A stretch of 41,644 nucleotides of DNA. Source: Candidatus Bipolaricaulota bacterium (lineage in GTDB: Bacteria; Bipolaricaulota; Bipolaricaulia; M55B111). The stretch is from positions 1 through 41,644 of the forward strand of contig JAGXLB010000006.1 of the NCBI GenBank assembly GCA_018334915.1, given 5' to 3'. Below the pieces are notes generated by a model that searched no databases, was not told where the DNA came from, and saw nothing but the letters and a program-made list of their open reading frames with translations. Below are positions 1-41,644 of this stretch, one piece after another. Position numbers and translations under genes: made by a program. Position 1 is the stretch's first letter, and each line of letters starts with the position of its first letter.

Positions 1-21
1 AGTCGAAAAATAGTAGTATCT

Positions 22-447
22 TTAAACGTCGACCACGAACCTGCACCGCCAGCCGTCCTCAGCCTGATTTATCTCCAGCCCCTGATAGGTAACTGCTTTT
101 ACCTCCGTGCCCAGTTCGTGTTTCTCCGGGTCAATATTTTCTCCCCTTGCGACGGCTTCCAGCCCGTAGCCCGAATTGGATTCATTAATATCCAATTTAG
201 AAAATTCCCGGTATACCTGCCCTCTCAGGTTGCTCAGGGATAACAATTCACTTAACCATTCGTATATAAGATTTTCCAGATTGGATTCGATCAGTTCCAG
301 TTCAAGAGATTCCTTCGCCTGAATCTCCTCTATATCTACCATCAGGCTAAAAATTGATTTTCCTGCCTCGCTAAATAACCCTTCCAGACTGCCGCTTTTT
401 ACTTCCAGGCCGATATCGGCCCCGTGGTCCAGATATCGATAACTCAA
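22..447 (-). CDS. Archease, RtcB RNA ligase cofactor (DUF101)
   Basis: Archease speeds guanylylation and turnover of the RNA ligase RtcB in tRNA splicing and RNA repair. The 141-residue protein has the family length and the typical N-terminus with an acidic metal-binding motif (YRYLDHGADIGLEV, residues 4-17). It also has the family's C-terminal pattern (VKAVTYQGLEI and a closing VVDV). The start is TTG at 447-445; it overlaps the stop of the upstream thpR gene by four bases, so translation is probably coupled. No rtcB is visible; it could lie beyond the left edge or elsewhere. The family call rests on motif recognition and is fairly secure; the RtcB partnership is family knowledge. Confidence 0.88.
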   Translation of the reverse strand: MSYRYLDHGADIGLEVKSGSLEGLFSEAGKSIFSLMVDIEEIQAKESLELELIESNLENLIYEWLSELLSLSNLRGQVYREFSKLDINESNSGYGLEAVARGENIDPEKHELGTEVKAVTYQGLEINQAEDGWRCRFVVDV

Positions 448-1013
448 CTGGACTTCCCGAGGTCAAGTCGGGATACCGGATCGTACTCCGGCCCATGGGA
501 CTTTAAAGTACTTTCCATCAGGGTCAGCTGGTCGACTGAAACTGTCCAGTTATCTTCTAACTCGTAACTCTTTAATTTGCTCCCCATTTGTTCTATTTTT
601 GCCTCGTTTTCGTCCTTAGTCCGACCGAGTGTTACGTGAGGCACGTAATCCCGGTTTTCCTTTTCGAATCCAAGGTTTTCCATTCTCGACTCCAGGTTCT
701 CCTGGAGCTGAAATATCTCCCCGGGAGGAGAATTAGAGCCAAGCCATATTACTTTGGGGAACCCCGGGTTGGGAAACCCGCTTAGCTTATCGATAGTCAT
801 CTCGAAAGGATTAATTTTAGCGGCAGACTTTTCCGCCTGTTGTTTAATTCCGGGTATTTCTTTTTTATTAACATCCCCGAGAAACTTTAGAGTTACGTGT
901 AGGTTGTCCTGGGATACCCACTTTACGTAGGCAGGACTGTCTATTGAGTGAGGAATGTCACTAATTTCTCTCTTTACGGCCTCTGTGAGTTCGAGGCAAA
1001 AGAAAGTACGCAT
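444..1013 (-). CDS. thpR: RNA 2',3'-cyclic phosphodiesterase (2'-5' RNA ligase family)
   Basis: ThpR-family 2H phosphoesterases open 2',3'-cyclic phosphates on RNA ends and can make or break 2'-5' linkages. The 189-residue protein has both signature H-x-T motifs, HVTLKFLGD near residue 40 and HVTLGRTKDE near residue 127, and begins with the typical MRTFFCLEL strand. The ATG at 1013 is preceded by a modest GGTGAT ribosome site. It lies downstream of the SRP RNA and immediately upstream of archease with a four-base overlap. The two thus form an RNA-end-processing pair. Length and motif spacing match the family; I see nothing missing. Confidence 0.93.
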   Translation of the reverse strand: MRTFFCLELTEAVKREISDIPHSIDSPAYVKWVSQDNLHVTLKFLGDVNKKEIPGIKQQAEKSAAKINPFEMTIDKLSGFPNPGFPKVIWLGSNSPPGEIFQLQENLESRMENLGFEKENRDYVPHVTLGRTKDENEAKIEQMGSKLKSYELEDNWTVSVDQLTLMESTLKSHGPEYDPVSRLDLGKSS

Positions 1014-1100
1014 GGAATCACCAGTCCTTTTTGAGGGCTAAAGGCCTGTATAATAAAAAACAAAAACCAAATATAGCGAGCGGATTTCTAAGTCATTAAA

Positions 1101-1365
1101 CCCATGCAGCCTGCCTCGAAATCGGTTACCTGGCGTTACTTGAGCAGTTAGCTCGGGCCAAGCTATCCCCTGACACCCACAGAGGTCTACTTACCGCTGC
1201 TCCCTTCCGGGCCTGACGGGGTTTGTAAACTTGTGCCGCAGAGGACTCAGCCGTCGACACCACTTACTCAAGGCGGTCCCAAGTAACCAATCCCTCAACA
1301 GGCTTATCGGCTCCTCTATAGCGGTCTGAGGATAACGGGGACCGCTAACCCCCACCTAGCATGGG
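1101..1365 (-). ncRNA. ffs: Signal recognition particle RNA, large bacterial type with Alu domain
   Basis: This is the roughly 265-nt SRP RNA scaffold that binds Ffh and targets membrane proteins through FtsY. The conserved apical loop (CAGGCCCGGAAGGGAGCAGC, minus strand) lies at about 1190-1220. The terminal helix is visible as CCCATGC at 1359-1365 pairing perfectly with GCATGGG at 1101-1107. The Alu part is recognisable from its close match in layout to Bacillus scRNA: GTGGTGTCGACG, GAGTAAGTGG and GAGCTAACTGCTCAAGTAACGCC. The 5' end falls two bases after the CCA of tRNA-Ser. A T-rich tract on the minus strand at 1051-1070 follows, but I see no strong terminator hairpin. The FtsY receptor is encoded at 27595-28506. 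Confidence 0.97.
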
Positions 1366-1367
1366 AG

Positions 1368-1455
1368 TGGCGGAGGGGGTGGGATTTGAACCCACGGAAC
1401 CTCTCGGTTCACCGGTACTCCAGACCGGCGGTTTTGGCCGCTCGCCCACCCCTCC
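1368..1455 (-). tRNA. tRNA-Ser (anticodon GGA)
   Basis: The 88-nt gene folds as a class II tRNA. The acceptor GGAGGGG pairs with CCCCTCC. The anticodon stem CCGGT/ACCGG carries the loop CTGGAGT, giving anticodon GGA, which reads UCC and UCU serine codons. A long variable arm (AACC-GAGA-GGTT) is expected for Ser, and the T arm is GTGGG-TTCAAAT-CCCAC. The discriminator G and the CCA end are genomically encoded. It directly precedes the SRP RNA with only two bases between, so the two are almost certainly cotranscribed and separated by tRNA 3' processing. Confidence 0.97.
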
Positions 1456-1469
1456 ATAACAATCAATAA

Positions 1470-1498
1470 AGGGTAAGCACAAAAGCTTTTCCTTTCAA
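1470..1498 (-). promoter_or_regulatory. Probable promoter of tRNA-Ser/SRP RNA
   Basis: On the minus strand TTGAAA (1493-1498) is separated by 17 bases from TACCCT (1470-1475). The tRNA 5' end follows 14 bases after the -10 box. The -35 is good and the -10 is poor (three of six matches), so this is a moderate call. Between this point and the topA stop at 1721 I see nothing else convincing. Confidence 0.5.
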
Positions 1499-1720
1499 AT
1501 TTAGAGGAAGAGGAACTCTTTCTATTCACAAATCTTTCACCGTTGCCGTACCTAGTTGTTTATCCCTTATTGTCCGGACCCACTTACCTGGCTGCCGGAT
1601 TACTTCTGCTGCTAAGTTTTAGAGGTTAAATCAGGTATGCAGGGAAGGGCCCGATAGATAAAGTGAGCCCTGTTTTTGGTGAATCTCTCGCATAGTGGCG
1701 AAAGAACTAAGATTGTCTTT

Positions 1721-4000
1721 TTAATTGGCGTCTTCCTCGTGGTTACAGCTTTTGTTGGTACAAACCAGTTTATCGTCCGATTTTACCAGAACCCCTGATT
1801 CACAGGCGGGGCATTGTTTTATCGGTTTGTCGTTCGTAGTGTATTTGCAGTCCGGGTAATTGCTACATCCGTAAAACGTCTGCTTTCTTTTACGGGAATA
1901 CCGTTCCAGTAACTCGCCTCCGTCGCAGTTTGGACATTCTACTCCGGTGGAGACTGATGCCGTCTCGTCGCAGTCAGGATTTGTACAGGCATAAAAACGA
2001 CCGTATTTTCCGTGCTTTATTTCCATGGCCGATCCACATTTCGGACATTCCTTTTCTCCCAGTTCCTTCTCTTCTGCCTTCTTCTTCTCCAGTTCATCGG
2101 CTATCAAAACCTTCCCGTCCCTGAAGGTGAAGGATATGTCCGAAGGAAGACTAATCTTTTCTTCACACTCAGGCCAGGATGAGCAGGAAAGATAAGGAGA
2201 ACCTTTCCAGTATCGAATGTTCATGTGTCCATCACAGCTGGAACATTCTACATCAGTTGGGATCTGAAAGCTATTTTCGTTCGATTCCAGAGAGTCCTCC
2301 ACCCTGTTCAGTTCTTTCTTTAACGGAGCATAAAATTTTGCCAGAGTCTTTTCCTTGGAATTTTCCCCGTCTTTTATCTCATCCAGCGCTTTTTCCATCT
2401 TGGCTGTAAGGTCAGGTTCGACGATCTCCGGAAAGTACTCCTCGAGAAATTCCACGGCCACGTAACCCAGCAAAGTAGGAACAAAAGAACTGTTTCGTTT
2501 TACTATGTAATCCCGCTTCTGAATCGTAGAAATAATACTGGCGTAAGTGCTGGGCCTCCCTATTCCCTGTTTCTCCAGCTTTTTAATCAATCCGGCTTCC
2601 GTATATCTACCTGGAGGTTTAGTAAAGTTCTGGCTGAGATCGACCTTTTTAAGGTTTAATCGATCCCCGACCTGAAGGTCATCCGGTAGAGTAACGTCCT
2701 GATCCTTGAGTGGTTTTAGTTTGAGCACTTTTAAGAAACCGTCAAAAACGAGAGTACTGCCCGAGGTCTTGAACTGGAAACCGTTTGCCTTAACAGTTAT
2801 CTTTCGTCGCCTGTACCTGGCTTCACTCATCTGCGTCGCGACGAACCGATCCCAGATAAGCTTATATAGTTTATACTGATCCGAAGATAGATGTTTTTTG
2901 ATTTTTTTCGGGCGGCGGCGAACGTCGGTCGGTCTGATTGCTTCGTGAGCATCCTGTGCCGCACTGCTCTTCTGATAATATCTCGTCTTCTCGGATAGAT
3001 AGTCGGACCCCAATTCTTTATTTATGAACTTTCTTAACTCATTATTTGCTTCTTTTGCAACCCGGGTCGAATCCGTTCTCATGTAAGTGATCAGACCCTC
3101 CACCCCTTTGTCCAGTTCTACTCCCTCATAAAGTGTCTGGGCGATGCTCATCGTCTTACTGGGGGTAAAGGACAGAACCGACGAAGCTGCTCGCTGCATG
3201 GTGGAAGTAATGAATGGTGGCAGGGGAGACCGCTTGTTCTGTTTGTCCTTTAAGTTGGAAACTTCAAATCTAGCCTCGGTCAATTTTTTCTTTACTTCGT
3301 TTGCCTGTTCCTCGCTCCCTATATCGGGTTTTTCCCCGCGGATTTTTTTCAAGTTCATCTGAAACTCGTCGGACTTCTTTTCTTTGTAAAGATCTACTGC
3401 GACTTTCCAGTACTCTTCAGGATCGAATTTCTCACGTTCTTCTTCCCGTTCCACTATATATCTCAGAGCAACGGATTGGACGCGCCCCGCGCTTAATCCC
3501 TCGAATCTGCTTCCCGAGACAGTTTTTGAGAGGAGCGGGCTAATCAAATAACCGACCAGCCGATCCAGTATCCGTCTTGCTCTCTGAGCGTCGACCTTTT
3601 TAAGGTCGATGTCCGTGGGATTATCCAGCGCCTTTTCTATGCTATTTTTCGTAATTTCGTTGAAGATAATCCGCTTAAACTTACCGGTTTCTTTCCCTCC
3701 ATTTCCGTTTTGACTGAGGAGCTCGTACAGATCAAAGGCAATAGCTTCACCCTCTCTGTCGTTATCGGTGGCGAGGAAAACGTTACTTTTGTCCTTTGAA
3801 GCCTTCTTTAACTTTTTTACAAGTTTCTTCTGGTTTATGACCAGATTTGGTTGAAATCCCTTTTCGATTTCTACTCCTAACTCCTTTTTAGGTAGATCCC
3901 TGACGTGTCCTTTTGATGAGCGGACCTCGAATTTAGAGCCCAGGTATCTATTTATAGTATTTGCTTTTGTCGGAGATTCTACAATAACTAAGTTATCCAT
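1721..4000 (-). CDS. topA: DNA topoisomerase I (type IA)
   Basis: TopA relaxes negative supercoils by transient cleavage of one strand. The 759-residue protein starts with the Toprim domain (LVIVESPTKA; acidic triad in TDNDREGEA near residues 78-86). The catalytic tyrosine is in GLITYMRTDSTR near residue 306. The C-terminus, from about residue 620, carries four Cys4 zinc ribbons (CSSC, CPKC, CPNC and CPAC pairs), more than the three of E. coli. The reading frame is open upstream to 4093. The ATG at 4000 is preferred because it follows AGAGGTGG and begins the conserved sequence. A strong promoter also lies inside the would-be extension. Confidence 0.97.
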   Translation of the reverse strand: MDNLVIVESPTKANTINRYLGSKFEVRSSKGHVRDLPKKELGVEIEKGFQPNLVINQKKLVKKLKKASKDKSNVFLATDNDREGEAIAFDLYELLSQNGNGGKETGKFKRIIFNEITKNSIEKALDNPTDIDLKKVDAQRARRILDRLVGYLISPLLSKTVSGSRFEGLSAGRVQSVALRYIVEREEEREKFDPEEYWKVAVDLYKEKKSDEFQMNLKKIRGEKPDIGSEEQANEVKKKLTEARFEVSNLKDKQNKRSPLPPFITSTMQRAASSVLSFTPSKTMSIAQTLYEGVELDKGVEGLITYMRTDSTRVAKEANNELRKFINKELGSDYLSEKTRYYQKSSAAQDAHEAIRPTDVRRRPKKIKKHLSSDQYKLYKLIWDRFVATQMSEARYRRRKITVKANGFQFKTSGSTLVFDGFLKVLKLKPLKDQDVTLPDDLQVGDRLNLKKVDLSQNFTKPPGRYTEAGLIKKLEKQGIGRPSTYASIISTIQKRDYIVKRNSSFVPTLLGYVAVEFLEEYFPEIVEPDLTAKMEKALDEIKDGENSKEKTLAKFYAPLKKELNRVEDSLESNENSFQIPTDVECSSCDGHMNIRYWKGSPYLSCSSWPECEEKISLPSDISFTFRDGKVLIADELEKKKAEEKELGEKECPKCGSAMEIKHGKYGRFYACTNPDCDETASVSTGVECPNCDGGELLERYSRKRKQTFYGCSNYPDCKYTTNDKPIKQCPACESGVLVKSDDKLVCTNKSCNHEEDAN

Positions 4001-4024
4001 CTTTCCACCTCTGGAACGAAGGAA

Positions 4025-4053
4025 ATTATATTTTGCCCCCTGACGCTTATCAA
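4025..4053 (-). promoter_or_regulatory. topA promoter
   Basis: TTGATA (4048-4053) is followed after exactly 17 bases by a perfect TATAAT (4025-4030) on the minus strand. Transcription would begin near 4018, giving a short leader that holds the AGAGGTGG ribosome site of topA. This settles the topA start at 4000 rather than further upstream. Confidence 0.85.
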
Positions 4054-4376
4054 CCGGCAGTTGGGGTTTACTTAATTCTTTTACCGTAACCACTTTTAAT
4101 TGCTTTGTACTTACACTGTCCCTTGTTATTTCATGCCTGCCGGGAATTTACACCACTTTAAAGTTTTTAGTTAATAAGTGTCCGGGTAAGCGGGGCCTTA
4201 TTGGATAAATGAGGTGATGCTCAGGAATTATGCCTCCCTCCTTATAAAAGTGAAAAGATTGATATAGAAATTTGGGGGTTTTGTACTGGTAAAGATTTGA
4301 TGGTGCACCCAGTTCCTTGTTAACTGAGATTAATTTTTTCTTTATCTCGGCCTAAGCAAAAACTTAAACTGGTTTA
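4054..4376. other. Gene-free stretch between divergent topA and the lamin-tail gene
   Basis: No gene or known RNA was recognised here. It is AT-rich. It contains a 7-bp stem (CTGAGAT/ATCTCGG, 4324-4350 approximately) with a T-rich loop and a weak AATAAG/CTTATT inverted pair near 4170-4195. Neither is followed by a T-tract. Promoters for the two flanking genes sit at its ends. Confidence 0.6.
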
Positions 4377-4405
4377 TAGACAGCCTGTTTGAGTCACTTT
4401 ATAAT
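4377..4405 (+). promoter_or_regulatory. Promoter of the lamin-tail-domain gene
   Basis: TAGACA (4377-4382), a 17-base spacer and a perfect TATAAT (4400-4405) form a near-consensus sigma-70 promoter. The predicted start near 4412 leaves an AT-rich leader of about 74 bases before the GAGGTG ribosome site of the gene at 4486. Confidence 0.85.
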
Positions 4406-4485
4406 AGTAAATAAGTTTATTCAATACTAATAATTAGTGACAAATTTAAAATTTTAACCCAAATAAAGTAAATTGAGGTGAAAAA

Positions 4486-5079
4486 ATGAAAGTTTCCATT
4501 CTAAAGCGACTTTTCGTTCTGGCATTACTCGTAGGTCTGGTAGGTGTGGCGGGTCTGGCAAATACCGGTACTTCGGTAATGGTAAGCGAAGTGGCCTGGT
4601 CCGGAACGCCGGCTAGCTGGGCGGATGAGTGGATAGAATTGAGAAACGGTACCGATAAAACAATTGATCTGACCGGGTGGACCCTTTCCTGGGACGGCGC
4701 GACTGTTCATCTCGGGCGGGAAAAAGGGGATACAATCACGGTGGTAAATAAGACTATTGAGCCCGGGGAGGCGTTTCTTCTAGAACGTTCGGATGACGAC
4801 ACAGTTTCTTCGGTCTCGGCTGATGTTATTTATAAGGGTTCTCTATCAAATTCAGGTGAAAAACTGGTCCTGAAAAATTCCAGTGGACAGGAAGTCCAGG
4901 TGGTTGACGGTAGCGAAGACTGGATTGCCGGGACTTCCTCCAGTGGCGACCCTGGTTACGCCTCTATGGAAATGGTTGACGGTCAATGGAAAACTCATAA
5001 AAATAAAGGTAACCAGAAAGACGTAGAGGGAAATAGGATTTACGGTACTCCCGGATTATTGCCTGATTCTGCTGAATGA
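4486..5079 (+). CDS. Secreted lamin-tail-domain protein
   Basis: The 197-residue protein has an N-terminal signal peptide (basic MKVSILKRLF, then a hydrophobic stretch to about residue 25). The rest is a single lamin tail domain, an Ig-like beta sandwich. Diagnostic features are VMVSEVAWSG near residue 31, DEWIELRN near 48 and a D-L-T-G-W motif near 62. LVLKNSSGQEV and the SMEM-type strand follow later. In bacteria such domains occur in exported or surface proteins, often beside nucleases or proteases, but no enzyme domain is present here, so I give no molecular function. GAGGTG sits six bases before the ATG. The gene is a single transcription unit converging on the sigma factor gene. Confidence 0.85.
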   Translation: MKVSILKRLFVLALLVGLVGVAGLANTGTSVMVSEVAWSGTPASWADEWIELRNGTDKTIDLTGWTLSWDGATVHLGREKGDTITVVNKTIEPGEAFLLERSDDDTVSSVSADVIYKGSLSNSGEKLVLKNSSGQEVQVVDGSEDWIAGTSSSGDPGYASMEMVDGQWKTHKNKGNQKDVEGNRIYGTPGLLPDSAE

Positions 5080-5121
5080 TCCTATACAGAAACTAAAAAG
5101 ACGGGGGTCTGGCTGGGTAGT

Positions 5122-5991
5122 CTAGGTGATCTGATAAGTCTCTAAATAAGCACGGAGCTGATCTTTAACCTCCGGGTTTTTTAGCTTATTGATTGCTTGC
5201 TTTTGGATCTGCCTTACTCTTTCTCTACTGATGCCGAAAACCTTGCCGACCTCGTTCAACGTTCTTGGATGATAGTCCTCTAGACCGTACCTGAGCTGGA
5301 CCACCCGTCTTTCCCTATCCGTTAATACCTCGTGAAGAAGCTCTTTAAGTTGATCTTTAAGAAGTGTCTCCAAGGATTCCTCTTCCGGGCTGGGAAGGTT
5401 GTTGTCGGGCATAATATCCCCGAGTACGTTGGACTCCCTCCCCTCATCGTTTAGGGGTTTGTCAAGTGAAGTCGTGCGCTGGGCAGTTTTCTTAGCGTGA
5501 CGAACTTTCTCAGGAGAAACGTCTAGTTCATCGGCCAGATCTTCTGCTCCCGGCTCTTCTCCATGCTCCTGAATGTACTCCCTCTCGATTTTGTTAATTT
5601 CCCTAATCAGTTCGCTCATGTGGGCCGGAACTCTGATCGTTCTCGACCTGTTGGTAATTGCCCTGAGTATAGCCTGGCGGATCCACCAGGTAGCGTAAGT
5701 GCTGAATTTGTAACCCTTACGCCAGTCGAACTTTTCTACGGCCTTCATGAGTCCCACGTTCCCTTCCTGAATTAAATCGAGAAAAGAAAGACCAAAGTTC
5801 CTGTACTTTTTGGCTATACTTATTACTAATCTAAGATTGGCCACCGCCAGTTCTTCTTTCGCCTCCTCATCGCCTTCTTCAATTCTTTGGGCAAGCTGGA
5901 CCTCCTCTTCTCTCGTTAGCAGAGGCCGTTCTCCGATCTCATCAAAATAAGCTTTGACCGGATTCTTTTTGCTATTAATCTGGTTGGGCAT
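5122..5991 (-). CDS. RNA polymerase sigma factor, RpoD/SigA family
   Basis: The 289-residue protein has region 1.2 ([19 protein letters not shown]) and region 2 ([19 protein letters not shown] and [14 protein letters not shown], for core binding and -10 melting). It also has region 3 and a region 4 helix-turn-helix ([14 protein letters not shown]) for the -35 element. There is no region 1.1, so it is shorter than a typical primary sigma. It could be the principal sigma of a lineage lacking 1.1, or a group 2 factor. Region 2.4/4.2 residues look standard, consistent with the TTGACA/TATAAT-like promoters throughout the window. A GGGGGG ribosome site precedes the ATG at 5991. It has a long leader of about 210 bases. 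Confidence 0.95.
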
Positions 5992-6210
5992 GTGTCCCCC
6001 CTTTCTTTGAAGTAAGGTTTTTCAATAATTTGAACTAAGATTTATCATTAAGACGTGGTGTCCCGCTGGATGCAGGTATAGGTACAGGTCAACCAAAGAA
6101 CCCGTTATTGGCGAAAGTAATCTGGAGCTATAGAAAATACTCCTAAGGTCTTTCTGGAAAAGCCCCGTAAAAAAACCTTCAAATTTGAAAAGAGAATCGA
6201 TCATAAAGGA

Positions 6211-6238
6211 ATTATATCGGCCCGATTCCCTTTTTCAA
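6211..6238 (-). promoter_or_regulatory. Promoter upstream of the sigma factor gene
   Basis: TTGAAA (6233-6238) and a perfect TATAAT (6211-6216) are spaced by 16 bases on the minus strand. Transcription should start near 6204, 213 bases before the sigma factor ATG. No known riboswitch was recognised in that leader. A 60-codon ATG frame begins exactly at the predicted start (6204-6022). Confidence 0.8.
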
Positions 6239-6268
6239 ATAAAATTGCAAGAAATACTAACGAATACT

Positions 6269-7195
6269 TTACTCGAAAATATCTTTAATCGCGGAGATAT
6301 TCTCCCGGGCAAACTCTCTTCCGATTGAGACTGCCTTGTCGACTTCGTTGAAATCAAGCCAGTTTAACTGGTTTACCGGCGGGTTAAGGGTTAATAGCCG
6401 ACCGTCGAGCTCATCCTTAACAATGGAAGTTTTCAATCTTAAAATTTCATTTTTTCTTATTTCGCTAGATCTGTAAAATAATGAAAGGGGATTCTGATTC
6501 GGATTCGGTTCGAGTGACTTGCTTACGTCTACTGCTACCATGGACCCGGCACCCATCTTTAAAGCAGGTAAAACTGGAACGGTATCGACAATTCCTCCGT
6601 CGATCAGCTGGTACCCATTAAGTTTTACGGGTGGGATGAAACCGGGTATGGCTGAACTGGCAGCCGTGGCCCGGTAAACTTTTCCTTCTCTGATCAGTAT
6701 TTCTCTTCCATTGCACAGGTCAGTTGCCACTGCGGCATAACTAATCGGGAGTTCCGCTATGCTGGAGTTCTTCGTCATAAGCTTGAAAAATGTAAACAAA
6801 CGGGCCAACTTAACTGGCGGTTTCTTCGACTCCTTTTCTAACCTTTTTCTAATCCCTATCTCCTTCACCAGGGATTTACCTATTGCTTTTTCGAGTTCCC
6901 TTCTACTCTGACGGGAAATTTTCAGGATCCGGTTTACGTCCAAACGGTTGAGAACTTTAATCATTCCGTCGAGATTTGCCCTGTTTGCTACAGCGGCCCC
7001 GATAACCGAACCCATGCTGGTTCCAACCACCATGTCCGGCTCAAGTCCTGAGTCAAGTAGCACCTGAACAATCCCCAAATGGACGTAGCCCCTTGCCCCT
7101 CCTCCCCCTAGGACGAGAGCTATCTGGTCGGGGTTCGGGCGACAATCCTGATGGGGTCCGATGGTTGAAAAGTGAGCCTCGTGTTTCGTGTTGAT
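6269..7195 (-). CDS. Patatin-like phospholipase (RssA type), probable AUC start
   Basis: This is a cytosolic Ser/Asp-dyad lipid acyl hydrolase. The oxyanion motif GGGGARG lies just upstream of the first conventional start codon (TTG at 7078) and in the same frame. That TTG therefore cannot be the start. The nucleophile motif GTSMG and the catalytic DGG (LIDGGIVDTVPV) follow in order. The frame is open back to a TAA at 7301-7303 but contains no ATG or GTG, and no TTG before 7078. The best initiation signal is GGAGG at 7202-7206, six bases before an in-frame ATC at 7195-7193, giving 308 residues. A sequence error or frameshift is the alternative. TATAAT at 7308-7313 may be its -10 box. Confidence 0.85.
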   Translation of the reverse strand: MNTKHEAHFSTIGPHQDCRPNPDQIALVLGGGGARGYVHLGIVQVLLDSGLEPDMVVGTSMGSVIGAAVANRANLDGMIKVLNRLDVNRILKISRQSRRELEKAIGKSLVKEIGIRKRLEKESKKPPVKLARLFTFFKLMTKNSSIAELPISYAAVATDLCNGREILIREGKVYRATAASSAIPGFIPPVKLNGYQLIDGGIVDTVPVLPALKMGAGSMVAVDVSKSLEPNPNQNPLSLFYRSSEIRKNEILRLKTSIVKDELDGRLLTLNPPVNQLNWLDFNEVDKAVSIGREFARENISAIKDIFE

Positions 7196-7331
7196 ACTTA
7201 ACCTCCATAACTTTCTACTAATGATACTGTATGTGCGTCCGGGTTTCTGGGTCTGGTTTCCTCTTGACTCGAGGTAACTGTTCGGCCTGGATGAATAACC
7301 TTAAAATATTATAGGAAGATAAGTTCCCCGG

Positions 7332-7372
7332 AAAATAAAAAACCCGCAACGAGCTGGACGCTCGCTGCGGGT
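7332..7372 (-). terminator. Rho-independent terminator of groESL
   Basis: On the minus strand the stem ACCCGCA-G-CGAGC / GCTCG-T-TGCGGGT has a five-base loop and one mismatch (7342-7372). It is followed directly by TTTTTTATTTT (7332-7342). It lies 30 bases after the groEL stop codon. Confidence 0.95.
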
Positions 7373-7402
7373 ATTAAGTTTTCTTTATTTAAGAATTCGG
7401 TG

Positions 7403-9088
<1,686 letters not shown>

Positions 9089-9110
9089 TTATTAACCTCC
9101 TAAGTTATAG

Positions 9111-9392
9111 TTATTCGATCTTGGCTAGTATGTCTTTATTCTTGATAATCTTCATTTCTTGGTCGTCAACTTCAATTTCCGTGCCCGAAAAGCTCGAAAG
9201 GATAACTTCGTCCCCAACTTTGACCTCGATATTTTCGTCCGTCCCTATTTCCAAAACCTCGGCCCTGATGTAATTATCATCAGACTTCGCACTATCGGGA
9301 AGTACTATTCCTCCTTCCGTAACTTCTTCCTCTTCCTCGGGTTCCTCAACTTCGCTAACCAATACTCTTCGTCCTAATGGTTTGATGTCCAT
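9111..9392 (-). CDS. groES: Co-chaperonin GroES (HSP10)
   Basis: GroES caps GroEL and encloses the folding chamber. The 93-residue protein has the family length and the typical opening MDIKPLGRRVLV. It has a mobile-loop segment around residues 17-35, unusually acidic here with runs of Glu. The roof region GDEVILSSFSGTEIE and the closing ILAKIE strand also fit. AGAGGAGG precedes the ATG at 9392. It is the first gene of the groES-groEL operon; the CIRCE operator and promoter lie directly upstream. Confidence 0.97.
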   Translation of the reverse strand: MDIKPLGRRVLVSEVEEPEEEEEVTEGGIVLPDSAKSDDNYIRAEVLEIGTDENIEVKVGDEVILSSFSGTEIEVDDQEMKIIKNKDILAKIE

Positions 9393-9437
9393 ATATACCT
9401 CCTCTGTTTCTTTGTTGATTAGATTTTGCTTAACTAA

Positions 9438-9464
9438 TTAGCACTCTTGTATGCTGACTGCTAA
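9438..9464 (-). promoter_or_regulatory. CIRCE operator (HrcA binding site)
   Basis: TTAGCACTC-N9-GACTGCTAA matches the CIRCE inverted repeat (TTAGCACTC-N9-GAGTGCTAA) with one mismatch in the second arm; the symmetry extends by two A/T pairs outward. It begins ten bases downstream of the groES -10 box, so bound HrcA would block initiation. hrcA itself is not in this window. Confidence 0.93.
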
Positions 9465-9473
9465 TTCAGCAAA

Positions 9474-9502
9474 AGTTTACCCAATACCCCCGGGTTAGTC
9501 AA
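9474..9502 (-). promoter_or_regulatory. groESL promoter
   Basis: TTGACT (9497-9502), a 17-base spacer and TAAACT (9474-9479) on the minus strand form a vegetative promoter immediately before CIRCE. This arrangement indicates heat-shock control by repression rather than by an alternative sigma factor. Confidence 0.88.
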
Positions 9503-9664
9503 CCCCCCGTTTAAGGTCTATTTGTCCATTATTGCTTGATTGGAGGTCGGTTCCAGCCTTTTCCAAATTTGGTTACGGAATCGTTAGCAGAAAATAAGAG
9601 AGAATGAAAATAGGTCCGGGTCATCAGGAAAAATAAGAAAAATTTGGAACGAATTTCGAAAGAC

Positions 9665-10996
9665 TTATTTGTCAGGAAGTGGGAGGGTGAATTTAAACGT
9701 CGAACCTTCACCTTCAATGCTTTTTGCAGTAATCTTGCCTCCGTGTGATTCAACTATCTCCTTTGCAATAGTTAGTCCGAGTCCCGTACCTCCCGTTCCC
9801 CGGGATCTGGACTTATCCACCCTGTAAAACCTATCGAAGACATAAGGCAAGTCCTTTTCGGGTATTCCGGGTCCGTCATCTGTTACGGTAGTTATTACTT
9901 CTCCGGATTTAGACCGGGTTTTTATCTTTATCTCACCTCCCTTCGGAGTATGGGTTGTTGCATTCTCCAGAAGGTTTCGGATGACCTGGGATATTCTCGC
10001 CTGGTCCGCCTTCAGGAGGTTTGGTCCATTCAGGTTCTGATTTAGTTCGACCCCGTCTTCTTCGGCTTTTGCTTCTAAAGCTTTAATTTCCCGGGAAATG
10101 ATATCTTCAAGAACCACCAGCTTTTTATCCAGGTTTAGTTTGCCTGCCCTGGCCCGGTTTACGTCTCTTAGGTCATTTACCAGTCTTTTCAGGACCAGAG
10201 ATTGCTGATGCAATGTTTCGAAGACCTGTTTAGTTGGGTCGATCATTCCTTCCTTGAGTCCTTCCAGATAGCCCTGGATATTGGACAGAGGGTTCCTCAA
10301 TTCGTGGGCTACGTCACTTACCATCTCTTCCCGAAGTGTCTTTTGTTCTTTTAGCCTTCGGGCGAGTTCATTGAAAGATTCACCAAGTTTACCTATTTCT
10401 CCGCCGGAAGTAGCATCGACGCGCTGATCCAGATCCCCTCGTTGCATCTTCTTTGTGGCTTTGGTTAACTCCCGAATTGGTTTTAAAATACTTCTCGAAA
10501 ATAACAGTGCCATTACTATCCCGACAATCCCGGCAATAATCCCACCGGTTAATACCGATTTGTTTACCGAATTGATAAACGTATTCTGCAGCGGTGATCG
10601 CTGTTGAGTTCTTATGTAGATCTTCCCTATGGAAAAGTCGCCGAGACTAATCGTTACCGACTTGTTGGACCAATCGGAATCTATCTTTTCTCCGATTAGC
10701 TTTTCTGCTGTATCACCGATCACTTCCCCGGCCGGATCAGCTAATACTATTCGCTCGTTGTACATCTCGGATACTTTGGCCGTGAGGTCAGAGACTTCAT
10801 CCCAGCTTCCCATGTAACGATAGTAATTGGAAAACGTCAGGGCGAGCCTCTGGTACCGCTCTGCCTGATCACGGCTTACGTAACGATCGAACTGACTAAT
10901 GGCTGAGTTAGAAGCAATATAGGCTATAGTCCCAACACCAATAGCGATAACCAGGAAAAAGCTCATCAGAAGCTTTAGTCGCAGACTATTGAACAT
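9665..10996 (-). CDS. Membrane sensor histidine kinase (HAMP-HisKA-HATPase)
   Basis: This is the sensor of a two-component pair. The 443-residue protein has a transmembrane helix at about 8-30, an extracytoplasmic sensor segment at about 31-148 and a second helix at about 150-170. HAMP follows. The phospho-accepting His is about 231 in VAHELRNPLSNIQG. The ATPase N box is RNLLENATTHTP, with DDGPGIP and GTGLGLTIAKE as the G boxes. The frame is open to 11080. I prefer ATG 10996 because GGAG lies just before it and the hydrophobic helix follows; ATG 11014 is the alternative. It overlaps the response regulator gene by 11 bases and is third in the degP operon, suggesting it senses envelope stress. 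Confidence 0.94.
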   Translation of the reverse strand: MFNSLRLKLLMSFFLVIAIGVGTIAYIASNSAISQFDRYVSRDQAERYQRLALTFSNYYRYMGSWDEVSDLTAKVSEMYNERIVLADPAGEVIGDTAEKLIGEKIDSDWSNKSVTISLGDFSIGKIYIRTQQRSPLQNTFINSVNKSVLTGGIIAGIVGIVMALLFSRSILKPIRELTKATKKMQRGDLDQRVDATSGGEIGKLGESFNELARRLKEQKTLREEMVSDVAHELRNPLSNIQGYLEGLKEGMIDPTKQVFETLHQQSLVLKRLVNDLRDVNRARAGKLNLDKKLVVLEDIISREIKALEAKAEEDGVELNQNLNGPNLLKADQARISQVIRNLLENATTHTPKGGEIKIKTRSKSGEVITTVTDDGPGIPEKDLPYVFDRFYRVDKSRSRGTGGTGLGLTIAKEIVESHGGKITAKSIEGEGSTFKFTLPLPDK

Positions 10997-11699
10997 CTTG
11001 CTCCGATTGACCATCCGGTTCGGTTGCGGGGTCGAACTTATAACCCACCCCATGAACTGTCCTGATGTAGGTGGGTTCATCTGGGTCGGGCTCTAGCTTT
11101 TTCCGAATGTTCTTTATGTGGACGTCTATCGTCCTTTCGAAACCCTCGTAACCGTATCCAAGGGCTGAATGAATCAGGTCCGGTCGGGAAAAAACTCGTC
11201 GAGGTTGTTTGACCATGGTCGCAAGAATCTTGAACTCGGTTGGAGTCAAATCCACCGGTTCATTATTGATCAAAACCTGGCGAGTCTCGAAGTTCAGATG
11301 AAGATTACCGTGGCTTACTTCTTTTTGTTCTTCTTCCGATGTTCTTCTAAGTACGGCCCTTATCCTGGCCAGTAGTTCGCCCGGGCTGAACGGTTTGGTT
11401 ACGTAATCGTCCGCGCCAAGATCGAGTCCCTTGATTCTGTCTTCCTCCTCAGTCTTGGCGGTAAGCATTATTATCGGGACCTGTGACTCGCTCCTGACCG
11501 TTCGGCAAACGTTCAATCCGTCAACCTTGGGAAGCATCAGATCGAGGACGATTAAATCCACCTCGCGAAGCCTGAACAGGTTTAACGCTGCGTTTCCGTC
11601 GTACGCGGTTAGCACGTCGTACCCGTCCTTTTCCAGGTACTTTTTTAACAATTCTACGAGGTCTTCATCGTCGTCAACGACGAGTACGGTTTTTTTCAT
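10986..11699 (-). CDS. OmpR/PhoB-family response regulator
   Basis: The 237-residue DNA-binding response regulator has a receiver domain with the acidic pocket VVDDDED (residues 7-13). The phosphorylated Asp is about 53 in LIVLDLMLPKVDG, with a conserved Lys in YVTKPF. A C-terminal winged helix carries the transactivation and recognition segments VDLTPTEFKIL and YIRTVHGVGYKF. Its Shine-Dalgarno is weak (only GAG adjacent to the ATG), and a 13-bp hairpin sits 15 bases upstream. It is sandwiched between degP and its cognate kinase, so degP is a likely target and output of the pair. Confidence 0.95.
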   Translation of the reverse strand: MKKTVLVVDDDEDLVELLKKYLEKDGYDVLTAYDGNAALNLFRLREVDLIVLDLMLPKVDGLNVCRTVRSESQVPIIMLTAKTEEEDRIKGLDLGADDYVTKPFSPGELLARIRAVLRRTSEEEQKEVSHGNLHLNFETRQVLINNEPVDLTPTEFKILATMVKQPRRVFSRPDLIHSALGYGYEGFERTIDVHIKNIRKKLEPDPDEPTYIRTVHGVGYKFDPATEPDGQSEQDVQ

Positions 11700-11713
11700 C
11701 TCGAGTAAGATTG

Positions 11714-11757
11714 GAACCGGGGATCGTTCTTCTGGAATTGGTCCCGATCCCCGGTTC
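11714..11757 (-). promoter_or_regulatory. 13-bp perfect hairpin between degP and response regulator
   Basis: GAACCGGGGATCG (11714-11726) and its exact reverse complement (11745-11757) flank an 18-base loop. The element occupies most of the 71-base gap between the degP stop and the regulator ATG. No T-tract follows on either strand, so it is not a standard terminator. It may be an mRNA-processing or stability element, or a binding site. Confidence 0.75.
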
Positions 11758-11770
11758 AGTTACTGTAGGA

Positions 11771-13225
11771 TCACCTCTCGAGTGTGACCCAGCGGTAGCT
11801 GCTGCCTCGAACAATCCGGACTAGCAGTGTATCCCCTTCTCCCAGAGAAGAAGTAACTTTTTTCCAGTCCTCTACGGTATTTAAGGAGTAAAGGTTCATG
11901 TTACTCTCCCCCGCCTGGAGCAGTACGTCTCCCTCGTTGAGTGTTCCCGCTGGACCGAATTCTTGAACGTTGGTAACCACGAGTCCATCGTTCAGCGCTA
12001 GTTCGTACTTCTCCTGGAGGGACGGGGAGTTCTCGGTCAGAGTAACCCCGAAAGCATCGTCCGTGACCGTATCTTTCTCCTCCGAGGTCTGGGTAGATTC
12101 TTCAGTCCTCTTCCCTAATTCAACGGTTGCAGATTGTTTTTCTTGATTTCTGATAAAGGTAACCTCGATTTTCTCTCCTACGTCGCGGTACATTATTTCT
12201 TCCTGGAACTGCGTTCCGCTCGTAATTATCGTTCCACCTATTTCTACTATTATATCTCCGGGTTTGAGACCTGCTTCCTCCGCTGGTGAATTTTCGACTA
12301 CTTCCGAGATCAAGACTCCTTCCCCGTTTTCCAGACCGAACTTCTCTCCCATCTCGGGCGTTACCTCCTGGAACCAGACTCCCAGCCATGCGCGAGTAAC
12401 TTCACCCTTGTTGATTAATTGTGGCAGGACCTGTTTAACCGAGTTAATCGAGACTGCGAAATTAAGCCCGGTTAGAGGGACTCCCTGTTGGTTTCTTCGG
12501 ATAATTGCGGTGTTTATCCCAATTACTTCTCCATCAGCATTTACAAGAGGGCCGCCGGAGTTACCCGGGTTGATTGCCGCGTCGGTCTGAAGGAGGTTCT
12601 GATAACTACCTTCGCTGTTTGGTTTCGGAATAGTTCGGTTTTTAGCACTCAGCACTCCTGCTGTTACGGTATTCTCAAAGCCTTCGGGATTACCTATCGC
12701 TATAGCCCAGCCTCCGATTGGCGTGGTATCAGGGTTACCCAGAACTGCCGTTGGTAAGTCCTCCACACCTTCTCCCTTGGTAATTTCCAGCACAGCGATG
12801 TCGATCATCTCGTCCTTGCCCAGGATTTCTGCCTGGAACGTCCTTCCCTCGCTGAATACGAGCCTTATCTCCTGAGCTCCTGACACGACGTGCTCGTTAG
12901 TAAGCACGTACTTTTCCCCTTTCCAGTTAATAACGAACCCGGAACCCAGTGATTCAACCTTTCGCTCCTCTCGTTCGGGGGGTTCGCCGAAAAAGTACTT
13001 GAAAAACGGATCCTCGAAGAAGCTGTAGGGACTTCTACGGGATAAACTCTTCTGCACTTCAACTCTAGCTACTGCGGGACCCACCTTTTCTGCGGCCCGG
13101 GTTATTGCGGTTCTTTGTGTTTCTTTAACTTCCTGCCCGGTAACTGATAATTCTCCAGTGGCGATAACTCCTAATCCTAGGAGTATCACCATAAACAACA
13201 CCAGGTACTTTCTTGCCCAATTCAT
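11771..13225 (-). CDS. degP: HtrA/DegP-family envelope serine protease with two PDZ domains
   Basis: This trypsin-like quality-control protease degrades misfolded envelope proteins. The 484-residue protein has an N-terminal signal or anchor helix (about 6-27). The catalytic triad is visible: His112 in LTNEHVV, Asp142 in MIDIAVL and Ser223 in NPGNSGGP. PDZ1 (from LGVWFQEVTPEM) and PDZ2 (from FGVTLTENSP to the end) follow. ATG 13225 is chosen because GGAGGG lies seven bases upstream; a TTG at 13240 would overlap that site. It is the first gene of a three-gene operon with a response regulator and kinase. Confidence 0.95.
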   Translation of the reverse strand: MNWARKYLVLFMVILLGLGVIATGELSVTGQEVKETQRTAITRAAEKVGPAVARVEVQKSLSRRSPYSFFEDPFFKYFFGEPPEREERKVESLGSGFVINWKGEKYVLTNEHVVSGAQEIRLVFSEGRTFQAEILGKDEMIDIAVLEITKGEGVEDLPTAVLGNPDTTPIGGWAIAIGNPEGFENTVTAGVLSAKNRTIPKPNSEGSYQNLLQTDAAINPGNSGGPLVNADGEVIGINTAIIRRNQQGVPLTGLNFAVSINSVKQVLPQLINKGEVTRAWLGVWFQEVTPEMGEKFGLENGEGVLISEVVENSPAEEAGLKPGDIIVEIGGTIITSGTQFQEEIMYRDVGEKIEVTFIRNQEKQSATVELGKRTEESTQTSEEKDTVTDDAFGVTLTENSPSLQEKYELALNDGLVVTNVQEFGPAGTLNEGDVLLQAGESNMNLYSLNTVEDWKKVTSSLGEGDTLLVRIVRGSSYRWVTLER

Positions 13226-13261
13226 GAAGTATCCCTCCAATTTGAAATTGTATGCATCACA

Positions 13262-13267
13262 ATTATA
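13262..13267 (-). promoter_or_regulatory. Probable -10 box of the degP operon
   Basis: A perfect TATAAT lies 36 bases upstream of the degP ATG on the minus strand. No good -35 hexamer is present at 16-18 bases, which would fit a promoter needing an activator such as the regulator encoded in this operon. Confidence 0.55.
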
Positions 13268-13361
13268 GGGTAAAGACTGAATGTAAAGAACCTGTGAAGG
13301 AAATTTAAACTCGTTTTTCAGCAGTGTCTTACCTGATTGTCTAGCCTCTATTTACCCTACA

Positions 13362-13428
13362 CTGCTTGCCACTACTGATTTAACCTTTAAAACTTAACAG
13401 CAGAAAAACCTCGGTAGCAGGCAAGCAG
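13362..13428. repeat. Inverted repeat in the gap between degP and the Ca2+ ATPase gene
   Basis: CTGCTTGCC (13362-13370) pairs perfectly with GGCAAGCAG (13420-13428). After a small bulge, CTACTG (13372-13377) can pair with CGGTAG (13412-13417) with one G-T pair. The loop is about 34 bases. There is no T-tract on either side and no recognised RNA family. The rest of the 338-base gap (13226-13563) shows only the degP -10 box. Confidence 0.6.
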
Positions 13429-13563
13429 GGGAGGAATTGAGAGGTAAAGTAGGCTTATTGGTCATAAGTTTAAATCATTCTTCGATAATAATGGTGAAAG
13501 TGCTGGGAAGAGCTAAGATAAACCATCCCCTATCAATTTTTTAAGTCCCCGGCGGAATTACCT

Positions 13564-16191
13564 TTAAAAGTTGAATAGTTTTTGTCCCAGTTTGACGTAG
13601 ATCCAGATAAAAGTTCCGAAGATCAACACGGCAGCTATTATGACCAGCCAGGGATAGAGCCCAATTGCATTCAGACCAAAGAAACCATTCAACGGAGAAT
13701 ATACAACTAAGAATTGAGCGATTAGGGATGCCACTATAGCGAGGTATAACCAATTATTTCTCCTTATCGGCTGACCGAATATCTTCCGGATCGGCCAGAT
13801 TTCCAGCAATTCGATAAGGACGAGTTCGGTAAAAGCTACTGTTCTTGCCGTTGAGATGTCGGGTAAAAAGTGCCTGTAGGAAAAGATAATCAGTGTTGTA
13901 AGGGTTAGACCTATACCCAAAATCACGTATATCATGTAATTATTTATTACGCCCTCCCCTTTTCTTCTCGGGGGTCGATTCATTACTCCCCGGGATTTAC
14001 CGTCGGCTCCCAGGGCAACAGCTGGCAATCCGTCGGTAAGCAAGTTGACCCATAGCAGCATAGGGGCGGTTAACGGCAATCCCATTCCGGACAGAGAAGC
14101 CAGAAATACCGTCAGTACTTCGGCTAGATTGCCTGATAATAGGAGGGAGACAAATTTACGTATGTTGTCGAAGATTGATCTCCCCTCGGCTATTGCGTCT
14201 CTGATAGAGGTGAAGTTATCGTCAAGCAGGACTATGTCGGAGGCACCTTTTGCGACGTCCGTTCCTCTGATTCCCATTGAAATCCCGACATCAGAACGTT
14301 TGAGAGAGGGGGCGTCGTTTACTCCGTCCCCGGTCATGGCGACCACGTGGTATTCTTCCTTGATCAGGTTCAATATCTTTAACTTGTGTGAAGGTGAAAC
14401 TCTCGCGTAAATATCGACTTCGGATATCTTTGATCTGAGGTCCAAGTCCGACATGCTGTCAAGGTCACTACCCGTCAGTACTTCACCTTCAAAGCCCAGC
14501 TCCCTACCAATTGCTTTTGCGGTGAGGGCGTTATCTCCCGTGACCATGACGGTTCTAATCCCCGCCTTCCGGCAGGAATTTATGGCTTCCTTTACCTCTT
14601 CTCTGGGGGGATCGAGCATCCCCTGCAAGCCAATGAACGTAAGGCCCGATTCCAGCTGTTCTTCGGAAGATTTATTCACATCGTCCTCGGAAACCTTCCT
14701 GATGGCAAAACCTAGTACTCTGAGAGCTTCCCCGGCTAACCCTTCTACTTCTTTCCGAAATTCTTCTCGCTTTTCCGGGGTTAGCTCGTTAATTTCTCCG
14801 TCTTCCCGGTAGCTGGAGCACTTATCAAGAATTACTTCCGGAGCTCCTTTCGAGTAGGCCATAGCGCCGTCCTTCGACTTATTAACTGTGGTCATCATTT
14901 TCCTGTCGGAGGAAAACGGAATTTCTCGCAGCCTAACGTATTCATCAGTTATTTTGGAAAGTTCAAGCCCCGCATTCCTGGCCGACTTTAACAGAGCGGC
15001 TTCGGTCGGGTCGCCAAGGATCTCGCCTTCGGACTGGAATTCGGCATCGTTACAGAGCGCTCCAGCCCTTAACAATATTTCCGATTCGGAGAGAAAACTT
15101 TCGTCGTCGTGGTTTTCTGAGAAATCTACCTCCGAGATATCAAATTCGCCTTTTCCTGTGTAAATTTTCTGAACTGTCATCTCGTTTTCCGTCAGCGTCC
15201 CAGTCTTGTCGGTACATATAGTGTCAACTGACCCCAGGGACTCGACAGAAGCCAGTCTCCTGGTCAGGGCGTTCCTTTTGGACATCTTCTTCGTACCCAG
15301 TGCGAGCGACAGGGTAACGACTGCCGGTAGCCCTTCCGGTATTGCCGCCACAGCGAGCGCTACAGCTGTAAGGAAAGCATTGAGCCATCCTGTGCCGTGT
15401 AACAGAACAGAGATTGGAACAATCAGGGATGATATCAACAGAATGATGGTACCCAGTTTTTTCCCCAGCTGGTTGACTTCTTTCTGGAACGGGGTAAGAT
15501 CCTGTTCGACTTCCTGTAGTTGCTGAGCGACTTTTCCAATTTCGGTCTCCATACCCGTGGAAGTAACTACTGCTTCTCCCCGACCCCGAACTACCTTGGT
15601 ATTTTTAAATACCAGGTTTTTTCTTGCGGCAAGTTCGGCGTCGGCTTCTACAGGATCGAGCTGCTTGCTCACTGGTTCGCTTTCCCCGGTCAGAGCGGAC
15701 TCATCAACTTCTAGACTTTCCGCTTTCGTTAGCCTGGCATCAGCCGGTACCGCGGATCCCTGTTCCAGGTAAATAAGGTCACCCGGCACGACTTCTTCGA
15801 GGGGGATGCCCTTTTTCTTCCCGTCCCTGCGAACGAGCGCATCCGGCGAAGCCATTTCCTTCAGCGCCTGTATCGACTGTTCCGCTTTCCAGTCCTGGAT
15901 GAACCCGAATATACCATTTCCGATTACGATCGCAATTATTAAGTAGAAATCCACCTGGTGCCCCATTATCAGTGAGAGAGTGGCAGCGATAATCAGGATT
16001 ATTACCAGGAAGTCGGTGAACTGTTCAGCGAACAGCTTTATCGGCGAAACTTTTTCTCCTTCTTCAAGCTCGTTCCTTCCGTGTTTTTCAAGTCTAGCAC
16101 CTGCTTCTTCTTCTGCGAGTCCTTCGCCTGAAGAAGATAATTCGTCGAAAACTTTATCTACGGAAACTGACCAGGGCCTTCTTTCGCTCAT
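13564..16191 (-). CDS. P-type Ca2+-transporting ATPase (SERCA/PMR1-like)
   Basis: This membrane pump exports Ca2+ using ATP. The 875-residue protein has the N-terminal cation-ATPase domain, TGES near residue 169 in the actuator domain and phosphorylated Asp328 in DKTGT. MVTGDN and TGDGVNDAP form the hinge. M4 carries IPEGL (285-288). M5 has SGNLAEVL and M6 has NLLTDGLPA, matching the Asn/Glu and Asn/Asp calcium ligands of SERCA-type pumps. A C-terminal helix bundle completes it. It has its own promoter and appears monocistronic. Mn2+ transport is possible in this subgroup, but the ligand pattern favours Ca2+. Confidence 0.93.
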   Translation of the reverse strand: MSERRPWSVSVDKVFDELSSSGEGLAEEEAGARLEKHGRNELEEGEKVSPIKLFAEQFTDFLVIILIIAATLSLIMGHQVDFYLIIAIVIGNGIFGFIQDWKAEQSIQALKEMASPDALVRRDGKKKGIPLEEVVPGDLIYLEQGSAVPADARLTKAESLEVDESALTGESEPVSKQLDPVEADAELAARKNLVFKNTKVVRGRGEAVVTSTGMETEIGKVAQQLQEVEQDLTPFQKEVNQLGKKLGTIILLISSLIVPISVLLHGTGWLNAFLTAVALAVAAIPEGLPAVVTLSLALGTKKMSKRNALTRRLASVESLGSVDTICTDKTGTLTENEMTVQKIYTGKGEFDISEVDFSENHDDESFLSESEILLRAGALCNDAEFQSEGEILGDPTEAALLKSARNAGLELSKITDEYVRLREIPFSSDRKMMTTVNKSKDGAMAYSKGAPEVILDKCSSYREDGEINELTPEKREEFRKEVEGLAGEALRVLGFAIRKVSEDDVNKSSEEQLESGLTFIGLQGMLDPPREEVKEAINSCRKAGIRTVMVTGDNALTAKAIGRELGFEGEVLTGSDLDSMSDLDLRSKISEVDIYARVSPSHKLKILNLIKEEYHVVAMTGDGVNDAPSLKRSDVGISMGIRGTDVAKGASDIVLLDDNFTSIRDAIAEGRSIFDNIRKFVSLLLSGNLAEVLTVFLASLSGMGLPLTAPMLLWVNLLTDGLPAVALGADGKSRGVMNRPPRRKGEGVINNYMIYVILGIGLTLTTLIIFSYRHFLPDISTARTVAFTELVLIELLEIWPIRKIFGQPIRRNNWLYLAIVASLIAQFLVVYSPLNGFFGLNAIGLYPWLVIIAAVLIFGTFIWIYVKLGQKLFNF

Positions 16192-16232
16192 CTGCAGATA
16201 TTCACCACCAGTGAGACAGCTCTAGATTTAAA

Positions 16233-16260
16233 AGTATAGCGAAGTTCTTAGAGAAGTAAA
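16233..16260 (-). promoter_or_regulatory. Promoter of the Ca2+ ATPase gene
   Basis: TTTACT (16255-16260), 16 bases and TATACT (16233-16238) on the minus strand. The start would be near 16226, leaving about 35 bases of leader with a GGTGGTG ribosome site before the ATG at 16191. Confidence 0.65.
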
Positions 16261-16310
16261 GATTTGTCTTATTGAAAGAGATGATCAATTTCTAACTACT
16301 CGGTTCCTGA

Positions 16311-16556
16311 TTAGACTTCCATATCTTCGTCAACTATGTAGACTTTTTCGCGACCTCTCCCCGAGCCAGGGCAAGATTTACCCATAATGCAACTTTCGCA
16401 GGCCGAACTACAGTCGATCTCTTTGACTAGTCCCTGGTGAACCAGGAGCTCAATTATCGCCGATATAGTCTGTTTCCTCATCTCAAGTTCTTCTGCAAGT
16501 TGGTCAGGAGTCTTTCCCGATTTAAGTCCGGTTAAAACCTTGTTTTTATGAGTCAT
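16311..16556 (-). CDS. feoC: FeoC-like winged-helix protein with Cys cluster
   Basis: The 81-residue protein begins with a small helix-turn-helix (KSGKTPDQLAEELEM and the following helix). It then carries four cysteines at 49, 53, 56 and 62 (CX3CX2CX5C), the FeoC pattern proposed to bind an Fe-S cluster. FeoC modulates FeoB stability or activity in response to iron or oxygen. GAGG precedes the ATG. It is the last gene of the feo operon and overlaps the preceding small membrane protein gene by 11 bases. Confidence 0.82.
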   Translation of the reverse strand: MTHKNKVLTGLKSGKTPDQLAEELEMRKQTISAIIELLVHQGLVKEIDCSSACESCIMGKSCPGSGRGREKVYIVDEDMEV

Positions 16557-16989
16557 TCTTAACCTCGACCGACGAAACCAGAATAACTAATACGAGAGAG
16601 ACTGGCAGGAGCAGTAGCGAAGGAGTAAAAGGTCCGGTATAGTAGCTTAGGAATTCACTTGTTGTATTAAACCAAGACCCTTCCCCTCCCGGAATTGAAT
16701 TTAGGACTGTGGAAAGTATTTCTATTCCACCGACAATCCAGATCATCGCACTGGCTAAAACCGCCTGAGCCCTTTTTTGAACAGAGATAGGTTGATTAAT
16801 AGTAAAAAAGAATAGGCTTCCGGAAGCGACCAGGATTAACCCTCGCCACAGATCATAATCCCCACCGAAAGACAGTATCGCCCAGGTATAGGTCTCGCCA
16901 GTTAGACCGAAGAGTATTTCCAGCAACCCGGGGATAAAAGTGCAGGCACCCACCAGAGCCAGAAGTGTATCAAGTATCTTTCTATTCAT
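16546..16989 (-). CDS. Unknown four-helix membrane protein in the feo operon
   Basis: I do not recognise this 147-residue protein. It has about four hydrophobic segments (roughly residues 8-27, 48-63, 75-95 and 120-140), a short acidic C-terminal tail and no cysteine cluster or obvious metal motif. It sits between the FeoB membrane part and FeoC, with its start one base after the feoB stop and an 11-base overlap with feoC. It is therefore translated with the ferrous iron system. The open frame extends three codons further to a TTG at 16998; ATG 16989 is chosen. A role as accessory subunit of the split FeoB is inference from position only. Confidence 0.75.
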   Translation of the reverse strand: MNRKILDTLLALVGACTFIPGLLEILFGLTGETYTWAILSFGGDYDLWRGLILVASGSLFFFTINQPISVQKRAQAVLASAMIWIVGGIEILSTVLNSIPGGEGSWFNTTSEFLSYYTGPFTPSLLLLPVSLVLVILVSSVEVKNDS

Positions 16990-16990
16990 A

Positions 16991-18217
16991 CTACGCAACC
17001 CCGAGAAGAATCCCGATCAGATGAAGTAAGCCGCCCCAGAGGAAAACCACGGTAATTAACGTCAAAAGGCTCCCGCCCAGGACCTTAATCACGCCCCCGC
17101 TGTTTCTTCCTTCTTTGATTATCATGGAAAACGTTGCAATACACGGAAAATAAATCGAAATTATCACCACGGAAGTTATCAGCTGAAACCCGGACATATC
17201 GATCGCCGATAGCTGAGCCACTGCGAGGTCCTTCCGGAGAAACCCGGCTATTAGGGGAGCAACAGTTTCTTTGGGGATACCGAACCAGCCGGTGAACAGA
17301 GGTTCGAGGGAATTAGCCAGCCAGCTTATGACCCCACCGAGATACAAAAGATTTACCAGACCGACTCCTAAGAGAACGAACGGGATTGCGTTCGTAAAGA
17401 AGCCTTTTACCTTTACCCATAATTTCCGGCTTACGTTCTTGAAGGTAGGGATTCTTAACGGAGGTACGTCCGTAATAATTTCCGGCGACCTACCGGGGAT
17501 TAACCTGTTGAGAATCCAGCCAAATACGAAGAAGCCGGCAAGGAGATAGATCATTATGTAACCGAAAAATTCGGGGATTAGGGAAAGCATGACCCCGAGC
17601 TGGGCTCCGCACGGGATAAATACGGAAAGAAGTATCATCATCATGAACCGTTGCTTTTTTGTCTCCAGCGTTCTGGTTGAGGCTACACCTGGAACATTAC
17701 AACCAAGCGATAATATCATCGGCACGACGGCAAACCCGTGAAGTCCGATTTTATGCAGTACCGTATCTACGAGCACAGCTAGTCTTGGCATGTAACCGGA
17801 ATCTTCCAGTATCGTAATTATAAGGTAGAAAGCTACGATCGCAGGCAGGACTACCCCGATTGCTACAAAGACCCCGCTGGTCAGCATTCCCAGTGCTTCG
17901 AAAGAGTTAACCGCTTCCGGGTCTCCTACCAGGATGTAATAAAGCCAGCTTCCTTTGAGCGGGAAAGCATTCTGGATCCAGGGAAGCCAGTGGTCGTCAA
18001 ACAGAGGAACGAAGAAACCGTCCGTAAAAAAACCGGCAAACGCATCAAAAAACCCCCAAAACCCGTAAAGAACAGCTAGAGCAAACGGGATACCCGTCAG
18101 GGGCTTCACGGTCAGCTCCGCAAGCACACTCCCTATTGTTGATCTATCAGCACCGTATTCGACAGTTTCCCGTGCTAGTTTGTCTATTAATCTCCATCTT
18201 TCTTCGGGATCTAGCAT
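16991..18217 (-). CDS. feoB: Ferrous iron transporter FeoB, membrane (permease) part
   Basis: The 408-residue protein is the polytopic core of FeoB, which moves Fe2+ across the inner membrane. It shows both Gate regions, with the conserved Cys motifs LGCNVPG and IYFPCIATF, and a FeoB C-terminal hydrophobic tail. Its first 35 residues (RWRLIDKLARETV) resemble the last helix that normally joins the GTPase/GDI part to the membrane. The GTPase is a separate gene upstream, with its stop one base before this ATG. The split is clean: distinct stop and start, no sign of a frameshift. Confidence 0.93.
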   Translation of the reverse strand: MLDPEERWRLIDKLARETVEYGADRSTIGSVLAELTVKPLTGIPFALAVLYGFWGFFDAFAGFFTDGFFVPLFDDHWLPWIQNAFPLKGSWLYYILVGDPEAVNSFEALGMLTSGVFVAIGVVLPAIVAFYLIITILEDSGYMPRLAVLVDTVLHKIGLHGFAVVPMILSLGCNVPGVASTRTLETKKQRFMMMILLSVFIPCGAQLGVMLSLIPEFFGYIMIYLLAGFFVFGWILNRLIPGRSPEIITDVPPLRIPTFKNVSRKLWVKVKGFFTNAIPFVLLGVGLVNLLYLGGVISWLANSLEPLFTGWFGIPKETVAPLIAGFLRKDLAVAQLSAIDMSGFQLITSVVIISIYFPCIATFSMIIKEGRNSGGVIKVLGGSLLTLITVVFLWGGLLHLIGILLGVA

Positions 18218-18218
18218 A

Positions 18219-18743
18219 TTATAGGTTTGTAATTTTTTCTCTCAATTCTCCGATATCTGTGCGGGAGGCAGACGGAACGTTTTCTACTAGCGTGGAAATC
18301 CCCTTACCACTTATGGCTACCGTTGGCACTACCGGGACCCCGAGGATTTTTTCCAGCTGACAAACGTCGATTTCAAGGTCGTGTTTTTCCGCGTCATCCC
18401 ACATATTCAGGTCAATTAACACTCGATAACCCCTTTCCATAACTTCGAAAGCCAGGTAGAGCCCACGCTCGACTTTCGTCGAGTCTATTACGACTATTAC
18501 TATCGGGTCATCGTGCTCGGCGAGTATGTCCAGAGCAACTTTTTCCGCTTCGTCCTTTGGTTCGGTTGAAAAAGTTCCCGGAACGTCGATTATCTTATAT
18601 TCTTCTCCCTCAATGAAAGCGTATCCCTCGGTGAAATCCACCGTGGTTCCCGGATAGTTGGATTCAGTGATGTTTGCTCCCGTTAGTCTGTTGAAGACGG
18701 CGCTTTTGCCGACGTTAGGATGACCCATCAGTAGTATCGTCAT
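18219..18743 (-). CDS. feoB: FeoB GTPase part (stand-alone, lacking GDI domain)
   Basis: This G protein drives or gates FeoB. The 174 residues hold G1 GHPNVGKS (7-14), G2 in NYPGTT, G3 DVPG (53-56), G4 NMWD (113-116) and G5 SGKG (145-148). Only 26 residues follow G5. The helical GDI domain that normally occupies the next 70-100 residues is mostly absent here and is not made up for in the membrane part. It overlaps the upstream feoA gene by 29 bases. The G4 variant NMWD keeps the essential Asn and Asp. Confidence 0.93.
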   Translation of the reverse strand: MTILLMGHPNVGKSAVFNRLTGANITESNYPGTTVDFTEGYAFIEGEEYKIIDVPGTFSTEPKDEAEKVALDILAEHDDPIVIVVIDSTKVERGLYLAFEVMERGYRVLIDLNMWDDAEKHDLEIDVCQLEKILGVPVVPTVAISGKGISTLVENVPSASRTDIGELREKITNL

Positions 18744-18972
18744 GTTTTACCTCAACAGAAATTTCCTTTGCCAGATTTAGCCCCAGCGAGGTCGTGGATC
18801 TATCTATGGTGATCACAACGGGCCCGTTTATCGGTTGTTTGGTGTCCATCCTGATCATTTTTCCCTCTCTTATTCCTCTGCCCATCAACTGGTTTTTAAG
18901 ATTTTGGGTTACCTGCTTGATGACGCCCTCTTCTCCGTATTCCATTTCCGAGAGCCTTTTTTCGGTTGTCAA
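18715..18972 (-). CDS. feoA: FeoA-domain protein (second copy)
   Basis: The 85-residue SH3-like FeoA protein probably regulates the FeoB GTPase. It has the FeoA core pattern (MEYGEEGVIKQV, then LMGRGIREGKMI, then a terminal LAKEISVEV strand). It overlaps the preceding feoA by four bases and the following feoB GTPase gene by 29, an unusually long overlap that implies tight coupling. Its C-terminus is acidic and extends beyond the FeoA fold. Confidence 0.88.
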   Translation of the reverse strand: MTTEKRLSEMEYGEEGVIKQVTQNLKNQLMGRGIREGKMIRMDTKQPINGPVVITIDRSTTSLGLNLAKEISVEVKHDDTTDGSS

Positions 18973-19184
18973 ATCTTACGCACCCTTACCTTTTTTGCCA
19001 TACCCCGTCCTATCGTTACTATGTTTCCGTCGACACTTACCGTTACCGGACCCCGGGTGGAGATAACTTTTAGATTTTCTCCTTCAGAGATGCCCCTGAG
19101 TGCAAGCTTCTGCCGAAGGCTGGAACCGCCGTATATGGATATTACTCTTGCCCGCTGATTTTCTTTTAGGTTCTTTAAGGTCAT
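18969..19184 (-). CDS. feoA: FeoA-domain protein (first copy)
   Basis: This 71-residue FeoA-family SH3-like protein has the characteristic LRQKLALRGISEGENLKV turn and a final GMAKKVRVRKI strand. It begins two bases after the stop of the DtxR-family regulator gene. Two FeoA copies in a row before a split FeoB suggest both join the FeoB complex, one perhaps standing in for the missing regulatory domain (inference). Confidence 0.9.
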   Translation of the reverse strand: MTLKNLKENQRARVISIYGGSSLRQKLALRGISEGENLKVISTRGPVTVSVDGNIVTIGRGMAKKVRVRKI

Positions 19185-19186
19185 CT

Positions 19187-19669
19187 TTAATTATCGTCCA
19201 ATTCCTCCCATTCTTGATTGTTATCGCTGCAAGCCGGGGGAAGTTCTCCGTGTTCAGAAAAGTGAGCGAAATGCTGAAGCCATCGGGCTTCCTTCTCGGG
19301 ACAGGATTCTACGAAATCAATAAACTTATTCAGCTGGGCTATGGATTCGTCGCTCAAGCTGTGTTCAACCTTACAGGCGTCTTTGTTGGCCTGTTCCGAG
19401 GATACTTGAAGGAGTTTTAAGAATTTCCTTATATTTTCGTGAACTTCCGATACGTCCTTAGCTACTTCCTTGCCTCGTTCAGTTAGGGTTACGCCCTCGT
19501 ATTTTTTATAATTTATGTATCCTTTTTCCCTTAGCTTGTTGAACATTTCCGTTACCGACGGTGCTTTTACGCCCAGATCCGAGGCAATTTCGTTGGTCTT
19601 GGCATGTCCTCTACGGTTTAAAGAATTATAAATAGCTTCTAAATAGTCTTCTAAGCTTTGTGTGGCCAT
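19187..19669 (-). CDS. DtxR/MntR-family metal-dependent repressor
   Basis: The 160-residue protein has the N-terminal winged helix (SLEDYLEAIYNSL, KTNEIASDLGVKAPSVTEMF and the VTLTERGKEVA wing). The helical metal-binding and dimerisation domain follows (KVEHSLSDESI and CPEKEARWLQHF carry Cys, Glu and His ligands). There is no C-terminal SH3 domain, as in MntR-type members. As first gene of the feo operon it most likely senses Fe2+ and represses its own transcription through the palindrome at 19673-19694. There is no clear Shine-Dalgarno site; the leader is about 25 bases and mostly operator. Confidence 0.93.
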   Translation of the reverse strand: MATQSLEDYLEAIYNSLNRRGHAKTNEIASDLGVKAPSVTEMFNKLREKGYINYKKYEGVTLTERGKEVAKDVSEVHENIRKFLKLLQVSSEQANKDACKVEHSLSDESIAQLNKFIDFVESCPEKEARWLQHFAHFSEHGELPPACSDNNQEWEELDDN

Positions 19670-19672
19670 AAT

Positions 19673-19694
19673 ATATTTAGGTCAACCTAAATAT
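19673..19694 (-). promoter_or_regulatory. DtxR-family operator of the feo operon
   Basis: ATATTTAGGT-CA-ACCTAAATAT is a perfect 10-bp inverted repeat whose TTAGG/CCTAA core resembles DtxR/IdeR/MntR-type boxes. It spans about +1 to +22 of the predicted transcript, ending four bases before the regulator ATG. A bound repressor would block initiation, giving autoregulation. Confidence 0.88.
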
Positions 19695-19701
19695 TCGGCA
19701 A

Positions 19702-19730
19702 ATTATAGTTTGGATCAGCCTTTCATTCAA
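19702..19730 (-). promoter_or_regulatory. feo operon promoter
   Basis: TTGAAT (19725-19730), 17 bases and a perfect TATAAT (19702-19707) on the minus strand; start expected near 19695, at the edge of the operator. Confidence 0.88.
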
Positions 19731-19752
19731 CCCGTTCAGTACTGAATCGGGT
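19730..19752. promoter_or_regulatory. Second inverted repeat upstream of the feo -35 box
   Basis: ACCCG-TTCAGTACTGAA-T-CGGGT is a 12-bp perfect palindrome flanked by ACCCG and CGGGT, with a one-base asymmetry. It touches the -35 box. It may be a second regulator site for feo, or the end hairpin of the suf operon, though no T-tract follows. Confidence 0.5.
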
Positions 19753-19793
19753 CCGTTATCGATTATCCTGGTTCCGCAGAAGGCATGATTTGT

Positions 19794-21131
19794 CTATTTT
19801 TCACCCTTGAGGGCCAGTTCGATGATTTTTCTTATCTCTGATAAGTACTCCTCTGGCAGGTCTTCTATAACGGGTTCTACAAACCCCTGGACGATTAATT
19901 GTGTCGCTTCTTCTTCGTCAAGACCCCGGCTCATCAGGTAGAATAATTCTTCTGACTTTATTTCCCCTATTGCGGCTTCGTGGGAGAGCTCCGCGTCTTC
20001 TACTCGGGAGGAAAGACCGGGGTAAGTTTCCATTGATGAGCCGTCGTCCATTATCAGCCCGTCACAGCTTATGTGTCCTTTAGTGCCAGAGGCGGCCGCG
20101 TCTATCTTTCCCCTCGTAATAACCTCCGATTTGTCCATTATGACTGCTTTGCTGTTATTTATCCCCGTAGAGTTTTCTCCTTCCAGGTGGATAACTCCCC
20201 CGAGGTCGACGTAAGAATCCTTCCTGCCCAGAATTATGCTGTTTACGTCCACGCGTCCTCCCTGTTCTACCCAGTAATGAGGATCGGTTATGTTGGATTT
20301 TCCGGGACCGAGTCCGACCGAAGTAACTGAAAACCGGGCATCGCGAGCTACTTTTACCCGTTGAGTCGGGCGGGTGTGAACGTATTCGGGCCAATTCTGG
20401 AGGACAGTCAGGTCCAGCTTCGCCCCTTCTTCGATGTAAGCTTCTGTCATGTCGAGGTGCAGTGAATGTTTCGGGAGGATCGGAGAAGTACAACCCTCTA
20501 TTAGCTTAATCTCGCTTTCGGGTTCGGCCAGAATTACTATGTGAGGGGCCTGCGTTAGTGCCTCCTGTTGAATGAGAAAGAAGAGGTGCAGTGGTATTTC
20601 TTCTTTTACCCCTTCCTTAACCCAGAGGAATATCCCTCCGTTCCAGACGGCAGTATGGTAGGCAGCAAGCTGGCTCGCGCCAGAATCATAAAGCTTCATG
20701 AACCTCTCCCGGGCTTCGGGGTACCGTTTTAGCGCCTCGTTCATAGGGGCCATAACCACGCCCTTTTTCTCCCACTTGTCCCGGAACGAGGAATCAATCA
20801 TTCCCGTACCGTCCTGTATGGATAGGCCGGCGATCGCTCTTTGCTCCATCTCGTTGATTCCCAGTTCGTCCAGTAAACTTTTGGTTTCCTCGGGGAGATC
20901 GTCCAGGCTTTCAATTCCCTCGGCGGGAGTCTCCTTTTGGTCGGACAGGAATTCCAGTGGATCCGCAATGACCGGATCGGTTTGAGGAGCCGACTGGAAC
21001 GCTCGCATGCCCCGGTAACGTAGATCGGTAACCCACTTGGGTTCGTCATTATCCTCTACGATTTTCTCGATCTGGCGCTCAATTGATAATTCTTGTGACG
21101 ATTGTACTCCTGTATTATTAATTACAACCAC
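19794..21131 (-). CDS. sufB: Fe-S cluster assembly scaffold SufB
   Basis: SufB is the scaffold subunit that builds Fe-S clusters on the SufBC complex. The 445-residue protein carries the SufB signatures GLSIQDGTGMIDSSFRDKW and EGCTSP. It has a Cys in HISCDGLIM that aligns with the acceptor Cys405 region of E. coli SufB, and the C-terminal LSHEAAIG segment with the ligand His-Glu. SufD proteins normally lack these. The GTG start at 21131 overlaps the sufC stop by 14 bases. There is no sufD, sufS or sufU beside it, so this is a two-gene SufCB unit as in archaea and Thermotogae. Confidence 0.92.
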   Translation of the reverse strand: MVVINNTGVQSSQELSIERQIEKIVEDNDEPKWVTDLRYRGMRAFQSAPQTDPVIADPLEFLSDQKETPAEGIESLDDLPEETKSLLDELGINEMEQRAIAGLSIQDGTGMIDSSFRDKWEKKGVVMAPMNEALKRYPEARERFMKLYDSGASQLAAYHTAVWNGGIFLWVKEGVKEEIPLHLFFLIQQEALTQAPHIVILAEPESEIKLIEGCTSPILPKHSLHLDMTEAYIEEGAKLDLTVLQNWPEYVHTRPTQRVKVARDARFSVTSVGLGPGKSNITDPHYWVEQGGRVDVNSIILGRKDSYVDLGGVIHLEGENSTGINNSKAVIMDKSEVITRGKIDAAASGTKGHISCDGLIMDDGSSMETYPGLSSRVEDAELSHEAAIGEIKSEELFYLMSRGLDEEEATQLIVQGFVEPVIEDLPEEYLSEIRKIIELALKGEK

Positions 21132-21864
21132 ACTCCTCGTATATTTGATTGAAACCTTTTTCGTCTACTTCGCCGGCGAGATCAGCTTTGCCGGAAGTAA
21201 CTATGTTCCCGTCCTTGAACAGGTGAACTCGGGCATCTTCGAGATCAATTTCTTCCAGCAAGCTTCCGTAGTGAGTAATTAGAATTATCGTCGTTCCCTG
21301 ATCGTGAAGGTGGTTTATCTGGTCGGATATCAATTCCAGTGAGTCGACGTCAACACCGCTGTCTGGCTCGTCGAGAATAAGAACTTCCGGCTCTATTAGG
21401 CGGGCCTGTAATAGTTCCAGCCGCTTTCGCTCGCCCCCGGAAAGACCGTCATTTATATTTCGAGAGAGAAGGTCTTCTGAAAAACCCAATTCTCCTGTTG
21501 CAGACTTTATTTTTTCTTCTTTAGTCTCCGGTCCCTCGGCTCCGTCAACTTTTTCCAGTACCTTGGTAAGAAACCTCTTTATATTGACCCCCTTGATCCT
21601 GGGGGGATACTGAAATCCCATCATTAACCCCTCTATTAATCTTTCATCCGGGTTTAAGTCTGATAAGTCCCGGTTTTTGAACTCTATCGACCCCTCGTAG
21701 TCAGTGTATTCAGGGTGGCCGGCCAGCGTTCTGGCCAGGGTAGATTTGCCAGAACCGTTGGGTCCCATTACAACGTGGAAGTCTGATTCACCGGCGATAA
21801 AATTCAAGTTTTGAAGTATGGCTGTTCCGTCTTTTTTCACACCTAAGTTTTTTAATTCTAGCAT
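21118..21864 (-). CDS. sufC: Fe-S assembly ATPase SufC
   Basis: This soluble ABC-type ATPase energises SufB. The 248-residue protein has Walker A GPNGSGKST near residue 35 and signature LSGGERKRLELLQ. Walker B is VLILDEPDSGVD, with the SufC-specific Asp-Ser-Gly pattern, and the switch His is in ILITHYG. A GGGTGAT ribosome site precedes the ATG. It is the first gene of sufC-sufB, divergent from nnr. The upstream region holds a TGGAGT/ACTCCA inverted pair (about 21912-21945) but no clear -35/-10 pair. Confidence 0.97.
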   Translation of the reverse strand: MLELKNLGVKKDGTAILQNLNFIAGESDFHVVMGPNGSGKSTLARTLAGHPEYTDYEGSIEFKNRDLSDLNPDERLIEGLMMGFQYPPRIKGVNIKRFLTKVLEKVDGAEGPETKEEKIKSATGELGFSEDLLSRNINDGLSGGERKRLELLQARLIEPEVLILDEPDSGVDVDSLELISDQINHLHDQGTTIILITHYGSLLEEIDLEDARVHLFKDGNIVTSGKADLAGEVDEKGFNQIYEECGCN

Positions 21865-22034
21865 TATATCACCCGGTTATTGTCGTAAATATATCTTTAT
21901 CCTTGCTTGTACTGGAGTTGGACAAAAGTAGACTAAAATACTCCACTATTCAAATACATTTTAACTGAATACCGTGTTTGGATCAACTGGAGGAGCTTCA
22001 ATTCTGAGTAAGACTGGTAGATCTCAGGTTTTAG

Positions 22035-22063
22035 TTGCTCCAGAAAGTTAGTTACCATAAAAT
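22035..22063 (+). promoter_or_regulatory. nnr promoter, leaderless arrangement
   Basis: TTGCTC (22035-22040), 17 bases and TAAAAT (22058-22063), followed by only six bases before the ATG at 22070. The predicted start nucleotide is the A of the ATG. No Shine-Dalgarno sequence exists upstream. Confidence 0.65.
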
Positions 22064-22069
22064 TTTTGC

Positions 22070-23632
22070 ATGAACTACGCAACTACTCCAGAAAAAGTTA
22101 AAGAAATAGATCGTAAAGCGGTGGAAGAGTGGGGAATACCTTCCGCTTTGCTGATGGAGAATGCGGGAAGGAGTGCGGTTGAGATAATCAGGGAAGAAAT
22201 TTCCCCAGTTCCCGAAGAAATCACCGTGGTATCAGGCAAAGGGAATAACGGCGGTGACGGTCTGGTAGTTGCGCGAAGACTGATGGATATGGGTTATCAA
22301 GTAGAAACTTTTGTCCTCGGAAAGCGGGACCAGCTAGCCGCAGAGACGGAAAGAAACGCAAAATTGCTGGAAAGGATGACTGATAGAGTGAAGTACTGTA
22401 GCCCGGATAACGAATTACTGGTTGAAAATATAGAATCGAACCCTCCGTTAATTATTGATTCGATTTTTGGAATCGGAATTAAGGGGGATTTGAGGGGAGA
22501 TTATCCGGAACTTATAAAAATTATTAACGCTTCCCGCGGAAAGAAGGTGGCAATAGATATTCCTTCAGGACTACCAGCCGATAGCGTAATACCTCCCGGT
22601 CCGGCCGTTAAGGCTGATTTGACCGTAACAATGGGATTTTTTAAACTGGGGACCCTGTTACCGGAAGCAGAAGAATACGTCGGCAAACAGAAACTAGCTT
22701 CGGTGGGATATCCAGAAGCACTCATCGAGGAAGAAACCGGAATCTGGAAACTGGTGGATAGACAGGTTGCGGAAAGGCTTTTGCCCATTCGGTCCTCCGG
22801 AGGTCACAAGGGAGACTTTGGACGTTTGCTCGTCGTAGGCGGTTCCACTGGCATGACCGGAGCACCGATAATGGCCGCCAAAAGCGGAACCCGATCGGGG
22901 ACCGGTTTAGTATATCTTGCGGGACCGAGATCCGGAAACCAGGCATTTGAAGCAAATCTGGTTGAGGGACTTACGGTTCCCTTAAGCGATGAAGGAGGGT
23001 ATCTTGGCCGTGACTCTATTGGTTCACTTCGGGAGGTGGCTAAAGATAAAGACGCGGTCGCTATTGGACCGGGACTGGGAAATAAAAAAGAAACGGGAGA
23101 GATGGTTGTCGAGTTTATCGGTCAACTATCAAAGCCAGCCGTACTCGATGCGGATGGAGTGGGTGCCTTTTCGGATAAGGTTGACGCGCTGGAAGAAGCA
23201 GATGAGCTAGTGTTGACTCCTCATCCCGGAGAGCTCGCCCGATTACTCGATACTTCCCCAGGTGAAATCGATAGAAACAGGTACGAGATTGTACCTGACC
23301 TAGCTCGGGAACTGAAAGTAACTTTATTGTTAAAAGGGGTGCCTACAGTGATCGGTGCGCCCTCTGGCGAGGTAGCTCTGGTTAACTGCCCGAATAGTGG
23401 ACTGGCAAAGGGAGGTAGTGGGGACGTGCTGACGGGGTTGATAGGAGGTTTCCTGGCTCAGGGCTTATCTCCGTTTTCCGCTGCTCGTCTAGGAGCCTGG
23501 GTTCACTGCCGGGCGGGAACCTTAGGGTCGGAATCCTGGGGTCAGGATGCGCTGCAGCCCGGGGACCTGATAGATCTAATTTCGCCGGCTTTAAAAGAAT
23601 TGAGAAGAGGCAAGGAGGAGTTCGACAGGTGA
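22070..23632 (+). CDS. nnr: Bifunctional NAD(P)HX epimerase/dehydratase
   Basis: This enzyme repairs hydrated NADH and NADPH. The 520-residue fusion has the N-terminal NnrE epimerase domain (residues 1-210; SGKGNNGGDGLVVARRL and the catalytic Asp in IIDSIFGIG). The C-terminal NnrD dehydratase domain (about 240-510) shows GHKGDFGRLLVVGGS, LTPHPGELARLL and the nucleotide motif AKGGSGDVLTG. Full length for the fusion family. Its ATG has no ribosome site and a -10 box six bases upstream, suggesting a leaderless mRNA. It is first in a run with tatD and nfo, overlapping tatD by four bases. Confidence 0.96.
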   Translation: MNYATTPEKVKEIDRKAVEEWGIPSALLMENAGRSAVEIIREEISPVPEEITVVSGKGNNGGDGLVVARRLMDMGYQVETFVLGKRDQLAAETERNAKLLERMTDRVKYCSPDNELLVENIESNPPLIIDSIFGIGIKGDLRGDYPELIKIINASRGKKVAIDIPSGLPADSVIPPGPAVKADLTVTMGFFKLGTLLPEAEEYVGKQKLASVGYPEALIEEETGIWKLVDRQVAERLLPIRSSGGHKGDFGRLLVVGGSTGMTGAPIMAAKSGTRSGTGLVYLAGPRSGNQAFEANLVEGLTVPLSDEGGYLGRDSIGSLREVAKDKDAVAIGPGLGNKKETGEMVVEFIGQLSKPAVLDADGVGAFSDKVDALEEADELVLTPHPGELARLLDTSPGEIDRNRYEIVPDLARELKVTLLLKGVPTVIGAPSGEVALVNCPNSGLAKGGSGDVLTGLIGGFLAQGLSPFSAARLGAWVHCRAGTLGSESWGQDALQPGDLIDLISPALKELRRGKEEFDR

Positions 23633-24405
23633 AGACAAAGTTAGTGGATACTCATGCTCACGTAGATATGGAGCATTTTGACGACGATCGGAACGAAGTA
23701 GTGGAAAGATCGCAAAGTAAAGGGATAGAATTCATCAATATGGGGTTGAATATTGACTCGAGCAAGGAGTCGGTGAACCTGGCGGAAACTCACGAGGGTG
23801 TCTACGCCGGAGTGGGATTTCACCCTCACGAAGCAAGTGATTTTGGGAGCTCCGACCCTGAGAGGCTCCGGGAGTTATCTCAGTCCGACTTGGTAGTGGC
23901 GATGGGAGAAATTGGACTCGATTACTACCGAGATAATTCCCCCAGGAAAGATCAAAGGGAAGCATTCCGAATTCAACTCAATCTTGCCTCCGAACTCGGT
24001 CTTCCGGTTTCGGTACATAACAGGTCATCGACGGAGGACCTATTGAGCCTGTTAAAAGAAGGAAACGACGTGCCTCAGGGTGTAATTCACAGCTTTTTCG
24101 GAGATTACGAGCTGGGGATGGAGTTAATTGAACTGGGTTTTCACCTAGGGTTGAGCGGACCGTTGACTTTTAGTGGTGAAGAGGAACTGAAACGAGCAGT
24201 GAAACGCTTTCCGGTAGGTCGCATAGTACTGGAGACTGATTGCCCGTTCCTGACGCCCGTACCTCACCGGGGTAAGCGGAACGAGCCTAGTTACGTCAGT
24301 CACGTTGCGGAAGAAGTCGGAAAAATAAAAGATATTTCCACGAAAGAGGTTTCGAAAAAAACCACAAAAAACGCCATGAGGTTGTTCGATCTAAATGGTA
24401 AATAA
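23629..24405 (+). CDS. tatD: TatD-family metal-dependent hydrolase/DNase
   Basis: TatD proteins are TIM-barrel nucleases, implicated in DNA repair and 3'-5' trimming. The 258-residue protein keeps the metal ligands: HAH in DTHAHVD (residues 8-14), Glu in GEIGLDYY, His in SVHNRSS, His in HSFFGD and Asp in ETDCPFLTP. GTG at 23629 overlaps the nnr stop, with AAGGAGG ten bases before it. It overlaps nfo by 11 bases, making a small DNA-maintenance group. Confidence 0.94.
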   Translation: MKTKLVDTHAHVDMEHFDDDRNEVVERSQSKGIEFINMGLNIDSSKESVNLAETHEGVYAGVGFHPHEASDFGSSDPERLRELSQSDLVVAMGEIGLDYYRDNSPRKDQREAFRIQLNLASELGLPVSVHNRSSTEDLLSLLKEGNDVPQGVIHSFFGDYELGMELIELGFHLGLSGPLTFSGEEELKRAVKRFPVGRIVLETDCPFLTPVPHRGKRNEPSYVSHVAEEVGKIKDISTKEVSKKTTKNAMRLFDLNGK

Positions 24406-25279
24406 TCCGACAGAACTCGATATGTTACTGGGGGCTCACGTGTCGATAGCCGGTGGAGTTGATAATGCCGTGGACAGAGCCGCTGATTTTGAAATGAATG
24501 CCATGCAGATATTCTCTCACAACGTACGGTCCTGGAGTACGCGGGAGTTGACCGGGGAAGAGATCGACAAATTTCAGGAAAAGAGAAAGGAATTCGGTAT
24601 TGAGTACGCTGTAGCTCATACGAGCTACCTGTTGAACCTGGCTTCACCAAAGGATGACCTCTGGAAGAAATCCAAAAAAGGGTTGGTCGAAGAAATACGT
24701 CGGGCCGATCTCCTGGGAATTCAGGCTGTCAATACTCATATAGGAGCACATACCGGATCAGGAATGGAAAGCGGCATAAATAGGTTGGTAGCCGCCCTGA
24801 AAGAAATCGAATCCACTGATGTATTCCAGAACTCCGAAGTTAATATCCTGCTGGAGAATACGGCCGGAGGCGGGACTAAACTTGGTTCGGACTTTTCTGA
24901 ACTGGGTGATGTGCTAGATGCACTGAATTATTCGAATCGCTACGGCGTTTGTATAGATACCTGTCACGGTTTCGCGGCAGGGTACGACTTCGCCACTGAG
25001 ACCGGACTGGAAGAGACTCTGGAAGAGTTCGATCACGAAGTTGGGCTGGACGAACTGAAATTGATCCATCTCAACGATTCGGTGGGCGATCTAGGCTCAC
25101 GGAAAGATCGCCATGCCCATATAGGTCGGGGTAAGATCGGCGACGAGGGATTTGTAGCCGTGGTAAATAACCCCAATTTGAGAGAATTGCCGTTTATCCT
25201 GGAAACTCCGAAGGAGAAACTGGACGGAAAAGAGGCGGACAGAGTAAATCTGGATAAAGTAATGAATATGAGGGAGTAA
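24395..25279 (+). CDS. nfo: Endonuclease IV (AP endonuclease)
   Basis: Nfo cleaves abasic sites using three zinc ions. The 294-residue protein shows the family motifs GAHVSIAGGVDNA, NTHIGAHTGSG, the zinc ligand Glu in LLENTAGGG, CIDTCHGFAAGYDF and HLNDSVGDLGSRKDRHAHIG, ending with LETPKE. Most homologues start at the equivalent of MLLGAHVS, that is ATG 24422. ATG 24395 is kept here because it overlaps tatD by 11 bases, but neither has a good ribosome site, so the first nine residues are uncertain. Confidence 0.95.
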   Translation: MVNNPTELDMLLGAHVSIAGGVDNAVDRAADFEMNAMQIFSHNVRSWSTRELTGEEIDKFQEKRKEFGIEYAVAHTSYLLNLASPKDDLWKKSKKGLVEEIRRADLLGIQAVNTHIGAHTGSGMESGINRLVAALKEIESTDVFQNSEVNILLENTAGGGTKLGSDFSELGDVLDALNYSNRYGVCIDTCHGFAAGYDFATETGLEETLEEFDHEVGLDELKLIHLNDSVGDLGSRKDRHAHIGRGKIGDEGFVAVVNNPNLRELPFILETPKEKLDGKEADRVNLDKVMNMRE

Positions 25280-25327
25280 ATCCTCGGTGAGAGTTCGTCG
25301 ATTGACGACCGGCAGGACGGTCAAAAG

Positions 25328-25356
25328 TTGATATTTTTTAACCGTTCTATTAATAT
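25328..25356 (+). promoter_or_regulatory. Probable spoVS promoter
   Basis: TTGATA (25328-25333), 17 bases and TAATAT (25351-25356). The start would be near 25363, about 200 bases before spoVS. The rest of the 287-base gap between nfo and spoVS shows only a short GACCG/CGGTC hairpin at 25307-25322. Confidence 0.6.
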
Positions 25357-25566
25357 TTTACTCGAATAAATTTCCCTATAAAGATAATCCGCAGGCAGCG
25401 ATCTTAGAGTTATCGGTAGCGGGGATTTCCCAGCCTAGAAAAGCAAAGAAGATTAAAGTTTTTTGCTTGAGTGGTTTCAGTTAACGTACCTGAACCGGAC
25501 ACTGGTGAAGTAAATATATCAACAATCAATTTACGGTTAAATTCCGGAGGATGGGAGGTATAGGAT

Positions 25567-25833
25567 ATGGAAATATTGAAAGTTGCTTCTAGTTCCAATC
25601 CTAATTCCGTTGCCGGTGCAATTGCCGGGGCGATTGAATCGGACGGTATAGTTGAAGCCCACACTATTGGTGCGGGTGCAGTAAATCAAGCCGTAAAAGC
25701 GGTTGCAATTGCCCGACGTTTGCTTGACGAAGGAGAAGATAACTTAAACGTTATCCCTGGCTTTATTGACCTTGAAATAGAAGGTGAGGAGAAAACGGGC
25801 ATTAAATTCGTGATCAATATGGAGCAAGGTTAA
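25567..25833 (+). CDS. spoVS: SpoVS-family protein
   Basis: The 88-residue protein matches the small, very conserved SpoVS family: MEILKVASSSNPNSVAGAIA, then a core GAGAVNQAVKAVAIARRLL and a closing acidic strand. In Bacillus it affects septation and coat assembly. In non-sporulating Thermotogae and Deinococcus relatives it is a nucleic-acid-binding (Alba-like) protein of unclear role. GGGAGG precedes the ATG. It lies between nfo and argS, and no sporulation gene occurs in the window, so a sporulation role is not supported here. Confidence 0.95.
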   Translation: MEILKVASSSNPNSVAGAIAGAIESDGIVEAHTIGAGAVNQAVKAVAIARRLLDEGEDNLNVIPGFIDLEIEGEEKTGIKFVINMEQG

Positions 25834-25917
25834 GGTAAAATTCGGCTTATTAACTCTTCTCCCCCGTTTCAAATACTTTCTCTATAGTGTCGCCATTTCG
25901 GGTTTTTTCAAATCAAT

Positions 25918-27564
25918 ATGATAAAACAAGAGATAAAGAGGGTATTAGCGAAAAGACTGGAGCAGCTCAATTTTGAGCTTGACCGGGCTTCCATTGACGT
26001 TGAAGAGCCTTCCAACGACGAATTTGGCGATTTTGCCTCGAACGTTGCTCTCGAACTCGCCACCGAGGACGATCTTTCCCCCAGAGAGCTTGCCCGCAGT
26101 ATTGTAGAAGGAATCGGGAACGAGCTTTTTTCCCGGATAACTGTTGCCGGGCCAGGTTTCATAAACTTTCATCTGAAACGCGATTTCCTCATGAAGAGCC
26201 TGTCACAACTATTATCCAGTTCTGATCCTCTTGGAGAAATTTCAGCCAATGAGAAAGGATCCATTCAAATAGAGTTCGTTTCTTCTAACCCCACCGGTCC
26301 GCTGACTGTAGGGCACTGCAGACAGGCCGTTCTTGGTGATGTGCTTGCTGCTCTTTACCGGGCACTTGGGTACGAGGTAGAGACTGAATACTACTTTAAC
26401 GACGAGGGACGTCAGATGGATATCCTTGCCAGGACCCTCTGGGTTCGGTACAAGCAAGCGCTCGGAGAAGAAGTTGAAATACCTGATGACGGCTACAAGG
26501 GTGATTATCTGGTTGAAATCGGGGAAGATGTAGCTTCCGAACGCGGTGATAGATACTCGAGTTGGAACGACGAGACGGCGGACTTTTTTAAGAAGGTTGG
26601 GCTAGAAGAAATGATAGGCAGGATTAAGAAGGACTTGGACCTGCTCGGGGTAAAGTTTGACAGCTGGTTCCGGGAATCAAAGCTACACGAAGAAGATAAG
26701 GTAGAAGAAGTTCTTTCAGCTCTCGATGAGCAAGACGGAACCTACAAGGAAGGCGGGGCTCTATGGTTAAAAGCCGAGGAAGAAGGAGCGCCCAAGGACG
26801 CGGTGCTGGTAAAAAGCAATGGAGACCCCACTTACCTACTTCCTGATATTGCCTATCACCTCGATAAATTGGATAGGGGGTATGACAGAGCACTGGTTCT
26901 GCTGGGAGCAGATCATCAGAGACACGTCGAAAACATGAAAGCCGCTTTGAGCAAGCTAGAATTCCCCCCGGATTTTTACCAGGTTTTGATAAATCAGTTC
27001 GTGAGCCTGTCGAAGGAAGGGGAAGTAAAGCGTATGTCCACCAGAGCGGGGGAGTTCGTAACCTTGAAGAGTCTGGTAGAAGACCTGGGAAAGGATGTAG
27101 TCCGCTATTTTATGTCTGCCCGCAAGCCGGAAAGCCACCTGGAGTTCGACTACGAACTGGCAAAGAAGGAATCCATGGATAATCCGGTTTATTACCTGCA
27201 GTACGCTCACACCAGGATCGCCAGCATATTCGAAAAATCAGGCTATGTCGAATTGGAGGAGGATTTTCCGCTTGAAGGGGTGGATCTGAATGAGTTGGGG
27301 AAAGACGAAGAGATTGAATTGATCAAAAAGCTCGACAAATTCCCGGAGATGATTGAGATCGCGGCTGGGGATTACGGACCTCATCACCTGGTAAGCTATG
27401 GAGAAAATCTTGCGGCGATATTTCACCAATTTTATAACAAATATAAAGTCCTCACGGACGATGAAAAGATAAGTCAGGCTCGTCTGGCTCTCTGCAAGGG
27501 CGTTCAATTAGTACTAAAAGAATTGCTAAACTTGCTTGGAGTTTCGGCGCCCAGGAAGATGTAA
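25918..27564 (+). CDS. argS: Arginyl-tRNA synthetase
   Basis: This class I synthetase charges tRNA-Arg. The 548-residue protein has the N-terminal Add-1 domain and the catalytic NPTGPLTVGHCRQAVLGD, where the HIGH signature reads TVGH, a variant common in ArgS. The KMSKS equivalent is RMSTRAGEFVTL, and the all-helical anticodon-binding domain runs from about residue 430. Length is normal. The ATG at 25918 has no visible Shine-Dalgarno, and 84 bases separate it from spoVS without a terminator. Cotranscription with spoVS is likely. Confidence 0.96.
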   Translation: MIKQEIKRVLAKRLEQLNFELDRASIDVEEPSNDEFGDFASNVALELATEDDLSPRELARSIVEGIGNELFSRITVAGPGFINFHLKRDFLMKSLSQLLSSSDPLGEISANEKGSIQIEFVSSNPTGPLTVGHCRQAVLGDVLAALYRALGYEVETEYYFNDEGRQMDILARTLWVRYKQALGEEVEIPDDGYKGDYLVEIGEDVASERGDRYSSWNDETADFFKKVGLEEMIGRIKKDLDLLGVKFDSWFRESKLHEEDKVEEVLSALDEQDGTYKEGGALWLKAEEEGAPKDAVLVKSNGDPTYLLPDIAYHLDKLDRGYDRALVLLGADHQRHVENMKAALSKLEFPPDFYQVLINQFVSLSKEGEVKRMSTRAGEFVTLKSLVEDLGKDVVRYFMSARKPESHLEFDYELAKKESMDNPVYYLQYAHTRIASIFEKSGYVELEEDFPLEGVDLNELGKDEEIELIKKLDKFPEMIEIAAGDYGPHHLVSYGENLAAIFHQFYNKYKVLTDDEKISQARLALCKGVQLVLKELLNLLGVSAPRKM

Positions 27565-27594
27565 CAAGTGTTTTTGGAGGGGGAATTATCGTAA

Positions 27595-28506
27595 ATGAGC
27601 TGGTTTGACAGGCTGAAGAACGGTTTGAGGAAGACTAGCGAGGAGCTTGTTGGGCGGATTGAAGGTGTAATTGGAAGCTATAAGACTGTTGAGCCCGAGT
27701 TGCTCGACGAGATAGAAGAACTGCTGGTAACATCCGATATCGGCATGGAAACGGCCATGGGAATAATTGACCGGGTAAAAGAGCGGGTTGAAGAGGAAGA
27801 AGAATCGGATCCCTCTAGGGTCGAGGACTACCTGAAAGACGAACTCAAGGATAAGTTAAGTAATGCTGAAGAACCACTTAAACTGAGGGAAGACGGACTT
27901 ACCGTCATGCTGGTCATGGGAGTAAACGGGTCAGGTAAGACTACCACAATAGCTAAGATCGGAGGTAAGTACGTTTCTCAGGGTAAAGACGTTGTCTTTG
28001 CCGCCTCCGACACTTTCAGAGCTGCGGCGATAGACCAGCTGGAACTCTGGGCGGATAAGGTTGGGGCGAAGGCGATAAGTCACGAGATCGGGGCTGACCC
28101 CTCGGCCGTCGCCTATGACGGACTGGAGTATTCCGTGAACAACGACGTCGACCTTCTTTTGATTGACACCGCGGGACGTCTCCAGACAAAGCATAACCTT
28201 ATGGAGGAACTGAAGAAAATCAACCGGGTGGTCGAGAAGAAGCTTGGCCGACCGGTCGACGAGAGACTGCTTACTATAGATGCCACGAATGGACAGAACG
28301 GAGTCTCTCAAGCGGAAAAATTCGACGAAGCTGTTGGATTGACCGGGATCATTTTGACCAAACTGGACAGTACCGGTAAGGGGGGAGTAATCTTTCAAAT
28401 CGTCGACGAATTTTCCGCTCCCATAAAACTTATTGGGGTTGGCGAGGATCAGGAAGATTTGCACGAGTTCGAAAAAGAAGAATTTGTAGAAGCACTGTTT
28501 AGATAA
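27595..28506 (+). CDS. ftsY: SRP receptor GTPase FtsY
   Basis: FtsY docks the SRP-ribosome complex at the membrane and hydrolyses GTP together with Ffh. The 303-residue protein has the NG domain only: four-helix N domain (residues 1-95), G1 GVNGSGKTTT and the DTFRAAA insertion motif. G3 is DTAGRLQTKHNLM and G4 is TKLDSTGKGG. The acidic A domain of E. coli is missing, as in many bacteria. GGAGGGGG precedes the ATG. It acts with the SRP RNA encoded at 1101-1365. Confidence 0.97.
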   Translation: MSWFDRLKNGLRKTSEELVGRIEGVIGSYKTVEPELLDEIEELLVTSDIGMETAMGIIDRVKERVEEEEESDPSRVEDYLKDELKDKLSNAEEPLKLREDGLTVMLVMGVNGSGKTTTIAKIGGKYVSQGKDVVFAASDTFRAAAIDQLELWADKVGAKAISHEIGADPSAVAYDGLEYSVNNDVDLLLIDTAGRLQTKHNLMEELKKINRVVEKKLGRPVDERLLTIDATNGQNGVSQAEKFDEAVGLTGIILTKLDSTGKGGVIFQIVDEFSAPIKLIGVGEDQEDLHEFEKEEFVEALFR

Positions 28507-28534
28507 CTTACCAAAATAAACGGGAGGTTTGTTT

Positions 28535-31165
28535 ATGGATTACGTCTATTTTTTTGGAGCAGGAGAAGCTGATGGCTCAGAAGAACTGGAAGATATTCTC
28601 GGAGGTAAAGGTGCCAATCTGGCAGAGATGACAAATATTGGCATACCAGTACCCGCCGGATTCACTCTTTCGGCAGAGGTCTGCCAGTATTACTACCGAC
28701 ACGACGAGACTTACCCGGAAGGTATTGAGGAATCAGTTGATGAGAACCTCAGGAAACTGGAAGAAGTAAATGACAGAGAATTTGGTGACCCGGAGGATCC
28801 ATTGTTGTTGTCGGTGAGATCCGGAGCGGCCGTGTCCATGCCGGGTATGATGGATACTGTTTTGAACGTCGGGCTTAACGAGGAAACGCTACAGGGACTT
28901 GTCGAGAGGACCGGAAATCCGAGATTTGGCTGGGACTCCTACCGCCGGCTGATTCAGATGTACGGCGAAGTAGTCAAGGGAATCGACGCCCGGGAGTTTG
29001 ACCTGGCACTTGAGGACATTAAGGAAGAAAAAGGAGCCGAAAACGACACGGATTTGGACGTGGATGACCTGAAAGAGGTCGTCGACAAATTTAAAGAAAT
29101 TTACGAAGAAAACCTGGGCGAGAAGTTCCCTACGGAGCCTCGCGAACAGCTGTGGGGAGCTATCGACGCAGTATTCGGGTCCTGGAATAACCCTAGAGCT
29201 ATAAAGTATCGTGAGATCAACGACCTGCCACACGACGCTCTGGGAACAGCTGTTAACGTTCAGACAATGGTCTTTGGTAATACCGGACAGAATTCGGCTA
29301 CCGGCGTCGCATTTACCAGAAATCCCTCTACGGGGGAAAAGAAACGGTACGGAGAGTACCTGAAAAATGCTCAGGGGGAGGACGTAGTAGCGGGAGTCAG
29401 GACGCCTAAGGATATAAAGACGCTGAAGAACGAGATGCCTGAAGCCTGGGAGGAACTGGAAGAGATCTTCCAGAAGCTGGAAGAACACTATAAGGACGTC
29501 CAGGACGTCGAGTTCACGATAGAGAATGGCGATCTCTATATGCTCCAGACCAGAACAGGGAAAAGAACGGCAAAAGCCGCGGTAAAGATCGCGACTGACA
29601 TGGCTGAAGAAGGGCTGATTGATAAGGAAACAGCGGTAGGACGGATCGACCCGGAAACTCTGGACCAGCTCTTACACCCGTCTTTTGATGAGGAAGCGGA
29701 AAAAGAGGTACTGGCAGAGGGAATTAACGCTTCCCCTGGCGCGGCAGTGGGAGAGGTAGTCTTTACAGCTGAAGAAGCTGTTGATAAGAAGGATGATGAT
29801 GAAAAGGTCATTCTTGTCAGGACGGAGACCTCTCCAGAGGATATAGACGGACTGGAGGCAGCTGAAGGCGTGCTTACTTCCCGCGGTGGCATGACTTCCC
29901 ACGCAGCAGTTGTTGCAAGAGGAATGGGTAAGCCTGCCGTCGCTGGCTGTGGAGCCATCGATATAGATTACGAAGCAAATAAGTTTGAAGTTGATGGGAG
30001 AACAGTAAATAAGGGCGATTACATATCTATAGACGGTACTACGGGCGAGGTCATGCTGGGTCAAGTTCCGACTGTCGAACCAAAAATGGAAGAAAGCTTT
30101 CAGACGCTTATGGAGTGGGCGGATGACGTCCGCAGGCTCGGTGTAAGGACAAACGCCGACACTCCTGAAGACGCTGGTAAAGCCAGGGAGTACGGAGCAG
30201 AGGGAGTGGGCCTTTGTCGAACAGAACACATGTTCTTCGGCGAAGATAGACTTCCATATATTCGCCAGACTATAATGGCGGAAGACCGGGAAGACCGGGA
30301 GCAGTATCTCTCCGAACTGGCAAAATTCCAGAAGGAAGACTTCGAAGGTATACTTGAAGAGATGGAAGGTCTGCCCGTTATCATCCGACTGCTTGACCCC
30401 CCTCTTCACGAATTCCTTCCGGATTCAGAAGACGAGATCGAGGAATTTGCTGCTACTGCCGGTATGGAGCCGGAAGAGGTAAAAGGTAAGTTAGAAGAAC
30501 TCGAGGAATTCAACCCGATGCTTGGCCACCGGGGCTGCAGGCTGGGAATCACTATGCCCGAGATATACGAGATGCAGGTTGAGGCCATCCTTACAGCAGC
30601 CGCCGACCTGCAGGAATCGGGCGTGGATGCGGTACCGAAGATCATGGTACCACTGGTTGGAGATCCCGAAGAGATGAGGCGTGTCAAGGAATTGATCAAA
30701 AGAGTCGAAGAAGACGTCAGGAGCTCGTTTGGCGTCGATCTGAAATACGAGATTGGGACGATGATAGAAATACCGAGGGCCTGTATTCTTGCTAACGAAA
30801 TCGCCGAAGACGCAGAGTTCTTCTCCTTTGGGACTAACGATCTGACGCAGCTCACCTTTGGTTATAGCCGAGATGACGCAGGAAAATTCCTTGAGGAATA
30901 CCTGGAGGAAGGCGTGTTGGAAGACAACCCGTTCCAGACTCTGGATGCAAAGGGTGTAGCCCCGATGATGAAAATGGCCACCAAACGCGGCAAGAAGACC
31001 AACGAGGACATATCAATAGGAATCTGTGGTGAGCAGGGTGGAGACCCGGATTCAATAGACATAGCGAAAGAAGTCGGGCTGGATTACGTCAGTGCATCTC
31101 CTTTCCGAGTACCTATTGCCCGGCTCGCTGCTGCTCAGGCTGAACTCGACTCTTCAGAGGAGTAG
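28535..31165 (+). CDS. ppdK: Pyruvate, phosphate dikinase
   Basis: PPDK interconverts pyruvate, ATP and phosphate with PEP, AMP and pyrophosphate; in anaerobes it can run in glycolysis or gluconeogenesis. The 876-residue protein has the ATP-grasp domain (LGGKGANLAEM near the N-terminus), the swivelling phosphohistidine domain with GGMTSHAAVVARGMGKP and the PEP/pyruvate TIM barrel. The barrel has FSFGTNDLTQLTFG and the catalytic Cys in SIGICGEQGGDP. ATG 28535 follows GGGAGG; a TTG two codons earlier overlaps the spacer. It is the last gene of the + strand run, ending at a strong terminator. Confidence 0.97.
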   Translation: MDYVYFFGAGEADGSEELEDILGGKGANLAEMTNIGIPVPAGFTLSAEVCQYYYRHDETYPEGIEESVDENLRKLEEVNDREFGDPEDPLLLSVRSGAAVSMPGMMDTVLNVGLNEETLQGLVERTGNPRFGWDSYRRLIQMYGEVVKGIDAREFDLALEDIKEEKGAENDTDLDVDDLKEVVDKFKEIYEENLGEKFPTEPREQLWGAIDAVFGSWNNPRAIKYREINDLPHDALGTAVNVQTMVFGNTGQNSATGVAFTRNPSTGEKKRYGEYLKNAQGEDVVAGVRTPKDIKTLKNEMPEAWEELEEIFQKLEEHYKDVQDVEFTIENGDLYMLQTRTGKRTAKAAVKIATDMAEEGLIDKETAVGRIDPETLDQLLHPSFDEEAEKEVLAEGINASPGAAVGEVVFTAEEAVDKKDDDEKVILVRTETSPEDIDGLEAAEGVLTSRGGMTSHAAVVARGMGKPAVAGCGAIDIDYEANKFEVDGRTVNKGDYISIDGTTGEVMLGQVPTVEPKMEESFQTLMEWADDVRRLGVRTNADTPEDAGKAREYGAEGVGLCRTEHMFFGEDRLPYIRQTIMAEDREDREQYLSELAKFQKEDFEGILEEMEGLPVIIRLLDPPLHEFLPDSEDEIEEFAATAGMEPEEVKGKLEELEEFNPMLGHRGCRLGITMPEIYEMQVEAILTAAADLQESGVDAVPKIMVPLVGDPEEMRRVKELIKRVEEDVRSSFGVDLKYEIGTMIEIPRACILANEIAEDAEFFSFGTNDLTQLTFGYSRDDAGKFLEEYLEEGVLEDNPFQTLDAKGVAPMMKMATKRGKKTNEDISIGICGEQGGDPDSIDIAKEVGLDYVSASPFRVPIARLAAAQAELDSSEE

Positions 31166-31196
31166 TTGTTTTGAAGGGTTAAATTGCATCTTTATG

Positions 31197-31222
31197 GGGG
31201 AGCCTTACGGCTCCCCTTTTTT
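31197..31222 (+). terminator. Rho-independent terminator after ppdK
   Basis: GGGGAGCC-TTAC-GGCTCCCC followed by TTTTTT. The eight-pair stem lies about 30 bases after the ppdK stop. It ends at the stop codon of the convergent binding-protein gene, where the opposite strand has no T-tract after the hairpin. Confidence 0.95.
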
Positions 31223-33008
31223 ATTCTTCTACCCAGATAAATTCCGCAAAGTCGAGGAAAGTTCCCAGTCGATTAAATTCTTCCCAGTTCCTGACGGATG
31301 AACCTGTGGCGTAAATAAATCTCTCTCCCGGAAGATAAATTACCGGCAACTTTTCAGCAAATAACTCCTGGAACCTGTCGTAGTATTTTTTTCTTTCCTG
31401 AAAACCGTTAGCCTTCAGGCCGTTCCGGAACAACTGGTTTATTTCCTTTTCCCATTCGGTCAGAGTCCTGTCTGGACCCAGGTTCCACAGATGAAGTGGC
31501 CCCCCGGAAGTGAAAATATCGAATAGCGTCGCTGGTTCCCTGGGATTTACCAGTGCGCTCGATATTGCGGATTGAAAGTTCCCGTTAATTAACCTTGAAG
31601 AATAGTCCTCAAATTCAAAGCTCTCTACTTCAACTTTCAGCCCAATATTCTTCAGCCCCCGAGCGATTATTTCGGCCATTTCGGTTCTAACCAGGTTCTC
31701 ATTGTTTACCAAAATGGAGAACCTGACCGGTTTACCGGAATTCATTTCCCTCACCTCGTCTTCGTCGCTATCATTAATCCCCAATTCGGCAAGTATTTCT
31801 CGGGCCGCTTCGGGGTTGTATTTATCCGATAACATATTTTTCAAATTGGATTTGTGATAGGGTGACAGGCGGGAAATCGGTCCGTACTGGGGTTGGCCAA
31901 ACCCGTTAAAGACTTCTTCGACTATATCTTCAGTATCGATCGCGAGAGAAACAGCCCGCCTGAAGTCGGACTTCCGAAATAGCTCGTTAAGGTCTTTTCG
32001 TTCTGTATTCCAGTTAAAGGTCAAGAAGTTTGAATTTAGTGGTGCTGATCGGTTTCCTTCTCCCGTTAATAAATTCCAGTCCTCCTGAGCAGCGTGGCTC
32101 AATAAGTAAGGCATGTCCCGGATTTGAGGGCGGAGGAAGTCCGTTTTGCCGCTTCTGAAGTTTAGAAATTCGACGATGTTGTCTTTTACTCTAACGACTC
32201 TGTACCGGTCCAGATAGGGTAACTGGGTACCTTGCGAGTCTACTTTATAGTAGTGGGGATTCCGGGTTAGAATTATTTCCTCTCCCGGGGAGAATTCTTT
32301 CAACTGAAAAGGCCCTGCCCCAACTATCTCCTTGGGGTTTTCGGCAGCTGTCTCTTTGTTCCAGATTTTGTTGAATTCCTCACCTGTGATTCCGGCTAAT
32401 TTGTGTTTCGGGTAAATTCCGGTACTAACCTCTCTCAAGAAAGGTCCGTGAGGTTCTGGTAGTTTAAATTTAACAGTAGATGTATCTATTACCTCTAATT
32501 CGGGTAACTCGCCTTCCAGGCGGATAATATCTATTCTTTCAGAATTGACCTCTGGATTAAAGATCAGCTCTTCATAGGTAAAGACCACGTCTTCGGCGGT
32601 TAAAGGTTGGCCATCCGAGAACTTGAGTCCTTCTCTAAGGTTGAAAGTGTAAACTCGTCCGTCGTCTGAGACAGACCAGGATTTTGCGAAAGCGGGCACA
32701 ATTCTTCCGTTAACGGGATTCACAGCAGTTAATCCCGATCCCATTATCATTTTCGTTACGTCTTTTGTCTCCTTATTTTTACCGAGTAGATTGTTGAATG
32801 TGTTTGGGAAACTATCCGTGGAATATTGGACTTCTCCTCCCGGTTCTCCCGGTACTAGTTCATCCATCTCCCATAGGCTGTCGTTTCTGCCTATCGGTAC
32901 AACCTGAGGTTCCTCCGGTGGATTTTCCTCTCGTGCAGTGCCTACCATGCTGACTACCAGGATCGCAAGAACGACAAGTAACAAGTATCGAGTGGATCTT
33001 CTTTTCAT
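31221..33008 (-). CDS. Extracellular solute-binding protein, family 5 (peptide type)
   Basis: This 595-residue binding protein of the oligopeptide/dipeptide ABC class has a signal peptide (KRRSTRYLLLVVLAILVVS). The SBP_bac_5 fold follows, with WSVSDDGRVYTFNLREGLKFSDG, LTAEDVVFTYE, VGAGPFQLKEF and RRAVSLAIDTEDIV segments. There is no lipobox cysteine, so it is probably a free secreted or periplasmic protein. No permease or ATPase genes are adjacent, so its transporter is elsewhere or it has another role. GGAGG lies within the end of the upstream HEAT-repeat gene, whose stop is one base before this ATG. Confidence 0.93.
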   Translation of the reverse strand: MKRRSTRYLLLVVLAILVVSMVGTAREENPPEEPQVVPIGRNDSLWEMDELVPGEPGGEVQYSTDSFPNTFNNLLGKNKETKDVTKMIMGSGLTAVNPVNGRIVPAFAKSWSVSDDGRVYTFNLREGLKFSDGQPLTAEDVVFTYEELIFNPEVNSERIDIIRLEGELPELEVIDTSTVKFKLPEPHGPFLREVSTGIYPKHKLAGITGEEFNKIWNKETAAENPKEIVGAGPFQLKEFSPGEEIILTRNPHYYKVDSQGTQLPYLDRYRVVRVKDNIVEFLNFRSGKTDFLRPQIRDMPYLLSHAAQEDWNLLTGEGNRSAPLNSNFLTFNWNTERKDLNELFRKSDFRRAVSLAIDTEDIVEEVFNGFGQPQYGPISRLSPYHKSNLKNMLSDKYNPEAAREILAELGINDSDEDEVREMNSGKPVRFSILVNNENLVRTEMAEIIARGLKNIGLKVEVESFEFEDYSSRLINGNFQSAISSALVNPREPATLFDIFTSGGPLHLWNLGPDRTLTEWEKEINQLFRNGLKANGFQERKKYYDRFQELFAEKLPVIYLPGERFIYATGSSVRNWEEFNRLGTFLDFAEFIWVEE

Positions 33009-33009
33009 C

Positions 33010-33984
33010 TTAGCCTCCCTGAATGCTTGGACCGGTTTTATACATTCTATCGGCCAAAGCGGTAGTTATTGCCGATCTGTATGCAGGAGGCGCAAAACCT
33101 GTAGCGGCAGAAGCCATTCTCAGTAGCTCCTCCTGTGTTTTTTCGGAACGGGTTAGTTTCCTGGACCAGGCCTCGGCGGCACCCTCTCTAATTTCTTCTG
33201 TATTACCGGAGAGAGCGAGTTCTTCAAGCTGCTCAGAATTAACCTGGTCCAGTGCTAACTTCCCAAAGGCTCGACCCGCAGCCTCCCTGATAAAGCGGCT
33301 CTCATTTTCGTCGGAGGCCATCTCCCGTAATGTCTCTAGCTTCGGGTTTGGTGACATTTCGCTATAGTACCGGATTGCCAGCCCCCCTGCCGATCCTCGC
33401 TTTATCCACTTGTGAGAAGTAGAATTTATGAGGTCTATCAGTCCTTTAGCTGTGTAGTGGTTTGGGTAGACGAATTCGAGAGATGTGGCTGCCGCCTTCT
33501 TTAAGCCGCTATCTTTTGCCTCGATTGCTTTATTTTCCAGCTCTCCCATCGAATAGCCTTCCACGTCGTGGAGGTTAAAGGCAAGGTAGTAAAGGCCGAG
33601 GGCCGAGCTGGCAGCCTCCCTTACAGCCGGGATTTCTCCTACTTTCACTTTTTCTTCTAATTCGTTTGCCTTTTTTAGTGCCTCTTCTAATGACCCGACC
33701 CGCTTTGCGTCTTTATATCTTCTGGTCAGCGCCTCAATTACAGCCTCTCGAAGCTGGACAGTACCGGCGTTTTCGGCTTTTTGGGTAAGCTCAGTAGCTG
33801 GGATTTTCTGATCAATGTACTTCCTGGCGAGAGCTCTGGACGCTGCCCTCCTGACCTCTGGAATAAAGTCCGAATCGGACAGATTTTCCAGCTTGTCAAT
33901 GGAGCTACCGATGGCCGGACTGGTCCAGGTAAAGAAAAGAAATAAACTAACAATGAACACCAGGTATTTGGGTCGAGTCGGCAT
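33010..33984 (-). CDS. Secreted HEAT-repeat-like protein
   Basis: The 324-residue protein has a clear signal peptide (MPTRPKYLVFIVSLFLFF, cleavage near AIGSS). It then has eight or so alpha-helical repeats of about 35 residues. Repeating marks are V-R-R-A-A-S-R-A-L, LREAVIEAL, VREAASSALG, LKKAAATSLE and IREAAGRAFGKLA, which is the HEAT/armadillo type. Such proteins are binding scaffolds; no enzyme motif is seen. ATG 33984 is chosen because GAGGGGTGG lies just before it. It is one base upstream of the binding-protein gene, so the two are translated together and probably exported together. Confidence 0.8.
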   Translation of the reverse strand: MPTRPKYLVFIVSLFLFFTWTSPAIGSSIDKLENLSDSDFIPEVRRAASRALARKYIDQKIPATELTQKAENAGTVQLREAVIEALTRRYKDAKRVGSLEEALKKANELEEKVKVGEIPAVREAASSALGLYYLAFNLHDVEGYSMGELENKAIEAKDSGLKKAAATSLEFVYPNHYTAKGLIDLINSTSHKWIKRGSAGGLAIRYYSEMSPNPKLETLREMASDENESRFIREAAGRAFGKLALDQVNSEQLEELALSGNTEEIREGAAEAWSRKLTRSEKTQEELLRMASAATGFAPPAYRSAITTALADRMYKTGPSIQGG

Positions 33985-34043
33985 TTTTCCACCCCTCAAA
34001 GTTAAACTTTTAGTGGTAAACCTGGGCCCGTTGTTCCAGTCTG

Positions 34044-35258
34044 TTACTGAGAAATTGGGCTTAACTCTTTTTCCAGGACTTTGCCGAGCCGGTCTATACC
34101 TTCCCTTATTCTTTCCGGGGTTAAAAGTGAATAGGATAGCCTCATAGTATTTCTCCCGCCTCCATCCACGAAAAAGTGGTGGCCGGGAACAAAAGCGACG
34201 TTACTTTCCAGCCCTTTTTTGAATACTAATTCCGCGTCAATCCCTTCCGGTAAAGTTACCCAGATAAACAGGCCACCGTTCGGTCTCGTCCAGGATATAC
34301 GTTCGTCTTTGGGGAATGATTTGTCCATTTCCTCTAACATCACGTTCCGGTTCTCCTTGTAGTGCTTTCTGAGTTCGTTTAGGTGAACGGATAGGTTATT
34401 GTTTTTTAACCAGTCAGCGGCGATCCACTGGGTCGTGGTGGACGTACATAAATCTGTAGATTGTTTCATGGTCACCAGTTCTGCAAGAAGTTCGGATGGA
34501 CCAACGGTTACAGCAAGCCTCATCCCTGAGGAAAGTATTTTGGAAAGTGAAGCAAGAGTTATTACCCGGCCCGACTCGTCGTAAGTTCCTATTGGTTTTT
34601 TAAAGTCTCCGGAGAACCTCACCCCGAAGTAGGGAGTGTCTTCTATTATCAGTAGATCGTGTTCTTCGGCGATATCGAATATTTTTACCCTTTTTTCTTC
34701 ACTTAGGGTTACTCCAGCAGGATTCTGAAAATCAGGAATTACGTAGATGAATTTAGGGTTCTGACCGGCTGATTTCGATTTTTTTATCTTTTCCTCCAGT
34801 ATTTCCAGATTCATACCGTCTTTTTCTAGAGGCACACCGACAGTTTCAGCCTGATAAGTACTGAAGGCCTGAACTGCTCCGAGGTAAGTGGGAAGACCAC
34901 AGAAGATTAGATCACCGGGATTCAGAAAAGTCTTGCAGACAAGATCTATTGCCTGCTGGGAAGAATTGGTCGAAATAATATTCTCCAGTTCTAGTTCCAG
35001 CCCGAACTGTGAAAGCCAGGATATCATCTCTTTACGAAACTCCTCTACCCCCTCGGTCGTTCCGTATTGTAGAGAGTTCTCGTAATTTTCCCGGATCTGA
35101 TGGGCCGCGGATTCCGCCAGTCCTTCTCTGGGAAAAGTGGCCGGCTTTGGTAATCCCCCGGCAAAAGAAATTACTTCGGACCTTTTGGTGTATTTCAAAA
35201 CCTCCCTGATCGCCGATCTACCCGTATTCTTAGCTCTTTCCGATAAAAAAGATTTCAT
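34044..35258 (-). CDS. PLP-dependent class I/II aminotransferase (2-aminoadipate type)
   Basis: The 404-residue fold-type I aminotransferase has a typical layout of the LysN/MocR-like subgroup: ISFAGGLPKPATFP, YGTTEGVEEFRKEM, STNSSQQAIDLV and IPDFQNPAGVTLSEEKR. The PLP lysine is in SLSKILSSGMRLAV, and RLSYSLLTPERIREGI closes it. No DNA-binding domain is present, so it is an enzyme rather than a MocR regulator. Substrate could be 2-aminoadipate, aromatic or branched-chain amino acids; sequence alone does not decide. GGAGGGG precedes the ATG, and it leads the group with the HEAT and binding-protein genes, perhaps linked to peptide or amino acid use. Confidence 0.9.
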   Translation of the reverse strand: MKSFLSERAKNTGRSAIREVLKYTKRSEVISFAGGLPKPATFPREGLAESAAHQIRENYENSLQYGTTEGVEEFRKEMISWLSQFGLELELENIISTNSSQQAIDLVCKTFLNPGDLIFCGLPTYLGAVQAFSTYQAETVGVPLEKDGMNLEILEEKIKKSKSAGQNPKFIYVIPDFQNPAGVTLSEEKRVKIFDIAEEHDLLIIEDTPYFGVRFSGDFKKPIGTYDESGRVITLASLSKILSSGMRLAVTVGPSELLAELVTMKQSTDLCTSTTTQWIAADWLKNNNLSVHLNELRKHYKENRNVMLEEMDKSFPKDERISWTRPNGGLFIWVTLPEGIDAELVFKKGLESNVAFVPGHHFFVDGGGRNTMRLSYSLLTPERIREGIDRLGKVLEKELSPISQ

Positions 35259-35279
35259 TTTTTATCCCCTCCATAGACT

Positions 35280-35307
35280 ATTTTAACTGGTGGCGCAAAA
35301 AAGACAA
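35280..35307 (-). promoter_or_regulatory. Promoter of the aminotransferase gene
   Basis: TTGTCT (35302-35307), 16 bases and TAAAAT (35280-35285) on the minus strand; transcription would start near 35273, giving a 15-base leader that contains the GGAGGGG site. The -35 box lies inside the terminator of the preceding operon. Confidence 0.65.
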
Positions 35308-35323
35308 CTAAGCGGGAGTTGTC
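35297..35323 (-). terminator. Terminator of the DUF5693-csaB-rsmH-ftsL-ftsI operon
   Basis: On the minus strand GACAACT-CCCGCTT-AGTTGTC is followed by TTTTTT. The seven-pair stem (35303-35323) is about 70 bases after the ftsI stop. Confidence 0.88.
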
Positions 35324-35390
35324 CACAGAAGTATTTTGTTTTAGAAATTTTGCCACCCTCACCGGTACACCCTGGGCCTCGTTTCTGAAA

Positions 35391-37067
35391 TTAATCTTTC
35401 ACTGACTTAATGATTCTAGTTCCTACTTCTTTGAAAACCTTTCCGGCCGTTGCTCCTCCCCAGACGGGGGTTGTTCCGACCTCGTCTATTACAATCAGTA
35501 TGAGGTATTGAGGATTATCTTCGGGGAAGTAACCGGCAAACGAAGATATATATTTGCCCTTGGCATATCCCCCTTCTCCCGGTTTCTGGGCCGTTCCGGT
35601 TTTCCCCGAAACACTATATCCCGGTATATCTGCGTCCTGACCCGTTCCTTCCTCTACAACGGACCTGAGCATTTCCTTCATTTTGGTTACGGTCTCCGCG
35701 GTTGCAATTGGACCAGAAATAGTCTTCTCTCGACTCAGAGAAGAAATTGTCTTGCCCTCCGGTCCTTCTACCTTCTCTATTACGGTGGGTTTGACCAGGT
35801 TGCCGCCGTTCGCTACGGTTGCCATCTTCGCCGCCAGCTGTAAACCTGTTACCGTAATACCCTGGCCAATTGGAATAGAACCTATGGACAGCCCTGACCA
35901 CTCGCTGTAGTGCTGAAGCTGGCCTGCCTCCTCTCCCGGTAACTCCAACCCGGTTTTTCTACCGAACCCTACTTTATTCAAGAAGTTATAAAGGTTTCGC
36001 TCTCCTAGTTCCTGAGAAACTCTTATTATTCCTGTGTTGATTGAGTGTTTGATTACTTCTGAAAAAGGCACTCTACCGTAGTCCCTGTACTGGGCGTTAT
36101 TTATCGGGTGTCCGTATAGGACAATTGGGGAATTTCCGTTTACAGTCGTATCGGGCTCTACCACGCCGTGGTCCAGAGCTGCAAGTCCGGAGAAAACTTT
36201 GAGAATCGAGCCCGGTTCGAAGGTTTCCGATATGGAGAGATTCTTTCGCTTGTTGGAATCGTATTTATTATAAGAATTTGGGTCAAAGCTTTCGTCACTC
36301 GCCATGCCGAGTACCGCACCATCCCTTGGGTCAAGTACTACGCCCCAGGCCCGCTTTGCTTCAAAGCGTTTCACGCCCTGCTGCAGCTTTTCTTTGAGGA
36401 TATGTTGGATCTTAAGATCTATAGTAAGGTAGACGTCGTAACCGGGTCGGCCCTCGACCAGGGTAGTTCTCCTGTAAGGTTTTCTGTTTGCCCCGTAAGT
36501 CATCCTCAGGACCTTCGGCTCCCCGGCGAGAAGAGTATTTTTTGAGTATTCTACCCCGGCCAGTCCGTCTCCATCTACTCCGGTAAAGCCGACTATCGGA
36601 GCTGCTAGCTTTCTTCTGGGATAAACTCTCCGGTTGGATTCAATAAGAATCAATCCCTCGATATCGGCATTATTTAACCGTGCTTTGATTCTTTCTCCGG
36701 TCTCGTAACTTACAGACCTGTCTATCCACGTGAAGTAGGATTCCTGATAGATTTTTTCTCTTAGCTCGCTTTCCCCGATTCTTAACTCATCCACGAGGAT
36801 ATCTATCAAGAGTTCGGGTTTAGTCATATTGTAGGAGTCCACAGCCACTTCGTATGCTTCCCTGTTAAAAGCCAGCACTCTTCCTCTCCGATCGTAGATC
36901 TTCCCTCTTTCGGGAGATACTGAGATTTTCCTCTCGTGAACTGATTCGGCCCGAGTTTGCCAGACTTCTCGCTGGATTATCTGTACCGAAACTAGCTTCC
37001 AGGTTACGAGTCCCAGCCCGACGATCAAAATCGCCAGCACGAAGAAAAGTCTTTTTTTGTCTATCAT
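35391..37067 (-). CDS. ftsI: Division-type penicillin-binding protein (PBP2/FtsI transpeptidase)
   Basis: This enzyme cross-links septal peptidoglycan. The 558-residue class B PBP has an N-terminal anchor (about 7-28) and the pedestal motif RGKIYDRRGRVLA. The transpeptidase motifs are S287-I-L-K290, S342-I-N and K-T-G in VSGKTGTAQ. The SxxK motif follows FEPGS as in FtsI proteins. There is no PASTA domain, so it is FtsI-like rather than a PASTA-bearing PBP. It follows ftsL by 121 bases; that gap has a TATAAT at 37125-37130 without a good -35, and the ribosome site is weak. Confidence 0.94.
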   Translation of the reverse strand: MIDKKRLFFVLAILIVGLGLVTWKLVSVQIIQREVWQTRAESVHERKISVSPERGKIYDRRGRVLAFNREAYEVAVDSYNMTKPELLIDILVDELRIGESELREKIYQESYFTWIDRSVSYETGERIKARLNNADIEGLILIESNRRVYPRRKLAAPIVGFTGVDGDGLAGVEYSKNTLLAGEPKVLRMTYGANRKPYRRTTLVEGRPGYDVYLTIDLKIQHILKEKLQQGVKRFEAKRAWGVVLDPRDGAVLGMASDESFDPNSYNKYDSNKRKNLSISETFEPGSILKVFSGLAALDHGVVEPDTTVNGNSPIVLYGHPINNAQYRDYGRVPFSEVIKHSINTGIIRVSQELGERNLYNFLNKVGFGRKTGLELPGEEAGQLQHYSEWSGLSIGSIPIGQGITVTGLQLAAKMATVANGGNLVKPTVIEKVEGPEGKTISSLSREKTISGPIATAETVTKMKEMLRSVVEEGTGQDADIPGYSVSGKTGTAQKPGEGGYAKGKYISSFAGYFPEDNPQYLILIVIDEVGTTPVWGGATAGKVFKEVGTRIIKSVKD

Positions 37068-37188
37068 TGTTTTTGTTTCCGGTTAAGTTTGGTCAAAGTC
37101 GGCTGATTTTTCCACAGCCATCCGATTATATCTCGGCTGACACCGAGACGTCGGGGCAAGATACAGTAAATAATACGTTAATTGACGG

Positions 37189-37479
37189 TTAGGAGTTTGG
37201 TTCTTCTTCCCTGATCTCCGGTTCGACCATTCCGAGCCTTTCTTTGGCAATCCTCTCGATTCTATCGTAGGAAAAGTAACGAGCGACGGTAATCTGGAGC
37301 TCTCTTTTTCTCTCCCTGAGTGGAATCAGTTCTTCTTCCAGCTCCGATACCCTCCGTTGAAGGTAGATTACCTGCCAGCCCTGCCAGAGGTAAAGAAAAA
37401 CCAGTGACAGTATTAATAGTGTCGCCGCCAGGACTTTTAACCATGTAGGAAAGCTATTCATACTGATCGAACCCTTCAT
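37189..37479 (-). CDS. ftsL: FtsL-like septum formation protein
   Basis: The 96-residue bitopic protein has one transmembrane helix (about 15-32), then a coiled coil (VIYLQRRVSELEEELIPLRERKREL). It ends in a typical FtsL/DivIC segment (DRIERIAKERLGMVEP). It would link FtsQ/DivIC and FtsI in the divisome. The ATG overlaps the rsmH stop as ATGA; an ATG six codons on (37461) is an alternative. The order rsmH-ftsL-ftsI is the conserved division-cluster order and strongly supports the call. Confidence 0.9.
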   Translation of the reverse strand: MKGSISMNSFPTWLKVLAATLLILSLVFLYLWQGWQVIYLQRRVSELEEELIPLRERKRELQITVARYFSYDRIERIAKERLGMVEPEIREEEPNS

Positions 37480-38462
37480 TTAGGCTGGTTGATGAGTTTC
37501 CTCGCTGCCCTCAGTTTTGCACTCCTGGCTCTAGGATTTTTCTCGATTTCTTTCTCCGAGGGACGAACAGCTCCTTCAGTTAGACTATCGACTTCCGCCT
37601 CTTTGTCACACCGACAGACCGGTAGATCAGGTGGACATATACACTTTTTTTCCTTATAGGCGAAAAAACGTTTTACTTTTCTGTCCTCCAGTGAGTGATA
37701 GGAGATAACCACTATTACTCCACTTTTGTCCAAACAATCGAAGGCCGTTTCCAGTCCCTTATCGATGTTAGCCAATTCGTCATTTACGGCTATCCTCAAT
37801 GCCTGGAAGGTCCTAGTGGCCGGGTGTTTATTCCGCCTCCCTTTCTCACCTTCAGGTATTGCGGCTTCTATTACTTCAACCAGCTCGCCGGTCGTGGTTA
37901 TTCTTTCTTTTTTCCGCCGTTCAACGATTTCCTGGGCTATACCGTCCGCCCAGCTTTCCTCTCCGTACCTGGCGATTATCTGTTTTAGTTCGTCGAACGA
38001 GTATTCGTTTACCACTTCCTCAGCGGTAATCTCTCCATCGAGGTCCATTCTCATATCCAGGGGACCGTCCTTTTGAAACGAAAATCCCCTGGAAGGTTCG
38101 TCTATCTGGAAGGAAGAAAACCCCAGATCAAACAATATCCCGTCCGCGCCGGATCTCCCCGCAGCCTCCAGGGCAAGATTCATATCCTTATAGTTTGCCT
38201 GATATAACTTTACTTGAGATGGAGTGTTGGAAAGCCGGTCCTTTGCGACTTTCAATCCGCTCTTGTCGAGATCTAGCCCGATAAGGGTTCCCCCGGGCCC
38301 CAACCTCCTGGCTATTTCGATCGCGTGGCCCCCCGTGGAAGTAGTAGCATCTACAAATACCCCGCTCTTCGACTTTTCGGGCTCAAGGTGATTCAAAACT
38401 TCGTTCACCATAACTGGTTCGTGAACAGAAAAATTGTCCTCATTATTTTGTTTTTCCTTCAC
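37476..38462 (-). CDS. rsmH: 16S rRNA (cytosine1402-N4)-methyltransferase
   Basis: RsmH (MraW) methylates C1402 in the ribosomal P site using SAM. The 328-residue protein shows HEPVMVNEVLNHL, the SAM-binding DATTSTGGHA and LIGLDLDKS. DGILFDLGFSSFQID, FSFQKDGPLDMRMD and the C-terminal VVISYHSLEDRKVK follow. The GTG start has GGAGGAG nine bases upstream and lies inside the end of csaB (20-base overlap). The usual first gene of this cluster, mraZ, is absent and csaB takes its place. Confidence 0.96.
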   Translation of the reverse strand: MKEKQNNEDNFSVHEPVMVNEVLNHLEPEKSKSGVFVDATTSTGGHAIEIARRLGPGGTLIGLDLDKSGLKVAKDRLSNTPSQVKLYQANYKDMNLALEAAGRSGADGILFDLGFSSFQIDEPSRGFSFQKDGPLDMRMDLDGEITAEEVVNEYSFDELKQIIARYGEESWADGIAQEIVERRKKERITTTGELVEVIEAAIPEGEKGRRNKHPATRTFQALRIAVNDELANIDKGLETAFDCLDKSGVIVVISYHSLEDRKVKRFFAYKEKKCICPPDLPVCRCDKEAEVDSLTEGAVRPSEKEIEKNPRARSAKLRAARKLINQPK

Positions 38463-39585
38463 CTGACAGCTCCTCCTCTATCCAGTTGAGCGCCGCGCCC
38501 AGTTTATTTTCCGCCCTTCGGGTGATCTCTTTCTTCGCTCCGGAAACTTTTTCCTTCAATTCCTTCCTTTCCTGATAGATTGTCTCCAGGTCCGACAGGT
38601 ACTCCGTGGCGTTTATCAGATTGTCCGGCTGCCAGATAGAGAAGTTATTGTCCTCGTCTAGGTCGTTCAGTTCTTCGATAAGGATATCCATCTTTGGATC
38701 GTAGCTAATACCCTGAACTGGAGTAACGCTCAGAAGTGAAAATATCAGGGCGTGCAACCTTCCGGCAATGACCAGATCAAGCCCCCCCATCATTTCTACA
38801 AGCTGAGCTGAAGAGAGGTGGTCGACGTCAATGATTTTGCAGGGGGCTTCTGTGGAAACCTGGAGATCGGTGTTAATATCCTCATCCGACAAAGAATTTG
38901 TGGAGAAAAGGACTACGTTGACGTCGAACTTTTTGTACAACATATCCAAACCGCTGGAGACAGCCCTCAGGACGTCAGATCGCCCTTCTACGTCATTTCT
39001 CAGTGCTGCTCCAACAATTTCCTTGTCCGGAGAATTTAGATACTCGTCCCTGTGGGCTCCGTTCCCGGAAAGCAGGAAAGCAAGGTCGTCGCCGACAATT
39101 ATTTTATCGTCTCCCACCCCGAATGATCTCAACAATTTGGCGCTTCGGTCGTCTCTGACGTGGAAACCTTTAATTCCGGATGTCGCACCTCTAAGTAAGA
39201 GCTCATTGTATTTCTTTTTTATCGGTCCAATTCCCTGACCGAATAAATAAGTTGGTACGGAGAGGATTCGAGCGAGGTAAAGCAGTGTCAAATAATACCA
39301 GAAGGAAGTAGAGCTCGTTCTATCCTGAAGTAGACCTCCACCTCCACTGATCAAAACCCCGCTATTTTTTAGGGTCCGGAATACGACCACGGGGTTCCAC
39401 CTATTGGCGGCCATCTCTCCGTGGATTTTTTCCGTTCTTTCAGGATTGTTGCTCAGGACGACAATTTCAGGTTCTTCCCCGAATCGATCTCTGAGAGAAG
39501 TGACAAGTGATTCCAGGATTGCTTCATCTCCCAGGTTTCCGAATCCGTAATAGCCCGATATTGTTATCCTTTTCGGAGATTCCAA
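38443..39585 (-). CDS. csaB: Polysaccharide pyruvyl transferase CsaB
   Basis: CsaB adds ketal-pyruvate to a cell-wall polymer, creating the ligand for SLH-domain proteins. The 380-residue GT-B-like protein begins with ITISGYYGFGNLGDEAIL and has LISGGGGLLQDRTS, FGQGIGPIKKKYN and the C-terminal LVIAGRLHALIFSL (Arg-Leu-His motif of the family). It starts at TTG 39585 with GGGGGTGA before it, and overlaps the DUF5693 gene by 22 bases. It suggests this cell has an S-layer or outer sheath held by SLH domains. Confidence 0.93.
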   Translation of the reverse strand: MESPKRITISGYYGFGNLGDEAILESLVTSLRDRFGEEPEIVVLSNNPERTEKIHGEMAANRWNPVVVFRTLKNSGVLISGGGGLLQDRTSSTSFWYYLTLLYLARILSVPTYLFGQGIGPIKKKYNELLLRGATSGIKGFHVRDDRSAKLLRSFGVGDDKIIVGDDLAFLLSGNGAHRDEYLNSPDKEIVGAALRNDVEGRSDVLRAVSSGLDMLYKKFDVNVVLFSTNSLSDEDINTDLQVSTEAPCKIIDVDHLSSAQLVEMMGGLDLVIAGRLHALIFSLLSVTPVQGISYDPKMDILIEELNDLDEDNNFSIWQPDNLINATEYLSDLETIYQERKELKEKVSGAKKEITRRAENKLGAALNWIEEELSGEGKTK

Positions 39586-41219
39586 ACGTATTCACCCCCG
39601 AGAATAACGGCAAGAATGATCCCTCCCAGGATTATCCCCCCTGCTAGACCGTTTCCCGTTCTAATTAAGGACATAATGAGGGGAGAGTGGATATGAGAGA
39701 AAGTGTTGATAATTGATATCTGACCTATAAATCCTAGCAACAGCAGGGCAATCTTGCAAAGATGAAACTTTTTTCCGTATCTACCGGCGAGATAAAGCCA
39801 GGCAATTAAGCTCGGATGGCCGAGAGCGAACTCCTTGAATCTGGGTCTTACGTACAGGGTGTTCTCGAGCCATCTTCTGATCGCGTTTTCCAGGTCCCCA
39901 CTCCTGAGAAAGGTGAAATTACCGCTCCTGAAGAGTAAAAAGAGGAAAAGCCCCAAAAGTGCTGCTCCGAGGAGACCGCTTCTGTAATTGAACTTTAACT
40001 CTGAAAAGCTGATTCCGTCTCGAGAAAGAGTCGCGAAAACCAGCAGAATCAACGGTAGAAATAGGGCCACTTTTACCCCTCGAAACTGCTGAAGTTTGAG
40101 CAAGAACGATTCGTCCAGGAGGGTGCTGGAGACTGCCAAGCCACCGATAGTCGAGAGGGCTGACATCCAGATTAGATCAAGGAAAGGACTCATCAGGCTC
40201 CGGTCGGGTCGAAACGACAATCCGTACTCCCTCAATAATTTATAACCGACTAGGGGGGCAGTGACTGCCAGGATAAGGGAAGAGGCCTGACGCGTAAGAG
40301 TTGGGTAAAGGGTAAGGCCCATAGTCCCTCCGACAATCGAGGCCAGTATCCAGAAAATTAGGGTAGAGTAAGAGCCCTGTCCAGGCCATAGAAACGGGAA
40401 TACGAGGCCGAAAGACGCCACAATTAGACCGAAAACCAACCAGCGCGATGACTCCACCCCATTGCCAGTTCCCCTGACAGCTCCGATAGGACCGATCCGG
40501 TAGCCGGATTTGGCCATTTCAGCCTGAATGGCATTCAGAGTATCTATGGTGGTATCCAGATTCTGGTTTAGTGGCAACCTGTATTCTATTACCCCGATGT
40601 TTCTTTCCTGGATAGCTCTACTGTATCTCGCCCGCTTTTCAGCAGGAGTAAGAGTTCCGACCTCCTTGTTGAAAACCCGGTGGAGCCTTACCCAATCCAG
40701 TCCTTGTTCGCTCACCAGTTTTTCAGTCGTTTCTCTGTTCCTGAATTCCACCGTCCCCAGAATAGTGTTGTTTTGTTTAAGCCAGTTTGTGAGGTAGAAA
40801 GGAAGATCCACTGCTCTTAAACCCCTTAAAACCACAAATTTTGGTCCGATCTCGCTCAAATAGTCAAGTATTTGTCGGTACTCCTTTTCCCCGGCCAGCT
40901 GTAGGTTCGATACCGCCACTGCCCGGGTAATTCCTTTTTTCTTTAGCTCATCTAATAGATCCGGTGGAACGAACCCCTGCTTGACCGCCAGATCGGTCCG
41001 GAATAGGACCAGATTATTACCGGACTTATTCAGTCTCTCGATTAGCCCCAGTTCCGTTTCCCCGGAAAGGGAACTCGCCCTCTTGATATCCTCGTACCTG
41101 GTCGCTACGGAGTATTTTTTGGTCGATAAGTCCCAGTTGACCCTTTTCGAGGTCTGGTAGCCTATCAGTATCAGCAGGATAATTATCAAAATTAACGTGA
41201 GTAATCTTGTAGTTTTAAT
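39564..41219 (-). CDS. DUF5693 membrane protein, probable AUU start
   Basis: The 551-residue integral membrane protein has an N-terminal anchor, then an extracytoplasmic domain of about 200 residues (RSGNNLVLFRTDLAV-like and FVVLRGLRAVDLPFYL segments). Eight or so transmembrane helices follow. It matches DUF5693, commonly next to csaB and thought to act in envelope biogenesis. The first conventional start, TTG 41189, would remove the basic residues of the anchor and has no ribosome site. The frame contains no ATG or GTG upstream. AAGGGG lies five bases before ATT at 41219-41217, which would give a normal (M)KTTRLLTLILI anchor. Confidence 0.85.
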   Translation of the reverse strand: MKTTRLLTLILIIILLILIGYQTSKRVNWDLSTKKYSVATRYEDIKRASSLSGETELGLIERLNKSGNNLVLFRTDLAVKQGFVPPDLLDELKKKGITRAVAVSNLQLAGEKEYRQILDYLSEIGPKFVVLRGLRAVDLPFYLTNWLKQNNTILGTVEFRNRETTEKLVSEQGLDWVRLHRVFNKEVGTLTPAEKRARYSRAIQERNIGVIEYRLPLNQNLDTTIDTLNAIQAEMAKSGYRIGPIGAVRGTGNGVESSRWLVFGLIVASFGLVFPFLWPGQGSYSTLIFWILASIVGGTMGLTLYPTLTRQASSLILAVTAPLVGYKLLREYGLSFRPDRSLMSPFLDLIWMSALSTIGGLAVSSTLLDESFLLKLQQFRGVKVALFLPLILLVFATLSRDGISFSELKFNYRSGLLGAALLGLFLFLLFRSGNFTFLRSGDLENAIRRWLENTLYVRPRFKEFALGHPSLIAWLYLAGRYGKKFHLCKIALLLLGFIGQISIINTFSHIHSPLIMSLIRTGNGLAGGIILGGIILAVILGGEYVWNLRKG

Positions 41220-41251
41220 AGTAGCCCCTTTTATTCTTTGAACTAGAGAAA

Positions 41252-41280
41252 AGAATAACTTTTATCAGTGGTAGTTGCAA
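41252..41280 (-). promoter_or_regulatory. Probable promoter of the DUF5693-csaB operon
   Basis: TTGCAA (41275-41280), 17 bases and TATTCT (41252-41257) on the minus strand, about 26 bases before the proposed ATT start. It is divergent from the DUF134 gene. Confidence 0.5.
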
Positions 41281-41295
41281 AAGAGGTCTTGACCA

Positions 41296-41324
41296 TTGCA
41301 GCCAATACTTCTATTCGATATATT
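41296..41324 (+). promoter_or_regulatory. Probable promoter of the DUF134 gene
   Basis: TTGCAG (41296-41301), 17 bases and TATATT (41319-41324); a second -10-like TACAAT follows at 41325-41330. Only ten bases separate TATATT from the ATG at 41335, and no Shine-Dalgarno is present, so the leader would be 0-4 bases. Confidence 0.55.
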
Positions 41325-41334
41325 TACAATTGTT

Positions 41335-41637
41335 ATGCCTCGAAGAAAAAAGATGAGACGATGCCGGAAGTTTGAGGGCTCGGAAATATTTAAGCCCGCC
41401 GGTACTCCCTTGAGCCAGCTCCCGATCACTGAAGTGGAGCTGGATGAACTGGAGGCCATGAGACTTTGCGACAAGGAAGGCATGGATCAGACGGAAGCAG
41501 CGGAAGAAATGGGGGTTTCCCGGGGGACGCTACAGCGACTCCTCTACTCCGGGCGGAAGAAAGTCGTCGATAGCTTTATCAATACGAAGGCCATCACGTT
41601 TGAGACCGGTCCTCATATTCGGGAGAGGGAAGGGTAA
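41335..41637 (+). CDS. DUF134 (UPF0251) DNA-binding protein
   Basis: The 100-residue protein is a small predicted transcriptional regulator. It begins MPRRKKMRRCRKF, has the family segment EVELDELEAMRLCDKEGMDQTEAAEEM, and a sigma-70-region-4-like helix-turn-helix (GVSRGTLQRLLYSGRKKV). Family members often neighbour metal or nitrogenase-cofactor-related genes, but none is visible here before the window ends. ATG 41335 is chosen over the in-frame TTG at 41296 because family similarity begins there and the promoter overlaps the would-be extension. Confidence 0.88.
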   Translation: MPRRKKMRRCRKFEGSEIFKPAGTPLSQLPITEVELDELEAMRLCDKEGMDQTEAAEEMGVSRGTLQRLLYSGRKKVVDSFINTKAITFETGPHIREREG

Positions 41638-41644
41638 ATCATTT

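Follow-up and report, generated by a model that had tools for sequence, protein, structure and literature searches.

In the 41,644-nucleotide stretch of Candidatus Bipolaricaulota DNA analysed here (the window), a patatin-like gene without a canonical start codon appears to be intact, and its translation very probably begins at the AUC at position 7195, placed by the Shine-Dalgarno (SD) sequence GGAGGU. The window belongs to a draft genome of 2.9 Mb (G000; 316 contigs, 84% complete), and its nearest relative is a separate assembly (G001), which contains the L001 sequence and carries the isolate name GSL_GSL3510_1. We read GSL as Great Salt Lake and the lineage as a little-known salt-lake one. 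The features of the patatin locus in the window are as follows.

6269..7195, minus strand: coding sequence of the patatin-like phospholipase from the proposed AUC, 308 amino acids plus stop (PF01734; orthologue with a matching start context in G001/L001)
7193..7195, minus strand: proposed start codon ATC (AUC), at a spacer of 6 from GGAGG; ATC also in G001; no canonical codon from the upstream stop to this ATC
7201..7206, minus strand: Shine-Dalgarno GGAGGT, read from the sequence; GGAGGTTAAG identical in G001
7088..7108, minus strand: GGGGARG oxyanion motif, before the first canonical codon, read from the sequence
7076..7078, minus strand: TTG, the first canonical in-frame codon, rejected as a start because it lies within the domain and is CTG in G001
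7206..7208, minus strand: ATG in another frame that overlaps the SD; G001 has this ATG too but does not keep its frame
7301..7303, minus strand: TAA, the in-frame stop that delimits the open frame, read from the sequence
7342..7372, minus strand: intrinsic terminator-like stem after groEL and upstream of the patatin-like gene (pattern match)

The open frame begins after the TAA at 7303-7301 and spans 343 codons (7300..6269). Residues 62-247 of this frame match PF01734 (E 3.5e-33; 115.9 bits against a gathering cut-off of 27.7), and the translation carries GGGGARG, GTSMG and IDGG. Patatin-like phospholipases are characterized by a G-rich oxyanion loop, a GXSXG motif and a DGG/DGA motif. The best NCBIfam match was NF007623 (RssA-type patatin-like phospholipase) at 118.5 bits, far under the model's cut-off of 272, and the RssA name is therefore withheld. 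A preliminary description of this DNA had stated that no ATG, GTG or TTG occurs between the upstream stop and GGGGARG, and that GGAGG is followed six bases later by ATC; both statements are correct, as are all of its coordinates. The GGAGG lies at 7206-7202 and the ATC at 7195-7193, whereas the earliest canonical codon of the frame, the TTG, is found 39 codons past the ATC and downstream of the oxyanion motif. Folding of the start region revealed nothing unusual (z of 2.37, 1.21, 0.48 and 0.32, none clearly stabler than shuffled sequences), and an Rfam scan of the same region gave no match at E up to 1. The groEL gene (7403-9085) is located upstream. In three loci from other genomes of the class (L089, L090 and L092), the stop preceding the patatin frame terminates a translation resembling the GroEL C-terminus, as it does in the window, and the groEL-patatin gene order may be conserved.

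The patatin protein shares 88% amino acid identity with its counterpart in G001 (85% by tblastn with L001) and 67–70% with those in L002-L004, all of them from Candidatus Bipolaricaulota assemblies; orthologues are present in all six genomes of the family (f1) that were searched. The comparison with orthologues proposed in the preliminary description revealed an identical SD and ATC in G001, a second species, where the same GGAGGTTAAGC-ATC precedes an intact patatin frame. The start context reads CCATGGAGGTTAAGC-ATC-CAGACAAAAAAAGAGGCTCAC in G001/L001 and TTATGGAGGTTAAGT-ATC-AACACGAAACACGAGGCTCAC in the window, the two having GGAGGTTAAG(T/C)ATC in common and zero indels in the start region. Upstream of the ATC the two genomes diverge, with 14, 7 and 6 identical bases per successive 20-base block going up. 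Within codons 1-27, the differences at codon positions 1/2/3 number 7/0/6 and 20 of the 27 residues agree, and within codons 101-300 they number 14/7/63; overall, 32% of the comparable third positions of the gene differ. A 36-base block past the start (GAGGCTCAC...CAGGAT; 7145-7180 on the minus strand of the window, 5088-5123 in L001) is identical, and neither a structure nor an Rfam family was found for it. Across the family, the start is AUC in two of six genomes, and the other apparent starts near the same place are TTG in G003 and G004 and ATG in G002 and G005. The match in G002 (G002:C14:4463-5319) falls into two pieces, of which the second has two TGA and one TAG codons, and a frameshift, a break or a misassembly may have affected this copy towards the 3' end.

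That no further AUH cases would be found genome-wide, an outcome considered in the preliminary description, is contradicted by conserved AUH starts in infC, gatA and a phosphoribosyltransferase-like gene. The infC gene has an AGGAGG- or GGAGG-type SD, six bases and ATC in all five family genomes in which it was read (G000, G001, G003, G004 and G005), and G002 gave no infC match. Outside those five, the start looks like ATC in G007 and G010 and is ATG in G006 (eight of 11 loci were read, five of them from the family, with L208-L210 left out). In G000 there is a TTG five codons upstream of the ATC, but it precedes the SD and lacks conservation. The gatA gene (TIGR00132, above cut-off) starts with ATT in G000 and with ATC in G001, G002, G003 and G005, so that AUH is found in five of the five family genomes with a match. 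In G001 and G003 the frame is closed by a stop eight codons upstream, and no canonical codon separates this stop from the start; the exceptions are a GTG in G002 and a TTG in G005, each only 2 bases past GGAGG, and a TTG in G000 that lies 18 codons up, before the SD. Among outgroup genomes, a canonical codon occurs near the aligned gatA start in 14 of 14 informative loci, a count that excludes L316 (partial), L318 (starts too far inside) and the secondary matches L319-L324.

The phosphoribosyltransferase-like gene (nicotinate/quinolinate type; PF02749 and PF01729) begins with ATT or ATC, preceded by a GGAGGT-type SD, in five of five genomes of the genus. A stop precedes the aligned AUH by 4-5 codons in G000, G002 and G003 with no canonical codon between, and in G001 the next canonical codon lies 37 codons on, inside the domain. 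The copy in G002 has one TAG within the match. Between 42% and 67% of the comparable third positions of this gene differ from G001, and for gatA and this gene together, which show AUH in all five genomes seen, the range is 42–72%. AUU and AUC are swapped at one and the same site between relatives in both genes. A TATAAT-like hexamer was observed just 5' of the SD near several AUH starts, in L205 (infC), L296 (phosphoribosyltransferase) and L260 (gatA); with such a position, the leaders would be very short.

Other AUH starts are less constant among relatives. The companion case named in the preliminary description, a DUF5693 gene, was confirmed as an ATT after AAAAGGGG, and the ATT is kept in one relative (G003). 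Its features are the following.

39564..41219, minus strand: DUF5693 coding sequence from the ATT at 41219-41217 (PF18949; ATT also in G003, ATG in G002 and G004)
41225..41232, minus strand: weak SD-like AAAAGGGG, 5 bases before the DUF5693 ATT, read from the sequence; same in G003

In G001 the DUF5693 locus is cut off. A DUF1028 gene starts with ATT in G001, ATC in G000 and ATG in G004. Candidates confined to a single genome include, in G000, genes for an ABC ATPase (L142), lysA (L225), a beta-lactamase-fold protein (L226) and a NosD-like beta-helix protein (L213), and, in G001, L290 and the weaker L274 and L286, in which a GTG and a TTG follow after 4 and 9 codons, respectively. In G003, the closest counterpart of the L142 ABC gene (L252) has an apparent CTG start after AGGAGG, with an in-frame stop just before the CTG and an overlapping ATG-TAA in another frame. 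As a conserved ATC case, murF (gene 507) was rejected: an aligned upstream ATG gives what we take to be the usual MurF N-terminus. Also left out, as ambiguous, were L128, L138, L230 and guaA, which could start either at an ATC or at a GTG three codons further.

The search for further such starts yielded conserved genes with SD and AUH, whereas the raw motif count showed no genome-wide excess: GGAGGN{5,7}ATH occurs 580+603 times (1183) in the 2.9-Mb genome versus 582+555 (1137) in a reversed control. Because chance makes the pattern common, an SD followed by ATH proves nothing by itself, and it is the conservation of the patatin SD and ATC and their placement at the onset of coding that raise them above chance. 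We surveyed genes called by codon usage for an SD at the coding onset without a canonical codon 3-16 bases on. When the SD was required to span 6 nt or more, this description applied to 10 of 646 genes in G000, five of them with AUH at a spacing of 5-9 (5/18 codon positions against a background inside genes of 47/810, P=0.003), and the respective numbers in G001 are 11 of 268 genes and six with AUH (6/17 against 18/415, P=5e-5); the two P values lack independence, as patatin and gatA contribute to both. With an SD of at least 5 nt, the enrichment was retained in G001 (7/29, P=0.0018) and was not significant in G000 (6/58, P=0.12).

Altogether, AUH-start candidates, which do not amount to a census, make up about 8 of 646 genes in G000 and 6-8 of 268 genes in G001, where the range reflects the two weak ones, L274 and L286. 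The G000 figure includes L226, called at the 5-nt cut-off, and two genes added by hand: infC, which was absent from the survey's calls on account of the TTG that precedes its SD, and DUF5693, which was missed because its SD is weak. Among 113 orthologue pairs between G000 and G001, 70 have a common canonical start and SD, and the conserved AUH pairs accepted are patatin, infC and gatA. As a control, the same procedure was applied to 300 kb of E. coli. It made two AUH calls in 235 genes, identified by their stop coordinates as pcnB and infC, which represents no rate because the stretches were picked to contain these two genes. The suggestion of the preliminary description that the organism tolerates such starts is supported both by GGAGG-N6-ATC with an intact frame in an independent relative and by the additional conserved cases.

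With respect to the initiation machinery, initiator tRNAs are marked by C1 and a GGG/CCC anticodon stem. Two CAU tRNA genes with these marks were found, and a single cluster (L231, 6202-7353) contains both of them together with a third CAU tRNA and tmRNA. Neither a changed initiator tRNA nor a special AUH decoder was seen in the 31 sources scanned, in which the sole GAT anticodon reported is that of tRNA-Ile, the draft being 84% complete. IF3 is represented by a full-length orthologue with both domains covered. The IF3 proteins of the family (L206, L202-L205) have Ala-Lys where E. coli and three outgroups of the class have Cys-Arg or Cys-Lys. We propose that the CAU initiator tRNA would read AUC with a third-position mismatch and insert fMet, the strong SD compensating for the near-cognate start codon. 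IF3 would discriminate against this mismatch, so that the patatin-like protein would be produced at a low level and its output would rise when IF3 is limiting. On balance, we lean towards IF3 control of the patatin-like gene, judging from the analogy with known IF3-repressed genes.

A rather unlikely alternative is that AUC initiation is real and has no regulatory role, drifted starts being tolerated because the SD is strong. The patatin, DUF5693 and DUF1028 genes, which alternate between AUH and canonical starts among relatives, are consistent with such drift, and because of this inconstancy regulation of the patatin-like gene stands less firmly than initiation at its AUC. However, gatA and the phosphoribosyltransferase-like gene keep AUH in five of five genomes despite deep third-position divergence, although AUG is only one substitution away, and for this reason we favour the maintenance of a weak start. 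The conservation pattern suggests that weak start codons are used by the cell to hold some genes down. More tentatively, it is possible that a few per cent of the genes of the family form a start-codon regulon, in which AUU or AUC behind strong SDs would be selected for weakness and the amount of free IF3 relative to 30S subunits would set the joint output; its proposed members are gatA, infC and the phosphoribosyltransferase-like, patatin-like, DUF5693 and DUF1028 genes.

The other explanations concern the AUC itself. Translation from the out-of-frame ATG at 7208 with a +1 shift into the patatin frame, by a programmed frameshift or with a leader peptide, is improbable. This ATG occurs in G001 as well, shortly upstream of the 36-base block, whose identity in the window and G001 conserves both frames over 12 codons. 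However, no evident SD-like motif precedes it, and its frame is closed by TAG TAG in G001 and runs for 51 codons in the window, leaving no common slip or stop site; nor was a comparable ATG seen at gatA, infC or the phosphoribosyltransferase-like gene. An indel joining the patatin frame to this ATG, as envisaged in the preliminary description, does not exist between the window and G001. Still less probable is a truncated protein whose translation begins inside the frame, at TTG 7078 or elsewhere. TTG starts are normal for the window's genome, where 128 of 645 genes have TTG as their best canonical codon (in a tally restricted to ATG, GTG and TTG, in which ATG starts far from their SD prevailed), but a start at 7078 would lose GGGGARG, has no SD before it and corresponds to CTG in G001.

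Sequence error and decay, the two other options of the preliminary description, are hardly credible, because G001 has the same SD and ATC, an intact frame and CTG in place of TTG 7078. Loss of an ATG or of the frame by sequencing or assembly error could be suspected in a draft of 316 contigs, but the same bases recur in G001, which was assembled separately and departs from the window at 32% of the comparable third positions, and gatA and the phosphoribosyltransferase-like gene have AUH in five assemblies each. A decaying pseudogene would explain the missing canonical start and has a parallel in the internal stops of the second G002 match, whereas the frame, intact in both the window and G001, encodes a full-length Patatin domain without stops, its changes in codons 101-300 are mostly at third positions (63/84) and orthologues occur in six of six f1 genomes.

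Initiation at such codons would have consequences for annotation: gene finders limited to ATG, GTG and TTG would truncate or lose such genes, and the patatin-like protein would be deprived of a catalytic motif in this way. Should IF3 gate the conserved AUH starts of gatA, the phosphoribosyltransferase-like gene and others, its regulon, so far a handful of genes per organism, could be catalogued by cross-genome comparison of start codons without experiments on the organism. In E. coli, the AUU starts of infC and pcnB are repressed by IF3. The genes described here resemble these two in having a near-cognate AUH codon with an SD and no canonical alternative, and infC of this lineage itself starts with AUC; they differ in that the targets include a patatin-like gene and several other non-infC genes, whose dependence on IF3 would follow by analogy. 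Our search of the open-access literature, judged from listings, found no genome with many AUH-start genes, and it found nothing related on start codons in Bipolaricaulota.

In Streptomyces, the GTC start of sigR behind a long SD (AGGAGGTG) is repressed by IF3, as determined by experiment, and this non-canonical start is conserved in the genus and has been misannotated to canonical codons (PMC5472188). Both sigR and the genes of this lineage have a non-canonical start after an extensive SD, the codon being GTC in sigR and AUH here (PMC5472188). In Staphylococcus aureus, infC, cvfC1, ccpN and citZ have conserved AUA or AUU starts with an extended SD, and in poor medium reporters with such starts reach about 10% of the expression obtained with AUG (PMC13009471). 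The combination of a strong SD with a conserved AUH start is the same in both cases, whereas four sites are described there, in contrast to about 8 of 646 and 6-8 of 268 candidates here, which come from sequence alone (PMC13009471). AUH starts are of a kind already known, and it is their apparent number and conservation in this lineage that would be new, if confirmed.
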